The position numbers and the translations under genes were made by a program. The notes under the pieces were generated by a model, which was not told the origin of the DNA, made no database searches, and was given only the letters and a program-made list of their open reading frames with translations. 64,000 nucleotides of DNA from Margaritispora aquatica (lineage: Eukaryota; Ascomycota; Leotiomycetes; Helotiales; Discinellaceae), in contig VJWN01000009.1 in the NCBI GenBank assembly GCA_007644065.1, forward strand, positions 1 to 64,000, given 5' to 3'. Shown piece after piece: positions 1 through 64,000 of the stretch; within the stretch, counting starts at the first letter, position 1, and each line of letters starts with the position of its first letter.

Positions 1-126
1 TAACCCTAACCCTAACCCTAACCCTAACCCTAACCCTAACCCTAACCCTAACCCTAACCCTAACCCTAACCCTAACCCTAACCCTAACCCTAACCCTAAC
101 CCTAACCCTAACCCTAACCCTAACCC
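1..126. repeat. Telomere repeat array (TAACCC)21
   Basis: The first 126 bases are 21 uninterrupted copies of TAACCC. This is the C-rich strand of the TTAGGG telomere repeat used by most filamentous fungi, so the window starts at a left chromosome end. The array passes directly into a LINE-like fragment at about 127 with no spacer. Confidence 0.98.
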
Positions 127-604
127 TAGAAGCTACTAAGCCCTACTAGTGCTAAATGGCTTAGTAACTCTATAGCCCTAGCCCTAACCTAGGCTAAAGC
201 TACAACGGTAAGCTCGATCGCTAAGAATACCCCTAGAACCTACTACTAAGCTACTATACCTAGCTTACTCTAGACTTTTTACACCTAGGTTACCCTAGAC
301 AAATACGACCTAAAAAACCTAAAAAAATCACACCTAGCTTACCCTAGACTTTTCATACCTAGCTTACCCTAGACTTTCACATCTAGCCTACCCTAGACTT
401 TTTCACCCCCCCCCTAGACCCTAGGGCAGGTCCCGTCCACTTGTTCACACCTAGCTTACCCTAGACCTCTCACACCTAGCTTACCCTAGAGTTTTGTATT
501 AGTAGAGTTATTTCTTGGCATTGTGCAGAGCCCTGTAGAGTTAGATCAAAACACCTAGCAGAATAGCTTATATAGACAAAAATGAACGCTATCCAAACCC
601 TAAC
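127..604 (+). mobile_element. 5'-truncated LINE-type retroelement, telomere-side copy
   Basis: This repeats with few differences at 821-1298 (offset about 694). Read on the + strand it begins with the last about 40 codons of a reverse-transcriptase-type ORF (readable stretches include SPTSAKWLSNSIALALT and NTPRTYY followed by TAA), then a 3' untranslated part. The 3' part holds seven copies of an 18-bp core, ACCTAGCTTACCCTAGAC, starting at 258, 283, 332, 357, 381, 449 and 474. The copy ends in CAAACCCTAAC, itself telomere-like. An in-frame TAG where Gln is expected (after IALALT) fits C-to-T decay. The family call (Tad1-like LINE) comes from the resemblance of the peptide tail and is inferred. 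Confidence 0.7.
258..492 (+). repeat. Short tandem repeats in LINE 3' region (copy 1)
   Basis: Seven units with the core ACCTAGCTTACCCTAGAC are spaced about 24-25 bp, with interruptions at about 301-331 and 399-448. Each unit holds an interstitial TACCCTAGA, close to the telomere hexamer. The same array recurs at 952-1184 in the second copy. Confidence 0.85.
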
Positions 605-1298
605 TTCTTAGTGCTTATAGGTACTACCAAACAATACTACGACGTCTAGATCGTAGCGGTTAATAAGGACTCGGCTAAAGAAGACGCCTATAAGACCCTA
701 ACCGAAGCCGCTATAGCGAAAAAAACGAAATATAAGGCCCTAGAGGCCTCGTTCTACCCTATAATCCTTTCGGCAAGAGGCCTAATAGAGAAGGATACAG
801 CAGTAGTCTTTCAGGGGTTCTAGAAGCTACTAAGCCCTACTAGCGCTAAATGGCTTAGTAACTCTATAGCCCTAGCCCTAACCTAGGCTAAAGCTATAAC
901 GGCAAGCTCGATCGCTAGGAATACCCCTAGAACCTACTACTAAGCTACTACACCTAGCTTACCCTAGACTTTTTACACCTAGGTTACCCTAGACAAATAC
1001 GACCTAAAAAACCCGAAAAAATCACACCTAGCTTACCCTAGACTTTTTATACCTAGCTTACCCTAGACTTTCACATCTAGCTTACCCTAAACTTTTTTAC
1101 CTCCCCCTAGACCCTAGGGCAGGTCCCGTCCACTCGTTCACACCTAGCTTACCCTAGACCTCTCACACCTAGCTTACCCTAGAGTTTTGTATTAGTAGAG
1201 TTATTTCTTGGCATTGTACAGAGCCCTATAGAGTTAGATCAAAACACCTAGTAGAATAGCTTATATAGACAAAAATGAACCCTATCTAAACCCTAACC
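605..1298 (+). mobile_element. 5'-truncated LINE-type retroelement, inner copy
   Basis: This second fragment reaches about 215 bp further upstream than the telomere-side copy. In frame it reads GTTKQYYDV, TAG, IVAVNKDSAKEDAYKT and later ALEASFYPIILSARGLIEKD. That resembles the C-terminal region of fungal Tad-type LINE ORF2 proteins. In-frame TAG codons replace likely Gln codons. The 3' part again carries the tandem 18-bp core (first units at 952 and 977, last at 1167) and ends near AAACCCTAACC at 1298. The two copies lie head to tail in the same orientation. No complete element or intact reverse transcriptase is present. Confidence 0.7.
952..1184 (+). repeat. Short tandem repeats in LINE 3' region (copy 2)
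   Basis: Second occurrence of the array with the 18-bp ACCTAGCTTACCCTAGAC-type unit. Order and interruptions match the array in the first copy, so the array was copied together with the element. Confidence 0.85.
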
Positions 1299-1800
1299 AA
1301 TACTATCTAAAATATATATTAAATAAAAGACTTTAAAGTAATAGATATAAATACTTAGATTAAAATATTTTATATATCTATAAGGTATTTTAAGTACCAA
1401 AAGTATAGACTATACCTTATACTTAATATAGTTTAGTTTATAGTTACTAATAAAGTATTTTAACCCTTTAAAAGAATTTTAAAAAGTTCTTTAATAATAA
1501 ATAAACAACTTAATTAAAATAAAAAAGTATTAAAACTTCGTTTTTAAGCTTAATCGAGCTTAAATAACCTTAATCTCTATTTTGTACGTCACTATCTTTT
1601 AGCTAAGGTCTACTTTTATATTAGATACTCTTACCGATCCCGTCAAATCACGGCTTGGCGCGTACAAGAATAATGGTCAAGGCTATAGTCAGGTGATTCA
1701 TAACTGGTTCTAGTCAGCTGATATACTTTACGCTTACTTTCAACTATTTTATCTAATCGTACCTTACAATTTCTATCCTTTATTTCGCTTTCCGACCATA
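1299..1800. other. AT-rich subtelomeric transition, no gene seen
   Basis: From about 1299 to 1560 the sequence is almost all A/T with abundant TA dinucleotides, as in RIP-mutated repeats. From about 1600 composition returns toward normal up to the GST start codon. No reading frame or RNA gene is recognised here. Confidence 0.6.
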
Positions 1801-1807
1801 TATCAAA

Positions 1808-2684
1808 ATGTCTAAAATTATTTTATTTGATATCCCTACCCAAAGTCCTCCAACAGCTTGGTCATTGAACTGTTGGAAAGGTAAACCTCTATCCAAATAT
1901 ACTATCTTTGCTAATTTTTATAGCACGGCTTGTACTAAACTTTAAAGGCGTTGACTATGTTACTCGTAAGCAAAGTCAAGTTATCGTAGTGATATACTAA
2001 CCATTAAGAATGGGTTGAGTATCCTGAAATTGCATCAGTTCTATTCTCTCTGTATGTCTTTTCCTATCAAACTGACTCTATAGCTAATGATCAGGAATAC
2101 AACACCGAATACGAACCCAAAGATGCCTCCATATACTCTTCCAGCTGCAGCAATTAATGGAGAGACTATACTCGACTCTCTGGTCATCGCTACTAAGCTG
2201 GAGGCCTTATTTCCATCGCCCTCAATACATCTCGACGCACCAATTATCACGGATATTCAGGCTGCTGTCGGACGAAGTGAGTTCTACCTATCTCTCTACG
2301 ATATCCGTCTAACTGGCATCAGCGTTTGGTAACCTCTTCTCTATCATAAATCCAATCCCCGTTCTCAATGAGTCATCGGTCATTTACTTTATTGCCAAAG
2401 ATGCCAAGGATGTTGCTGCTTATGGTCCAGATCCTAAAGGGGAGGCAGCGTGGGAAGCAGCCAAAGAGCCATTACGCAGATTAGCAGGGCTGATCAAAGG
2501 ACACTTTGTTCTGGGGGAAGTGGTCAGCTATGCAGATTTCATTGTGGGGGGTTTTTTGAGACATGCGTGGAGAGTGGGGGGCGAGGAAGTGTTGGCTAGA
2601 ATTTTCGTGATGGATGAGAGTGGGAAAGTGAAAGGGCTTTATGAAGGACTAGAAAAACTAGGATTGTTTAATCGCTATGATTAA
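1808..2684 (+). CDS. Glutathione S-transferase, fungal etherase-like/FuA-type
   Basis: Five exons can be joined: 1808-1880, 1924-1965, 2009-2051, 2095-2276 and 2323-2684, giving 233 aa. All four introns are 43-46 bp with GT-AG ends. The N-terminal thioredoxin-like half shows FDIP, WSLNCWKARLVLNFKG, WVEYPEIA, YTLPA, and LDS...LEALFPSPS. These match the fungal GST group related to LigE-type etherases and secondary-metabolite GSTs. The C-terminal helical half includes VSYADFIVGGFLRHAW. Length is normal for the family and no stop or frameshift is seen, so it looks functional, probably conjugating glutathione to xenobiotic or phenolic substrates in the cytosol. It is the first gene after the telomere. 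The exact substrate is unknown. Confidence 0.85.
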
Positions 2685-3075
2685 GCACCAGGATATTGCT
2701 TTAAATAAGATACTATGAGAGTCCTTAGTTAAGGTCCACAATGTGTGAGCTACCTCGGGATAAAACAAGAATATATAACGCTGCCAAAGTGGAATGATGT
2801 TCGAGAAGGTTTATTTCTAAAGTGTCATCGTTTGTAAAAGTAGTTTTAGGAGCCGCAGTTTGTTGTGAGCTATTGACCAACTTGTAGTGATGAAAGGCAT
2901 TTCGTATTCTTTCAGGGATTCAGATATTGAGCTGAAGTCTTGGTATGGTTAGAAATACTTACCTCGGATACCCCGCGTCAGCACAACCTTAGGTGTTCCG
3001 GAGCTGGAGCATGACAGACATTCGTGTCGTATCTACTGACAGCTTTTACCACCTAAACTCCTCGTTCCAAGCAAG
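2685..3075. other. Intergenic region between GST and aldolase
   Basis: About 390 bp with no coding or RNA signal that I can see. It must hold the GST 3' end and the aldolase promoter, both genes being on the + strand. Confidence 0.5.
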
Positions 3076-4011
3076 ATGATTAAAGAAACGGTAAGCTTCA
3101 GGCAGATTCTAATCAAATCTCCAAGTGTAGCTCCTTTCAATAGCTCATCAAATCCAGCTTCAAAATCTAATTTATGCCAACCATATTCTACACTACCATA
3201 AAGTACTTGACGCTTATGGTCATGTCTCTGTTCGTAATCCAGAAAATTCAGATACATTCTTCATGTCTGGTGATCGTGCACCAGCATTGGTATCTTGTCC
3301 GTCGGATCTGATTCAGTATCACGTTTCCGACGCTTTACCAGTAGATCCGAACGCAAAGAAAGGATATCAGGAACGCTTCATTCATAGCGAGATATACAAG
3401 CGCTTTCCTTCCGTAAGTAGTGTAATACATTCACATGCGGAGTCTGTGCTTCCATATACCATGAGCGGTATAGAGATGAAGCCTACTTTTCATATCGCTG
3501 GCTTTTTAGGTATGTCTAGCTTCAAGGTGTTTCAAGCCAAACATTTCTCAGTAGGGCTAACAAGAGTACAGGAACACAAGTTCCTGTCTTTGACCTACTT
3601 CCTCATTACTCACCAGGCGATCATCAGGATATGCTTATCAACAACATTTCATTTGGATCCCACCTCGCCTCCTCCTTTTTGACTTCACTCTCTGCGTCAA
3701 GCCAGACACAGCTTCCAGATCATAATGTCGTTCTCATGTCAAATCATGGGTTTACAGCTGTTGGCGTGAATATCCAGCAAGCTGTCTACCGTGCAGTCTA
3801 CACAGGAATCAACGCTGGTGTGCAGACTAATGCCATCCTATTGTCTGGTGCTGCTGGGACGAATGGAGGTACAGGATTGAGATACCTTAGCGAAGAGCAA
3901 GTGAAAGGAAGCTTGCGGATGAATGATGCTAGTCAAGATCGGCCTTGGACCTTGTGGGTGAAGGAAGTTGAGGCGAGCGAGTTGTATGTCATAGATGACA
4001 GAGAGGGCTAG
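3076..4011 (+). CDS. Class II aldolase/adducin-domain protein
   Basis: Three exons, 3076-3090, 3131-3509 and 3572-4011, encode 277 aa. The fold is recognised from LDAYGHVSVRNPEN near the N-terminus, FIHSEIYKRFP with the usual Glu, the metal-binding IHSHAE pair, and the late MSNHGF histidine. Relatives (fuculose-phosphate aldolase, ribulose-phosphate epimerase and adducin-like proteins) use three His on a divalent metal for retro-aldol or decarboxylation reactions. The fungal members are mostly uncharacterised, so the substrate is open. Exon 1 is only five codons, chosen because a GTAAGC donor, a CTAATC branch and a TGTAG acceptor join in frame. An earlier start is blocked by stops in that frame. 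It sits beside the GST in the same orientation. Confidence 0.82.
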
Positions 4012-4754
4012 CCAATTATGACCGAATTAGGGTAACAGTGGAGAATACCAAATGGAAAATTCTGAGCAATAGTAGTTGTTGAAAGCTGTGTAGAAGCTTT
4101 TGTAAGCATACAGTCAACTGTCACTCTGCCCAAACGCTTCAAACATTTTTTTCTCCCTTCTGTTTAAGCTCCAGAGATTCTGTGACGATGTAATTAATTC
4201 ATACCCCATCTTATCTTCAAAACTTTCTACTCAAAAGAAAAGATCCAAGACGAAGACTAAAGCGCCAATTATACCGTGCCTACGAACGCTCCAATTCCAG
4301 ATTTCCAACCTTCCTTCTCTCCAAGACGGCACTTGTATTTGGCAACGGCTGATCCAGCTTGGCAAGACTTGAGACGTGACATGCAGTGCATAAAGCTTGG
4401 TATCCGCCTTTCTTCCGTAATCCATGTCTCAACATCAACCATGCGACTTGCCCTCTCGGGGGTTTGACTTGGCAAAACCAAATACGTTGCGTGATGAGCC
4501 AATTCCGACGACACAACTTTACCTCATCCCGATTTGACGCAGAGGAACCAACGAGAAGCTCAAAACTTGATGCAAAAGCAAATGGCAGAAGGAGAAAGGG
4601 TGATTTTATATTTGCATTATCCTCCCAAAATCCATCATCATGTAATATTCCATCCCCCTCACTATTCCAGATCCCTCCTCAATAATCATTCAAAATGTAA
4701 CCGCAATGACAAACAATCGTACAAAAAAGCATCCTCCCACTATCCCTGTCAAAC
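4012..4754. other. Convergent intergenic region, no gene seen
   Basis: This 743-bp stretch lies between the 3' ends of the aldolase (+) and the secreted Ala-rich protein (-). Several short overlapping frames exist on both strands, but none has recognisable domains or splice continuity. I see no RNA gene. Confidence 0.5.
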
Positions 4755-5590
4755 TCATTCCTCATCCTCCTCATCCTCAACTTCCTCCTCGTCGTCGTCC
4801 ACCGCCCGTGTCTCGACAAAGGTAAGCTCGGCAACTTGTCCTTCAGCCATGTTGAGGTTGACACCGTCGATGACTCCTGGTGCTGGTGAACGCTTCTCAA
4901 CAACTGCTGCTGTTCCTGCTGAGCTTTCGCTTCGTGCTGTAGATAGATGTGTCAGCAAACGTTCCTCCTTCCTTATGAGATGTTAATAGAATAAAACCCA
5001 CCAGCTGGGGCGACGCCTCCTCGAACGAACATGGTGGTGACGGTAGTCCTTGTCTTTGGCGTGGCTCCCTCTTGTCTGGCAACGATGGCGGCTTTGGCAG
5101 GGCTGGCTGTTCCTCCAGCCTTTTGGATTATACCAACACCAGCTCCACCTTCACCAGTGCCTAGTTGGATCTCAGGTGAAATCTTGATAGCATCGGTGGC
5201 GAACTTGAGAGCAGCATTGAAACCAGCGAGGTCTCTTCTCTTCTTGCTCAAGTTGACGACGCGAGGAGCGATCTCCTTGCCCATTCCTTGGAGAGCGGTG
5301 ATCTGGGTGGAAGACTCGGCAGGTGCTGCTTGGACGACGGCGGCTTCGGCGGCAGGTTGACCAGCAGCTGGGGCAGTGGCGGGAGCAGCTGCGCCATTAG
5401 CTGCTCCTCCAGCAACAGCTGCTCCTTGAAGAGCATTCATGAGATTCGATACATCCTGCTTACCTCCAAATGAAATTTCACCATCACCGACCACCAAGGC
5501 AGGAGAGTAAGCTCCAAGGTTGATGTTAAGCGGAAGGGCGTTGATGGAGCTGGCAAGAGCGGCCAGTATGAGAATGTAGTTGGAATGCAT
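4755..5590 (-). CDS. Secreted Ala-rich protein with Kex2-type sites and acidic tail
   Basis: Two exons (5002-5590 and 4755-4936, intron 4937-5001 with CTACAG acceptor) give 256 aa. Residues 1-19 form a signal peptide with a hydrophobic core and cleavage likely after INA. An Ala/Gly/Pro-rich stretch spans about 54-91. Basic processing motifs occur at SKKRR (115-119) and VEKR (209-212). The second is followed by SPAPG. The extreme C-terminus is a run of Asp and Glu. No catalytic domain is recognised. The layout resembles secreted fungal proteins processed by the Golgi protease Kex2, but that is inference. It could instead be a cell-wall or matrix protein. Confidence 0.75.
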
Positions 5591-7027
5591 CTTTGCGATT
5601 GAGTGAGTGAGCTGATCGAGACAGTTGAAAAGATGGCGATTGCTGAATTGACAGTATTAAATGATTAGATGAAGAGAGATAGAGATCGAGGCGTCAAGCT
5701 TCAGATAACAGGAACAATGAATCGAATGTATGGAGCGCAGCTACAGAGTAAGAAGGAGAGGAACCAAGAAATGCACGAAGGACTCTTATATGAAAATATG
5801 GAGACCAGCACACGACTCTTCCAACTCTTCGGATGCAGCACGGTCTAGCCCGTCCCCAGGTCCCATGGCAGCAATAATTGCCCCAAGAGAGACATTCTCC
5901 AAGATTCTTGGGCCTAACTGGTTCAAGTGCCGGTCAGATAAAGTTTGTGCTGTCGGAGAAGTGCCAATGTTTCAAGAAACGCCAAGTGACACGGTCGACG
6001 AGGACCATACGCAAGAGACGGGGCAGGACGGGGTTATCCTTTTGAGCCTCAGCGCGGTGCTTATCCTTCCAAGTGGTTTCTTGGCTGCTCTACCGAGGTC
6101 GCGACTTTGTTTTGAATGGGGTTGAAAAGTCATCGACAGTTTGCTTGGTAGGAGAACTGATACTTGCCAATTGCTTGGCTACCCATATTTCAGGTGTCAG
6201 AGCAGAAGAGGTCGAAGCGTATATCTATGGAGGAGTCTCAATACAAGCTTTCCCTGCTTTCAATGGTTCAGACCAAAGAGTTTGCCTGTTCGAGAAAAGT
6301 CACTTGCGAGCCATGTCGAAATGAAGATTTCTTTTGCGATGGTTGACTGGAGGAGAGTTTGGTTGTTTGTCACAATGTTTACACCACTCATAAAAAAGCC
6401 ACAAAATACTCTCAAACAAACAGAGCCAGTATCATCCACAATATAATGATAGAAATTTAATAATATGATATACTATATGATGATCAAAGAATTCATGGGG
6501 TCCCATTCCAAGAGACAAAAACTCAGTCACAATACAAGCTTTTATCCTAGGACCGTTTGTCAAGACAATACAAGCTTATTGGGGTACATCAAAATCTCGA
6601 TGTACTTCTCGGCGATCGCACACTGAGCACTTGGTGTGGAGAGTGGTACAAATGCTTTTTGAGCCGAGTCATCTGGATCTCTGTGTTTCATGGCAGACGG
6701 GGTCCAAACTGAGAAATTCTACTCAACACATGTGGCTGCATAAAAGAAGCGTCGAAGAAAAAGCAACCCCATGAGCTTGTCCACTTAGTTTCTGGGCAAT
6801 CTTATTGCGTTTTGAACTTAAGACCACATGTCAAAATCTAAGATGAAGCTAGCAAAACGACGGAATATTGCTTAGCAACGGTGTGGGCCATAAGTGAAGA
6901 TTAAAAGGAAACTTTGATCACAGCCATATCTTCTGTAGGCCTTCTTATTCTATACAGTGGTGAGTGCTGGCGCTTGCCAAGAAAGAAAAGCGTGTATTAA
7001 AGCTCCAGCAAAGGTGTTGAAGGGAAA
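5591..7027. other. 1.4-kb intergenic region, no convincing gene
   Basis: The stretch holds the promoter of the secreted protein and the 3' flank of the downstream esterase. A few + strand frames of 60-130 codons around 5730-6446 overlap each other and lack recognisable domains or supporting splice sites. I do not call a gene. Confidence 0.5.
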
Positions 7028-8154
7028 TTAATCATTGTAAATTTCTCGAAACAGCCACTCAGCAACAGATTTGTACATCTCTGTCGTCCTGCTCTCGACT
7101 TTCAGTCTTTTCACTTCATCGTGGAACACAGGCGTGACATCAAATCCTTGGTGCTTGGTCAGTTAAAATGAATGCCAAAGTGTCAAAAATGCTTACCATG
7201 TTCAAAGCCCATCACCTTTTCCCACTTTATCCCATTCTTTTCCCAAGCCAGGTCAGTGCCGACTCTTTGACCAGGGCCAGACTTTGCCAGACTTTCAGCC
7301 ATAACTTCAGCGTCTCTGCAAAGGAGATCAAGCTCACAACCAATTATACAGATCTTGGCTGGTAAGGTATTTCGAGGTGCGAATATCACACTTAGTTGAG
7401 GATCTCTGAGATCTTGATCTGGTTCCATGTATGCCCAATCGAAGGATATGGCCTTGTCTTCCAATGGATCTTTTCCTGCATGCTTCGGTCTTGTAGAAAG
7501 CTTATATTCTAAGGACGTAGTCCAATCCACCGGTGGGTAATAAGCAACGATGCCACCAATTCTGTCTCGCAGATCTGAATCTTGGGAGACTGCCAAAGAA
7601 AGATTTGCCCCCGCACTTGAGCCACCCAGCGCAATCTTGGTCTTGTCAACGGGCAATGTCTCATCAGCCAGGAGAGCCTTGAGCACATCTATGACTTGAT
7701 GAACTGCGGTTGGAAATGGATTGGAGGGCGACTTTGGGTAATCGAGACTGATAACGATGATATTGTTGTCATTTGCAAATCCTGTGCCGAACTTGTCATC
7801 TACCACGGGGCTCATCAAAGCAAATCCGCCGCCATGTATATGTATATATAGAGGTAGCAGTGCATCTCCGCTCTTAAAAGACTTTGGTATGTAGATGCGG
7901 TGTACAAGTTGTGCTTGGCAAGGGTAGACTTTCGTAAATGTCGGCAGAACTGATCGATTGACGAAGGGGGGAAGTTGAGCAATTCGGAAGACTTGAGTTA
8001 CGACGAACTTCATCAAATGGATATGCAGAGCGGCTCGCAGGCGTTGGAAAAGGGTGAGCTTTCGAGGATAAATTGGCGATGTAGGTGGAACTGTAGAGGC
8101 AGTTCTGCCATCTCGAAGGTCAGTCATGGCCATGCTAGAGAGCTTTCGGGACAA
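7028..8154 (-). CDS. Alpha/beta hydrolase, HSL-type esterase/lipase
   Basis: Two exons, 7197-8154 and 7028-7146 (intron 7147-7196), encode 358 aa. The hormone-sensitive-lipase family signature is clear: oxyanion motif HGGGFA, nucleophile elbow GGSSAGANLS, acid residue in CELDLLCRDAE, and the catalytic His in GFEHGFD, which is created exactly across the splice junction. Length is normal. Such enzymes hydrolyse short-chain acyl esters or carbamates of small molecules. An amphipathic or weakly hydrophobic N-terminal stretch (about 34-65) could associate with membrane. The start at 8154 is the first ATG in frame. Function is solid at family level; the substrate is unknown. Confidence 0.9.
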
Positions 8155-8730
8155 TTTTCAAGGTGGCCGACTGCTGGTATAGTCAACCGGTGTCACGTAA
8201 GACATGGTTGAAATACTTGAGAAAGGACGGCGTTGATACCGGTGTCGGTGTTTAGGTGGTCGGCGTTGGTATTGGTACCTTATTGGTATCGTGGTGAGGC
8301 TAAACAACATTTACCGAGGCATATTCGAAACGTGATGAAGATTCAAGGTTATCTCAGCGTTTCCAACAAGTGAGACAATCAGATGCTGATGACTGGCTAC
8401 TCTAACATCGCTTCTGTATACAACATGGTTACTTTTCTTCTTCCCAAACACCAACACGTAATGCAACTTCAAACTTCTGTCAAACTATTTGAAAATCTGC
8501 TCCTCATAAAGTGATCTTACCTATGTTGGACATGATGGGGCACAGCAATGCCAAATCATTCATTTCCTACCACATCGGTGGGATAACCACCCGATCTGAT
8601 CTTCCCCTCATTCCTACTCATACAAACAAGCTTTTCGAGTGTTGCCTAGAGTGAAACGCATAAAGAACTGGGCTGAACAAGTTGTCTGGCATAATATATC
8701 TTGAAATCCATAGCATTTGCCATCTAAGTT
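8155..8730. other. Divergent promoter region between esterase and TAP hydrolase
   Basis: This 576-bp stretch separates divergently transcribed hydrolase genes. Around 8230-8295 there is a degenerate run of GGTATTGGTACC/GGTGTCGGTG-like words. No coding frame is supported. Confidence 0.5.
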
Positions 8731-11163
8731 ATGGAAAAACAGAATTATGAGGAATTATCCACACAGTGGAAGCGAAAGCCCAAGTCATCTCAGCATCATG
8801 TTCCTTTCTTTGCCCAATTATTCTTGCTCTTCATTTTCTTGATATGGTTCACCTTCAGCGGCATTCCACGGTTGTTTGACTCAAGCAAAATAAACGATTG
8901 GCGTCCAACCGCTCCTCAAGATGAAAGCTGGTTTGGTGATTTGCTTTTCGAAGATGTCAGCAGCTGCTTCAAATTCTAGTGTTTCCCAGCTAATCCGCTC
9001 AGATTTCACCCAGCGAGAAGCTGGAATGGCATCGTTGTTATCGGATGTTCTATTGCGCGCGTTTGACCGTGCCAATGGACTACAACCGACCTCTAGATGC
9101 TTCACAGAGCAATCCTAGAGTACATATTGCTCTCGTGCTGAAGCCAGGAGCCAAAAGCGGCAACAATTCCTTCTCCCAAACACCACTGCTCATTAATCCC
9201 GGCGGACCTGGGGGTTCAGGGACAACATTTGCTCTGGGTGCGGCTGGAGCACTTCAAATGGTTATTGATCCAGATCAAGATATTATCGGATTTGACCCCC
9301 GTGGCATTGGAGCATCTACACCACGAGCTGATTGTTTCTCCTACCCGTGGGATGGTGCGAGCCCTGGCACTGGTTATGGAGATGAAGATTACATCACAGG
9401 AAATTTCCATAGGCTACTGTGGCAGCTATCTAGTCTCGGTGTTGGAAATGTGAATTCCAGCACTGATGCATTTCGAAATTTGCATGCTCGAGCGGAAACC
9501 ATGGCAAAACTTTGTCAGGAGAAAGATATACTGCATGGGAATGACAGGTAAGTTTAGTTTATGATTGAAGACTCTCTTCATATGCCTCAATGGTCTTGAA
9601 GATTTTATAATTCTCTACACCTAGTAAAATATGTTGCTCATGATTGAGAACACAGCATTGATCTTAAAGAAAGAAGAACTAACAACACATTCTTTGCAGC
9701 ATTTTAAGATATGTCACTACTCCAAATGTAGCTCATGACATGATCAGTATTATTGATGCTTGGGACGAGTGGAAAGGCACTCATACCGCCGAGTCACTGG
9801 GATGTGAGGAAACCACCACAGGACAAGTTCAAGGCTCCATCAAAACATCAATACTCACCACTAAAAGCAACCTTCTCTATTGGGGGTTCAGCTATGGGGT
9901 CCGTGTAATCACATAATTCAGACTGTTTGCGCTAATCAGTTACCAGTCACTTCTAGGAGCAACCTTTGCATCCATGTTCCCAGATCGAGTGGGTCGAGTC
10001 GTGCTAGGTCTTTCTTACCATCTCCCCTTGCTCTTCTATAGAAAAACTGACCCCTGCCAGATGGTGTAGTAGACGCTGACCACTACGTGGCTCCAATATG
10101 GCAAGGGAGCATTCAAGATGCAGATGCCGTCTACGAGTCATTCTCACGATATTGCTTCGAAGCGAATGAGAAATGTAGCTTCTACCGGAAAACTGACAGC
10201 CATTCCACTGATATCGCCAGCCGCCTAAATGATTTGATGGTGAGTATCAAGGAACATCCTCTATCTGTCGTGGATCAACAGACAAAAGCACCATATGTTG
10301 TCTCCTACAGCATCGTGAGAATGCTCATATTTACTATCTTATACTTTCCAAACATTGGTTTCCCTCTTGCAGCCGTAATGTTTGATCTTTTAGATCGAGG
10401 GGAATTGGGACAGTTGGCGCAACTATTTGTGGCAGCAGATATGACATCAATTTGCGAATCTCGAGCACCTGCATATAGCCTTCAGAACGAAGCCCAGATC
10501 GCCATTATGTGCTCCGACAAACGCTACCCGGTATGTAAGAGCTCTGAGAAAAGGCTAAATATATCTAACGGTGTCTAGCTCAACGAGACTGTACCAAAGT
10601 TAGAGCTTCTTTATGAGCAAATGGTCAACCAGTCCTCCTTTGCTGATGTGTGGCTCACTGTGATGCTCAGCTGTCAAGGATACTCAGTGAAGCCGATGAA
10701 TCCTCCTATGCGGTGGGGTGACCACCCAGCTCATACACAGAAAACAATCAAAACCTCCAATCCAATCCTCTTCCTCTCCAACACCTACGATCCTGTTACA
10801 CCTCTTGCAGCAGGTCTGAAAATGGCAGGAAAATTCGCTGGTTCAGGTCTGATCGAGCAGCAGTCTGAGGGGCATTGCAGTCTCGCTGCCACCTCTGTGT
10901 GCACAATTCTCGCCTTAAGAGCATACTTCAAAGAGGGCAAGGTGCCTCCACCACCTACCGAGACAGAATGGATGAAGTGTGCGGCAGATGATTGGCCTTG
11001 GCACCCCTTTGGTTCCGCAGTCACAGTAAGTGGAGGAGATGTAGAGCTTCAGATGGCATTGGAGGCTTTTGGAGAAGCTCAAACAGCTTTTAGTAGCATG
11101 AAGTTTATTGACTCTATTCCAATGGTCTTGAAAGGTATGAAAGAGATGCACATGACGATCTAA
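8731..11163 (+). CDS. Membrane-anchored TAP-type alpha/beta hydrolase (tripeptidyl aminopeptidase-like)
   Basis: Six exons (8731-8955, 9003-9547, 9700-9898, 9947-10007, 10061-10530, 10579-11163) give 694 aa. Residues 24-42 are a single hydrophobic segment, likely a signal anchor. The hydrolase core shows CARLTVPMDYNRP, the oxyanion loop NPGGPGGSG, IIGFDPRGIGAS, and the nucleophile elbow GFSYG. The C-terminal TAP domain carries NTYDPVTPL with the acid and EGHCSL with the His. Relatives cleave N-terminal peptides or act on small molecules. Three introns use weak GTC donors (8956, 9899, 10008); each was chosen because domain and frame continuity demand it. At 9899 a GTAATC donor 6 bp later would add two residues right after the nucleophile. 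Confidence 0.85.
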
Positions 11164-11461
11164 GCTAGGGGTAGGTTGGTGTTTATACCTAAACGTCAAT
11201 CAAGCTAGACAGCGTTTGGCAGTCTAGGTTCACTTTTTGTGCAATATGAAAATAGCTGTATCAAAATATTTTGAAGTCTGTTGGCGCACCAGACGTGCCT
11301 GACGGTTGAAAAGGGGGCATTTTGTCACGTGTCAATGCGCTCGATGCTCCACTTAATTTGAAGCTAAGAAAATTAATCGGGCTCATTGATTCCAGTGGCA
11401 CATCAACATCACAATTCCTCCATCTCCTTTCTTGTTCTTCACTTCAATCGCTTTTCTCAAC

Positions 11462-12905
11462 ATGCCGGTGTTTGTGCGTACAGTCGCTCCCTTTCTGCGG
11501 ACAGCTCGGTCTGCTCTGCAGCAAGGCAATTCCGTCAGCCCTCTGCGACATGCCTTGTGTAGAAACCAGAATGGAGCTGCTGTTCTGAATGCCGCAAGAG
11601 GTTACGCTGTAGCTTTTGAGCGGACGAAGCCTCATGTGAATATTGGTATGTTAATTTTGCTCACTGAATATGACATCTTCTGACAATCCCAGGTACAATT
11701 GGTCACGTCGATCACGGCAAGGTAGATTAACACTTCGAAACTCAGGAGGACATTCAGACTAATGATCTCAGACCACATTGACCGCTGCTATCACAAAGAG
11801 ACAAGCTGAGAAGGGATTGGCAAACTTCCTCGCATACGGAGCTATCGACAAGGCGCCCGAAGAGCGAAAGCGTGGTATTACCATTTCCACAGCACATATC
11901 GAATATGCCACCGAAGCTCGCCATTACTCCCATGTCGATTGTCCTGGTCACGCTGATTACATTAAGAACATGATTACTGGAGCAGCCAACATGGATGGAG
12001 CTATTATCGTTGTTGCTGCGTCGGATGGACAGATGCCTCAGACAAGAGAACATCTTCTGCTTGCACGTCAGGTTGGTGTGCAGAAGATTGTTGTCTTCGT
12101 CAATAAGGTTGATGCTTTGGAGGATCCTGAGATGTTGGAATTGGTCGAGATGGAAATGCGTGAGCTTTTGACCACATACGGATTTGATGGTGATGAGACT
12201 CCAGTCATTCTGGGCTCCGCCCTTTGCGCTTTGGACGGTCGCCGACCTGAGCTTGGCATTGAGAAGATCGATGAGCTCCTCAACGCTGTTGATACGTGGA
12301 TTCCAACTCCCGTGCGTGATCTCGACAAGCCTTTCCTGATGTCAGTTGAGGATGTCTTTTCAATTCCTGGTCGTGGAACGGTCGCATCGGGACGTGTCGA
12401 GCGTGGAACTCTTAAGAGAGATCAAGAAGTCGAGCTTGTCGGAAAGGGAGAGACACCAATTAAGACTAAGGTTACCGATATCGAGACTTTCAAGAAGTCC
12501 TGCGAGGAGTCGAGGGCAGGAGATAACTCTGGATTGTTGCTGAGAGGTGTCAAGCGTGAAGATGTCAAGAGAGGAATGGTCATTGTGCAGCCAGGAACCT
12601 GCAAGGCACACACAGAGTTCCTGGTTTCTATGTACGTCTTGTCCAAAGAGGAAGGGGGGCGTCACACTGGATTCCAGAACAACTACCGTCCTCAAATCTA
12701 TCTCCGAACTGCAGATGAAGCTGCAGCTCTCTTCTGGCCTGAAGGCACCGAGGACGCCCACTCCAAGATGGTCATGCCAGGAGACAACGTCGAGATGAGA
12801 TGCCAGATTCACAACCCCGTTGCCATTGAGGTCGGACAACGATTCAATATCCGTGAGGGAGGACGAACTGTCGCAACTGGCTTGGTGACCAGAATCATCA
12901 AGTAA
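11462..12905 (+). CDS. tuf1: Mitochondrial translation elongation factor Tu
   Basis: Three exons (11462-11645, 11693-11721, 11772-12905) encode 448 aa. The N-terminal about 50 residues are basic and Ser/Ala-rich, as expected of a mitochondrial presequence, before KPHVNIG. G motifs are all present: GHVDHGK-TTLT (split over exons 2 and 3), the switch region with RKRGITI-type sequence, DCPGH, and NKVD. Domains 2 and 3 follow through to the usual VATGLVTRI end. It delivers aminoacyl-tRNA to mitochondrial ribosomes with GTP hydrolysis. Exon 2 is only 29 nt and encodes [10 protein letters not shown]. Start choice follows the first ATG of the presequence. Confidence 0.97.
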
Positions 12906-13902
12906 AGGGTATAACAATGGGAAATCGGTGTTTGCATTTGGGAGGCCTAGCTTCATTGTATAATTGGCTTTATGGATTTGGCAGGCATGGAAAAGGAGTT
13001 CCTCGATCCCCCTACTTCACGTTTGTAATTTACGCATGGTGTAGATTATCCACGAACCCCTTCTCCTCTCTTCGAGCGATGTCTTGTAAGAACAAATATG
13101 TATGATAGAAGGATGGGGCGAAAATAAAGCTGTGTACAATGATACTGTGGCATGATCATTTTGCTGTTTCTAAACTTGGTTTGGGATTTTAGGGCGCTAC
13201 GATGATCATTGCAAGTGCAAAGAGGGAGAATGCTTAAAACACTTTATTATTGACCCGGGCGTTTGAGCTGAGAGTATGGAAAGCCACAAGCGCGTCCGCT
13301 GAGATCCTCCGCCATATTGACAAACAAGCTTCATCTTCAACTAGTCAAGCTTTATGCAGCTTCTTCAACGTAGGCGTAGTGGCAGTAGAAACCGAAGTGG
13401 CTCGAGGTGCTTCCCTGCACACAGGTAGACGATTTTTCACTACTGCAAGTGGTGAGCTTTCAAGATATTCCCTTCCCCACACTCGTATCTTGGTGTAAGG
13501 CTGATGTCTCTTTTACCTCAAAAAGTCAGCGTGACTGGCTGTTATTGGTATGACAGGTCTTAGGAGATGCCCTCACAGGACGCACTGTGAGAGTAGACTC
13601 GCCGTAAAAAGTAGGATAAAATTATGGTGTGTGATAAACTCAAAGATCTTGTCATACCTTCTGCTCTGCCTCAATAAATCGACCTAGGTAAAACTACACG
13701 CCTGCATCTTTCCCTAGAGATCAGCGCTAGCCAAAATAAGCTTAATCAAACTTCAGATATCAATAGGTTGAACAGTAACACATTGAGCGTGAAGTACATG
13801 ACGGGAAGGTATTTCACTTGCTAATCTAAGGATGCATCTTCCTCCTTTCTTCTACATTCTCGACCTCACCTCACATGCTGTGGAGCTTAGTCCTAAGCAG
13901 AC
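12906..13902. other. Intergenic, about 1 kb, nothing assigned
   Basis: The region downstream of EF-Tu holds one + frame (13250-13498, 82 codons, ending near a possible GTGAGC donor). It has no recognised domain and no partner exon. I leave it uncalled. The rest shows no RNA or repeat signal. Confidence 0.5.
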
Positions 13903-14530
13903 GTGACTATAGAAAAAAGAGTTACGACTATGGTACCAAATGTTGAATCTATCCGAGAGTTGGGTACAGGCTACGATCCTGAATTCCCGAATGTTTACTG
14001 CGATGATAGCGGAGGAGGAACTTTGAATGACCTCTCCTCCATTCTCTTCTTTGATACTGCTGTCACGACTGAAGGGCGGCCAAATGGGGCCCTAACCTGG
14101 TTTGTTTCGAACTCCATCGCTGTAATTAATTATGTCAGACTCCCAAGTCTCAATTCATATCACAGCTATTCTATGCTGGCGATCTGTCATATGGCAGCTT
14201 CGGTTTGACCAAGGGCAATGATGGTTATATCTACATGTTTGCTGTTGTAAGCCTTGAAAGTGGGAATGGCATCAAAGTTCGTAGAGTGCTAGAGGGAAAT
14301 GTAGCGGATAGGACGTAGGCAAACCCACGGTCTCGTCTCGGTGGGAGATTCTGACTAATTCATGTGTAGTACACATACTAGAATGGAGCTTCGTGGGCTG
14401 CTAAAACACCTGTTTGCAAGTAACGCCGCCCCAAACACGCTGAACTTTACTGGCGATATGGAACCAATTTGACGAAGATGGCCAATGTTACTTTTACTCG
14501 AAAAATTGAAGCTTATTGAATCCGGTTAGG
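13903..14530 (+). pseudogene. Decayed DUF4185/DUF5005-like secreted protein gene
   Basis: Translation gives VESIRELGTGYDPEFPNVY, then SGGGTL, LFFDTAVTTEGRPNGALTW, and FVSNSIAVIN. After a frame change come YAGDLSYGSFGLTKGNDGY, KVRRVLEGNVADR and, past a probable intron ending TGTAG near 14369, YTY-stop-NGASWAAKTPVC. These words fit fungal extracellular proteins of the DUF4185/DUF5005 type (beta-propeller-like fold). The frame is interrupted by at least one shift and by TAG where Trp is expected. The first exon and signal peptide cannot be found and the far C-terminus is lost. Family naming is from remembered motif resemblance. Confidence 0.6.
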
Positions 14531-14779
14531 TAGTCTTGGAATGCGGGATGGGGTTCTCTGTTGCGAAGAACATTTCGATGATTACTTCACGAGAAAGTTC
14601 ATTTGTTGTGCTAGCTTGCTAGTTATTGAATGAAATGATCTAAGGTCGTAAGGAGCCTCGAACAGGAGATTGTAGAATAATAATATGCAAGGTGTTCTAG
14701 GAGCTTGCCGGAAGCTAGTATTCACTTATAAGCAGACAGGGTGATTAAAGTCCTTTTTCCAAAGTTGACAGAACTTGAC

Positions 14780-15540
14780 TTCTGCAAGATTGAATCGGCA
14801 CCTTAACTATATATTGAAAATCGGCCAGACATGACTCCTTAGCGAACCTCACACCGCCCACTTCTACCTCCAAAAACCTCTATTGATATACACCAAATTC
14901 CACTCTCGCGTCAAAGTTTCAATTGCTGGTCTTTGGAGCCATGACAAAGTGTTGAACAAGATTCGCTCTATCACCAAGAAGTCTACCCCACCAGCATTCC
15001 AAATCCTCGGTAACGATGAGTTTTACGGACTCTTGCATGTCGCTGGGATTGAGAAAGCTCGACAGCTTGGGCGCGAGCCTGTCTTGCAAGGAAAGCTGAC
15101 ACTTCTACATCAAACAAGATATGGCGTGCCAGGGTCTCAGACAACAATCCTTGGTTGCACACTTTGGTCTCTGATACCCAGTGAGGTGCAAGACATCGTC
15201 CAAATCAGAGTCAAGGACTTCGAGAAAATTGAGGACTGGAATATGGAAAGCCACAACGCAGCTTTTGGGCATGGCATTGCATGGTTACGAGCCCAGCTAG
15301 CACGGGTCACAAAGGAGAACACATCTAGAGGCAAAGGCGAATTGGAGAGGAAGATCTTGGTCGTCACTCATCATGCGCCACTAATCAAGGGCACATCAAG
15401 TCCAAGTAACGCTGGGAATGCATGGAGCTCGGCGTTTGCAACCGACCTTCTCAATGTAGAGAACTAGGGGAATTTGAGGACTTAGATCTTTGGACATACA
15501 CGTTGCTAACTACAGCTAAAATTTGATACAATGGACACAA
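14780..15540 (+). pseudogene. Decayed calcineurin-like metallophosphoesterase gene
   Basis: An open frame at 14883-15467 carries the middle of a fungal metallophosphoesterase: LGNDEFYG (normally GNHE, so the metal-binding His is Asp), GIEKARQLGREP, TILGCTLWSLIP, and VVTHHAPLIKGTS...AWSSAFATDLL. The N-terminal metal motif (SDLHLE-like) is not readable; weak traces such as FQLLVFGA appear in another frame at about 14905. After ATDLLNVEN come TAG, NLRT, TAG, then IFGHTR, matching the usual W...W-FGHTH end with both Trp codons as TAG. The combination of a lost ligand, a frame change and stops marks it as broken. Confidence 0.75.
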
Positions 15541-16575
15541 CGCAGTGTTATTGTTTTCCTCGTTGTTGACTTGTCATTGAGAGATAGTCACCACAAATAA
15601 GTTAGCCTTTATCTGCATGCGGCTGTAAATTTGAAATTCAAATCTCCAAACCATGGAAGTGCTCTCACGCCAGCCGCTGCATCATCTTGCTATGATGGAA
15701 CTCTAATCTCTGCTTTCGTTTTGCTTCAAGATATTAGATTGCCTATGGATAGAAAATATAGGCATATGGAGATACGTAGATGAATCTACTTATTCTCAGC
15801 TAATAAAGCATCTCAACAATGCGATAATCACATATTTCGACAACTCTCCCGTTCCTATAGCTTTATTAAGTACAGTAAAACACCTCGACTTACCTATCTA
15901 CCTCTCTGTCCTTAGAATATAATGTCAAACCACGCACACTAAACCAACCTAATAATACATCGCACACTGTTCATACTTGCTATGACAGACTCCATCATCC
16001 CAAAACCGACTGTGCACAAGTAAAAAACGAAACCTTTAAAAGAAGCTAAATCTTCTCAATTCAATGAGCTCTTCTTAACCATCAAAATGGGTCAAGGAAA
16101 TGACGTCGGGTTGGATTGCTGTGTATCAAGCTAACCTTCGAAATATCCGAAAATCTCCACAGTCGTATCGCTCCAAGTGCCTTTTCGATGATTCTCGATT
16201 CTTTTTCTTACCTTGCTGTACTTGCAAACTTGAGAACTTTCAGTTCTTACTACCAACTCTTGATGTCTCGCTTGCTGTTATTTACTACGATTTCCCCGAT
16301 CTTGATATAAGAGCAAAAGCTAGCAAACCAATAATTAGCTCCCTATTTACATTCCCATGATTCACAAATTTGACATATGCAAACCCGTTTTATACTTACA
16401 TCTACGTATAGTGGCTTAAAACAGAGGTCGTGTAGTGCATGTGGCAGTTATTTTCTATCAAGTGTGAAATTGAAGCATAGTTTAGCTAGTCAAGCTTATA
16501 TACACAATCGAACTTCGCTCAAATGACAAATGCGAAGTCACCCTGGCTGGCTAATTAGCTCATTCCTCCACTCAG
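15541..16575. other. Intergenic, about 1 kb, nothing recognised
   Basis: Moderately AT-rich region between the phosphoesterase relic and the KRE9-like gene. A + frame at 16100-16360 lacks any recognisable domain. No RNA genes or clear repeats are seen. Confidence 0.5.
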
Positions 16576-18085
16576 TTACCTCAAATCCCTTAGATCCTCG
16601 CTATAACCCTGCCACCTTTCCCTTTCACCAATCTCATGCACACCACCACCTTCGCCTACCATCTCTGTTGGATTATTCTCCCCTCTTGCTCCCATCTCCA
16701 CTAGCATTGGCTGTGGCGACATCGGCGGCACAGCGTGATACTCGCCATTCATCATCCCACCCCCTACACCCAACTCGCCCTTCTCATATCCCATGCCGGG
16801 CATCGGAGTAACAGGGGTGCCAAAGGACGCGATAGATTGCCCGCTGCTGGAATTTGGGGCACTTGATTTCTTGGAGATGAAGATGTTGTAGTGGCGTAGG
16901 TAGAGGAGTAGGATGGTGGAGAGTATGGCAAGACCACCGATCGTGGAGCCAACGCCTATTCCTGCTTTAGCGCCTGTCGAGAGACCTGCTGCGGGCACAG
17001 ACGAGGGAGAGGAAGCTGAGGTGGATGTGGATGTTGAGGTCGCAGAAGTTTGGGTCGGTGCTGCTTGTGTGTCTGTCTGTACTGATACGATCGTGGCGGT
17101 TGATGTGCTTTGAGAGTCTGTTAGTGAGGTGGACACAAGAGAGTTTTTTTTGTGATTGAATTGCATTGGAGTTTGAACGCAGAGAGGTAGAGGGAGCACT
17201 ACTGGCTTTCGTAGACACAGCGGTTGATAATGTGCTAGTAGGGCTATGTGTTTGGGCCACTAACACTGAAGAAGAGCTTGAGCTTGAGCCGGCAGCTAGC
17301 ATTGTGAACATCTTTGAATAGGCAATTGTGCCCTGGTCGTCAACAAGCTTGAGGACATATTGTGTAGAAGGTGTTGTGGCTAGTGGTGTCCAATTTATGT
17401 AGGGTGTGGTTATCCCCGCTACCAAATCGTCAGCCTTTCCCTCGATAGACTCTCCCTGGCATGTGAAGCATCCTTATGTTCCGTGTAACGACCAAACATT
17501 ATGAACTTACAAGCAATGACGTTGACATTTGCGATCCCATTTGCCGTTCCCTTCTGCAAGATCAAAGTCGCACTTCCAACCCCACTGGGCTTTTCCCATG
17601 TAACATTGAACGCTTTTCCCGCCTGCATGCCTCCGAAATCCTCGGTCGTAAATTGCAATCCCGTCGTAGCTGATGTCTTCGTTCCTGAAGGCAACATCAC
17701 AAACTCAGGCGATAGAGCTGACTGGCCTGAAGTATCATCCAAGCGCATCACATAGGTTCCTGTTGGTGTCGTAGCGTACGGTGACCAGAGGATATAAGGT
17801 GTTTTGACGCCAACTAGGGAGTATTAGCAAGATAGATGAAGCAGTAAACACGAGGAACGAACATGCTACAGTATTAACAGTAAACATTCCCCCAGATGCC
17901 GTGCCATTTTGCAGCGTCAAAGTTACTGTGCCCGAGGCGCCAGACCAAGTGACATTGAAGGGTGCACCAGCAGTCAACAGTTCCAATGATGGATTCGTAA
18001 AATCCAACACAGCATTACTCCCCGCGACCAGACCCAAGACCAGCAGTACACATAACCTTAAATAACCCGAGAGCTGTGCCATCAT
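16576..18085 (-). CDS. KRE9/KNH-like repeat surface protein with transmembrane segment; frameshift in A8 tract
   Basis: Exons 17863-18085, 17511-17813 and 16576-17418. A signal peptide (LCVLLVLGLVAGSNA) leads into two similar beta domains, each with FNVTW followed by TLxLQxGT and NVIA/NTVA, as in the Ser-Thr-rich GPI-anchored KRE9/KNH family. A Ser/Thr-rich stalk follows, then a membrane span (GGLAILSTILLLYL) and a cytosolic tail of about 110 residues ending at 16576. It probably sits at the plasma membrane and touches the wall. The frame breaks in the stalk at an A8 run on the coding strand (17144-17151). With seven A the two halves join perfectly. Either this allele is broken or the assembly has one base too many. 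The start at 18085 is preferred over 18124 because it places the signal peptide at the N-terminus. Confidence 0.78.
17144..17151 (-). other. Homopolymer frameshift site (A8 on coding strand)
   Basis: Eight consecutive T on the + strand. Upstream the Ser/Thr stalk is open in one frame; downstream it is open in the next through the membrane span. A run of seven would restore continuity, so this is the only obstacle in an otherwise intact exon. Confidence 0.8.
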
Positions 18086-19024
18086 CACACATAAGTATAC
18101 TCTTTTTTTTTTGGCACACCCCAATGATCAGACCTAGCCAAGACTCAAACACAACAAACTCGAAATAAGCTTAAAAGAACGAATGACTTAAGCGCTCAAG
18201 AAAGAGAAGATGAACAGAGTCAAGGAACATATTGACCGCTCGAAATTGAAGACAAAAGAACAGGAGGGATTATAAGATGAGGAGGGATCGGCTAATCTGA
18301 TGTGGATTCTGGTGTTGTAGGCTGTGTCTCTGTGCTGGACAAGAAGGAGAGGGAGAGGCAAGGGTCGGTGGTTTGAAATTAGATCTTGCAGGGCTGAGAT
18401 ACGAGTATGGGTGTATCATTGGATTACCACCAATCCCCAGTCTGTCAACGTCTTCAGGAACCATGGTTGTTGTCCACGAAATTGGCTTGATCCAGTTTCC
18501 GAGACCTGTCTAAACGCGATAAAACATAAGAATTGTAAACAGAACTGCTGTGAACCAACCTTTGACTTTAAGGAGATACGAACTCATAATAGTTGAAATG
18601 GAATCAGAATTTAGAAGAAAACGCCTCTGTCAGACCGAGCGTTGGCGCTGACATATAGCTTGGTGGCGGCTGCGCCTGTTAAGATGATATCGCAATGCAT
18701 CCGAGTATCCTTGGGGGTCATATCCAGCTATACTCGTAAAGCCCATATCGCACAAAATAAGTATTCGTTATTGCTGACAACTTACGAGTTCAATAAACTT
18801 GACCAGTAAAGTTGATATCTAATCCTCACCAGTCCATTATCCATCCTTTGTGTAAAGCATGCGCCTGATCCTCAGACATGGAAATTCTATACCCAGTGAT
18901 AACCTCAAATCGGAAGCCCTCCAACGCCACGCTGTGCAAAAATCATTATGCCATGAGCAAACCTACACTTTCACCTGATATTCGGATATCCTCATTCTTA
19001 CACATTTGCTTGTCAAGAAATTAC
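18086..19024. other. Intergenic, about 0.9 kb
   Basis: Contains the promoter of the KRE9-like gene and the 3' flank of the ubiquitin protease. Short frames at 18270-18596 and 18878-19072 show no domain. No other structure is apparent. Confidence 0.5.
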
Positions 19025-21151
19025 TCATACCATGACCATATTCCCTGGGTTCAGAGAATTCTGTCGTTCTGATCTAATGGGATCAGTCTCGCCTTCTCCT
19101 GCATGCAGGATGTAGGAGGATACTATAATTGGTTCTGTCGGCCTGTATTGTTCTTCTCGGTTGCTCTCAGTCTCTGTTGACTCCCCGTCATCGCCATCTG
19201 AGGGAGTTGTGGTAGTGGTTTGATGATCATTTGTAGTCAACAAATCCTCATACTCTGAGAGACCATCGTCCTCGAGATCGGGTAGAGCAACACTAGCAGC
19301 AACAGCCAATTCTGGCAAAGCTATCACTTCAACTGGTCCCTCAGATGCATTGAAAGGCTGACTCGTAGTACTATTAGGAGTATCCGTCACCTTCGATTCT
19401 ACCACACCATCACCTCCCACTAAGCGCGACCTTGAGGCGAACACAGCCGGTGTGATTTGATCGTAGAAGAGCATGAAGACACCTCCTTGCCCGACCACAA
19501 TGTCCTCGGTAGACTTGCTAACCTCATCGTCACTGAGACGCCACCACTGCTTCGTCTTGGAAACTCCTACTTCTTTTACTGCATGTTTCCTGTAACAGAC
19601 ATAATGACCATTTTCATGCCTTCCGACATGCGTTACTACTGCTCGCAATTCATAGTAGGGACCATGCTGTGCCGAAACCCGTCGTGTACTTGCAACCATT
19701 GGACTGTCAGGGTCGAGACACCATTCTTCTGTCGTGCTGTCTTCGACTGTCCCAGAACTGCCCAGACACCATGGTCCCAAATCCAATACCTTAGGAAAAC
19801 GAACTTGAGATGTATTCTTCCTCAATTCTCCCGTGTGTTCGTCGAAAAGGCTGCGATTGAAGTGCACCACTAAGGATTTTGGCGGCCTTGCAATAACCGC
19901 TTGACGGCTTTTGGTCGACAGGACTCGATTCTTTAATGGTATTTTGCATTTCTGGACGATCGTTTTCTCGTCATACTCATCCTCCTCCAGGGCTTCTGTA
20001 ATGGAATGTAGTCTCTCATTAGCGTCTAGGTGGGCTTTGTTGGTTGGGTCATTCTTTGTCCTCTCAGCAAGGGTGCTAAATAACTTGTGATATTTTAAAA
20101 GAGTGCACTTCCCACACTCAACACCATCGATCTGTTCAAGCTTGGTGTACTCGTCTAGGCAGTCTGATATCTGATGTTCCCATGCTCTCGTGAGAGGGAC
20201 CGTCAAACAATTGAATGGTATCATGGATAGTCCTTCTGAATAGCCGCATCGTGTGCAGCCAACACGCTGTGCAATCAGCCCTTCTAACGGGTTTCGAAAT
20301 AGGGTCTTGGATGGTCTCTCCAAATCTCGCTCATTTGACTCAAATCCTTGTGATGACCTCACGGTAGCAGCAAATTTCCCCACCTCTTTGTCTATCTCGT
20401 CTAGAACCTTGGAGTAATATTCCTGGGCATCTTGTTGCTGCCAGCTGCTCATATTCTTCAGTGTTGCAGGAGTCCAAATCCTCTTTCCGTTGTTCTCAGA
20501 GTCATGCAAAGTCTCAATCAAGGACCGCAGTGCCTCGGCCATCTTCATATCAGGCTTCTGAGAGCCATCAATCACCTTAGCCTCTAGCGTTGGGTTCGTG
20601 AGGTATTCTGAGAGCGAGTCCAGCGACGCCAGTCCCTGGAGGACACTGTTCTGGTAACATGAATTATCGTAGTTCCCAAGTCCTGCTGGTTTCTCATTTC
20701 CAGATGCTTGCGGTGTCAGATTTATGCCTGGTATATGTGAAAACCGTCTCCCAACCTGGGCTACCGAGCCCATAATCCCTCCGGGTGTGTCAATCCCCAA
20801 TATGCGCCGCATGGCTTCACTCTTCGCCGCATGGGTCTTTGGAATTCCTTTCAAGCCTGGGTCTGTGAAGCGAGGAGTGTTCGTAATATTCTCGACCACA
20901 TCTATCAGTCGAGACGGGGTGAAGTACACAAGGACGTTCCAAAGGAGCTGTGGCAAGGGAAGGAGATCGTAGTCTAAATAGTAGCAGATGTGGTAAATGA
21001 CGGGTATACAGCAAAGGATTGCTGGAATGAAGAACTCCGGGCTCGTGTATGGCTTTCGAATGCCTTCTCGGTAGTCTTGATGGTAATTGCCCAAATGATC
21101 GAGATCATCGTCTGGACTCGAACGGAGACGATTTTGATGGTATGGATTCAT
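19025..21151 (-). CDS. Ubiquitin carboxyl-terminal hydrolase with N-terminal membrane anchor (Ubp16/USP30-like)
   Basis: A single exon encodes 708 aa. Residues about 40-60 (FFIPAILCCIPVIYHICYYL) form one hydrophobic segment, as in yeast Ubp16 and animal USP30, which sit in the mitochondrial outer membrane. The USP catalytic domain begins at GLGNYDNSCYQNSVLQ with nucleophile Cys165 and ends with the His box HENGHYVCYR. Between are WQQQDAQEYYSKVLDEID and two CxxC pairs (CTRCG and CGKC) of the finger region. The C-terminal about 120 residues are acidic and probably disordered. It removes ubiquitin from proteins; mitochondrial location is inferred from the anchor only. It is transcribed divergently from ALB1. 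Confidence 0.9.
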   Translation of the reverse strand: MNPYHQNRLRSSPDDDLDHLGNYHQDYREGIRKPYTSPEFFIPAILCCIPVIYHICYYLDYDLLPLPQLLWNVLVYFTPSRLIDVVENITNTPRFTDPGLKGIPKTHAAKSEAMRRILGIDTPGGIMGSVAQVGRRFSHIPGINLTPQASGNEKPAGLGNYDNSCYQNSVLQGLASLDSLSEYLTNPTLEAKVIDGSQKPDMKMAEALRSLIETLHDSENNGKRIWTPATLKNMSSWQQQDAQEYYSKVLDEIDKEVGKFAATVRSSQGFESNERDLERPSKTLFRNPLEGLIAQRVGCTRCGYSEGLSMIPFNCLTVPLTRAWEHQISDCLDEYTKLEQIDGVECGKCTLLKYHKLFSTLAERTKNDPTNKAHLDANERLHSITEALEEDEYDEKTIVQKCKIPLKNRVLSTKSRQAVIARPPKSLVVHFNRSLFDEHTGELRKNTSQVRFPKVLDLGPWCLGSSGTVEDSTTEEWCLDPDSPMVASTRRVSAQHGPYYELRAVVTHVGRHENGHYVCYRKHAVKEVGVSKTKQWWRLSDDEVSKSTEDIVVGQGGVFMLFYDQITPAVFASRSRLVGGDGVVESKVTDTPNSTTSQPFNASEGPVEVIALPELAVAASVALPDLEDDGLSEYEDLLTTNDHQTTTTTPSDGDDGESTETESNREEQYRPTEPIIVSSYILHAGEGETDPIRSERQNSLNPGNMVMV

Positions 21152-21649
21152 GGTAAGGCATGTGTGCTCTGGGCTTCTGGGCTGTGGTATCGATTTGATT
21201 CAGGCTGTGGTATAACCTGTAAGAAGATGTGAGACAAGTTATGGGGGTATAGCAATATGATCTGTATGTTTGATGTCTTTGTGTCTTTGTCTGAGGCAGC
21301 TCTCTCTGTGGAGAGGTAGTATGGATATTAGATATTGTTTGTTGTATGTTGTATGTTGATTGTCGAATGTGTCTACGGGAAAGGTTGAAGGTTAAAGGCT
21401 GAATGAATGGCTGGAAGTGCAGGCATATTTTGGGTGTGTCGCATGTGCTTGAGCCCCAAGAGCACAATTGGAAGCACCTACCTACTTTATGACCATCACT
21501 GAACAAAGAGTCCCCGTGATGTGCCCGTGGTATCCCCGTGGTATCCCCGTGGTATTGCCGACACCATAATAATTTTCACAATTCACCCCACCAGAGAAAC
21601 CGCTATACCTTAATCATCGAGTGCTCTTTGTCCATTCAACGCTTCAACA
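21152..21649. promoter_or_regulatory. Shared divergent promoter, ubiquitin protease/ALB1
   Basis: A 498-bp region lies between the two start codons, so it must contain both promoters. It includes three tandem 11-bp units, CCCGTGGTATC, at 21524-21556, about 94-126 bp before the ALB1 start codon. No TATA box is obvious. Confidence 0.55.
21524..21556. repeat. Three tandem copies of CCCGTGGTATC
   Basis: The units 21524-21534, 21535-21545 and 21546-21556 are identical except for the final base. A diverged copy (CCCGTGATGTG) precedes them at 21513. The position in a divergent promoter suggests a possible protein-binding site array, which is inference. Confidence 0.8.
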
Positions 21650-22275
21650 ATGGCCAAAACAGCCCCAATAAAGAAAAGAGGCAGTAAGTTTGGATGCTTG
21701 CATATCCATGCTCTGAATCAGATCTAATGCAATAATTTTCAGCGACCTCGGTCCATTCACGAGCCGCAAAACGTGCCTCTTCTCCCAGTATTGACACCGA
21801 TAAGTCGCTCAAAGAAATCAAACCACCTGCCGCAACTAAAATCTCCCGTCCTTCCGTCTTAGCCATCCACCAAGGCGCAGGTGTCTCCAAGAAGTCCAAA
21901 AATGGCAGAAAGGCTGTCCTGAGCGCAAAGGCGAAACGGAGACAAGAGAAAGGCTTGGATCGCGCAGAGGCGGTGATGGACAAGAAGGAGATCAAGGTTT
22001 CGAAGAGCAAAGACAAGGCAAGGACAGTTCAGGAGAGAGCTAAGGATTGGGAGGAGTTGAACAAGAAGATGGCGTTGAAGAAAGAAGCTCAAGCGCAGGC
22101 TCTAAAGGATGCTCAACTTGACGACGACTATGAGGATATGGACGAGGATGAGGAGGAAGAACCTACTCAGGCTGATGCAATGGCTATCGAAGGAGATCTC
22201 GCAAAGTCGATATATGCACCAAAAATTGCCCCAGCATCCGTTCCGCTACCTGTGGAAGACGAAGAAGAGCTATGA
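21650..22275 (+). CDS. ALB1: Ribosome biogenesis protein ALB1
   Basis: Two exons, 21650-21683 and 21743-22275 (59-bp intron with GTAAGT donor), encode 188 aa. The sequence begins MAKTAPIKKRGTTSVHSRAA, the conserved start of the Alb1 family. A lysine/arginine-rich central part (GRKAVLSAKAKRRQEKGLDRAE) and an acidic C-terminus follow. Alb1 is a shuttling factor of the pre-60S ribosome that works with Arx1 in nuclear export of large subunits. Length and charge pattern are as expected. The first exon ends after 11 codons, and the MAK start is supported by family resemblance. Confidence 0.88.
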
Positions 22276-22823
22276 TGGATTGTGTTTTGAGATACGGCAT
22301 TTGTATATGCATTTGGTACGGCGTTAGGGGGTCGGTAACATAAGAGCTTCTATTAGAAGCTAAGAAAATTTGCGGAGAATGGCGCAAATGGGAGATTCCA
22401 GAGCAGTTGTTCTGAAAAAATGTTTATGTTCGTACCAGATGTCCAGATCATGCATGGGAATCTTCTGGAACTCTTATATTTTACCAAAGACATCGAAAAG
22501 GCATCGGAGGCCATGGTTGGGAGATCGCTCTTGTGAGCTCTATCTGGCATTTCCCACATGGCATATTGCACAATTCAAGAAATAATTTCGGAATATCGCA
22601 TCTTTTAACGTTGTGCACTTTTGATGAGCAAACCAAATATATTTTATCTCAGCCTTTCAACACATCGCTGCTTTTATACTTTGGAAACCCCTGTTATGAC
22701 CTGCATGTCCCCACTTTAAGCTATCAGCCTCGTCAAGCTCCAACCTTCAAAATATTTCCAACCTTCGACGCCACATGCAATTCACTTCTAAATAACCATT
22801 TCAATCCTGAACCCACCACAAAT
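22276..22823. promoter_or_regulatory. Intergenic/5' flank of MFAP1
   Basis: This 548-bp stretch separates ALB1 from MFAP1, both on the + strand. The MFAP1 frame is open upstream to 22533, but the residues before 22824 are not typical of the family, so I treat that part as leader or promoter sequence. Confidence 0.5.
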
Positions 22824-24296
22824 ATGCCGCCCAAACGCATGACCGCAAATCAGGTCTCCGGTCCACGCCACAGACCCGGAAAGCCCATTGTCGAAGACAA
22901 CTCATCCTCAGAATCCGACGCGAGCGACAACGACGAAGAAGCTCCAACACGCATCTCAGCGCCCCCAAAAGTCACAACAGCAGGTGGCATAACCTCCAAC
23001 CTCAGCAAAGTCGACCTTAATGAGCGGCGCAAGATTGCAGCGGCAAAAGAAGCAGCTCGAATCGAAGGGGAGAAGGCGCTGAAAGCAAAAGAGGAAGAGG
23101 GGTTTGAGACTGAAGAGGAGAGTGAGGATGGCGAAGAGGAGGTTGGAAGTGAGGAGGAATTGTCGGAGGAAGAGAGTAGTGAGGACGAGGCACCGCGACG
23201 AGTCATGATGCGCCCAACATTCATCAAGAAAGACAAGCGAGTTGCGACAACCACCGAGAAGGCAGACACACGTACGGACGAAGAATTCTATGCTGCTGAA
23301 GAAGCGCGCAAGAGAGCCTTAGCGGACGCCATAGTTGAGGAACAAATACGGAAAGATCTCGCAGCAAAAGCAGCTGGAAAGAAGAACTGGGACGACGATG
23401 AGGAAGCCGACGAGGTTGATGATACTGATGATCTTGACCCTGAAGCCGAGTTCGCGGCGTGGAAATTAAGAGAATTGAAGCGCATCAAGCGAGACCGGGA
23501 AGCCATTGAAGAACGGGAGAAGGAGTTAGAAGAAGTGGAGCGAAGGAGGAACCTGACTGAGGAAGAGCGCAAAAAAGAGGACGACGCACATATAGCCGCC
23601 CAGAAGGAGGAGAGAGAGGGGAAGGGCAAAATGGGGTATATGCAAAAGTACTACCACAAAGGTGCATTTTACCAGGATGATGCTGAGGCGGCTGGGCTAG
23701 ATAGGCGTGATATCATGGGGAGTCGGTTCCAGGATAGTGTGGACGTTGAGCTACTTCCTCAGGCGCTACAGATGCGAGATATGACAAAAATTGGAAAGAA
23801 AGGAGCCACCAAGTATCGGGATCTGAAAAGTGAGGATACAGGCAAATGGGGACAATTTGATGATAGGAGGCCAGGGAAAGGGTTTGGACTTAGTGGTGGA
23901 TTTGGCGCTGATGAGAGGTTCATGTCTGATCGAGACAGGGAGAGAGCTGGCACAGGGCCGAGTGGTGCGAACAACATGCCTGTTGCGGAGAGAAAATCGA
24001 GAGGCAAAGGAGTGAGTGGAGCACCTGAGGGGCCGAGATCGCGTGGTGGTGGTGGTGGTGACAGAGACAGGGAGAGGGAGAGGGAGCGAGATGTTGATTC
24101 TTACAGACCCGAGAGGAGGGATAGGTCGAGGTCAAGATCAAGATCACCACGACGAGAGCGGTCGCCTAGACGCGATAGACATAGGTCACCTAGGAGGGAT
24201 CGCGACAGAGACGATAGAAATCGGAGGAAAAGAAGTACTTCAAGGGATAGAGATCGGTATGAGAGCGACAAGCGAAGGCGAGTTGACTCGAGATAG
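22824..24296 (+). CDS. MFAP1-family spliceosomal protein with RS-rich tail
   Basis: A single exon of 490 aa starting at MPPKRMTANQ. An acidic N-terminal half (many E/D/S runs) is followed by long charged helices and the conserved MFAP1 C-terminal block, including MGYMQKYYHKGAFYQDD and later KWGQFDDRRP. MFAP1 is a component of the spliceosomal B complex that binds Prp38 in animals and yeasts. Here the protein continues about 120 residues beyond the conserved block into Gly- and Arg-rich sequence and an RS/RD-repeat tail (RSRSRSRSPRRERSPRR). RS tails usually mediate interactions of splicing factors. The start at 22824 is preferred to 22533 because of the conserved sequence after it. Confidence 0.85.
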   Translation: MPPKRMTANQVSGPRHRPGKPIVEDNSSSESDASDNDEEAPTRISAPPKVTTAGGITSNLSKVDLNERRKIAAAKEAARIEGEKALKAKEEEGFETEEESEDGEEEVGSEEELSEEESSEDEAPRRVMMRPTFIKKDKRVATTTEKADTRTDEEFYAAEEARKRALADAIVEEQIRKDLAAKAAGKKNWDDDEEADEVDDTDDLDPEAEFAAWKLRELKRIKRDREAIEEREKELEEVERRRNLTEEERKKEDDAHIAAQKEEREGKGKMGYMQKYYHKGAFYQDDAEAAGLDRRDIMGSRFQDSVDVELLPQALQMRDMTKIGKKGATKYRDLKSEDTGKWGQFDDRRPGKGFGLSGGFGADERFMSDRDRERAGTGPSGANNMPVAERKSRGKGVSGAPEGPRSRGGGGGDRDRERERERDVDSYRPERRDRSRSRSRSPRRERSPRRDRHRSPRRDRDRDDRNRRKRSTSRDRDRYESDKRRRVDSR

Positions 24297-24399
24297 TAGT
24301 TGGTATCTGGACTTCAATCCTACTTGTATAACATTCAATCATTACCTTTACGACTCCATACCAGATACAGTATTCACCTTTCCCCTATCCACATTGTTT

Positions 24400-26579
24400 T
24401 CATATCCGCATGATGTCCACCCTAGCTCGCTCAAAAACCTTATGCGCCAAAACCCCAGATCCTACATCTTCGCCTTTTAATTCCTGGGGATAAATTGTCA
24501 TTTTTGTATATGTTCCTGCTCCTTTTCGCTTAGACAAATACCCCGGATTAACCACCAGCACACTTTCCACGACCTGTCTCAAATTAGCACACGCTTCAAT
24601 ATCCTTTTGGGCCAGTCTCCTCAATAAGAACTCTGCGTAACAGCTCAACCCAACTCAAAAAGAAAGAAAAGTGATCGAGAACATACCTTAGCAAAAGGCG
24701 GCAATGCACTAGGAACAACCAGCAAATCGGGCCTAACATTGATCATCTCTCCTAACTTCAAATAACTCGTATCCAACATCGCACCGGCTTGCACTCCACT
24801 TGTAGTACCAGTCCTCGGCAGCGCCTCCCTCTCATTCGGCGGAAACAATGGGAAATAATGCCTCTGCTCGATCATGTACTTTGGCAACCTCGCGAGCACT
24901 GCCTTATCCTCCGGCCTGCCTCCAATACACTCCGCAATTCTCAGCTCGGTCAGGACATCCTGGCTCGAGATACCGACTGCAACTTCATTTAGCGCAAAAG
25001 TCATGGGATTTCCGACTATCTTGACTGATTTAGGGAGGCCGAGGTCTTTGCGCGGGAAGGGCTCTTGTGGCCAGGAAACGTGTTTCGAGATGGCGTCTTT
25101 GACGGAGGGGATGAGTAGGATGGTGATGTGTGGGTTGGAGGCTACGAGGGTAATGAAGGCAGGAGAGATGAGGTATTTGAACACTGTGCTCATGGTTGCT
25201 AAGTCTGGCTCGGCCATCGCTTCGTCAGGGAGGTCGAAATCGCCCGATGCGATGAGTGGATGGTCAATGTCCAGGAATGGTCCGGTGAGAATCAGTGCAT
25301 CTGCATACGTGTCTGCTGCTTGAGAGCACAACGCATGGAGAGGCTCGAAATCGAGGTTGTCATCTGCAGTGTAAGGACCAGATGCGAAAATTATGCTTAA
25401 TGGGGCGGGTGGAGTGTCAGAATCCATTGCGTCTGGGCCACCACGCAGGCGCTGAGTGTGTGTCTGAAGGGCAGTGAAAGGAGAGGCGGCGCTAGGAAGG
25501 AGAGCTGGTGAGAGGACTTCGCTGACCGCGAAATCTTCGCCTGCTGCATTGATACCTTTTAATGCGACAATCTGGCCGGGGAAGAACTGGAAACCAGAAA
25601 GTTTGTCGACCTTCAGGGGAATTCGAAGGCCGGCGCCCATTCGTCGCGAGGTTTCAAGAACTAGGGACGAGGCGTTGAGTTTTCCGGTTAGGGAGTCAGA
25701 TGCTATGCGGCCTATTGCTACGATTTCGTTTGTGCTTTGGCTAGCTGCACTGCCAAAATCCGAGTCCTCTAATTTGTGGTGTGCTTGTATGAGAGCCATG
25801 TATTCATCTATCCGATCATCCAGGATCTCTGATGCTTCTGAAGATTTCATAGCCATAGGTTTGTAGGAGAGTTTCTTTTGATCTGAGAATGCTGTGAGTT
25901 TGATTCTGGTTTCCGAGTATGGTGCTATTGGTGGTTCCGCCGCAGCAAGATGGTCGTTGAGTACTTCTACTACTTGCCCTGCATTTTGCCTATCGTTGAA
26001 TGATGCCCTTTCAAGTTTAGCTAGCTATCTGTAAAATGGTATTAGATACGCACGGAGCTGCATTTTGCTCTCCTGGTTTATACGGCGTCTTAAACTCTGG
26101 TGGACTGCTTGCGGGTTCTAACTTGAGTCTTGATATGGAGGGAGTTTCAAATTTCCGCTTCACCTTCGAAGATCCAACTTTTGGTGTATTAGGCACAAGA
26201 CCATCAAACCTGTAATCTATTAACATAATTTAACATCAAATTATGACGATCCTCACATTCCAAACATATCCCCACCACCTCCCGCACTTCTTGGTGTAGC
26301 TCCTCCCCTCTTACTAGACTGCAAATGCGTCTTCCTACTCTCCCTCTCCAAGCCATCCTGCACATCCTTCTTCAAAGCCCTCGCAGTCTCGATGTTCAAT
26401 TTCATGTCATCCGAACCCATCTTCATGCTGTAAGACTCCCATTTGTACCATAGCTCCTGGATATCGATCGTGTGCAGTTGCATGATTGATTTTAGCTCTG
26501 CCAGGACGTCTGCTTCGAGGTCGGCTCCTGCTGCTGAAGAGAAGCGCTCTTGGAGCTCTTCGTTTGTTGAGTCTGTCAT
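24400..26579 (-). CDS. POL12: DNA polymerase alpha-primase subunit B
   Basis: Four exons (26257-26579, 26054-26209, 24687-26007, 24400-24573) give 657 aa. The N-terminal helical domain (MTDSTNEELQERF) is followed by a linker with TPYKPGEQNAAP and NAGQVVEVLNDHL, both typical of Pol12. An OB-fold region (IVAIGRIASDS, FPGQIVALKG) leads into the inactive calcineurin-like domain (SIIFASGPYTADDN, LILTGPFLDIDHP, ILLIPSVKDAISKHV). The last exon supplies VLVVNPGYLSKRKGAGTY. It is the regulatory subunit of the primosome that starts DNA replication in the nucleus. Introns are 46, 47 and 113 bp. The gene is convergent with MFAP1, only 103 bp apart. Confidence 0.95.
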
Positions 26580-27105
26580 TGTGTGGATTGCGCGCAATAT
26601 TATTAAAAATTGTAGATAGTAACAAGAGTTTTGTAGAGAATTGGAAGACGCGCCGCCGTCGCGTAAAGAGGTTGAATTTCGTGTTTTTGCACAGCCACAT
26701 CTTTTGGGCAGCCACACCCCATTGCCCCTCCTTTTAGCTCGCTTAATCGAACCTGTGATCTTCATTCATATCTCCCAAACAGTCGGTTTCAAGCGCCAAG
26801 TACTAAATGCCACAGTTGTAACAACAGGTGACTGCATTGATACGGCTGCTGCTGCGTACAGAGAGCATAAAGTGGGAGATTTCGAGCTATCTTCTCGTTC
26901 AAATAAACTGCGCTCCCTTAGTGCTTAGTGTTGAGGATGATAGTTGAGGAGATGGATAGATGGGTAATTGATGCAAGCCTTTGACTACTTTATTGGAGGT
27001 ATTTGACTAGTGTATAATAGTGACCTGGTAACTATATAGTTTTTGAATAGATGAAGAATATAGATCAAACACAACAGCCAAATCTTGCCAGTAAAAATTA
27101 ATGTA
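26580..27105. other. POL12 upstream region up to the hAT insertion
   Basis: 526 bp with the POL12 promoter. A + frame at 26641-26928 has no recognised domain. The transposon target duplication starts at 27106. Confidence 0.5.
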
Positions 27106-27113
27106 TTTTCAAT
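27106..27113. repeat. 8-bp target site duplication, left (TTTTCAAT)
   Basis: TTTTCAAT directly precedes the element and is repeated exactly after its other end at 29985-29992. An 8-bp duplication is characteristic of hAT transposition. Confidence 0.9.
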
Positions 27114-29984
27114 CAGTGTTCGAAATAGGTCGACCCGGGTCGACCTAGAGGGGTAGTCGGGTAGGTACCCGACCTAGATAATATTTATAGGATAGATATC
27201 TAAGATTTCGAAGAGTATCCGGATTTATTTAGATCGACCTAGGTATTTATAAAATAATATAAATATATTCTATTAACTAATAAAAAGCTATAAATAAATA
27301 TAATCTACCTTACTTTTCGAACTTAGATCTATCTAGAATTTATAAGAATATACTATTATTTAAATTTTTACTATCTATAAATACCTTTACTAGTATTACG
27401 AATTAAGCTAGTTTTATTTATTATTATATTATTTTAATAGATTTTTTTATCTTTTTAAGCTTTTATATAAATACTTATAATTATTATCTTATTATCTTTA
27501 TTAATTTTAAGATTAGTATTATCTTTAAAACGGAATTACTCTAGTACTTTTAATAACAATTATTAACTTTCTTTTTTATATTAATATAAAGTTTTTTTAT
27601 TAAAAAAAATAACGTTATATATATTTATAGATATATCTTTTTTATATCGATAAAAAGTAATTAATAAGCCTAAAAAAAACGACTAGATAATAATATACTA
27701 TACTTAGCTAGATTATAGAATATAGTTAAAATAAATTAAAAGATAGTTATTAAAAACGAATAACTATAAAAAGTACTATAATAAAAAATATCTTAAAATA
27801 CTTATTATATTAGTATAAGCTATTACTTTAGTAATAGCTAATACTATAGTAAAGATATTATTCTTTAAAAAGCCTTTATTAAAGTAAATAAAAAAAAAAG
27901 CGTTTAGATATATTCTACTTAAGTTTATTATTAAAAATAATCTCTTTTTTTTATTTATAAAGTAACTAGAGACTAAAGCTCTATTTAGCTTTTTATAGCT
28001 AGTATACTTTAAGATTTTAAGTTATTTATTTAAAAAGAATCTTATTATTTATTTTAAAGTTAACTTTAATTTAATCTTTTTAACTTTCTAATAATATATT
28101 AATATAAAAAAAAGAATTATATTAATAATAAATATATAGATAAAAAATAATAAGTTTAATTATATCGTAGTTATAATATATTATAAAACGATAAATAAAA
28201 TCTTTAAATCTTTAATATTTAATATTATTAAACTAGTTAAATCTTTATATACTAGTATATATCTCTATAAAAAGCTTATTAAGGTTATAGACCGGTTTAA
28301 AATTATATACTTAATTATCTTTATTATACATAATAATACTAGTCTAAATAATACTATACTAAAGGAGTTTAAGGATAAGATTATATATAGATATATAGAT
28401 CTCGAGACTTATAATTAAATATACTAATTCTTTAAATTTAATAGACTAAAAGAAAACGTCTATTATATAACGTATATCTATAATATCGTAGTATAATTAA
28501 CTTTTAAAGTAATTAAATTAAACCTTAATAAGTATTATTATTATTATTTTTATTAAGTAAACCGTATAGTTACTATAAATAATAAAAAAAGATCTTTATT
28601 CTTTAAATATTATTCTTTAAATATACTATTTTATATATATAAAATACTAAAAGTAAATCTAAAAGTATAGTATAAACTTCTAGAAATTAAATTTTAAGAA
28701 CTATAATATAATATATCTATACATTANAATTCTATAGATACTATATTAACGGTATTTTTTTTAATAATACTAGTAATTAAAGTTATTCTTATAACGTAAA
28801 ATTAAAATATATTAGTACGTTAAAATTTAATACTTATTAATAAAGATTAGAATACTTTATAAAAGATAGTAATATTTTTTAATATATTTTATAAGCCTAT
28901 AACTACTTCGTAGGCTAATTACTACCTTATACTTTATAATATAGTCTTAGACTACTTATATATTATTTAATAATTTAATATTTAAATTATTTAGAATAAA
29001 TAAATTATACTTAAAATAGTTATTTAGACTACTAAAAGTATAATATAAAAGTACTATTAGAAGTTAATACGTATATAGTATTCCTTTATTATAATAATAT
29101 ACGATCCTTATTATAAGCTAGCTCTTTTTAAGTATCTTTATAATACTAAAAGAGATACTTAAGTACTTAACTTTAAATTAGCTAAAGTATATATATAATA
29201 TATTTTTAATAATTATATATAACGAAAAGTAACTATTTATAAATTCTATCGTTAAAAAGCTAAGAATACTACTATTAACGCTAACGAATTAATAGATAAA
29301 AAAGCTATAATTAACTAACTATAAAGTAAAGAAAAGTAAAGAATTAACCTTTAGTATAGTTTTACTAACTTTATAACTAATTATTAAACTAACGTTATTC
29401 TAACTATAGATATAATAGAGTTTAATTAATAGCTTTTTATAGCTATACTTTATATAGATATAACTATTAAGGAATAACAAGCTTTTATAACGAGTTAATA
29501 ATATAAGTTTTTTATAATATATAAAATAATACGTAACTACCTTATTATTCTTACTATATTTATACCTTTAAAAAAAGTATTTAGTTAAATTAATAATCTA
29601 ATCTTTATAAAATAAAATCGTATTTTAAATAAGATAATTTATTATATTTTATACTTAAAAAGTTAAAAAGTTTATATTACTAAAAAAAAAGAGGATTAGT
29701 ATAAGCTTAATAAAAATAACGTTTAGATTTTTAAGAATTAGGATTAATAATAGATTTTTATATCTAGACTTTATATTATTTAGTATTTTTCTTATTTTAA
29801 CTAATTAGAATTTAGTATTTTCCTCGTTTTCTTACTAATAATATATATATTAAAAAGCTAGATTTACTTAGATTTCGGAATTTTTAAACTAATAATATCT
29901 AACCTATAAAAAAATCGCTAGATAGATATCTAGCTTAAAAACTAGCGGGTTAAGTAGGTTGACCTAAGCGAATTTCGAACACTG
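27114..29984. mobile_element. hAT-type DNA transposon relic, heavily AT-mutated
   Basis: The 2871-bp element is bounded by perfect 13-bp terminal inverted repeats CAGTGTTCGAAAT (27114-27126 and 29972-29984) and flanked by the 8-bp duplication. Beyond the perfect part the ends share AGGTCRACC-like words, with GTCGACCCGGGTCGACC near the left end. The interior is extremely AT-rich with TA everywhere and no long reading frame in any direction, as expected from RIP. Size fits an autonomous hAT element that has lost its transposase. One unresolved base (N) is at about 28727. Coding direction cannot be decided. Confidence 0.9.
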
Positions 29985-29992
29985 TTTTCAAT
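29985..29992. repeat. 8-bp target site duplication, right (TTTTCAAT)
   Basis: Exact copy of the 8 bases at 27106-27113, showing that the 2871-bp unit between them inserted as one piece. Confidence 0.9.
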
Positions 29993-30784
29993 TATCAAGA
30001 GTCGAGAGTTACTAAAGATTTCAATATCAAGACAAGTGGACACTTCCAAATCAGAGTCAAGCAAACAGCGTCATGATTCTCCAATATCGCAAACAACTCT
30101 CTTGTCAGTTCACAGCTCTCGTCTTCCCTCATATCTCATCGCTAAAATGAACTTGATCTGAAGTTCATGAGGCCCGCTACAACAGTTTACATTGAAGTGA
30201 AAAGAGAATATACTCTTATGCAATAGGATTTATTGATTGCTACAAGTACGTTTTAGAGCTCCGCAGAGTGAAGAGCTCAGCTGCAACCAAACAATAATAG
30301 TAAAACTCTACAACTTTTGAATATAATCTCGTAAACACCCGACAAAAACAAAGCTCAAACCACCAACTTTTATTGTTTTCCCTTCCACCTTCCAGATTCC
30401 CAATTTTCGACGAAAACAATATTTTGCTGCGCCCACGCTCGTAAAAATACTCGCTTTTCTCGTTTCCTCTTAACTTTTGGGTTGCCTAATTCCAACTCCT
30501 ACATAACCTTGTGCTATCCTTATCATAATCACATTCTCTTTTGTCCATTTCTTTCTCAACCTCCAGATTCCCCATTGTTGTCCTAGACTCCATGCTCATA
30601 AATGTACTCGATTGTCTCGCTTTCCCTCAACTTCCGGAATTCCAACTCTTGACTCGAAAGTAACTTATCTGCTGCGGTCCATGCTGATAGGTATGGTCGC
30701 TTTTCACGCTCCTTTCTACTCCATTACTCATCGCGATGCAAATCGTCACGGCAGCCTTCTTGTCTCCTCGGTACCATGGCAAGT
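29993..30784. repeat. Intergenic region with diverged tandem repeats
   Basis: Between about 30390 and 30720 related words recur: CCTCCAGATTCCC(C)A, GCTCGTAAAAATACTCG versus GCTCATAAATGTACTCG, and CTTCCGGAATTCCAACTC versus TTGCCTAATTCCAACTC. This suggests two or three diverged tandem units of about 100-170 bp. No coding potential is recognised. Confidence 0.45.
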
Positions 30785-31505
30785 TCACTGCAGTACTTCC
30801 GTCTTGCTCTCCGAATCAATTTCCATATCCCGATCACGCAATCCCACACCAGAATCTCTCTTAGGGTTTCCTGGCTTCCTCTTCATCGCTAGTTCTATTA
30901 TCAACATATTAGTCCTTTCCATTGTAGAACAGTTGCAAACTCACGGGAAAACACAAGTAGAAAGGTGACAAAACATAACACTCACCATCGCTATGACATG
31001 TGCAATTCCGCGCTCTGCCCTCTTCTCCGTTTTGATCATAAATCGTTCCACACCGAACACAACTTCTCCAGCCCTCCTTAAGCTTAAGGCCATGTTTAAG
31101 CTCCAGCTGCCATGCTATACTCACATCAGCGTCGGCAGCAGCAACAGCAGATCTAAGTCCCTCATCACCACTCTCATCCGAGAACACGATGACGAAATCA
31201 TCGCGGTTTCGACCACGGCCTTCAAAGCACTCCTTGATTTCACGTTCCCTCTTACTGTTATCAGGCAGCGTGAAGGCGACTCTTCTTTCAGAACGTGGCT
31301 GTCTTCGAAGGTTGTCTTGTTTCAAAGCCTACATCGCGACCCTATTGCGCTTGGAATTGGGTCTCTCTTCAGACTCATCGTCGGCATCATTATCAGCGTC
31401 CAACCTCCTTCTCTTCGAGCTTGGTAGTGGAGGAGGAAGCGAAGCATGGCTCAAAATAACGTCTTTCTGCTCTTTGACTACGCATTCCGCTATTTGCTTC
31501 GACAT
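30785..31505 (-). pseudogene. Small Cys-motif protein gene with a single in-frame TAG
   Basis: Exons 30986-31505 and 30785-30894 (91-bp intron, GTGAGT donor, ACTAAT branch, AATAG acceptor) form a 210-codon frame interrupted only by TAG at 31329-31331 (codon 59). Before it lies a lysine/arginine and acidic segment (SSKRRRLDADNDADDE), a possible nuclear signal. After it come RRQPRSERRVAF, DDFVIVFSDESGDEG, and SCVRCGTIYD...RNCTCHSDGE, a CxxC...CxCH arrangement that could bind zinc. TAG replacing CAG would read VAM-Q-ALKQDN. The frame staying open for 115 codons plus a good intron argues for a recent loss, a sequence error, or readthrough. The family is not recognised. Confidence 0.6.
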
Positions 31506-32489
31506 TGATCTGCTTCTACAGCGGTGATCTTCTCAAAGCTGGACGAGTTGGTCGCAATATTACTCTCGATTCAGAACCTATGTGCGCATCTGCCAACCCC
31601 CTTGTGAACATGCTTGACTGCTGAGATATGCGATGATCATATGAAACGACAGTGAGCGATGTTGGAAATAAATCGAGATCGAAGTCCGGATGCACCGATA
31701 CCCCTCACAGTCTTTACGACCTCATCCGTAGTTGTTTCTATCCGACGCGATGCGAAGCTAGAGGGCGTACCTAGGTAGTGTTCGGAACGTTTCATGACAT
31801 GTGATCACGTTACCGATGGATGAATCCTCCTCAAATGGGATATGACACTTGTAATAATCTGCTGCCAAAGTTGCTTGTAAGACATGACAGGAGTTTAGAA
31901 CCTCATTGTGCATCTCTGTGGGCCCTTGCACAGTAGCCCTGAATTGCCAACTGTATGAAATTCCGATCACTTGATCTCAAAACATGTGAGAATACTCATC
32001 CATCCGATTCTCGAACGATAAAAAGAGTGCATGTCATACCCGACAGGACTAATGGAGAGCAGGAGGACATGAAACATAATTGCTTTGCGTACTCATTCCA
32101 TTTCTTTCCTATAATCCCAGCACTCATATCACCGTCACTTGCGTGTTGTGTGGCCCAGCTACACTGACTATCACCATTGCTACCACTTTACTTCCTTCCC
32201 CTTTATCACAGATAAACACTATACAAAACAAATTTTTGATCGACGAGATCTGGTATCCTTTCTTCCTTTCATCGCTCCTTCCTCTCTCCTCCTTCTCTCT
32301 CAATGGCAAGAAACAGAACAGAACCCCCATTCCTCTTCTTATCCAAACCATAATCAAACAGACATCCTCTAAGTGAAAATCATTAGAGAAGGATTATATT
32401 AACATGAAATGGTGTATGTATCGTATTAGCACCAGCACCATATGTATTGGTGACTTGTGATGTGAGCAGCCATTCGTCGGTCAGTCATT
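31506..32489. other. Intergenic, about 1 kb
   Basis: No domain-bearing frame is seen. The part from about 32200 to 32330 is pyrimidine-rich on the + strand. It holds the promoter of the small Cys-motif gene and the 3' flank of the ADF-H gene. Confidence 0.5.
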
Positions 32490-35400
32490 TCACTGGCCAT
32501 AAGCAGCCCAGACGCGATGTGTCTCTTGAAGTACTGTTCATCATTAGTAATCATCCAGTCTGAGTACAATACAGGTCAACATACTTTTCAAAACACGTCC
32601 CTGCCCAGCCCTATCTTCACAAGCAACTTGCAATCCACCGCCCTCGACGAAATCCAATGTGACACTATTGGGCAACTCTTCCATTTCCATATCCGGAATA
32701 GCTGGAGTTCTGAACTCGCCCATGTGGAATCTTCGTATCGCTCCTGCAGTAGCTTGTTTTCCCGATCCTTGCGCGGTAAGAGCAGGTGATAAAATCAAAT
32801 ATCCCGCAGAGTCAAGTAGCATTGAGCGACGCTTCCACAATAGACTGTCTGGGAACTGCACGTTAACATCACCAACACTGATATTTGTTGGTGTTGCAGG
32901 AGTATTTGATGGCTGTGACGAAGTAGATGACATGAAGTCTAGTCCAGGAAGCGGTTCAGACTCTTCACGAACAGTTGGAGACATAGCATGTGTGATCGTC
33001 TTGCGCCCTGTGGAAAGGGAAGATGACATCCTGCGGAGCATGCGACTTGCTCTGTTAGTTTTTTTCTCGGATTTGTCGTCGCTGGTGGAAGACAATGATC
33101 CGGCTGTGGGAGGAGGTGAAAAGCCCGCAGCAAGATCTCGGCTATTTCTTCGGCTGCTAACTGATGAAGGTCTGTGAGAACTAGAGTGATGAGTCGATGG
33201 TGGACGCGCAGGTGATAATGTGGCAGGAGCTGTGAGAGATGGCTCGAGGTGGATGGAGCGCCGCCTCTCAGAGAATGAAGCCCTTCCGTCACTGATGAGA
33301 TCTTTAATGACTGTAATAGATGACCTTCGCTCCTGCATGGTGGCTTTGGATGATGTGGAAAGCCGCCTCTCCCTTGACTTACGTCGCTCTTGTATCGTTT
33401 CCTTTAGTGGCTCAATGACAGCCTTGCGATGATCAATAACAAGAGGAGATTGCTTGAGATCAAGTGGCGCATAATCTGTTGGATCCTTTCCAATCTGTGG
33501 CATGCTCGGAAACGGCTGTGCAGGATCTCGTATGATTCTTGCGGTTACAGAAACGGATTCAGACTGAGGTCGATTCAATTGACCCATGATTGCAGGAGAA
33601 GAGCTAAAGGCCTCCAACCGATTTTTCATCGAAGGAGATCTGTTTCGGAGTTTTATCGTCTCTGGAGAAGATGTTGGCGAAGGCGTATGTCGCGTCAAGG
33701 AACCAGCACGCTCAGCTACGGAAGGTGACTGAGAAGAACTTCGTACATTGGATTTCCGGACAGAGAAAAATGATGTAGAGGCCCCGGCATTTGGAGCTGT
33801 GGTGCCTGCAACAGGTGAATTCGGAGCTAAGCTTGATAACTTTTCCAGAGCTTTGATTCTTTGTGAAATTCCAGATCCAAGATTGACCTTCTTAGGTAGT
33901 GATTTCGGCGCTTGTTGATTGATGCGGTTCAGGTATGCGTTACCAGCGGACACTGATCTTGGCGGTGGCTGATACTTTGTCGACACTGGAAGCTCAAGCA
34001 TTGGGGACTCGGGGGCTTTCTTCTGCATGGGACTTGAAAAGGCTCTAGAGAATCTACTGGGTTCTTTCGCATGATCCTTCAGGTTGGGAAATACTGGACT
34101 AATTGGGGATTTTGAGACCGAGATTGGTTGTGCATCTTGAAAGACTGCAGACTGCAGTTCATCCATGAGATCATCGTCTGATGAGAAGTTTGCTTCCGAG
34201 TCTCCACCATTTTTGTTGGTAACTTCAAGATTGGTTCTAATGGGATCGACAAGGCCTCTTCTCTTATTCTTCTTAGAAGAGATTCCATTGGTGGTGAGAT
34301 CATCATTGCCCGTGCTTGTTTTCGTGTCGATGGAAAAGGTGCTCCCAACAGGCGACTTCTCTGGTGGAGAAACTATTGTCTGAGGCATGGGTTCTACAGG
34401 TGTATCAGGAGCATCCGCTTCAGCCCTTAGATCTTGGACACTGTACTTTGATCGCGGTATCTTCCAGGTTTTCGATGGAGAAACCTGCTCAACTTCCACT
34501 GCTGGTGGGGGGCTCGCTGCTTTTTCGATCGTAGCGAGGGCTGGTGATGTTGGTATTTCTGTTTCCTCCTGTGAATTGGTTTCTGGCGCTACAGCAACTG
34601 GGAGCGAGATATCTTCCGCGTGTATACTTCCAGTCTCAGTTCTGGCATCAACCTCGAGTGGAGACATGACAGGTTCAGGGGCATCCTGGCTAACCACAGC
34701 TAGATCCGAATCGACAGCTTCCAGCAGCTCATTGCTGCTGTGGTCTTTCGCTAGTCCAACCGAAGAATTAGTTTCCTTAATCTTTTCCTCCTCGATTGCG
34801 GATGGAATGTCTAACACTGGAATGTCTGTGGCAGGATTGGTCGCCGTTTCATATGGGTTATATACTGTAGGGAAGAGCTTCTGAAGCGATTCCCTTTTCG
34901 TTGAGGAAGAAAAGGAGTTGGCATCTTCACCCACGGACTCGGAGCTATCGCTAATCTCAGGGTTAGTCTCAGGTCCAGCCGCTTCCGGTTGCCCTAAAAG
35001 ACCCTTTTCAAAGCTCTCATTCGTGGGGCTAAGTCTAGGCTCCTGAACGGTCTCATCCGTCGAATCTGAAATAGATGAGGCTTTCGTTGACTCAGTATGC
35101 TCAACAGGGGAAACTGGATAAGAGTCAGTTCTTGTCGCATCCGACTCATCGGTTTTCACAGTCGAAATCCCGTCAAATGCGATGCCAGAATCGTCTACTT
35201 TGTCGTCTGTAACCGCTGGAACTTCGTGAGTTTCCTCATTGGACTCCATCTCCGACTCATCGATAACAGGCGCTGAACTCTGCGGACCCTGGGTACGCTT
35301 TGCACTTGCATTAAGCTGCTTCTTCCGGAGCTCCATTGCCTTCAACAGCCGTGCTTTCTCCGGTGTTATAGCTGGTGTTTTTGAGAATGTTGATGTAGTA

Positions 35401-36585
35401 GGCGAAGCTAGAGGTTTCATGGACTGAGAGCTGACAGGTCTGCCGCCGCTTGTGTGAGGTCGTACAAGTTCATCCTGCGAAGGTAGCAATAGCATCTCAG
35501 GCATTGAGGGCGGTGAAATCGTCATACTGGGCGGCTCCGTTGGGAAAAGTGACTGAGGTCTCTCTTTGTCTTTCTTGGAATTCGCCCTTTGCGACACTTT
35601 CAAACCAACTGGCAGTGTCGAGACAGGCCGATAATATGAAGTTGCCCCAGAAGTATGTGGTCTGCCACCGACATCGAGGGAAGGTCGCGGTCCTAATTTG
35701 ACTTTTGGTTTCGAGCTTCCGTATGATGCTGAGCTGTAGAGCTCAGGACGTGTCGACTGAAACGATCTGCGTCCTTCGCCAGTGGATTTCGTGGGAGAAT
35801 ATGGCTCACGTGGAGGAGGAAACGAATCATATTCGGGGGAAGAGAGATATGATATTGAAGGCTCGCCGTCTGTGGGGAGATCCGAATGCTCAACAGTGGG
35901 AGGCGAACCAGCCGAAATTGTTTTCCCCGTTGAAGGTCTCTCCTCTGGTACCGTGGACTGCCTTTTAGCGCGTAAATCTTCTTCCTCGTCTTCCGCAATT
36001 TCCATCAAACGTCTTCGCCGCAGGGAACTCGTAGAAGATGATGTTGAGCCGGAAGCTGTATGTAGAGAACAAGCAGCAGAAAGAGTCGTATCTCTAAGCT
36101 CTTTGGCGGAAGTGATTGCAAACTCGGTATCGTGAGGCGAGAAACGGTCTGTTACAGCATTGAAGTGCACAGTAACGCGTGCTGAAGAATTCCAATGTTA
36201 GAGGCGTTCGGCAATGATTATAGGATAGGTTAGAGGATTAGGTACCTTGAACCAGTCGTGAACATTCCTCTGGTACATATTTGATCACCACATTTCTCCT
36301 TCGATATCTCAGAAACCCGAATAATGGAGAAGGATCTTCATATTGTGCAATCGCATTTCGAATCTCGACAATTCCACCATTTCCTCTGCCTAGCAACTCG
36401 ATCTCATCCCGAGCAACATATTTTAAGAGAAACCTAGCCCACTGTCAGTCTGAAGTCCTCATATTTACTCAACACCCGTTCGTATTGTTGATTCTTGTTA
36501 TGGCAACTCACCATCCTCCTGGTTCTGCAACCGCGATATCGTGTGCCTCTTTGACCTTTAGATCATCCAAACCATTCAACGACAT
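32490..36585 (-). CDS. Large ADF/cofilin-homology (ADF-H) protein with disordered extension
   Basis: Four exons (36512-36585, 36246-36433, 32585-36181, 32490-32533) give 1300 aa. The first about 135 residues form an ADF-H actin-binding domain: start MSLNGLDDLKVKEAHDIAV, then LKYVARDEIELLGRGNGG, FGFLRYRRRNVVIKYVPEE and VTVHFNAV. The remaining about 1150 residues are Ser/Pro/Thr/Glu-rich and mostly low complexity. Short basic helices occur at EKARLLKAMELRKKQL and near ISQRIKALEKLSSL, and a conserved-looking C-terminal piece spans VTLDFVEGGGLQVACEDRAG. Such proteins are widespread in filamentous ascomycetes and poorly studied; a role in actin organisation is inferred. The last exon has only 14 codons and stop. 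Confidence 0.85.
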
Positions 36586-38052
36586 GGCCTTTTTCTTCCC
36601 TCAATTGAACAAATCGAATTTAGGGTGTATCTGTATCGACTCTCCTGCTCCTACTCCTGTTCCTGCTGTCCTACACTGTCGCCGATGCCTTTGGTATGAC
36701 TTTCAGGGGTAACTGGACCGGCAACATTGATACGACCTCTGCAGCTAATCTGCCGCCAGCAGAGTTGACCGTGGACCGGATATCCAAGGGGTGTGAAGGT
36801 ATCTTCTGTTTGTGAAGGAACAATTAATTGTTGAAAGCAACGCAAATCGGGATTTTTCAATATCAAGCGGGCGCGCGAAGAGGGACTGAGACTGAGCTTA
36901 CTCAGGACGGACTGGTTAGTTCTTCACTAACCTAACTGAAGCAGAAATTCACGAATTGTTCACTGAGGTTACAGTACCTTAGGTTACCTTATTCTGGTGG
37001 AGATTTCCCAACGGGCTCTAGTGTCCGGGCGTTTGATGCGAATCGAGCGAATGGAGCTAATGCAGCCAAGGGAACGAGGGAAGTTAGGGAGGTAAATAGC
37101 CGGTAACTCCCCAGTACATTACTGTACCTACTGTAGGTATCTAAGATTCGTTCGTGTGAGGTGCTTAGAAATTAAGGAAATAATGTGAAACACAAGAACG
37201 ATAACGAAAAACAATATGAGGAAGAAGTTCTATAAAATAAAACAAAATAAAATAATAAAGTACTCTACCGTCCTCAAGCAAATGCAAGACAGAATCCAGG
37301 CAAATGTTTCTTTGCAGTGACCAAGTCAAATCAGGGCAAGTTACAAATTCTGTGTGTGTTTCATTTCCCCCATGCACGACTGTACTACAGGGCTCGTTAT
37401 TTTGGCTTTGACCGTCTTTTCCTCATGCTCCTTTCCCAAGTGAAGTGTACGGATTCCATCAGGCTCGTTGACTCAGTATTCAATCCAAATTTCCACCGAG
37501 TCTCCCATCAAACCATTAGACACCCTACCAAGCAGTGAAGTTCTCGCCATGAATAATTCATTCTTGCTGTGGTTGCCGAACCCAAACCATAGTCCACCGA
37601 TTCGTTTGCGAGATATACTTCCACTTACTCCAAATCAAACATCCCAACGATCCCAGATACCAAGTCAGGTGTTAGGTGCACATAGACAATGTGCCTCAAA
37701 TCTAACAAGAACTCCTAGCCTGGCATCCATATTGAACCGCCATATTCTTGACCTCAATACGCTTCGTTTCATATCGAGAGTATGAATATTCAAATCGACA
37801 TGTGTTTCGTAAGCGTCGGATAGTAGTCAGTCACCTCAACATTGCCGAGGCGCAGAGATCGTTTGAGTATTATTCGCGATTAGCAACATTCGCAGAGTAC
37901 GTCTATTTACCTTCAAAGTCTCCACGTTACATTTCAACGAGATTTACAATGTTTAAAAAGCAAATACGCCATAGAGGCGGAAAGAGTACATCTCATGCAA
38001 TTAAGCAGGAGGTATACTCAATTTCCTCCCAAGCCAAGCTTTAAGAGAAGCA
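36586..38052. other. Intergenic, about 1.5 kb, no gene seen
   Basis: Upstream region of the ADF-H gene and 3' side of the H3-mimic gene. It contains a hairpin, GGTTAGT-TCTTC-ACTAACC, at 36914-36932, and an A-rich low-complexity patch near 37228-37260. Frames at 37317-38044 (+) and 37165-37377 (-) have no supporting evidence. Confidence 0.5.
36914..36932. repeat. 7-bp stem inverted repeat
   Basis: GGTTAGT and ACTAACC are exact reverse complements separated by TCTTC. It lies about 330 bp upstream of the ADF-H start codon. It could be a binding site or chance. Confidence 0.5.
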
Positions 38053-39890
38053 TCACCACCACCTAGCGCGACTAGCATACTCATATGCCTCCTCATCATG
38101 ATTCTTCCAAAGAGCTTGTGGGTCGAGATGCCCAACATGTTGACGACTTTCAGTCTTGCTACCAGTAAACTGACATATTCCAGCACCAGGAGTCCGAATT
38201 GCGCCGCAGAGCTTTGTGCCTTTGTTACTGAAGGTGAGGTCGTTCATATACTTGTCAGATCCAAGCTGAATTTCTCCTTCACCGGTTTCTATACCACGCC
38301 ACCTGTATCGCCATGTTGCCCTTCGAGCAGTCGGCTTATCAGTCGAGCTCAAGAAGAAGTCTTTCTCTTCATAAGTAGGGTTGTACTCGACTTCCGCATA
38401 ACCATCAATATCCCCATGCTTTCTTTTCCTGGAAACACTTGTTTTGTCCTCCGTTTTTGGTACTGGAATTGGTTTCTCAAACCTCATAATACCTTCAAAG
38501 ATCCGGAAATGAAACATGGCAAACATTTGTTGCCTCCCATTCTTGTTCTCAAGATGTATGTCCAACGTCAAAGAAGGGTCACCACCTTGGGGGGCCCACC
38601 CATTCTCTATGCTAGCACACGAAATCTCCCATGATCCTCTAACATCCCAAGAGGTTCCAGATTGATTATTTGACATGTAAGATATATTTGTGCTAATCTC
38701 TGGCTTCGAATCCCCATCCGAATCAGGACACGCTGTTTTGCGGGCAGTCTGCTTTGTCCGTGGTTTTTGGTCCATTTGAGATGCTGGCGAAGAAAAAGTT
38801 GCGGCGGACGCGTTTCTAGCAACATAGGGATCCATTGGGTTCTTGTTTCCATATATGGGAATGGCAGATTTACGTGCTGTTTGCTTTGGCTTCGGTGCTT
38901 CCTCGGAATCTGAATCCGAATCCGAATCCGAATCTGGATACGCTCTTTTACGAACAGTCTGCTTTAGCCATGGTTTTGCAGCTGATGAAGTTGAGACGGA
39001 GGTTTCGCCTGAAGTGCTTGACTGTGTTTTGTCGTAGGAATATGAATCATATTTCTGTGCATGTATTGGGACAGCCGACTTGCGTGCAGTTTGTATCGTT
39101 GCAAGGCCAGAAATTGCGTTTGATTTGCTTGGTGTTTTTGACTTAGCGGTAGGTTTTGGAGATTGCCTTGGGGAGGATTTTACAACATTTGTTGCGAAGC
39201 TCTCTCTTGATCGGGAAGCTTCCCGCTCAAGATCCCGCATCTGATTCCAGACAGCATCTCTTGTTCTTCCTATGATGACCCATCTGTCAGGTGAAGGCTT
39301 TTTCTGCTTGTCCATAGTGCGTCTACAGAGACAGCTTCCAAGCCCATTTCTTCCGCAGCAGTGGTTGCTCCAAGACGTTCTTTCAAAGGTAATTTGAGAA
39401 TGATAATGTCAAGATTTGGGGGTCTTCCAGTTCCTCCTTTCGGAAACTCCTCCAGTAAGTATCTCCTTGGGTTTGATCTCGCTTTGCTCTCTGCAGTTTT
39501 CAGCCCGCTCCATGAATTGTCTCTAGCTTGATGGTTTAGCTTTCTGAACTCCTTGTTCAATTCGGACTCAGTGGTCTTGAGCTCTGGTAACATTTTCTTT
39601 TTAGAATCTCTCATTCAAGCTTGAAGGTCTGGAATTGAGCCGGTCTGGTTCAGACCTCGAAATGCACATTGCGCTTTCCACCAAGACACACTCTTCCTTT
39701 CCTTCTGCTCCATTCCAGATTTATCATGCTTAGAAGGGATAAACTTCTCCCCTTGAGGATCATAGAAACATCCATCTTTAAGAAGACCTTCGCCAGCACA
39801 TGTATACTTCACGGCCTTGTACGTATGCTCCATTGGTGGGATGACGATAGGCTGAAGGTCGACCATTTTGTCCCAGATCTTGGGTCTCAA
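38053..39890 (-). pseudogene. Histone-H3-tail-mimic protein gene, interrupted by TGA and a frameshift
   Basis: Three abutting frames on one strand read as one gene. 39618-39890 begins MRPKIWDKMVDL and ends PDLQA at TGA (39615-39617). The same frame continues from 39614 (MRDSKKKMLPEL) to EAVSVDALWTSRK. At an A5 run (+ strand T5, 39299-39303) one extra A would fuse it to KPSPDRWVIIGRTRDAVWNQ in the 420-codon frame ending at 38053. That frame carries four H3-tail-like motifs: IQTARKSAVP, KQTVRKRAYP, KQTARKSAIP and RTKQTARKTA, the last matching H3 residues 2-9 exactly. Asp/Ser runs follow the second and fourth. The C-terminal about 200 residues (GSWEISC, LTLDIHL, FAMFHFRIFEGIMRF) look like a conserved beta-rich fungal domain of unknown role. 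The 420-codon part could still be expressed from its own ATG at 39315. Confidence 0.7.
38737..39096 (-). repeat. Four H3-tail-like coding repeats
   Basis: Within the 420-codon frame, the motifs fall at residues 74-83, 118-127, 144-153 and 186-195. Two types alternate: QTARKSA-V/I-PI and KQT-A/V-RK-R/T-A-Y/C-PDSD. The alternation suggests duplication of a two-motif unit. DNA between the motifs is much less similar. Confidence 0.85.
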
Positions 39891-40297
39891 CCAGAGGGAA
39901 GAGATATATCGACGTACTAAAAGATGTGTATTATGTGATCTAAAGTCTGAAGTGACCGCAGCATGAACAGATTATCAATCTAACCAAAATCCCCACGACC
40001 TGTGACTTAATATGAAGGTTGTGTAGAAATTGTTTCACTGTTTCACCCCTCAGGTCGTGAGGTGTACGTGATGTCAGAGGCCTGTGCATGATGATGTGAG
40101 CAGCCACGTAGGCACGTGATGAGATTCCGGTACCCCTTAGCGTGATTCCAACTTGTCCGTGACATTTTTTTGAGAACTTCGAGCTCAGGAGATCAGGAAT
40201 CGCATCTCCACCCAAACCTGTTCATCTCAATCAATCCACAAAGAACGTATCTCCACATTACTAATCTTCGCCCGACGCAAATCTTCGAAACCACAAT
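39891..40297. promoter_or_regulatory. Divergent region between H3-mimic gene and TOM22
   Basis: This 407-bp region holds the promoters of both divergent genes. No TATA-like element or repeat is clear. Confidence 0.45.
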
Positions 40298-40877
40298 ATG
40301 GTTGAATTGGTCGAAGTCGAGGACGAGTCCTTCGAGACCAAGCAAGCTGGACCAGAGGAGAACGACGATGATTATTACACCGACACCGGTAGGATTCTTG
40401 TCCTTGCAGTCTTTGACCGGGTACTAAAACCAAACAGATTCTGAGATCTCTTCTGATGGCGAAGATGAGATTCCCGAAGAAGAAACCCTGGCCGAACGAT
40501 TGCTTGCGCTTCGAGACATCATACCTCCCACAACAAGATCATACATTGCCGATACTGTTGACGCCACTACGAGTTGGGTGAAATCAGGCCTTTTGTTCAG
40601 CGGAAAGACACTCTGGGTTATCAGCACAAGTGCGCTTCTGTTAGGTGTACCTTGGGCATTGGCATTTGCGGAGGAGCAGCAAATGGTCGAGATGGAGAAG
40701 GAGATGCGTATGCGAGAGATCGGTGGAGAGGTAAGGCATCATTTCTGAAGGCTTCTGCTTTCGTCAACTCGATTATTCAGCTTGCTAACACTTGACTCGC
40801 AGCTTTTGAGCTCCTCCTCGACAGCCGCTGACTTGAACGCCCAGCTTGGTGCTCAACAAGGAAAGCCAGCTTTGTAG
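40298..40877 (+). CDS. TOM22: Mitochondrial import receptor subunit TOM22
   Basis: Three exons (40298-40388, 40438-40730, 40803-40877) encode 152 aa. The acidic cytosolic N-terminus (VEVEDESFET, later SDGEDEIPEEE) is the presequence-binding face of Tom22. The conserved ETLAERLLALRDIIPP leads to a tail-type membrane span around KTLWVISTSALLLGVPWALA, followed by a short intermembrane-space end. TOM22 is the central receptor and organiser of the TOM translocase in the outer membrane. Length matches fungal orthologs. Introns are 49 and 72 bp. The start is the only ATG giving the acidic leader. Confidence 0.95.
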
Positions 40878-41285
40878 GAATAAAATAATCATGATCGAAG
40901 GATACGTGAAGCTATCGATGATGGGATGAAATGGTTGCACTGTATATCAGGATGTCTGTAGTGAAAGCATTTGGGAGGCGTGATGGTCACAAAGGCTTGT
41001 GTTTGTAATTCTAGTCTCTCATCTCAGAATTAATAATGTTCTGCGGAAATGTGTCGCCTGTTCCCCTATAACAGCAATGCTTGTCTTATGTGCTGTATTA
41101 TTGTGTAGTTCGTCCTGTCCAGATAATTATGACAAGTTTTTTGGTTTGTTTCACTTCAGCCCAAGCCTGCCCGAGCCCCTTGCAATGCAAGGCTACGCAC
41201 GAGTCTCAAGAAATATATATCGACCCCCGTCGCCCTTTTCGTTCTACGATAACTTTTCTTGTGCTTATTAATGAAGTGAGAAGAT
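40878..41285. other. Intergenic between TOM22 and bestrophin-like gene
   Basis: 408 bp without recognisable coding content; it holds the TOM22 3' end and the promoter of the next + strand gene. Confidence 0.45.
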
Positions 41286-43049
41286 ATGGCTGTATCGTTC
41301 TCTCGTCGTGTATCTCTCTTTCCTTCCACCTTTGGAGCAGATCATCGTGAACGCAGGCGTCAAACGACATAGTAAGAACTCCCCCAGCTGTCTTGAGCCT
41401 CGCCAACTTTCATCTAACGCGGTGAGACCTTGACTTCTTACTAACAGTCACTCTCCACAGTCCTTTGGCGAACAGTTCCAGGAAAAAGGATCGAAGGTGA
41501 GCACTTTCTAATATTAGTGGTCCACGCTAATCATGAAAGATGGCCTCTGGTGTTGAGATTCTGGAAGGGCTCCATTCATGGAGGTGAGCAACATCAAGAT
41601 GCACCTCATGCTATTAAAATGCTGACTTGATACTTGAGCCATTCTAATACCTGTTCTTATTCACTCGTTACTGGCCGCTTTCATTGTATATGTCAATGAA
41701 CATATTACCAGCGACTTTAATCTTCCCAGCACGATCATCCCCTCACTCTCCATCGTGTTGGGTCTCATGCTGGTGTTCCGCAACCAGACTGCTTTCTCTC
41801 GATTTTGGGAAGGTCGATCACATTTCAACACCGTGACCACATCAATAAGATGTCTTTCACGTCAGATCTTAGTCCTCGTACCAGCTCCAACGATACAGGC
41901 TACACCAGGGATGCCAGGTCTTCACTCTGTCGTGTCAAACGATTCCATGTTGGGCAGGAAGAATTCAAAAGATCCAGCTTATCAACCTACCTCTGGTGAT
42001 ATCATATTATCGAGAGCTGATGAAGCAAAAACTATTGAGACGCTTAAGATTTTGATTGCTATGCTCTACACAATCAAGAATCATCTGAGAGCTGAGTGGG
42101 GTGTTGCTTTGAGTCCTGGAACGAGTCTTACAAGCGAAGGTCAGGAAGCTACTTCTTGGGAGTATCTGGACCTGCTGCCTCCTGGGCTGAAGGGCTATGA
42201 GCATCGAGGTCTTGGATTGACACTGGAGCTGGCGACATTTATCGAGAAATTCATCAATCATGGCGTGAAAAAGTGCGGTAATTCACTATTCTCCTTAACT
42301 TCTGCTGACATTCTTATCATAGGGAATGGTTTCACAATGCAGCATCATCATCCATGCTTAGTGAGTTAAATTCGCTTATAGCTGCATATGGGAGTATGGA
42401 GGTCATCAGACTGGTACCCATTCCGGTTGCACATTTGTAAGTTCCTCTATGCTTAATGACTGCCACTGGTTTGACTTGTCTCTACAGAATTCACCACAAG
42501 CAGACACTAGCCCTATTCTGTAGCATTTTGCCATTTGCGATGGCTGTTGAAATGGCATGGTGGGCAGTGCCTCTTGTGGCATTTGTCTCATTTACGCTGT
42601 GAGTTATCAATCGAGCATGCTCATTTACACGTATCTGACAAGGCAGATATGGCATCGAAGGAATCGCAGAGACTTATGAAGACCCTTTTGGGGTGGCGAA
42701 GATCGATATCAATATGGACGATATCGTAGAAGATGCTCGACGTGAGTGCGAGGTCATGCTGACAGCCTGGCAAACTGCTGGCCAAGGTAGCGGTGGCATA
42801 TTTCGCCCTCGACCCCACGGCGGCACTGATACACCGAGGTCTGATGCAAGCAGTCTCAACGGCGACTATGACCCAAATCAAGAGAATCTCGTGTCCAATG
42901 CAAGGAATCATAGTCAGGTTAAGTTTGCGCTTAGTGGTCTCAATGAAGGAGGTAGCTATAAAGATGATGAACCCGTTGAGATTAGAAGGTCGAGGAAATC
43001 GAGGTTGGCCCACGCTGAGAGTCCAAGAGGTGGATCACCTGCGGAATGA
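41286..43049 (+). CDS. Bestrophin-like (UPF0187/RFP-TM) anion channel
   Basis: Seven exons (41286-41371, 41461-41496, 41540-41583, 41639-42272, 42323-42436, 42488-42598, 42647-43049) give 475 aa. Family features appear in order: WPLVLRFWKGSIHG, a first membrane helix (ILIPVLIHSLLAAFIVYV), SIVLGLMLVFRNQTAFSRFWEGR, ELATFIEKFINHG, PIPVAHLIHHKQTLALFC, a later span (EMAWWAVPLVAFVSF), and EGIAETYEDPFG. Fungal members are predicted chloride or anion channels of intracellular or plasma membranes. Cytosolic C-terminal about 100 residues are hydrophilic. All introns are 43-89 bp. The exon 4 donor GTGCGG (42273) was preferred to GTAATT three codons on because only it keeps the frame into EWFHNAA. Confidence 0.88.
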
Positions 43050-43662
43050 GTCCTGGATGGAGGTTTATTTGTTGCATTTGCATGTCAAGCTTAGCGGAAA
43101 AGTTACCTTTCTTCATAGATTGTGAGCACGTTAGATACAGAATAGAAGCATACACTGTAGATTTCTATACCCGGAAGTCGGTTTTTGGTATTTCGTCGAC
43201 ATCGACTCTCTCTTGGTGCAATACGCTAGGCATGGAATGGTACCTATCTAGATGTGCATTGTAGTAGCTTCAGCCATGGGTTATTGCAAACCACTGAAGT
43301 TAAGAAGATATCTGCCTTACCTACGTTACATAGAAACCTCCATTACCCCTCCAGTTCACGTGCTCAGGCGTTCTTGCCTCGAGTTCACCTCTGATCTATT
43401 TTAGTTCAACATCGCGTCTGCCGCTCCCGACAACGCGACGAGGCTCCCACCAATGCATCAAGCTATTCTCATCACCACGCACGATTCTATTCACTATCAA
43501 TGAGTTGTTTCTAAAACTAGGTAGAGATATATTCGATCTGTCACATCTTCTTCCTAGTTTCGAAATAGCTCTCAAGCTGATCTGCCAATCCGCCGTACTG
43601 CGCCATACCCCTCGCCACATCTATCACGAAGACCATCATTGGCATGCAGCTGATCCGCCAAA
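43050..43662. other. Intergenic, about 0.6 kb
   Basis: No supported gene. It must contain the promoter of the DUF4211 gene. A frame on the - strand (43396-43620) has no domain. Confidence 0.5.
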
Positions 43663-46109
43663 ATGCCTAAGAATCTAGCTCGAAAAGCTAGCAATAGCAA
43701 GAAGCAAACGAGATTGAGATTTGATGCAATCGATCCAAGCTCTTCTCCATCACCAACAGGCGGCATGTCAGTAGCCAATGTGCGCTACACGATCCCAGGA
43801 AACCTACGTGCCTCTTCTTCTAGCCTCAGAAAGGTTACAGATAGTTCTGAAAGCGATGATATTCTCTCTACCGCAACCAAGGATATGCCAGGCCCGTCCT
43901 CTGCCCTACGTCGATCGACACGAAATATGCCTTCGAAGGCTCTTCCAACACCTGTAAAGTCTTCACAGCCTCAGCTTACCGCACCTACTGGCTCTTCAGG
44001 CAAGTTACCTCCATTCTTGTAGTTTTGATACTTTGGTACTACGAGCTTCTGCTGATGTTTGCTCCAGATGACGAGGGTGTTGATACAACGGTTGCTACAC
44101 ACCTACCACCTTTTCGAAGCTCAATGCGCAAAAAGAAGACAGGCTTTTTACCTGGGTCTGAGGCATACAAAAAGCGTGCTCTCAATGATGCAGAGTCCTC
44201 GGGAGGGTCTGATCCTGAAGAACGGGCGGTCCCTACATCTCCGAAAAAACCTACGAATGCGAAACAACCGAAAGAGGTTGTCGAGTTGCTAGACATTAGC
44301 TCCGATTCAGATGAGGACGCTGATATTCCAGCCGTGAAGCAGAACACACCAAAAAAGGCTCTGCTGCCACTGACTAGACATTCGGTTCAGAAGCAATCTT
44401 CTAAGCCTATAACAATTACGCTTTCTGATAGCGACGACGATCTTGCACTACCTCCCCCAAAATCGACCAAAGGAAGCATGTTCATGTCAAAGAAACCTTT
44501 CCCAACTTCCTCATTATTAACATCAGATCATGAGGACGATGACGATGAGGATACTATCATATCTTCGCCAAAGAGGTCGCAAAGACCACCATTCCGTGCT
44601 AAGAAGGCTTCCAAGTCTGACGAAGAAGAAGTTGATGATGATATTCAATATTCAGTTAGAAGACTACGACGTCCCGTTATTGTGGCCAGCCTAGATGAGG
44701 ACGAAGATGACGTAATCTCTCCTTTGAAGCGGAGGCGAGCAATGATCGAGTCTGATTCCGAGTCTGATATTGTTGAATCACCTCTTAAACGCCGTCGGGC
44801 AGAACCAGCAGAGGATAGCGATAGTGACCTCCCATCCCCAAGCAAGTTAGCCTCTAGATCACGGCTCAGGTCGGAAAGTCCATCTCGTGTAACTCGTCAG
44901 GCCAGAACCCGTCGACACCGAACCGCAAAAGAAAAGACTCTGGAGCTTCTCAAAAGAAAACGTGCAGGTGAACATATCGAAGAGCTGACCGATACCGAAT
45001 CTTCGGGCTCTGAGGACGATGAAAATGAGCCAGTTTTTGAAAAGCTTTCCGAGTTCGAAGATGAGGAGGAGGAGGAAGTAGTCCAGCCAAAGCGGAAGGT
45101 AGAGAAGCGTCTGCCTAGAGACAATGCGAATCCAGATGCAGATCAAGACGAAGAGGATGAAGACTTCATTGTGGATGACGATGAGGACGACCCCCTTGGA
45201 GTCCCTATGCATTCAATTCCGCTGGAATTTACTCACCAAGCACATAAACCACTCAAAGAACACTTTAGGGATGCCATCGAATGGATGGTACATAACAAGA
45301 TTAATCCGGCTTTCGCCAGAAACGATCCAGTTTATGATCAAGCATTCAGAAAACTGGAGTCAGAGTGTTCCGGCCTGGCGAAGAGCAAATTCTCGGTAAG
45401 CTTTCCTTCCAATTCAATTTGCGTTTGGTTACGTGGTCGAGATATGCTGATCTTTCGCAGTCAACCCAATGGACACGAGATTTCACAACAGCACTTTATT
45501 CTCGCCCAGTCTTTATCTCCGGGGACCTAGAAGAGGGCGAGGGCATTGACCTTGCGAGTGGTCGGCCTAAGTGCGATGCATGTAATCACCGCTCTCATGT
45601 GCCTTCGAAATTCATACAGTTTCAAGGCAAACCATATGATAATAGAACTCTGGAAGAACTAGACCAAGGAAATAGCGATGAAAGTGACGAGCAAGACTCG
45701 GACAACTCTGATCGTATCGAGGTGAATGAAAAGGGCCAGGAAGTCGCATCAGAGGACACTAAGTGGTTTGTTGGTCGGTATGTGTTCATGAATGAATGTC
45801 TCACTCTATAAATATACTAAACTTCACAGTCACTGCTATGCCAACGCTGAGCAGTCCCACACTCTTATCCATTGGAAGTTTGCTCTTTATGAGTGGGTAA
45901 AGGACACACTTGAGGGCGAGGGCGAGCTGATTCCTACCAAGCTTGCAGAACGCGAGAAGATGAAAGCCAGGAAGCGGACTGATTACGCAAATGCGCTGGT
46001 CGACAGCTGGACTGCAGAGAATCAGATCAAAGATCTTTATCGTGACTTCAAAAACCAAGTCTCAACTGCCAGGGAATTGCAGCAAGGCAAAAGAGGTGCT
46101 TGGGTCTAA
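43663..46109 (+). CDS. DUF4211-domain nuclear protein
   Basis: Four exons (43663-43999, 44068-45395, 45461-45777, 45830-46109) encode 753 aa. The first about 450 residues are low-complexity, with many acidic Ser-Asp runs and basic clusters such as SPLKRRRA, repeated twice, pointing to the nucleus. The conserved C-terminal part has HFRDAIEWMVHNKINPAF, STQWTRDFTTALYSRPVF, a CDACNHRSH metal-like motif, CYANAEQSHTLIHWKF and YEWVKD, matching fungal DUF4211. The domain function is not known. Intron 1 uses a GC donor (GGCAAG at 43999/44000), supported by the AG|GCAAGT consensus and by the frame. Start is the first ATG. Confidence 0.87.
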
Positions 46110-48641
46110 CGCTCTATCTATTCTCTCAACACATTGATAACCTCTGGCTCGATACCTAAATTATCAATTACGCATCACATTTGGCGAAGCCAACAGGCTT
46201 CTCTTATGATTCGACTGTATAATGTCTTGTATAATTATTGTTCGATGTTTTCGTGCATTTGAAGTAAGGCTGGGATGGAATATTTCAGGCAGAGGGCACA
46301 TTCGAGACATATCTCTGGGACGTAGTTGATGAGTGATGAGATTATGAAAGATGGGCATGAAAGCTTTATGCAGCTCAGATTCTTAGAGAATCCAAAGATA
46401 TCCAATTCTATTCAATGTGTTATGATTGAAATACTCTTCACAGCCTTCTAACGTGGGCGTTTTGCTGCTTCCGATTCATTTCTTATGCTATTGGGATACG
46501 AACGGCGATGTTTCAGTAAGAGTCTTGAGAGATGGTGAGTTTTATTTCTTATTAGCTTGTAAGTGTGCTTACAACTATCCCCGTGCTCTATGTGTTAAGC
46601 CGCGTTTATAGCAAATTATTTATCTTATGTAGAACTTTTCAGTCGAGGTTTCGCAACTACATTGAAAAGCGTCTGTCTGTCATTGCGCCGAGAGTGTACA
46701 AGCAGTGTAATTGTGTGAATGTTTGGTAACAAATTAAGAAAATAAAATGCCTCTGATTTGGTTATGGGCTGTTTCGTTGTCAAAATGGAGTGAGGTATTT
46801 GTGTGTTTGTATTTTGCAATTGAGTTACTTTGCTTTCTATTTCATAAAGGTGGTTGGCAGCAGAAGCTTTCTTGACAAAACAACCATGCTTGTATCAATA
46901 ATTTGAAACCCAATCCTTTAGCACTCTAGAGCAGATCGACGGGCAAAGAAGTACTTGTAGTTGACAAGTTCAACACTACTCGAGACAGGAACATAATGCA
47001 TCTCGCCAGGAAACAGACATACTCAGCTTACTAGCCCAAATCAAAAATTCCTCCCGCTTAATTCAAGGTCACGACTCAAGGAGCAAGTCAACTTCAGGAG
47101 ATGGGAAGGAGGTTTGATCAAATCAATAACCAGGTGAAGATGCCAACCATACAAATGAAACTCAGAGACGGCAGGAACGCCGTGCAACCAAAGGCAGTGA
47201 ATCGCGACATTCTTCAAGGAGGTTGAAATAAAGTGCATATCCCTGATTCAAGCATGAGTGACTCGGAGGCGTACTCGTATGGCACATGAGGTGAACCTGA
47301 CATTTACATGACAGCGGACATCCCGAATGCTAGAACTCTTGGACGAGCAATTACTGCACTTCAAACTTATCTAGACCTGTGAGCCTCGACCTTTCGCCTC
47401 CTTTGTCTGTTTAAAATCACTTCATTGAGGTTGTTAATAGACGATCCTGAGAATTCTTCTTCGTTGCTCAACCTGCTATGCTGTCGCTACTCATCCCGCC
47501 TCTGTGCATGCTGCACCGCACTTGCATTGCTAGCGAGCATATCCAGGGGTAAGCGAGAGGCGGGATTTTCCGCAAGGATCAAACACACCGATGTCATCGC
47601 TCTAAGCGTCCATCTCGATCTAGATTTGATGGGGACAGGGAACAAAATATCCGGCCACAGAGCGATCGACGCCAATATTTCCGGATTTTGCTAAGGCGGG
47701 GTTGATGAAGTCATGGAAGTTGGAAACCCTGATGGTTGGGCGATATTCTGAACGCGTCCTTTGGAGACAACGCACGCGTGAACTAGGATGTCTTCTTGGT
47801 TTGGGTGAGATGTGATATGCCGCACTATGCTGTATAGGTTGCACTCTTCATGATTTGTTTGTTGACTGGTGAAGTTTTTGTTAAAAGATGCAAAGATCGG
47901 CGCATGGACAGGCCATGCAACGTCATGATGGTAATTGCAAATTCCATACCATTTAGAAAGTGAACAGAGACAGATCTTGACATGGTAAAAGACGTTACGG
48001 AAGCAATAGTGCAGACTCAAATCGTATTACGAGAGAAAATGTAAAAAGTGGCTAGCTTATGATGTTCTATTTCGGATGTTGAGTATGAATTTGAATATTC
48101 GACTACCAAGGGTCCAAGAATATCCGGGCAATAGCTCAAAAGCTGGGGAAATGAAAATGGCAATATATTCGACGGAAGCCACACCCTCGAAAACCAATCA
48201 ATCTTAAACAAGGAGTGTGGCAAGAACATTGTCCAATGGAGATTTGGAGACAGCTATGCGATAGCTCTCAAGTGGAGAGCTCAAGGTTTGACTGACGTAG
48301 CTACTTTCTGAAGACGAAGCTTTGATGCAAACTGATGCACTAGTCTTTTCTTGCCGACATGGGAGTAAAAGCGTGTAGGAAGCATGACAGCAAGGCAAGG
48401 CGTGTCCGAAGGAACCCTGCTGGTGAAATTCTGATTTCATCTAAGTTCATATACAAACTGAATTCATCTCCCCCTTCCTCTCAATTTCCTCCTCTTCCTT
48501 CATACCCATTATACCCATTTTACCCATAAATCAAACTCAGAGTCGCAGTTGCAGCAGAAGCACTCTCAATAGCATCGCCATCTAATACCCAGTACATATA
48601 CATACTCTGTTTTCAGCGATACCCATTACAAGTACTTAATT
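46110..48641. other. Gene-poor 2.5-kb intergenic region
   Basis: This is one of the two longest gaps. Small frames exist on both strands (for example 47425-47694) but overlap one another, lack domains, and show no splice continuity. I could not find a tRNA-like structure or clear repeats. A long noncoding RNA or a decayed gene cannot be excluded. Confidence 0.5.
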
Positions 48642-51600
48642 ATGTCTTCCACAAGAGTTAACAGGCCCACCGACATCAAGGTCAAGGAGGCAGATGTCAA
48701 CCGAAAACTCCAGATATATGGCATCGTGTCAGGTATGGGATATCCATAGTTCCGGGCATGACTATCATCATACTAACAAGTGGCCGCGATTAGCTTTCCA
48801 AGCCGGCAAGGTCCCATCAGTGAGTCAATCCACTTCGTCGTCCCTTTATAATAGCAAGCTAACTTTGGACTTAGAACGAACAAATCGATATTTCTCTCAA
48901 CAGCTTCCTGCAAAGCCGTGCATTATCGTCTCCGTCAAAGAGATTGTCACCAGAGGGCCAGGCGCTAGTTGGGGACTTCAAATCCGTCGTCGAGCAGGCA
49001 AAGTTTCTTCTTCTCACGAAAAACAATGGCAATCTTATCCAAGACTTCATCTGGTCCGCACAAAAGATCGACGGGGGAAATGCAGGTGTTCCAGGTGCAC
49101 CAATCAGTGCGGACAAAGCACAACAGCATGGCCAACAGGCGAAGGAGGGACTCCGTACACTTGGCACCTTACTCATCTCCAATGGTCAATTCAGAAAGCT
49201 CTGTAAGTATTTTCATTTTTCAAGCGAGATCATTCACTGATCAGTTGTAGTGGATGATGCATTGATTCTTTTCCGGGATATGGCTGGCGATGCTGCTCAA
49301 AACATTGCTGACAAGGTTAATCCAACTGAGGATCAGTTGGCCCACATCGACGAGCCGGCCGAGGACAACACTTGGCATGATGTCCCAGATATGTCTGCCG
49401 GTAACATCAAGAGCCAGATAAAATCCCAATACAACAACAAGGGTCCAAATATTCATCGGGACGACTTGCAAGAAGCCGTCGGTGATGCTAGCGAGGCCAT
49501 GCACCCAGATGGATCCCGCGACCCCGCTGAGGCGGCGGAGATGGCTAGACGCGACCAAGAACGTGGCACAAATTCTGGTGTCGATGCCAAAGCTGGCGCA
49601 AAGAATGCTGCCGTAAACCTGAAGAACAAGGCTTATGAAAACGTTGATGAGGATACCAAGCAGAAGGGTCGCGAAACAAGGGAGAAGACCAAGAACTACT
49701 TAAGCGAAAAAATGCCAGAGGAGCGTCGCGAGCAGGTCACCTATCGCATGAAGAAGCTTCTGGTTGAGTGCCAAGGTCACCCAGATTATCAATCTGCTAT
49801 GACTACTCTACTTGATTTGGCTGAGGAGTATGCTGGTCACTTGAACAACATCGGACAACAATCTACTGGCGCTGTCAAGGGTGCGCACACTGACTCCTCC
49901 TTGAAGACTGCCGAACAAGACTTGAAGGTTCGTCTCTCCTCATCTCTCTAAGTCATCTTTAAATTAATACTGATATTTGACAGACTTTGATTGAGAGATT
50001 TGCTAACAGCACTTCAACTGATGATCTCTTTGATGCCATCCGTCAAATCTACGCAGATGCCGACAGAGATCCAGAGCTCAAATCATGGTTCAAGAAGATG
50101 GACACATACGTTCGCAAATGCCTGAAGCAACAAGGTTTCGTCATGCAAGATGCTGCCACTGAGGAGTGGAATCAGATCTACGACAAGGGCAATTTCCTCC
50201 TCCGTGATCGTTACCGTAACCACACCGACCGTGTTGTAGATGAAGTCAAATTCCTCTCCGATCAGTTCGAGAAGGATCCGCAGAATAAGCGATTTGCTGA
50301 TTCCATGACCAAGCTATTCACTGATCTCGGCAATGATGAGAATGGTAAGCCGACTTTCAAGCCCCATCTTATCAAGGATTTGACTGAGGTCATCATCCCT
50401 GCTATCTTCGAGAACATCCGTTATGTTCCAATTCCTCGCATCGAGTATAGTGACCCAATGGTCGATTTTGTCGTCGAGAACTTAGTTATTGAGAGCGACA
50501 ACCTGATGCCTAACATTTTGGAAGTCGCTAACGACAATTACTTCCGTTGGGGCCGCAAGAATGTCGCCAACAAGAACATGAACTCAGTCATGGTTTCCGT
50601 GTCAGGTATTCAGATGGATCTCAAGGATGTTTCTTACTACATGAAGAAGAAGCAAGGTTTTCCGGGTATCACCGACATCGGTGTCCTTGACATCTTCCTT
50701 GGTGGGAGTGGGTTGAGCTTCAAGATGAAGCTCTCCACCGCCGAGAAGAAAGATCGTCAGAACTTCTTCAAGGTCGACAAGGTTGATGTTGATGTCAAGA
50801 ACATTGGTATCAAAATCAAGCAATCCAAGCACAAGTTCCTTTTCAGTCTCGCTAAGTCCTTGGCACTCAAGACAATGCGCCCGGCAATTCAAAAGGCTGT
50901 GGAGAAGATGATCAAGCAAAAGGCCGAGGAGCTTGATGCCATGGCTTTTAAGATCAAGATCGAGGCTGATCGCGCCATCGAAGAGGCAAAAAAGAACCCC
51001 GAGGAAGCGCAGAACATCTACCAGCGCTACGTCACTGCTGCCCAGAAGCAATTCATGCAAGGTAAACAGAAGGCAGAGGAAGTGAAGTCCAAGACTACCG
51101 TCAACATGGCTGTCACTAAGGAGGATTCTATCTTCCCTGATATCCACCTTCCAGGTGGCATCTCGTCCAAGGCGACTGAGTACAAGCAACTTGCTCACAA
51201 GGGCAACAACTGGGAGTCGCCTATATTCACTCTTGGCTCCGCTGCGAAGACCACCAATATACCAACACCGGAAAAGGTTACCCGTAAATCTCACACTGTC
51301 ACTCAGGGTGGCGTGCGTGGACCCCAGAATATCGGAAGCACTCAGTCCATGAGCAACCAGTTTCACAAAGATAGTGCCCAGCGCGCTGCTGGTGCTGGAG
51401 GTGTTGGAGGTGGAAACTACTCCACTGAACACTACTCCAACGGATCTACCCCCAACTACTCTAACCTCCCAACAACTAGCTCAAACGGCTTCAGCAGACA
51501 AGTCGACCAAGCTTTCAGCAAAGAGGGTACACCACACGGCGTCGCAGGTAACGGCTACACCAACGGCAAGCCAACTAACGGCACTGCACACATGAATGGC

Positions 51601-51669
51601 AACACCAAGAATGACCAGTGGAACACCACACTTGGTTCCCACAACCCAGTCTTGAGCGGAAACATCTAA
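48642..51669 (+). CDS. HAM1-like protein (HAM1_N/HAM1_C, BPI-like lipid-binding fold)
   Basis: Five exons (48642-48732, 48794-48819, 48875-49202, 49251-49927, 49984-51669) give 935 aa; exon 2 is 26 nt. The N-terminal HAM1 region has MSSTRVNRPTDIKVKEADVN, IDGGNAGVPGAPISADKAQQ, and LFRDMAGDAAQNIADK. The later part, SDQFEKDPQNKRFADSM, DLTEVIIPAIFENIRYVPIP, and MDLKDVSYYMKKKQGFPG, leads into a C-terminal beta-rich domain resembling bactericidal/permeability-increasing proteins that bind lipid. The last about 130 residues are low-complexity, Asn/Ser/Gly-rich. Fungal relatives are poorly characterised; the Neurospora ham genes are linked to cell fusion, but equivalence is not shown here. All introns are 48-61 bp. 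Confidence 0.88.
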
Positions 51670-53927
51670 ACCCTCTTCGGTGTGAATGAAGGGTGAAACA
51701 GCAATAGGATCGGAAATGTATACGACAGGTCATGCTTTCATGCATTCATGAGATACCCATGCAATGGATATGCGGAAGTAATTCACTAATATGATGAAGG
51801 AAAGGGGTCGATTTCCTTGGGCCTTGTATATGTACCCATGAGTTTGCTTTGCTTGAAGGAACCTGTAATAATAGTTTGTTTACTTGCATTGGTTGGATGG
51901 TAAACTTGATGCGAAGGGGACGATACCAATGTATATGCCTGGATCACGGCCGGCTTTCTTTTGTCTTTGCGATAGTAATAATATAATCTTATGATTCTGA
52001 ACTAGAATATTGCTCATCTGTACCGTGTTTATGTTATATCGTTTGAATGGGGTCCCGAATTCCTCCAACGCTCACATGTCTTGGCTAAGTATGTGATCCA
52101 TAAGCAGGTTCTCTTCAACGAGCATTGTTATACACATCGCTTGCTCAAAGAAACTCTGTGTCGAAATTTGAAGCATATCGTGTGACATCTGTTCCTCTAT
52201 AGTCAATGACGATATATATATGCGTGTGTGCGTTGGCATATTCTACGAAGAGATCTCACTACAAAATCTAACAAATCAAATAGAAATAAACTCTATGAGA
52301 AGCTATTTTTCCGCTGGCCAACCTAAATTGCACGCCTGAGTTAGAGAATATAGAGAAGCTAGCAAGAAGCTAAAGAGAGGATGTATAGAACTGGTAAAGT
52401 TGCGATTTACCACGATTAGCTTCAGATTTTGGATTCAAGATAAAAAAACAGAATTTCTCGCCTTATCAACGGAAGCTCAAAGATTCATAACTTTCCCCCT
52501 AAGACTATTATATGGTTATAATGCATACATGCCTGCTCTCGTCGACAATGTTCTAACAGCCAAATCACAACATCGAATTCAAGAGGTAAAGAAACAAAAG
52601 GAGTGGAGCCACTACGTTCTTCCAGTGATTAGCTGCGTATCATCAGTAAGTGACTGAAAGCTTTTATACTTGAGTTATGCATGTGCTTAGGTGACTAGGA
52701 AGGTTCGGCTTACAACCACCCACTCAACATGTGGGGTCATAGGAGGAAGAATAAGCATATTAGGTCAAATACTCAAAAGTTGAGAGATGCAAGCAATCTA
52801 ATTTGATACAAAGCCTCCTATTTTCTCATTTCTTTGATCGGCTATAAACCACGTACCAGATACACCTAAGCCGGATTAAGACATCTACAAACGGATCAAC
52901 CGTACCCTCAGAGAGTACTACCGTGTGTATAAAAGTTTCATTTCATACTCCTATCCTCATTGCAACTCAAACATGTTAGGTAATGGTATTACTAAGGAGG
53001 AGGTACGCTGTGGAATGAGAATACTCACCCCAGGGAGAGCTGTGAGCCGTGAGCTGTGATTTACGAGTATTTGACAGCGGTGACCACCCGTTATAATACT
53101 AATGGTTAGTAGTTTTTGAAAATAAAGTAGTAGAAGAGAAGCGACTTAACACATAATACCTGGCCTTTTTCCATGTATGATATTGACCAGGAAATAACCC
53201 GCCTACGCATCAAAACGGAAGCGAAATTGCCATCAATTTCTACTCCACTGAAAACACATCTAATTTGGTGTCAGTATTCAAGCTGCGCTATGGTTGAAGA
53301 ACCGGACTTACATACGCTTTTATCATGTGCAAAGGAACTGGAGTTCACCTCGCTTAGCAAAGTGGAAGCGAACACTGCGTGAGCAGCAGCTAGAAACGCA
53401 AAAATGATTGAAGATGCAACAGAGCGTTTGATGAGAGGAACTTCATGCTCCGCTCATCCTTACCAAAGAACACGCTCATGAAATTAGCTAATCGAATACA
53501 AACAGAATCTCACAAGTGTAAAACAAGATTGTCCTCACGACGATTTTAGTTTTCAAGACCACAAAATATGACTGTGTCAAGAGCGAGTTTGAAGTAACAG
53601 TATATCCTTTAGCATTACTTGAAATAACTGCCTGTCATATCGGTGATGCCTGATAAGCACGAACCCCGCCTAGAACTAAAGCATGCTTTTTGGAAAGACT
53701 GCTTACAACAACACTGGTAAGCCCACGCTTGGTATATCATACAACCACCACCACCACCACCACGCCCCATGATCCCAATATCAAGCAGTATCGACAAGTC
53801 GCCACCAATGACCAATTATTCCATGCCTAGCAATATATATCCTACATCACGCCACCACCCAGGTACTGATGCACCAAAGATGCTCGTCACCAAAAGAATA
53901 ACTCAATAAGCGTCCCTATGAACAACT
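51670..53927. other. Gene-poor 2.3-kb intergenic region
   Basis: The second long gap, flanking the HAM1-like gene on its 3' side. Frames at 52400-52657 and 53173-53382 (+) have no domain. A short (ACC/CCA)n microsatellite is near 53743-53762. Nothing else is recognised. Confidence 0.5.
53742..53763. repeat. (CCA)n microsatellite
   Basis: Seven consecutive CCA/ACC triplets in the 3' flank of the SHG1 gene, ending before CGCCCC. Simple sequence repeat, not part of a supported gene. Confidence 0.85.
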
Positions 53928-56164
53928 CTAGTCACGCCTTTTCGACTCCTTACCGCCACTTCCACCCTCCTTATCCTTCTCCCTGTCACGTTCCTTCTCC
54001 CGACTCCTCTCCCTTCGTCTGGAATCCCTTTCCTTGGAACGACTCCTATCTCTCCTAGACGATCGTTCATGAGGACTTCGACTACGACTCCTCTTGCGTC
54101 TACTATCTCTATCCCTCTCCTTATCGCGACTGCGATCTCTGTCACGTCTACGACTTCTCGATCGCGATCTGCTGCGGCGCCTGGTCTTGTCCTCATCTCT
54201 CGAACTGCGCTTGTCACGATCCCGCTCACGGTCTCTGTCACGACTCCTCGATCGTTCGCGCTTCAACGTGCTGTCTCGACGTGTCGATCGACTACTGCTC
54301 GCACCAGGGACGTATCGGTCAATATTAATCGGACTCGTAGACCTCTCAATACGGCTCCCTCTCCTACCACCTGGAGAACGGGACCTGCTTCTCGCTCTTG
54401 ACGAACGGTGACCATCCCTATCTCGTGAGGAATCGCGCTTCCTCACAGAAACAGGACTGGTACCAGCAGCTTTGCGTTCATCCCAGCCTCCTGGGATTGG
54501 TAGGCCTTTCTCACGGGCATCCTTCTGGGCGGCGAGATAATCTCTGGCTTCCTGCTCACGCTTCTTGGCTTCAGCTAACTTCCATTCTTCTAACTTACCA
54601 GTGCGGGGCAATGCGGATGAAATAATGGGGGCAGTGCTCGAGGCAGATGAATGGGCTAGGGCTGGGTTTGGCGGGGCACATACACGTTCGCGGCTGCGGG
54701 CAGCATCTTGTTCTCGCTTTACACGATCGGCACTTCCACTTCGGGAGCGATGTCGTCTTCTGTCCTTGGAACGTGATCGATCACGGCCGGATCTTCTGCG
54801 ATCGTCTCTACCACGGCGATCATCTCGGTCTCGACTGTCCCTTCGTGATGCACGAGAGTCTCTATCTCTGCTGCGACGACGACTCCGGCTCCGGCTGGAC
54901 CTTCTGGTTGATGCTCGATCACGGCTGCGGCTTCGTCTCCTGTCATCTTCTCTAGAAAATGGCTGTATGGGCGTTTTGAAGATCGAGGTTAGTGCTCTTG
55001 GTCCTGTGGGCGGTTTCTTCATCTCCTTAATTTCTGAGATGGGCTTGATAGCTGAAGCTGACATTGGCTTGCGAGGCGGTGGTGCTAGTGTCTCATCAAT
55101 TTCATGCTCCATCTGGTTCCTAGTTGCACGTTTTGTGATACGCTCGCCCTCCTTGACAAGGTCCATCAGCGCTTCTTGCTCAAGACGTTCTAGTTCTTCC
55201 TTGGAAAGCTCAACCTTCGAAGGTACTTCGTCAGTCATCGATTTGTCGGCAAGTTCCCTAGGATCTCTCGAATCCCTGTGATCTCTGGAGTATTGTCGAT
55301 CGTCGCTATAGCGTTTGTACCGCTCATCTCGTGTCCTATCTCTCGGATTGTGTTCTTGATAGTCTCGACGACCACGCTCACGATCTCTATCCCGATGATC
55401 TCTGTCCCTCTCGTGCTCACGTTCACGCTCACGCACTCTCTCTTTCAACTCCCTCTCCTTCTCCTCTTCAAGTTCGCGCTCAGCCTTCCGTCTAGCTTCG
55501 CGAGTTACTCGCTGTGCCTCCCTCTCCTCTTCGAGCTCTTTCTCCCTAGCTTTCCTCTCCCTCCTCTTCTCATCGAGGATAGCTCGCTCCTGCTCCCTGG
55601 TTTCCTTTCTTGCTTGCTCTCTCGCTTCTTTCTTAGCAGCCGCTTCCTCAGCATACTGTTCATCAGTCTTGCTGCCTCTAGCCTCTTCCGCTTCGGCTGC
55701 TTCTTCCCCAATATCCTCACGCCTGAGTTTGCGAATGCCGCCTTCAATTTCCGCAATATGTGCATCAATCAGAGCATCGATTCTAGCCTCCGCAGTCCTG
55801 TAGACATTACCACGGTCGATCTTGCCCTCAATGAGCAGCGTAGCTTTCGAGCGCTCCAACTTGTGGAGAGCGGGATCCTTGTCGAGCTCCTCTTCAGCAG
55901 CCTCCAAGAGAACTTCTTTGAATTCGGCTTCGAAATTCTATACCATTGTGAGCTTGTGTTGCACTGGGAAAGTAGAGATATACATACGCTGTTCTCTAAA
56001 TCATCCCACACAGCCTTACGCACAGAATCGTAGCCTCCATTCCTCTTAAAAGTATGAGCTAGATTCTCAATCGTAGCACGCGTCGCACTTGACAGAGCTA
56101 AATCTGATGTCTTGATCTTTTTCCTGGCTGGGCCATCATTGAGCGGTGGCATAGTTGCTGCCAT
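53928..56164 (-). CDS. SHG1: COMPASS subunit SHG1/BOD1-domain protein with long RS-rich tail
   Basis: Two exons (55988-56164 and 53928-55937, intron 50 bp) encode 728 aa. The Shg1 domain spans about residues 25-125: NLAHTFKRNGGYDSVRKAVW, LENSNFEAEFKEVLLEAAEE, DPALHKLERSKATLLIEGKI and RGNVYRTAEARIDALID. In yeast SHG1 is a small subunit of the Set1/COMPASS H3K4 methyltransferase. Here it is followed by a long charged coiled coil (AEEAAAKKEAREQARKETRE) and more than 300 residues of Arg-Ser/Arg-Asp repeats. Yeast Shg1 is far shorter. The extension may tie the protein to RNA-processing bodies, which is inference. It is divergent from the complex I gene. Confidence 0.85.
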
Positions 56165-56523
56165 CTTGCTTCGGCGACTTAAAGGACGATAATGGTCAAT
56201 CCATATGTAAAGAGAGTCGTTGGAATTGCAATATAACTGAGATGTTTCGCAAGGAGATACAAGCCAGCAGGCTAGGGCAGGTACAAGGCTGAGAGTGCAA
56301 GGGGTCAAAAGGCCAAGGATGAGTCTGGAAATCAGGTGACCGGGCTTGCATCAAGGGAATGAGGCTCAAGTGATCGACCGAGCTTGAAGTCAACCTCATG
56401 CGTGGAGAGTGAATGATCAATTGAGGACGCAACACCACGATACGAGCTCTACGGCGCCTCTAACCAATCTCTACAAACCCTAATCTATCACAAACACTCA
56501 GGAGATCCCCCAAAACTGCCAGA
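56165..56523. promoter_or_regulatory. Divergent promoter SHG1/NUXM
   Basis: A 359-bp gap between divergent start codons. No clear motif stands out by eye; it must carry both promoters. Confidence 0.5.
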
Positions 56524-56917
56524 ATGGTTCATAAAGTCCTCTTCTGGACCGGCTTCGGTATGTTGCTTCCCCTCCATCAAGCACTCCATGAGTACCGCAA
56601 CTCTCATATTATCAGTTCCAGCTCTTCCATCTACATTGTCTCAGTCCTCTTGCTTCGTCACTTCGAAGTGAAATCTCTGCTAACATTCTTGCCCCACAGG
56701 CCTCGCAGTCCGCGTCTGGCAACTCGGCCTCGAGATGCGTCCCTTCTTCAACAAGGAGTCACTCTGGGTGTACCCAATATTCGGTGGAACTGGCGCAACT
56801 TTTGGCTACTGGCTCATGGGTGTCGAGCAGAGACAGCAGGCTATTCTGGGAGCAAGGAGGACGAGTCTGTTGGAGAAGCGAGCACGGCGGGCAGAGCGAG
56901 AGGCCGGTGAGATCTAG
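56524..56917 (+). CDS. NADH:ubiquinone oxidoreductase 14-kDa accessory subunit (NUXM-like)
   Basis: Two exons (56524-56557 and 56700-56917; intron 142 bp, long for this window) encode 83 aa. The start MVHKVLFWTGFGLAVRVWQL and the later MRPFFNKESLWVYPIFGG and GYWLMGVEQRQQ match the fungal complex I subunit called NUXM in Yarrowia. The protein has one or two hydrophobic segments and a basic C-terminus (RRTSLLEKRARRAERE), and sits in the membrane arm of mitochondrial complex I. Its small size and the 11-codon first exon would make it easy to miss in automatic annotation. Confidence 0.85.
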
Positions 56918-57608
56918 GTGTTTGGCGTTGTATTGTTGTCTGATGACGAGGGAGGTGAAGTGTGCATGGAGTGGTGCTGGAGGGTGTTAACTATGAGAAT
57001 GTTTAAGGAGGGAATGAGGGAGGGGCTGGGTGGGGTGGATGGATGGGTGGATGGATGAAGAGCGAGAATTGTACAAAGTCAAGAAGAATGCGTGGAAGAA
57101 CGTTGCTGGACGCAAAGAATATGCACTGCAATGCAAAGAACTGAACATATCATGTGCGTTTATTGAGTTTTGGGGGGAGGTTGTGTGTCCATGGTTTGTT
57201 GTGGACTGAGAAATGCAGAATGGTTGTCGACTAGGTTTTACAAACTTCACCATGTTAACCACGCAGCAGTTTCCGGAGTATTCTGATTTGAGTCCTTTGC
57301 AGTTGTGGAAGCGATATGCAGCAAATTAGACGCAGCTTCTCTTTGTCAGCAAGTGCATAGTCAAATCGATTTTCCTTTAATTGTTGAATTATGCCTTGCT
57401 GCTCATATGTCGACACTACGCTATCATACAGCACTGCAACGTCCCCATCCGCTGCCTAGCTTCTCATCGGCTCGTTTCCCAAGTCCTAACCAGCAGTATA
57501 TGCCTTGTAGATGCTTAGCATCCAGCAAATGGTCCGAATTACCAAACCAGCCTTCCCTGTACCCACTTCGCCCACCACCCCACCTATCCGCCTACCACCC
57601 AAGCTGTT
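56918..57608. other. Convergent intergenic region NUXM/eIF2B delta
   Basis: 691 bp with the 3' ends of both genes. A GGATGGATGGGTGGATGGATG run is at about 57036-57056. No gene is supported. Confidence 0.5.
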
Positions 57609-59101
57609 TTATCGATTGTGTTCGTTACCAAGACGATGCAGAACCGGTACTGAAGTAGGTGGCACGTTGCCAGACTCGCTCACAATCATATGGATGTACT
57701 CCGCTGGCGTGACATCGTACATGGGATTACAAAGCTGCAACCTCTTCATGTCCATCCAACCTTCCAGCTTGCCGCCTGGGATAACCAGCTCATCTGCAGG
57801 TGCGATCTCATTATGCACAATCGAATCTAAGGCCACCTTCTCGGTAAATTTGATCGTCTCGCACAACACAATGACAGGCTTATCCGCTTCGTGCGCTTCC
57901 ATTGCTACAAGAGCTGTACCGACACGCGAGAACAAGCGGCCGTTTGACATCATGGCGTGTGCGCCGAGGAATACCTTGGTTACGTCCTGAATATTGTGTG
58001 CGAGGCCGTTGATCAGGCAGTACCTGACGTCCATACCGATTCCAACCAGAGATGAAGCGAAATGCTTTCCTTCGTGTAGCGGTCTCGAGTCAACGATAAT
58101 GACTTTGAACTTCTTGCCATCTTCATATGCTTTCACAAGTGCACGCTGAACGACGCTGCTTTTTGCGTAAGTCATTATTACATCTCCATCTTTGATCTTT
58201 TCGGCTGCGCTCTCGGCTATGACTTTGTCTGCGAAAGTTACACGCTCACGGATGAAGATATCGATTGCTTCACAGAGGCCTTTTTTTGCTTCGGCATCTG
58301 AGGTACTGGGGTCGACCTTGGAGACTTCGAGCTTGAGCCAGCGAATGGCGTTACCCATTGATATGGAGAGAGGTCGACACGACGAGAGGTATTCGATTTG
58401 TGGGGAGAGAACATGTGATGTGAGATGTCGCGTAAGAGAGTTCATGGGAGGTGTTGTATACGATTCAATAACCTGTCTGCATCAGTTTCAAGTTCACAGG
58501 TATGGTATATATAGCGATCACTCACCCTTTTGAAAGCTTGCAAAGTTGCCACAAGTCTCGCACAGCTTCCGCAAATAGTATAATTGCTCATCTGCAATCC
58601 CAATGCCAAAACAGCGGGATGAACTTCCTTACTTGCACCAGCAATGGAGGTAGTTCTCGTCTTGTACAAGTGTCGAAAGAACTCCACAGTCTTGTCCTCT
58701 TTCTTTGGCTCATCTGGAACGACTGGTCTTTGAGCTCCACGAGTTGGCATACTCCTCACATCCATAGCCACAGATGGGCCCCTCTTATGCTGTCCCTTTG
58801 CGCCTTTCGCTGCCTCCACCTTCAAATTTGTTCCTGATGTTGCCGCTGCAGCAAGGACGGGTATTGGCGTAATTGTCTTGCCTTGTATTGTTTGTGCTCT
58901 CCGTGCTGCTTTCTCAGCTTGCTTTTGCTTTTTAAATTCTGCACCAGAGAGCTTCGATCCATCTTTAGATGCGGTGGGTTCTTGTGCTTTTGCCGCTTTC
59001 TTTCCCTCGTTTTTTGGTGGGTTCGTGCTTTCCGCGAGTATCGAAGAGTTGGATTCCTGAGTGGATGATTCCCCCGCCGTTGGAGGGTCTGAGGAAGGCA
59101 T
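57609..59101 (-). CDS. GCD2: Translation initiation factor eIF2B subunit delta
   Basis: Two exons (58526-59101 and 57609-58472, intron 53 bp) encode 479 aa. A Lys/Ala/Ser-rich N-terminal tail (KKQKQAEKAARRAQ) precedes the helical part (VEFFRHLYKTRTTSIAG, HPAVLALGLQM) and a Rossmann-like domain: VIMTYAKSSVVQRAL, FKVIIVDSRPLHEGK, VTKVFLGAHAMMSNGRLFSR, KPVIVLCETIKFTEKVALDS and CNPMYDVTP. eIF2B is the guanine nucleotide exchange factor for eIF2; delta is a regulatory subunit that senses phosphorylated eIF2-alpha. Length is near that of other fungi. The junction reads AFKR-VIESYTTPP, as expected for the family. Confidence 0.94.
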
Positions 59102-59869
59102 TTCGAAGCTTCAAAGGGAACCAAACAGGTGAAATTGAGTGACAAAATCTTCAGGTTGGTTGCTGTGTCTTTCTATGGCAGTAATGCCTGGTGTGGTATC
59201 GAGAATGCAAGTGAATAAAGAGGTGTCGAATATGGGGGAGTGGAGATTGTACGACGAAGACGTGGGTGTTGTGGTTTGGTCAAATGATGACTTGGGGCTG
59301 ACTTGTTTATCCACAGGTAGTGTTCGATGTTTCTCGATAATTGGATATGCAGAGTTTTGGTGGTTTGAGAACAATGTTAGGTCAATCGCAAGCTGTCATT
59401 CAAGTGTGTTCAATGTGGGGTTGTGTATGACTCTTGAGGGACATTTCCATGAGGCTGAAGATTAATTCTTGGCAGAAATGTTTTTAGTGGCCTTCTTTAA
59501 CATCCCTGCGCGCCGAGGCGGACAACTCGTATAAATACAGTTGTGATTGTATAAAGGCTGAGAGGAACATTTAACTGTGCAAGTGAGGGTTTGCTTTCGT
59601 GTTATATATCTATTACAATATAATTTATAGCAACTCCATACATGGGCATTCTACATGTATCTAGCTAGATACAGCTAGCATTAGAGACGAATATTGAAAC
59701 AAGCTCACCTTCGCCTCTTCTGATTCACCAATTCAAATTGAAGAGGAGAGGAGCCTCAACAGCTTCATCTTTGAATCGTAGTGACGATCGACTTATCGAT
59801 GTGACCATAAGGTGTGAACGGTTCAAATTCAACCACCAGTCAGCGTTATGCGTGGGCATCCCCATAAGT
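59102..59869. other. Intergenic eIF2B delta/mitochondrial IF-3
   Basis: 768 bp between two - strand genes. A 108-codon + frame at 59139-59465 lies in the eIF2B delta promoter and has no domain; I leave it out. Confidence 0.5.
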
Positions 59870-60712
59870 TTATGCTTTCTGAAGCCTTTCCTCTTCACCA
59901 TCCGCCTCCTCATTGCCTTCCTGTTCATCGACATCCTCTTCTTCGTCCTCTTCTACCTCAACTTCCTTCCCAGCCTTAATCTTCTTTGGCTTCGGTCCCT
60001 GAAAGAAGAGCTTAACCTCTCCCGGCACCCCCCCCTCAACAGGCATCTTCCCATCCATCTTCTTGACCTCCTTACTTCCCTCCACCTCCTCCATTGCCTT
60101 TCTGACCCTCTTAACCAAAGCCTCGCACTCCTCGACACTAGCGATCTTGCCTTTCCTCTTCTTCGCGAGAACCATCTCAACCTTCCACCCCTTCTCCAAA
60201 AATTGCCGCATCTTCTTCATCCTGTGGCCCAAATCCCCACCCCCAATCGCCCAGTTCAGCTCAATCGTCTTGCCCTGCTTATTCCCACTTGCTGCCTTGC
60301 GCTTCGCCTTCTCTGCGGCTTTCTCCGTCTCACGCATGATTTTCTTGTCGAAGATCTTGCATATGGGCGGCACGCCGGGCTCGCCCTCGACGATGGTGAC
60401 GAGCGAGTGCGTTTTGCGGTCAAAAGACTGGAGAATCGCAATCGTGGAGCGTGGCTCGTGCAGCTTGCCGTCTGCGTCGACAAGAGAGACGGAGCGAGCT
60501 TCGATTTCGTGGTCACGAGGCAGACGCGATTTAACTCCTTTAGCATCCGAGACGAAGGCATTGCGAGGGCGAGTGTGGGAGAATGATCGTGACTGGGGGT
60601 TTGAGGAGAACAGTGGGCGGGCAACAGAGAGCAATTGCGGTCGTTCAATTGGGGCAATAAAGACTCGATGTAAAGCTGCAGCTGTGCTGGATACGCATTT
60701 TGAAGTGCGCAT
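59870..60712 (-). CDS. Mitochondrial translation initiation factor IF-3 (AIM23-like)
   Basis: A single exon of 280 aa. A mitochondrial presequence rich in Arg, Ser and Ala (MRTSKCVSSTAAALHRVF) is followed by the IF-3 N-domain (RDHEIEARSVSLVDADGKL, TIAILQSFDRKTHSLVTIVE, PPICKIFDKK), a lysine-rich linker helix, and the C-domain (KTIELNWAIGGGDLGHRMK, FLEKGWKVEMVLAKKRKGK). The C-terminal about 30 residues are acidic. Yeast Aim23 is the mitochondrial IF-3 acting in initiation complex assembly. It is divergently transcribed from IMP1. Confidence 0.88.
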   Translation of the reverse strand: MRTSKCVSSTAAALHRVFIAPIERPQLLSVARPLFSSNPQSRSFSHTRPRNAFVSDAKGVKSRLPRDHEIEARSVSLVDADGKLHEPRSTIAILQSFDRKTHSLVTIVEGEPGVPPICKIFDKKIMRETEKAAEKAKRKAASGNKQGKTIELNWAIGGGDLGHRMKKMRQFLEKGWKVEMVLAKKRKGKIASVEECEALVKRVRKAMEEVEGSKEVKKMDGKMPVEGGVPGEVKLFFQGPKPKKIKAGKEVEVEEDEEEDVDEQEGNEEADGEEERLQKA

Positions 60713-60895
60713 GGTGAAGGAGCTAGTAGTAGTGTTAAGTAGTTGACAGTTAGGTGTTTACATTGAAGCTCCAAGCTCTCAAAAATCTTGACATGGAAGC
60801 CAAATCCCGTGACCTATATCAAAAGCCATCTCAACTCAAGTTGCTCACTCACTCCGCTGACTACTTATATTTCAAGATCTCATGCCCTCCAAACA
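60713..60895. promoter_or_regulatory. Short divergent promoter, IF-3/IMP1
   Basis: Only 183 bp separate the start codons of two genes for mitochondrial proteins (75 bp if IMP1 starts at 60788). The region has a CTAGTAGTAGTG stretch at about 60722-60733. Coordinated expression is plausible but not shown. Confidence 0.55.
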
Positions 60896-61483
60896 ATGGG
60901 CCCCTCTGGCCTCCTCACCACCCTTAGAACTAAGTTTAAGCGCTCACCACACCTCACCCACGGCTTCCGAATCTTCACAATATGCATCCGCACCGCACTG
61001 CTAACGCACCTGATCTGGACCTACGGATACAACCTGTCACCCACTCGCGGGCCATCCATGCTGCCCACCATCTCAGTCTTCGGAGACTGGGTTCTCATCT
61101 CACGCTTGTACAGGAGAGGGAGGGACATCAAGGTCGGCGATGTAGTGAGCTTTGATTCGGTGGTGGAGAGCAGGGAAAGAGTTATCAAGAGGGTGTTGGG
61201 AATGCCGGGGGATTATGTGCTGAGGGATACGCCGGGGAAGGGGAATGTGATGCTACAGGTATGTGTTGTGATGATTTTTATGATTGAAATTTGGCTAACG
61301 CAAGCAAAGGTACCAGAAGGACATTGCTGGGTAGTCGGTGATAATTTGCCAGATTCTAGAGATTCAAGATACTTTGGTCCTATCCCCCTTGCACTCATCA
61401 AGGGCAAGGTGGTTGCCAAAATATATCCGTGGAGTGAGATGTGTTGGATCGACGATGGCCTGCAACCTGTGTTAGACGAGTAG
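60896..61483 (+). CDS. IMP1: Mitochondrial inner membrane peptidase subunit 1
   Basis: Two exons (60896-61258 and 61310-61483) encode 178 aa. It shows the signal-peptidase-like Ser/Lys dyad: GPSMLPT with the nucleophile Ser and ERVIKRVLGMPGD with the Lys. The C-terminal box is VPEGHCWVVGDNLPDSRDSR. A membrane helix near HLIWTYGY precedes the active site on the intermembrane-space side. IMP1 removes sorting signals from inner membrane proteins. The intron (61259-61309) is exactly 51 bp and has no stop in frame, so ignoring it yields a longer ORF with a 17-residue insert. The ATG at 60896 gives a normal length; an upstream ATG at 60788 would add 36 residues. Confidence 0.9.
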   Translation: MGPSGLLTTLRTKFKRSPHLTHGFRIFTICIRTALLTHLIWTYGYNLSPTRGPSMLPTISVFGDWVLISRLYRRGRDIKVGDVVSFDSVVESRERVIKRVLGMPGDYVLRDTPGKGNVMLQVCVVMIFMIEIWLTQAKVPEGHCWVVGDNLPDSRDSRYFGPIPLALIKGKVVAKIYPWSEMCWIDDGLQPVLDE

Positions 61484-61901
61484 AAAGAGTAGATTTCTAG
61501 CATTCCAGGGAGCGAGGCATTTCGGCTGTATAAAAAAATTGTGATTACAATATTTGTAAATACCAATCAACTAGTGTTCAAAATGCACAGAAAGCTGTCA
61601 TTCAATTTTTGTGTTGCTGAGGTTGGATATCATAAGTCCTATCTAATTACATGTAATAAAAGGTTCAAAGTCGGTATGAATTGCAACAAGGTTCGATCAG
61701 AACGTCGAATAGCACCATCACTAGAAGGACGACAGGGTATGCCTCCGGTTTTCCCATCGTCCATCGAAAAGAGCACCCCCACTATCCGCAGCTCCTCCAA
61801 TGCTCGCTACTAAAATATGATATCCCGAATAAATGCGCCGAACACCTCGCCTCCCAGGCCCAAAATGCAATCAAACCAAGATCTATCTGACAACATCTCC
61901 G
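61484..61901. other. Convergent 3' region IMP1/VAC8
   Basis: 418 bp between the stop codons of convergent genes. No gene or repeat is recognised. Confidence 0.5.
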
Positions 61902-63940
61902 TTAGCCCTCGATGTGAACGGGTTTGTTCTGTCCCAAGAGCTGCAGAGACCGCTGTGCGAGTTGTACAACTTCACCCTCTCCGTCCTCCTCGCCTTCGTC
62001 ATCAGACTCGACCTGTGTCTCCGCAATGCTCTTGATCATTTCCACGATTTCTTCCGACTTTCCAATGAGACTGATGAGTTTCTTGTCTTCCGATTCGAGC
62101 AGTTGGAGAAGGGTCCAAATAGCTATATGTTGGAAGGTGGCATCTCCACTTGCCAGGAAGCGTTTCAGATAGCCGTGAATCCCACCGTTAGGCTCTGTCC
62201 AGTCTTGAATGAAAATCGAATAGTCACCAACTAGGCACATGTTAGCAAATTCTTGTTATTTAGCATGAATAATTTACCCTTTGAAGAAAGATTGCCAAGA
62301 GCTGCTGCGCTGTTACCCTGGACCTCGATACTTTGCGAGTCTGTTAATGGGATCAAAACATCGAATACCCCCAGGTTGAGGAGCTGAGTCTTCAGCTCGT
62401 CGCTTAAAGCAAGAACAGCAATTGCAGCAGTCATCTCGGACTGAACACTCAACGGTACATCAAGAACAAGTTGCTTGCACTTCTGCACCGCTCCCGCTTC
62501 TAGAACAAGAGCTTTGTTTCGGTCAGAGCTTGCAGCGAGATTGCGAAGTGTGGATATGGCGTGGCACTGAATTTCTTCGTTGTCTGTCGATCCTAGCAAA
62601 TCTACCAGAGGTTTTAAGAATCCGGCATCAATAATGGGCGACTCGTTCAGAGGATGTATAGATATGTTACGAATACAGGCGACGGCAGAGAGAATCAGTG
62701 GCAAATATGATGATTGTAAAAGACGAAGTAATGGTGCGAGACCACGAGCACGGACAATCTCTAGTTGATACTTCTCGTCGGAAGCTAGATTTCGTAAAGC
62801 TAGAGCAGCCTGGCATTGGACCTTTGGAGATGAAGAGTCCATAAGGTTGACCAAGGACTGAACAAGCCTGTTCTCGTTCTGTGCAAGTTTCTTCCGGTTG
62901 TTAGCATCAACAGCAATATTGCTAAGTGCAGTTGTGCAATAGTATTGGACATCCACATCGGAGGAGGAGAGTAGCTGGACAAGTACTGGAATCGCACCAG
63001 CGTTTACAAGTTGTTGCCGATTTTCATCTACCATAGGTAAGAATAATCAACAAACAGAATCATGTATGTAACCTACCAGAATGGGTCATATTTAACAATG
63101 CTCCGGTTGCGTTTCTTTGCACCCGCATATCTTTCGATTTAGCCAGCCGTGTGAGAGGTCCCAGAGCTCCAGACCTTGCAATCTTGGCCTTGTTGTCTTC
63201 GTGTGTAGCAAGATTGGTAATGCATCCAACCGCGTTGCATTGCACCTCAACGTTTGGCGACATCATTTGGCGGATGAGTGGAGTGAGGCCGCCGAGCAGG
63301 ACGATTGCGACTTTGTTCTCAGCTAGGTTGTATCAGTGTCTGGAAGCATCATGTCCAATTTCTAAGCTTACTGTTCACTGCAAGATTGCCCAATGCAGCA
63401 CTTGCAGCTCGCTGCACTTCGATGTCGGCACTTTGTAGAAGGAATAGAATAGGCTCGAGAGTATCCCGATCAACTTCGCGGACATCTGCTGAAAGTTAGT
63501 CTCCAGTACTTCCTGTCCGGTCCGTGTTTGTTGTGTGACTGCATTTGAAAGCAAGCTTCCACTCTCGAGACATCCCCCTTCAGGGTCTGACACGTACCTC
63601 GCTCAGTTATTTCTGCGAAAGTCAAGCTGGCACTTCGTTGAAGATCGACATTATCGGAAAATACTAAGGTGCTCAGAGCTCGTAGAGGCTCTCCAGAGAA
63701 GAAATCGGTTTCTCCGCGCTACCAAAACATCAGCCAAGGTATATCTAAGGTGGCAGATTCGTCCTACATTCTCTAAGTATTGCAGAAGATCTGCCACAGC
63801 TTCCCTTTCACTTTCGGCCAAGACTGGTTCGTATAAACCATCGCGGGATTTGCCTGTGCAGCATCAAAATCAGCCGGTAATTTATATCGCAGAGCTAGAT
63901 GCAGCATACCTCCACAGCACGAAGAACTACAGGCACCCAT
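61902..63940 (-). CDS. VAC8: Vacuolar armadillo-repeat protein VAC8
   Basis: Seven exons (63910-63940, 63768-63853, 63598-63718, 63372-63485, 63077-63322, 62278-63027, 61902-62230) give a complete 558-aa protein. It starts [16 protein letters not shown], with Gly2 for myristoylation and Cys4, Cys8 and Cys9 for palmitoylation. About eleven armadillo repeats follow, for example [35 protein letters not shown], and [16 protein letters not shown] Glu/Asp-rich patch ([12 protein letters not shown]) sits near the C-terminus. VAC8 acts on the vacuole membrane in inheritance, nucleus-vacuole junctions and autophagy. Introns are 47-112 bp. The start codon lies 60 bp from the end of the window, so the promoter is largely outside. 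Confidence 0.96.
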
Positions 63941-64000
63941 CTCCAAAGACCTGTCCCGCAGGACTGGAGTACTATATTAGGTGTGTACAGCTACTGTTGC

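What the first reader, a model, noticed from the sequence alone, without database searches (positions are those of the whole stretch)
38053..39890. A protein with four histone-H3-tail-like motifs, one identical to H3 residues 2-9
The 420-codon frame contains RTKQTARKTA, where RTKQTARK equals H3 residues 2-9, including both K4 and K9. Three looser versions (IQTARKSAVP, KQTVRKRAYP, KQTARKSAIP) are also present. They alternate as two types, each type separated by 30-45 residues, and sit in a disordered Ser/Asp-rich region before a folded domain. A non-histone protein with repeated H3-like ARK(S/T) sites could compete for or be modified by H3K4/H3K9 methyltransferases, demethylases, or chromodomain and PHD readers. 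Mimicry of this kind is known (for example G9a's own ARKT site), but I know of no described fungal family built this way.
Basis: partly seen in the sequence, partly recalled or inferred. Interest (0 to 1): 0.9.

Follow-up and report, generated by a model that had tools for sequence, protein, structure and literature searches.

The report
Fungal protein carrying histone-tail copies
A family of fungal proteins, not histones themselves, carries one to four near-exact copies of the histone H3 tail in a floppy linker and has mostly kept them while the rest of the linker changed, which suggests that they bind proteins that normally read the histone tail.

Summary
Minus-strand frame 38053-39315 has four H3-tail-like motifs, one matching H3 R2-K9 exactly, arranged as two copies of a 70-residue two-motif unit. 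The window copy looks damaged upstream: relative to homologs it has an in-frame TGA (39617-39615) and a frame change near 39300. Intact homologs exist.

The family looks like SAP-like domain, R3H-like domain, disordered linker, beta-barrel. Of 154 homologs, 42 carry QTARK. On a C-domain tree, all 39 carriers placed fall in one 47-row clade whose named members are Leotiomycetes; the other 68 rows, including the fungus's own paralog, have none.

Across 16 pairs of related proteins the motif core is 88% identical, the C-domain 79%, the rest of the linker 63%. Conservation runs to K9 and drops at position 10. Published chromodomain contacts are Q5-R8 and S10; DIM-5 methyltransferase determinants are R8-G12. 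The motif therefore looks suited to a reader such as HP1 rather than to the H3K9 writer. Against this: the chromodomain contacts are largely main-chain, seven proteins have K9 changed to R, and some orthologs lost the core.

Reading: tandem endogenous H3-tail mimicry in a predicted nuclear, nucleic-acid-binding protein. I have no binding, methylation or expression data.

The parts
38053..39315 (-). Open frame of 420 codons: end of the R3H-like domain, disordered linker with four H3-tail-like motifs, C-terminal beta-barrel domain
39079..39096 (-). Motif A1, IQTARK (in IQTARKSAVPI)
38947..38964 (-). Motif B1, KQTVRK (in KQTVRKRAYPDSD)
38869..38886 (-). Motif A2, KQTARK (in KQTARKSAIPI)
38737..38754 (-). 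Motif B2, KQTARK in RTKQTARKTACPDSD; RTKQTARK equals H3 residues R2-K9
   Evidence: own H3 gene
38677..39096 (-). Two tandem 70-residue units (A-B, A-B) carrying the four motifs
   Evidence: motif 15 of 20 identical between units, remainder 12 of 50
39300..39866 (-). N-terminal part of the same gene (SAP-like and start of R3H-like domain), in another frame than the 420-codon frame, with one in-frame TGA (39617-39615)
   Evidence: tblastn of P0001, P0003, P0009: 60.8-68.8% identity, no gap at the TGA

Best explanation
This is a predicted nuclear, nucleic-acid-binding fungal protein whose disordered linker displays tandem copies of a short motif imitating the H3 tail from R2 to K9. Shown here by sequence and model: the family architecture, the confinement of the motif to one clade of the tree, and the retention of R-x-K-Q-T-A-R-K over the rest of the linker. 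Inferred: the motif is a docking site for an H3-tail reader, most likely the HP1 chromodomain once the K9-like lysine is methylated, so that the protein brings HP1 (or another QTARK reader) to DNA or RNA bound by its SAP/R3H-like domains, or holds it away from chromatin. Several motifs per protein would give avidity. I put about 0.7 on functional H3-tail mimicry in general and about 0.35-0.4 on the HP1-type chromodomain as the partner.
For: QTARK is in 42 of 154 homologs (39 of 62 from the first two searches, 3 of the 92 new in the third); in 39 of the 42 it lies before a recognised C-domain start, in the other 3 no start was found. On the C-domain tree (115 rows; 18 of the 133 rows given were dropped because no domain start was found) all 39 QTARK rows lie in one 47-row clade with 5 near-motif and 3 motif-free rows (SH-aLRT 85); 68 rows outside have none. 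Linker shuffles: 0 of 1000 in 37 of 47. Sixteen related pairs: core 137/156 identical, C-domain 2619/3298, rest of linker 1165/1847; the core is the higher in 15 of 16 pairs against the linker and in 12 of 16 against the C-domain. Among 44 best copies (3 of 47 proteins left out, match under 5/8): R2 40, T3 24, K4 37, Q5 43, T6 42, A7 44, R8 43, K9 41, then S10 only 28 and position 12 mixed. With a seed that does not select for K4, R8 or K9, of 104 QTA places in 53 of 155 proteins 83 have K4, 75 R8 and 88 K9. MPP8 chromodomain contacts: H3 Gln5, Thr6, Ala7, Arg8, plus Ser10; the authors' model has Gln5/Thr6 separating K9 from K27 (PMC3192050, passages). DIM-5 determinants lie elsewhere: R8A and G12P abolish, S10A and T11A greatly reduce, K4L and A7M have no significant effect in vitro (PMC3248561 section 7), although R2 and A7 substitutions do reduce DNA methylation in vivo (its abstract), which points downstream of DIM-5. 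The searches of the genome found an HP1-type chromodomain near the one chromo-shadow domain found, one Pre-SET methyltransferase and one VEFS-box/SUZ12 match. The linker model is disordered; a basic KKRKRE stretch in the C-domain insertion of the consensus looks like a nuclear localisation signal (read from the alignment; the window copy reads RKRKHG).
Against: K9 is R in ten copies in seven proteins (P0029, P0035, P0037, P0039, P0041, P0049, P0062), none of which also holds QTARK; these cannot be lysine-methylated there. Extra Botrytis copies read KQTAVK (R8 lost). P0015, P0026, P0042, P0044 and P0147 lack the core. The chromodomain contacts in MPP8, and by the authors' comparison in HP1 and Polycomb, are largely main-chain, so they explain side-chain conservation only in part. 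DIM-5 should be a poor writer of this motif, so who would methylate it is open. S10, a chromodomain hydrogen-bond partner, is S in only 28 of 44. The window copy looks broken. No expression, localisation, methylation or binding data. The selection argument rests on protein identities, not on codon rates.
Confidence: 0.4

Rival explanations
1. The motif binds an H3-tail enzyme (KMT1 or the PRC2 enzyme KMT6) unmodified, as a poor substrate or competitor, in the manner of EZHIP, so that the protein restrains a writer.
For: Positions 11-12 (A/V, P/F) resemble T11A/G12P changes that impair DIM-5. K9 to R occurs in ten copies in seven proteins. After ARK the usual S-A-P recalls H3 K27: in P0009, P0018 and P0023 the stretch RTKQTARKSAPSTG equals H3 R2-S10 overlapped with A25-G33. 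A VEFS-box/SUZ12 match is present, and L024 looks like an EZH2-type SET gene (read by eye from its cysteine-rich frame). EZHIP is a precedent (PMC12713659, abstract).
Against: The K-to-M change typical of EZHIP's H3K27M-like motif is absent at this position (no QTAxM in 154 homologs); K9 is kept in 88 of 104 QTA places. DIM-5 is indifferent to K4L and A7M in vitro, yet both positions are conserved.
Confidence: 0.2
2. The motif is a basic docking site for something other than an H3-tail reader or writer (importin, histone chaperone, nucleic acid); the H3 likeness is convergent or a by-product.
For: R2, K4, R8 and K9 keep the stretch basic, and K9 to R is tolerated in seven proteins. Chromodomain contacts are largely main-chain, so strict side-chain conservation may have another cause.
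Against: Q5, T6 and A7, which add no charge, are among the least variable positions (43, 42 and 44 of 44), which basic-stretch function alone would not explain. A separate KKRKRE stretch in the consensus already looks like a nuclear localisation signal.
Confidence: 0.25
3. The H3 likeness is chance or a low-complexity repeat without function.
For: Several orthologs have lost it. The genome-wide codon-pattern counts by themselves are near control.
Against: 0 of 1000 linker shuffles in 37 of 47 proteins; the core is more conserved than the rest of the linker in 15 of 16 pairs; retained in both tandem units; one clade on the tree.
Confidence: 0.06
4. The window's own copy is a decaying gene (or has assembly errors), so that nothing full-length is made in this fungus. 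This can hold together with any of the readings above.
For: In-frame TGA at 39617-39615 and a frame change near 39300, inside regions that align to three homologs without a gap at the stop.
Against: The downstream 420-codon frame is fully open and three of four motifs keep QTARK. The branch of this copy (0.42) is close to that of its nearest relative (0.34). A frame change can also be an assembly error.
Confidence: 0.6

Closest known systems
G9a/GLP automethylated histone mimic
   Same: An H3K9-like site in a non-histone chromatin protein; once methylated it binds HP1 (PMC9768651, passages)
   Different: Sits in the methyltransferase itself; here it is a protein with no enzyme domain found, 1-4 copies, a longer match (R2-K9) and poor residues at 10-12
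ATF7IP K16 / MPP8
   Same: An H3K9-like motif in a non-enzyme chromatin protein, trimethylated and read by a chromodomain (PMC6172828, passages)
   Different: Motif near the N-terminus of a vertebrate protein, written by G9a/GLP; the fungal protein has other domains and often several motifs
EZHIP, oncohistone mimic
   Same: A lineage-restricted H3 mimic with tandem repeats (PMC12713659, abstract)
   Different: H3K27M-like PRC2 inhibitor; here K9 is usually kept and the motif is K4-K9-like
SARS-CoV-2 ORF8 ARKS claim
   Same: An ARKS-based mimicry claim from a short motif
   Different: Disputed once localisation was checked (PMC10833455, passages); a caution for this case
SAP and R3H domain proteins
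   Same: N-terminal module resembles SAP then R3H
   Different: Only weak SAP matches (best E 0.005) in 11 of 42 members and no R3H row there; the C-terminal beta-barrel has no confident known relative

Membership tests
Histone-mimic proteins (H3K9-like short linear motif) | H3-like ARK core in a non-histone protein | tested here: met
   RTKQTARK 8/8 in the window; QTARK in 42 of 154 homologs
Histone-mimic proteins (H3K9-like short linear motif) | Motif lies in an accessible, disordered region | tested here: met
   pLDDT under 50 across most of the linker of P0005; a prediction only, on one homolog
Histone-mimic proteins (H3K9-like short linear motif) | Conserved above its surroundings | tested here: met
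   Core 137/156, rest of linker 1165/1847 identical in 16 pairs; losses in some orthologs
Histone-mimic proteins (H3K9-like short linear motif) | The lysine is modified, or the motif binds an H3-tail reader or writer | not testable with these tools
   Needs peptide binding or mass spectrometry
Core histone H3 | Histone fold | tested here: not met
   No histone family among Pfam matches of three window frames or among the 18 families listed for 42 family members
SAP domain proteins | Match above the Pfam gathering score | tested here: inconclusive
R3H domain proteins | Match above the Pfam gathering score | tested here: inconclusive
EZHIP-like methyltransferase inhibitors | Target lysine replaced by methionine | tested here: not met
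   No QTAxM in 154 homologs; K9 kept in 88 of 104 QTA places

The most novel reading that the evidence does not exclude
A Leotiomycete-type clade of fungi evolved a multivalent surrogate H3 tail: a DNA- or RNA-binding protein whose linker presents up to four H3 R2-K9 copies (in three members, of Sclerotinia, Ciborinia and Monilinia, also H3 A25-G33 in the same stretch), so that heterochromatin readers can be recruited to chosen sites or sequestered without a nucleosome. The loss of the DIM-5 determinants would be selected: a tail that is read but is not under the control of the usual H3K9 writer.
Probability: 0.3. Interest if true: 0.85.

Novelty: new variant of a known kind. Interest (0 to 1): 0.64.

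Why it matters
Endogenous histone mimics are known from some animal chromatin proteins, and mimicry by viruses has been described. A conserved, often tandem, fungal family with a near-perfect R2-K9 copy would be a natural experiment on which H3 residues matter to readers as opposed to writers. It would also suggest how heterochromatin proteins can be tethered or titrated by a non-histone protein. The prediction (read by the chromodomain, poorly written by KMT1) can be tested with synthetic peptides.

Tried and rejected

Limits of the counts: the shuffle table includes P0029, whose linker was cut wrongly to 15 residues. One search dropped 18 of 133 rows, among them motif carriers P0046, P0061 and P0137; P0013 was too short to be given. 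One search includes the pair P0045/P0047, whose motifs were aligned out of register (1/6). The QTA counts take the whole protein, so a few places (P0071, P0125, the first of P0141) are outside the linker motif. One search stopped with an index error in its second table; only its first table is used. Genome-family counts are lower bounds by the tool's own note.

Full report
What is there. The frame on the minus strand, 38053-39315, is open for 420 codons. It carries IQTARKSAVP, KQTVRKRAYP, KQTARKSAIP and RTKQTARKTACP; the last contains RTKQTARK, identical to residues R2-K9 of the fungus's own H3 (exon 1 encodes MARTKQTARK). The Q of the four motifs is at residues 74, 118, 144 and 188, so the two types repeat with a period of exactly 70 residues. 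Between the two 70-residue units, 15 of 20 motif positions are identical but only 12 of 50 others; 2 of 2000 shuffles of the non-motif residues reach 12, so the units do look duplicated.

The window copy is damaged. The part upstream of the frame (39866-39300) aligns to the first 184-191 residues of three homologs at 60.8-68.8% identity, with an in-frame TGA at 39617-39615 and no gap at that point. The homology then continues in the other frame from about 39306. No intron fits the stop, since aligned residues flank it on both sides without a gap. Either the gene is decaying or the assembly has errors. Intact homologs exist, so the family question does not depend on this copy.

The family. The first search found 53 homologs, an alignment search brought the total to 62, and a third from the motif-free side brought it to 154. 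Named members of the first two sets are mostly Leotiomycetes (Hyaloscypha, Lachnellula, Sclerotinia, Botrytis, Monilinia, Oculimacula, Rhynchosporium, Drepanopeziza); those added by the third are largely lichen-forming and other ascomycetes, with one Athelia (organism names; their classes recalled). AlphaFold2 on P0005 with 42 rows gives ordered N- and C-terminal parts and a disordered linker (pLDDT under 50 in most of 234-353). The N-terminal module resembles a SAP domain followed by an R3H domain: P0126 passes Pfam's SAP cut-off and P0134 its R3H cut-off, 11 of 42 members show a weak SAP match, and R3H and SAP structures appear among low-scoring structural matches. For most members, the window's included, these domain names are inferences. 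The C-terminal domain is a beta-barrel without a confident relative.

Where the motif occurs. QTARK is in 39 of the first 62 and in 3 of the other 92 proteins (P0107, P0137, P0142). In 39 of these 42 it lies before a recognised C-domain start; in P0046, P0061 and P0137 no start was found. Twenty-three of the first 62 lack it; some are fragments or motif-free outgroup proteins, others are relatives that have lost or changed the core. The C-domain alone gives a tree of 115 rows in which all 39 QTARK rows fall in one 47-row clade (SH-aLRT 85; the inner 44-row clade 97), together with 5 near-motif and 3 motif-free rows. The other 68 rows, among them the paralog in the same genome (L002), have none; the label needs 6 changes against a shuffled mean of 32.6. 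One gain followed by decay in some lineages is the simplest reading; the root is not inferred. Eighteen of the 133 rows given were dropped because no domain start was recognised, including motif carriers P0046, P0061 and P0137; P0013 was too short to be given.

More than chance, and conserved. In 37 of 47 clade members no shuffle of the linker out of 1000 reaches the observed match to RTKQTARK. The exceptions are P0141 (3), P0142 (1), P0147 (212), P0029 (904, linker cut wrongly), P0035 (19), P0037 (25), P0044 (9), P0015 (74), P0021 (31) and P0026 (243). In 16 pairs of related proteins the six-residue core is identical at 137 of 156 positions (88%), the C-terminal domain at 2619 of 3298 (79%), the rest of the linker at 1165 of 1847 (63%). 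The core is higher than the linker in 15 of 16 pairs and higher than the C-domain in 12 of 16 (core positions defined on the first member of each pair). In the whole genome the KQTARK codon pattern occurs three times, two of them here and one in the H3 gene; its control count is 2, so this alone proves nothing.

What the pattern of conservation says. Over 44 best copies (three of 47 proteins left out for a match under 5/8) the counts are R2 40, T3 24, K4 37, Q5 43, T6 42, A7 44, R8 43, K9 41; outside, residue 1 is P 21 or G 10, S10 28, position 11 A 24 or V 16, position 12 P 15, F 11 or L 6. Those copies were picked by likeness to H3, so I repeated the count with only QTA as seed: 104 places in 53 of 155 proteins, K4 83, R8 75, K9 88. 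Two published footprints can be laid over this. For the MPP8 chromodomain the contacts are Gln5, Thr6, Ala7, Arg8 and Ser10, largely through the main chain as the authors also say of HP1 and Polycomb, and in their model Gln5/Thr6 tell K9 from K27 (PMC3192050, passages). For the Neurospora H3K9 methyltransferase DIM-5, R8A and G12P abolish activity, S10A and T11A greatly reduce it, and K4L and A7M do nothing significant in vitro (PMC3248561, section 7 read), while R2 and A7 substitutions still reduce DNA methylation in vivo (its abstract). The motif keeps residues 5-9 almost without exception in these best copies and has not kept positions 10-12. It therefore looks made to be read rather than to be written by KMT1. 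The genome has the matching apparatus: an HP1-type gene with chromodomain and the one chromo-shadow domain found, one Pre-SET methyltransferase found and one VEFS-box match; L024 (C6), a SET gene with a cysteine-rich region before SET, looks like an EZH2-type enzyme (read by eye).

Mechanism. My best reading is a tethered surrogate H3 tail: the SAP/R3H-like module and the basic nuclear-signal-like stretch place the protein on nucleic acid in the nucleus, and the linker offers up to four H3-like sites to a reader, most likely HP1 when the K9-like lysine is methylated. Conservation, predicted disorder and confinement to one clade of the tree are shown. Nuclear location, methylation, partner and effect on heterochromatin are inferred.

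Results against it. Ten copies in seven proteins have K9 changed to R (P0029, P0035, P0037, P0039, P0041, P0049, P0062), and none of these proteins also holds QTARK. Extra Botrytis copies read KQTAVK. P0015, P0026, P0042, P0044 and P0147 lack the core. Main-chain contacts explain side-chain conservation only in part. If DIM-5 cannot write the mark well, another enzyme must, or the binding is to the unmodified tail; that is why the inhibitor rival and the non-reader docking rival together get nearly half the weight. In P0009, P0018 and P0023 the copy RTKQTARKSAPSTG runs H3 R2-S10 into H3 A25-G33, which leaves PRC2 open as writer or target. The published rebuttal of an ARKS claim for a viral protein (PMC10833455, passages) is a reminder that short motifs need localisation and binding data.

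Novelty. Histone mimicry by ARK-like sites is known (G9a, PMC9768651 passages; ATF7IP, PMC6172828 passages; EZHIP, PMC12713659 abstract; a screen for human H3K9-mimic candidates, PMC10611923 passages). In the rows shown by eight literature searches (several listings capped) I saw no fungal family built this way, within a library that lacks most subscription papers. I class it as a new variant of a known kind.

Noticed in passing
L003 1489-1518 (exon 1) and 1519-1700 (intron), G000:C34: The H3 gene has an intron directly after codon K9 (exon 1 = MARTKQTARK), the same point at which the mimic's likeness to H3 stops; an origin by exon capture is conceivable but not testable here.
   Followed up: partly
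window, about 40298-40877, + strand: TOM22 (PF04281, E 1.6e-43 for the frame 40428-40745) lies next to the gene in divergent orientation.
   Followed up: partly
L002 1498-2955, - strand (G000:C8): A paralog of the same architecture in this genome, with a short linker and no H3-like motif.
   Followed up: yes
P0009, P0018, P0023: RTKQTARKSAPSTG: H3 R2-S10 overlapped with H3 A25-G33 (K4/K9 context run into K27 context) in one stretch.
   Followed up: partly
P0030-P0034, P0054, P0055 (Botrytis): Additional copies read KQTAVKST or similar (KQTAIKSA in one): R8 lost, K9 and S10 kept, and in most T11 as in H3.
   Followed up: no
P0107, P0141, P0142: A long-branched sister group of unnamed proteins also carries the motif or a near copy, so the motif may be older than the Leotiomycetes-type clade proper.
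   Followed up: partly
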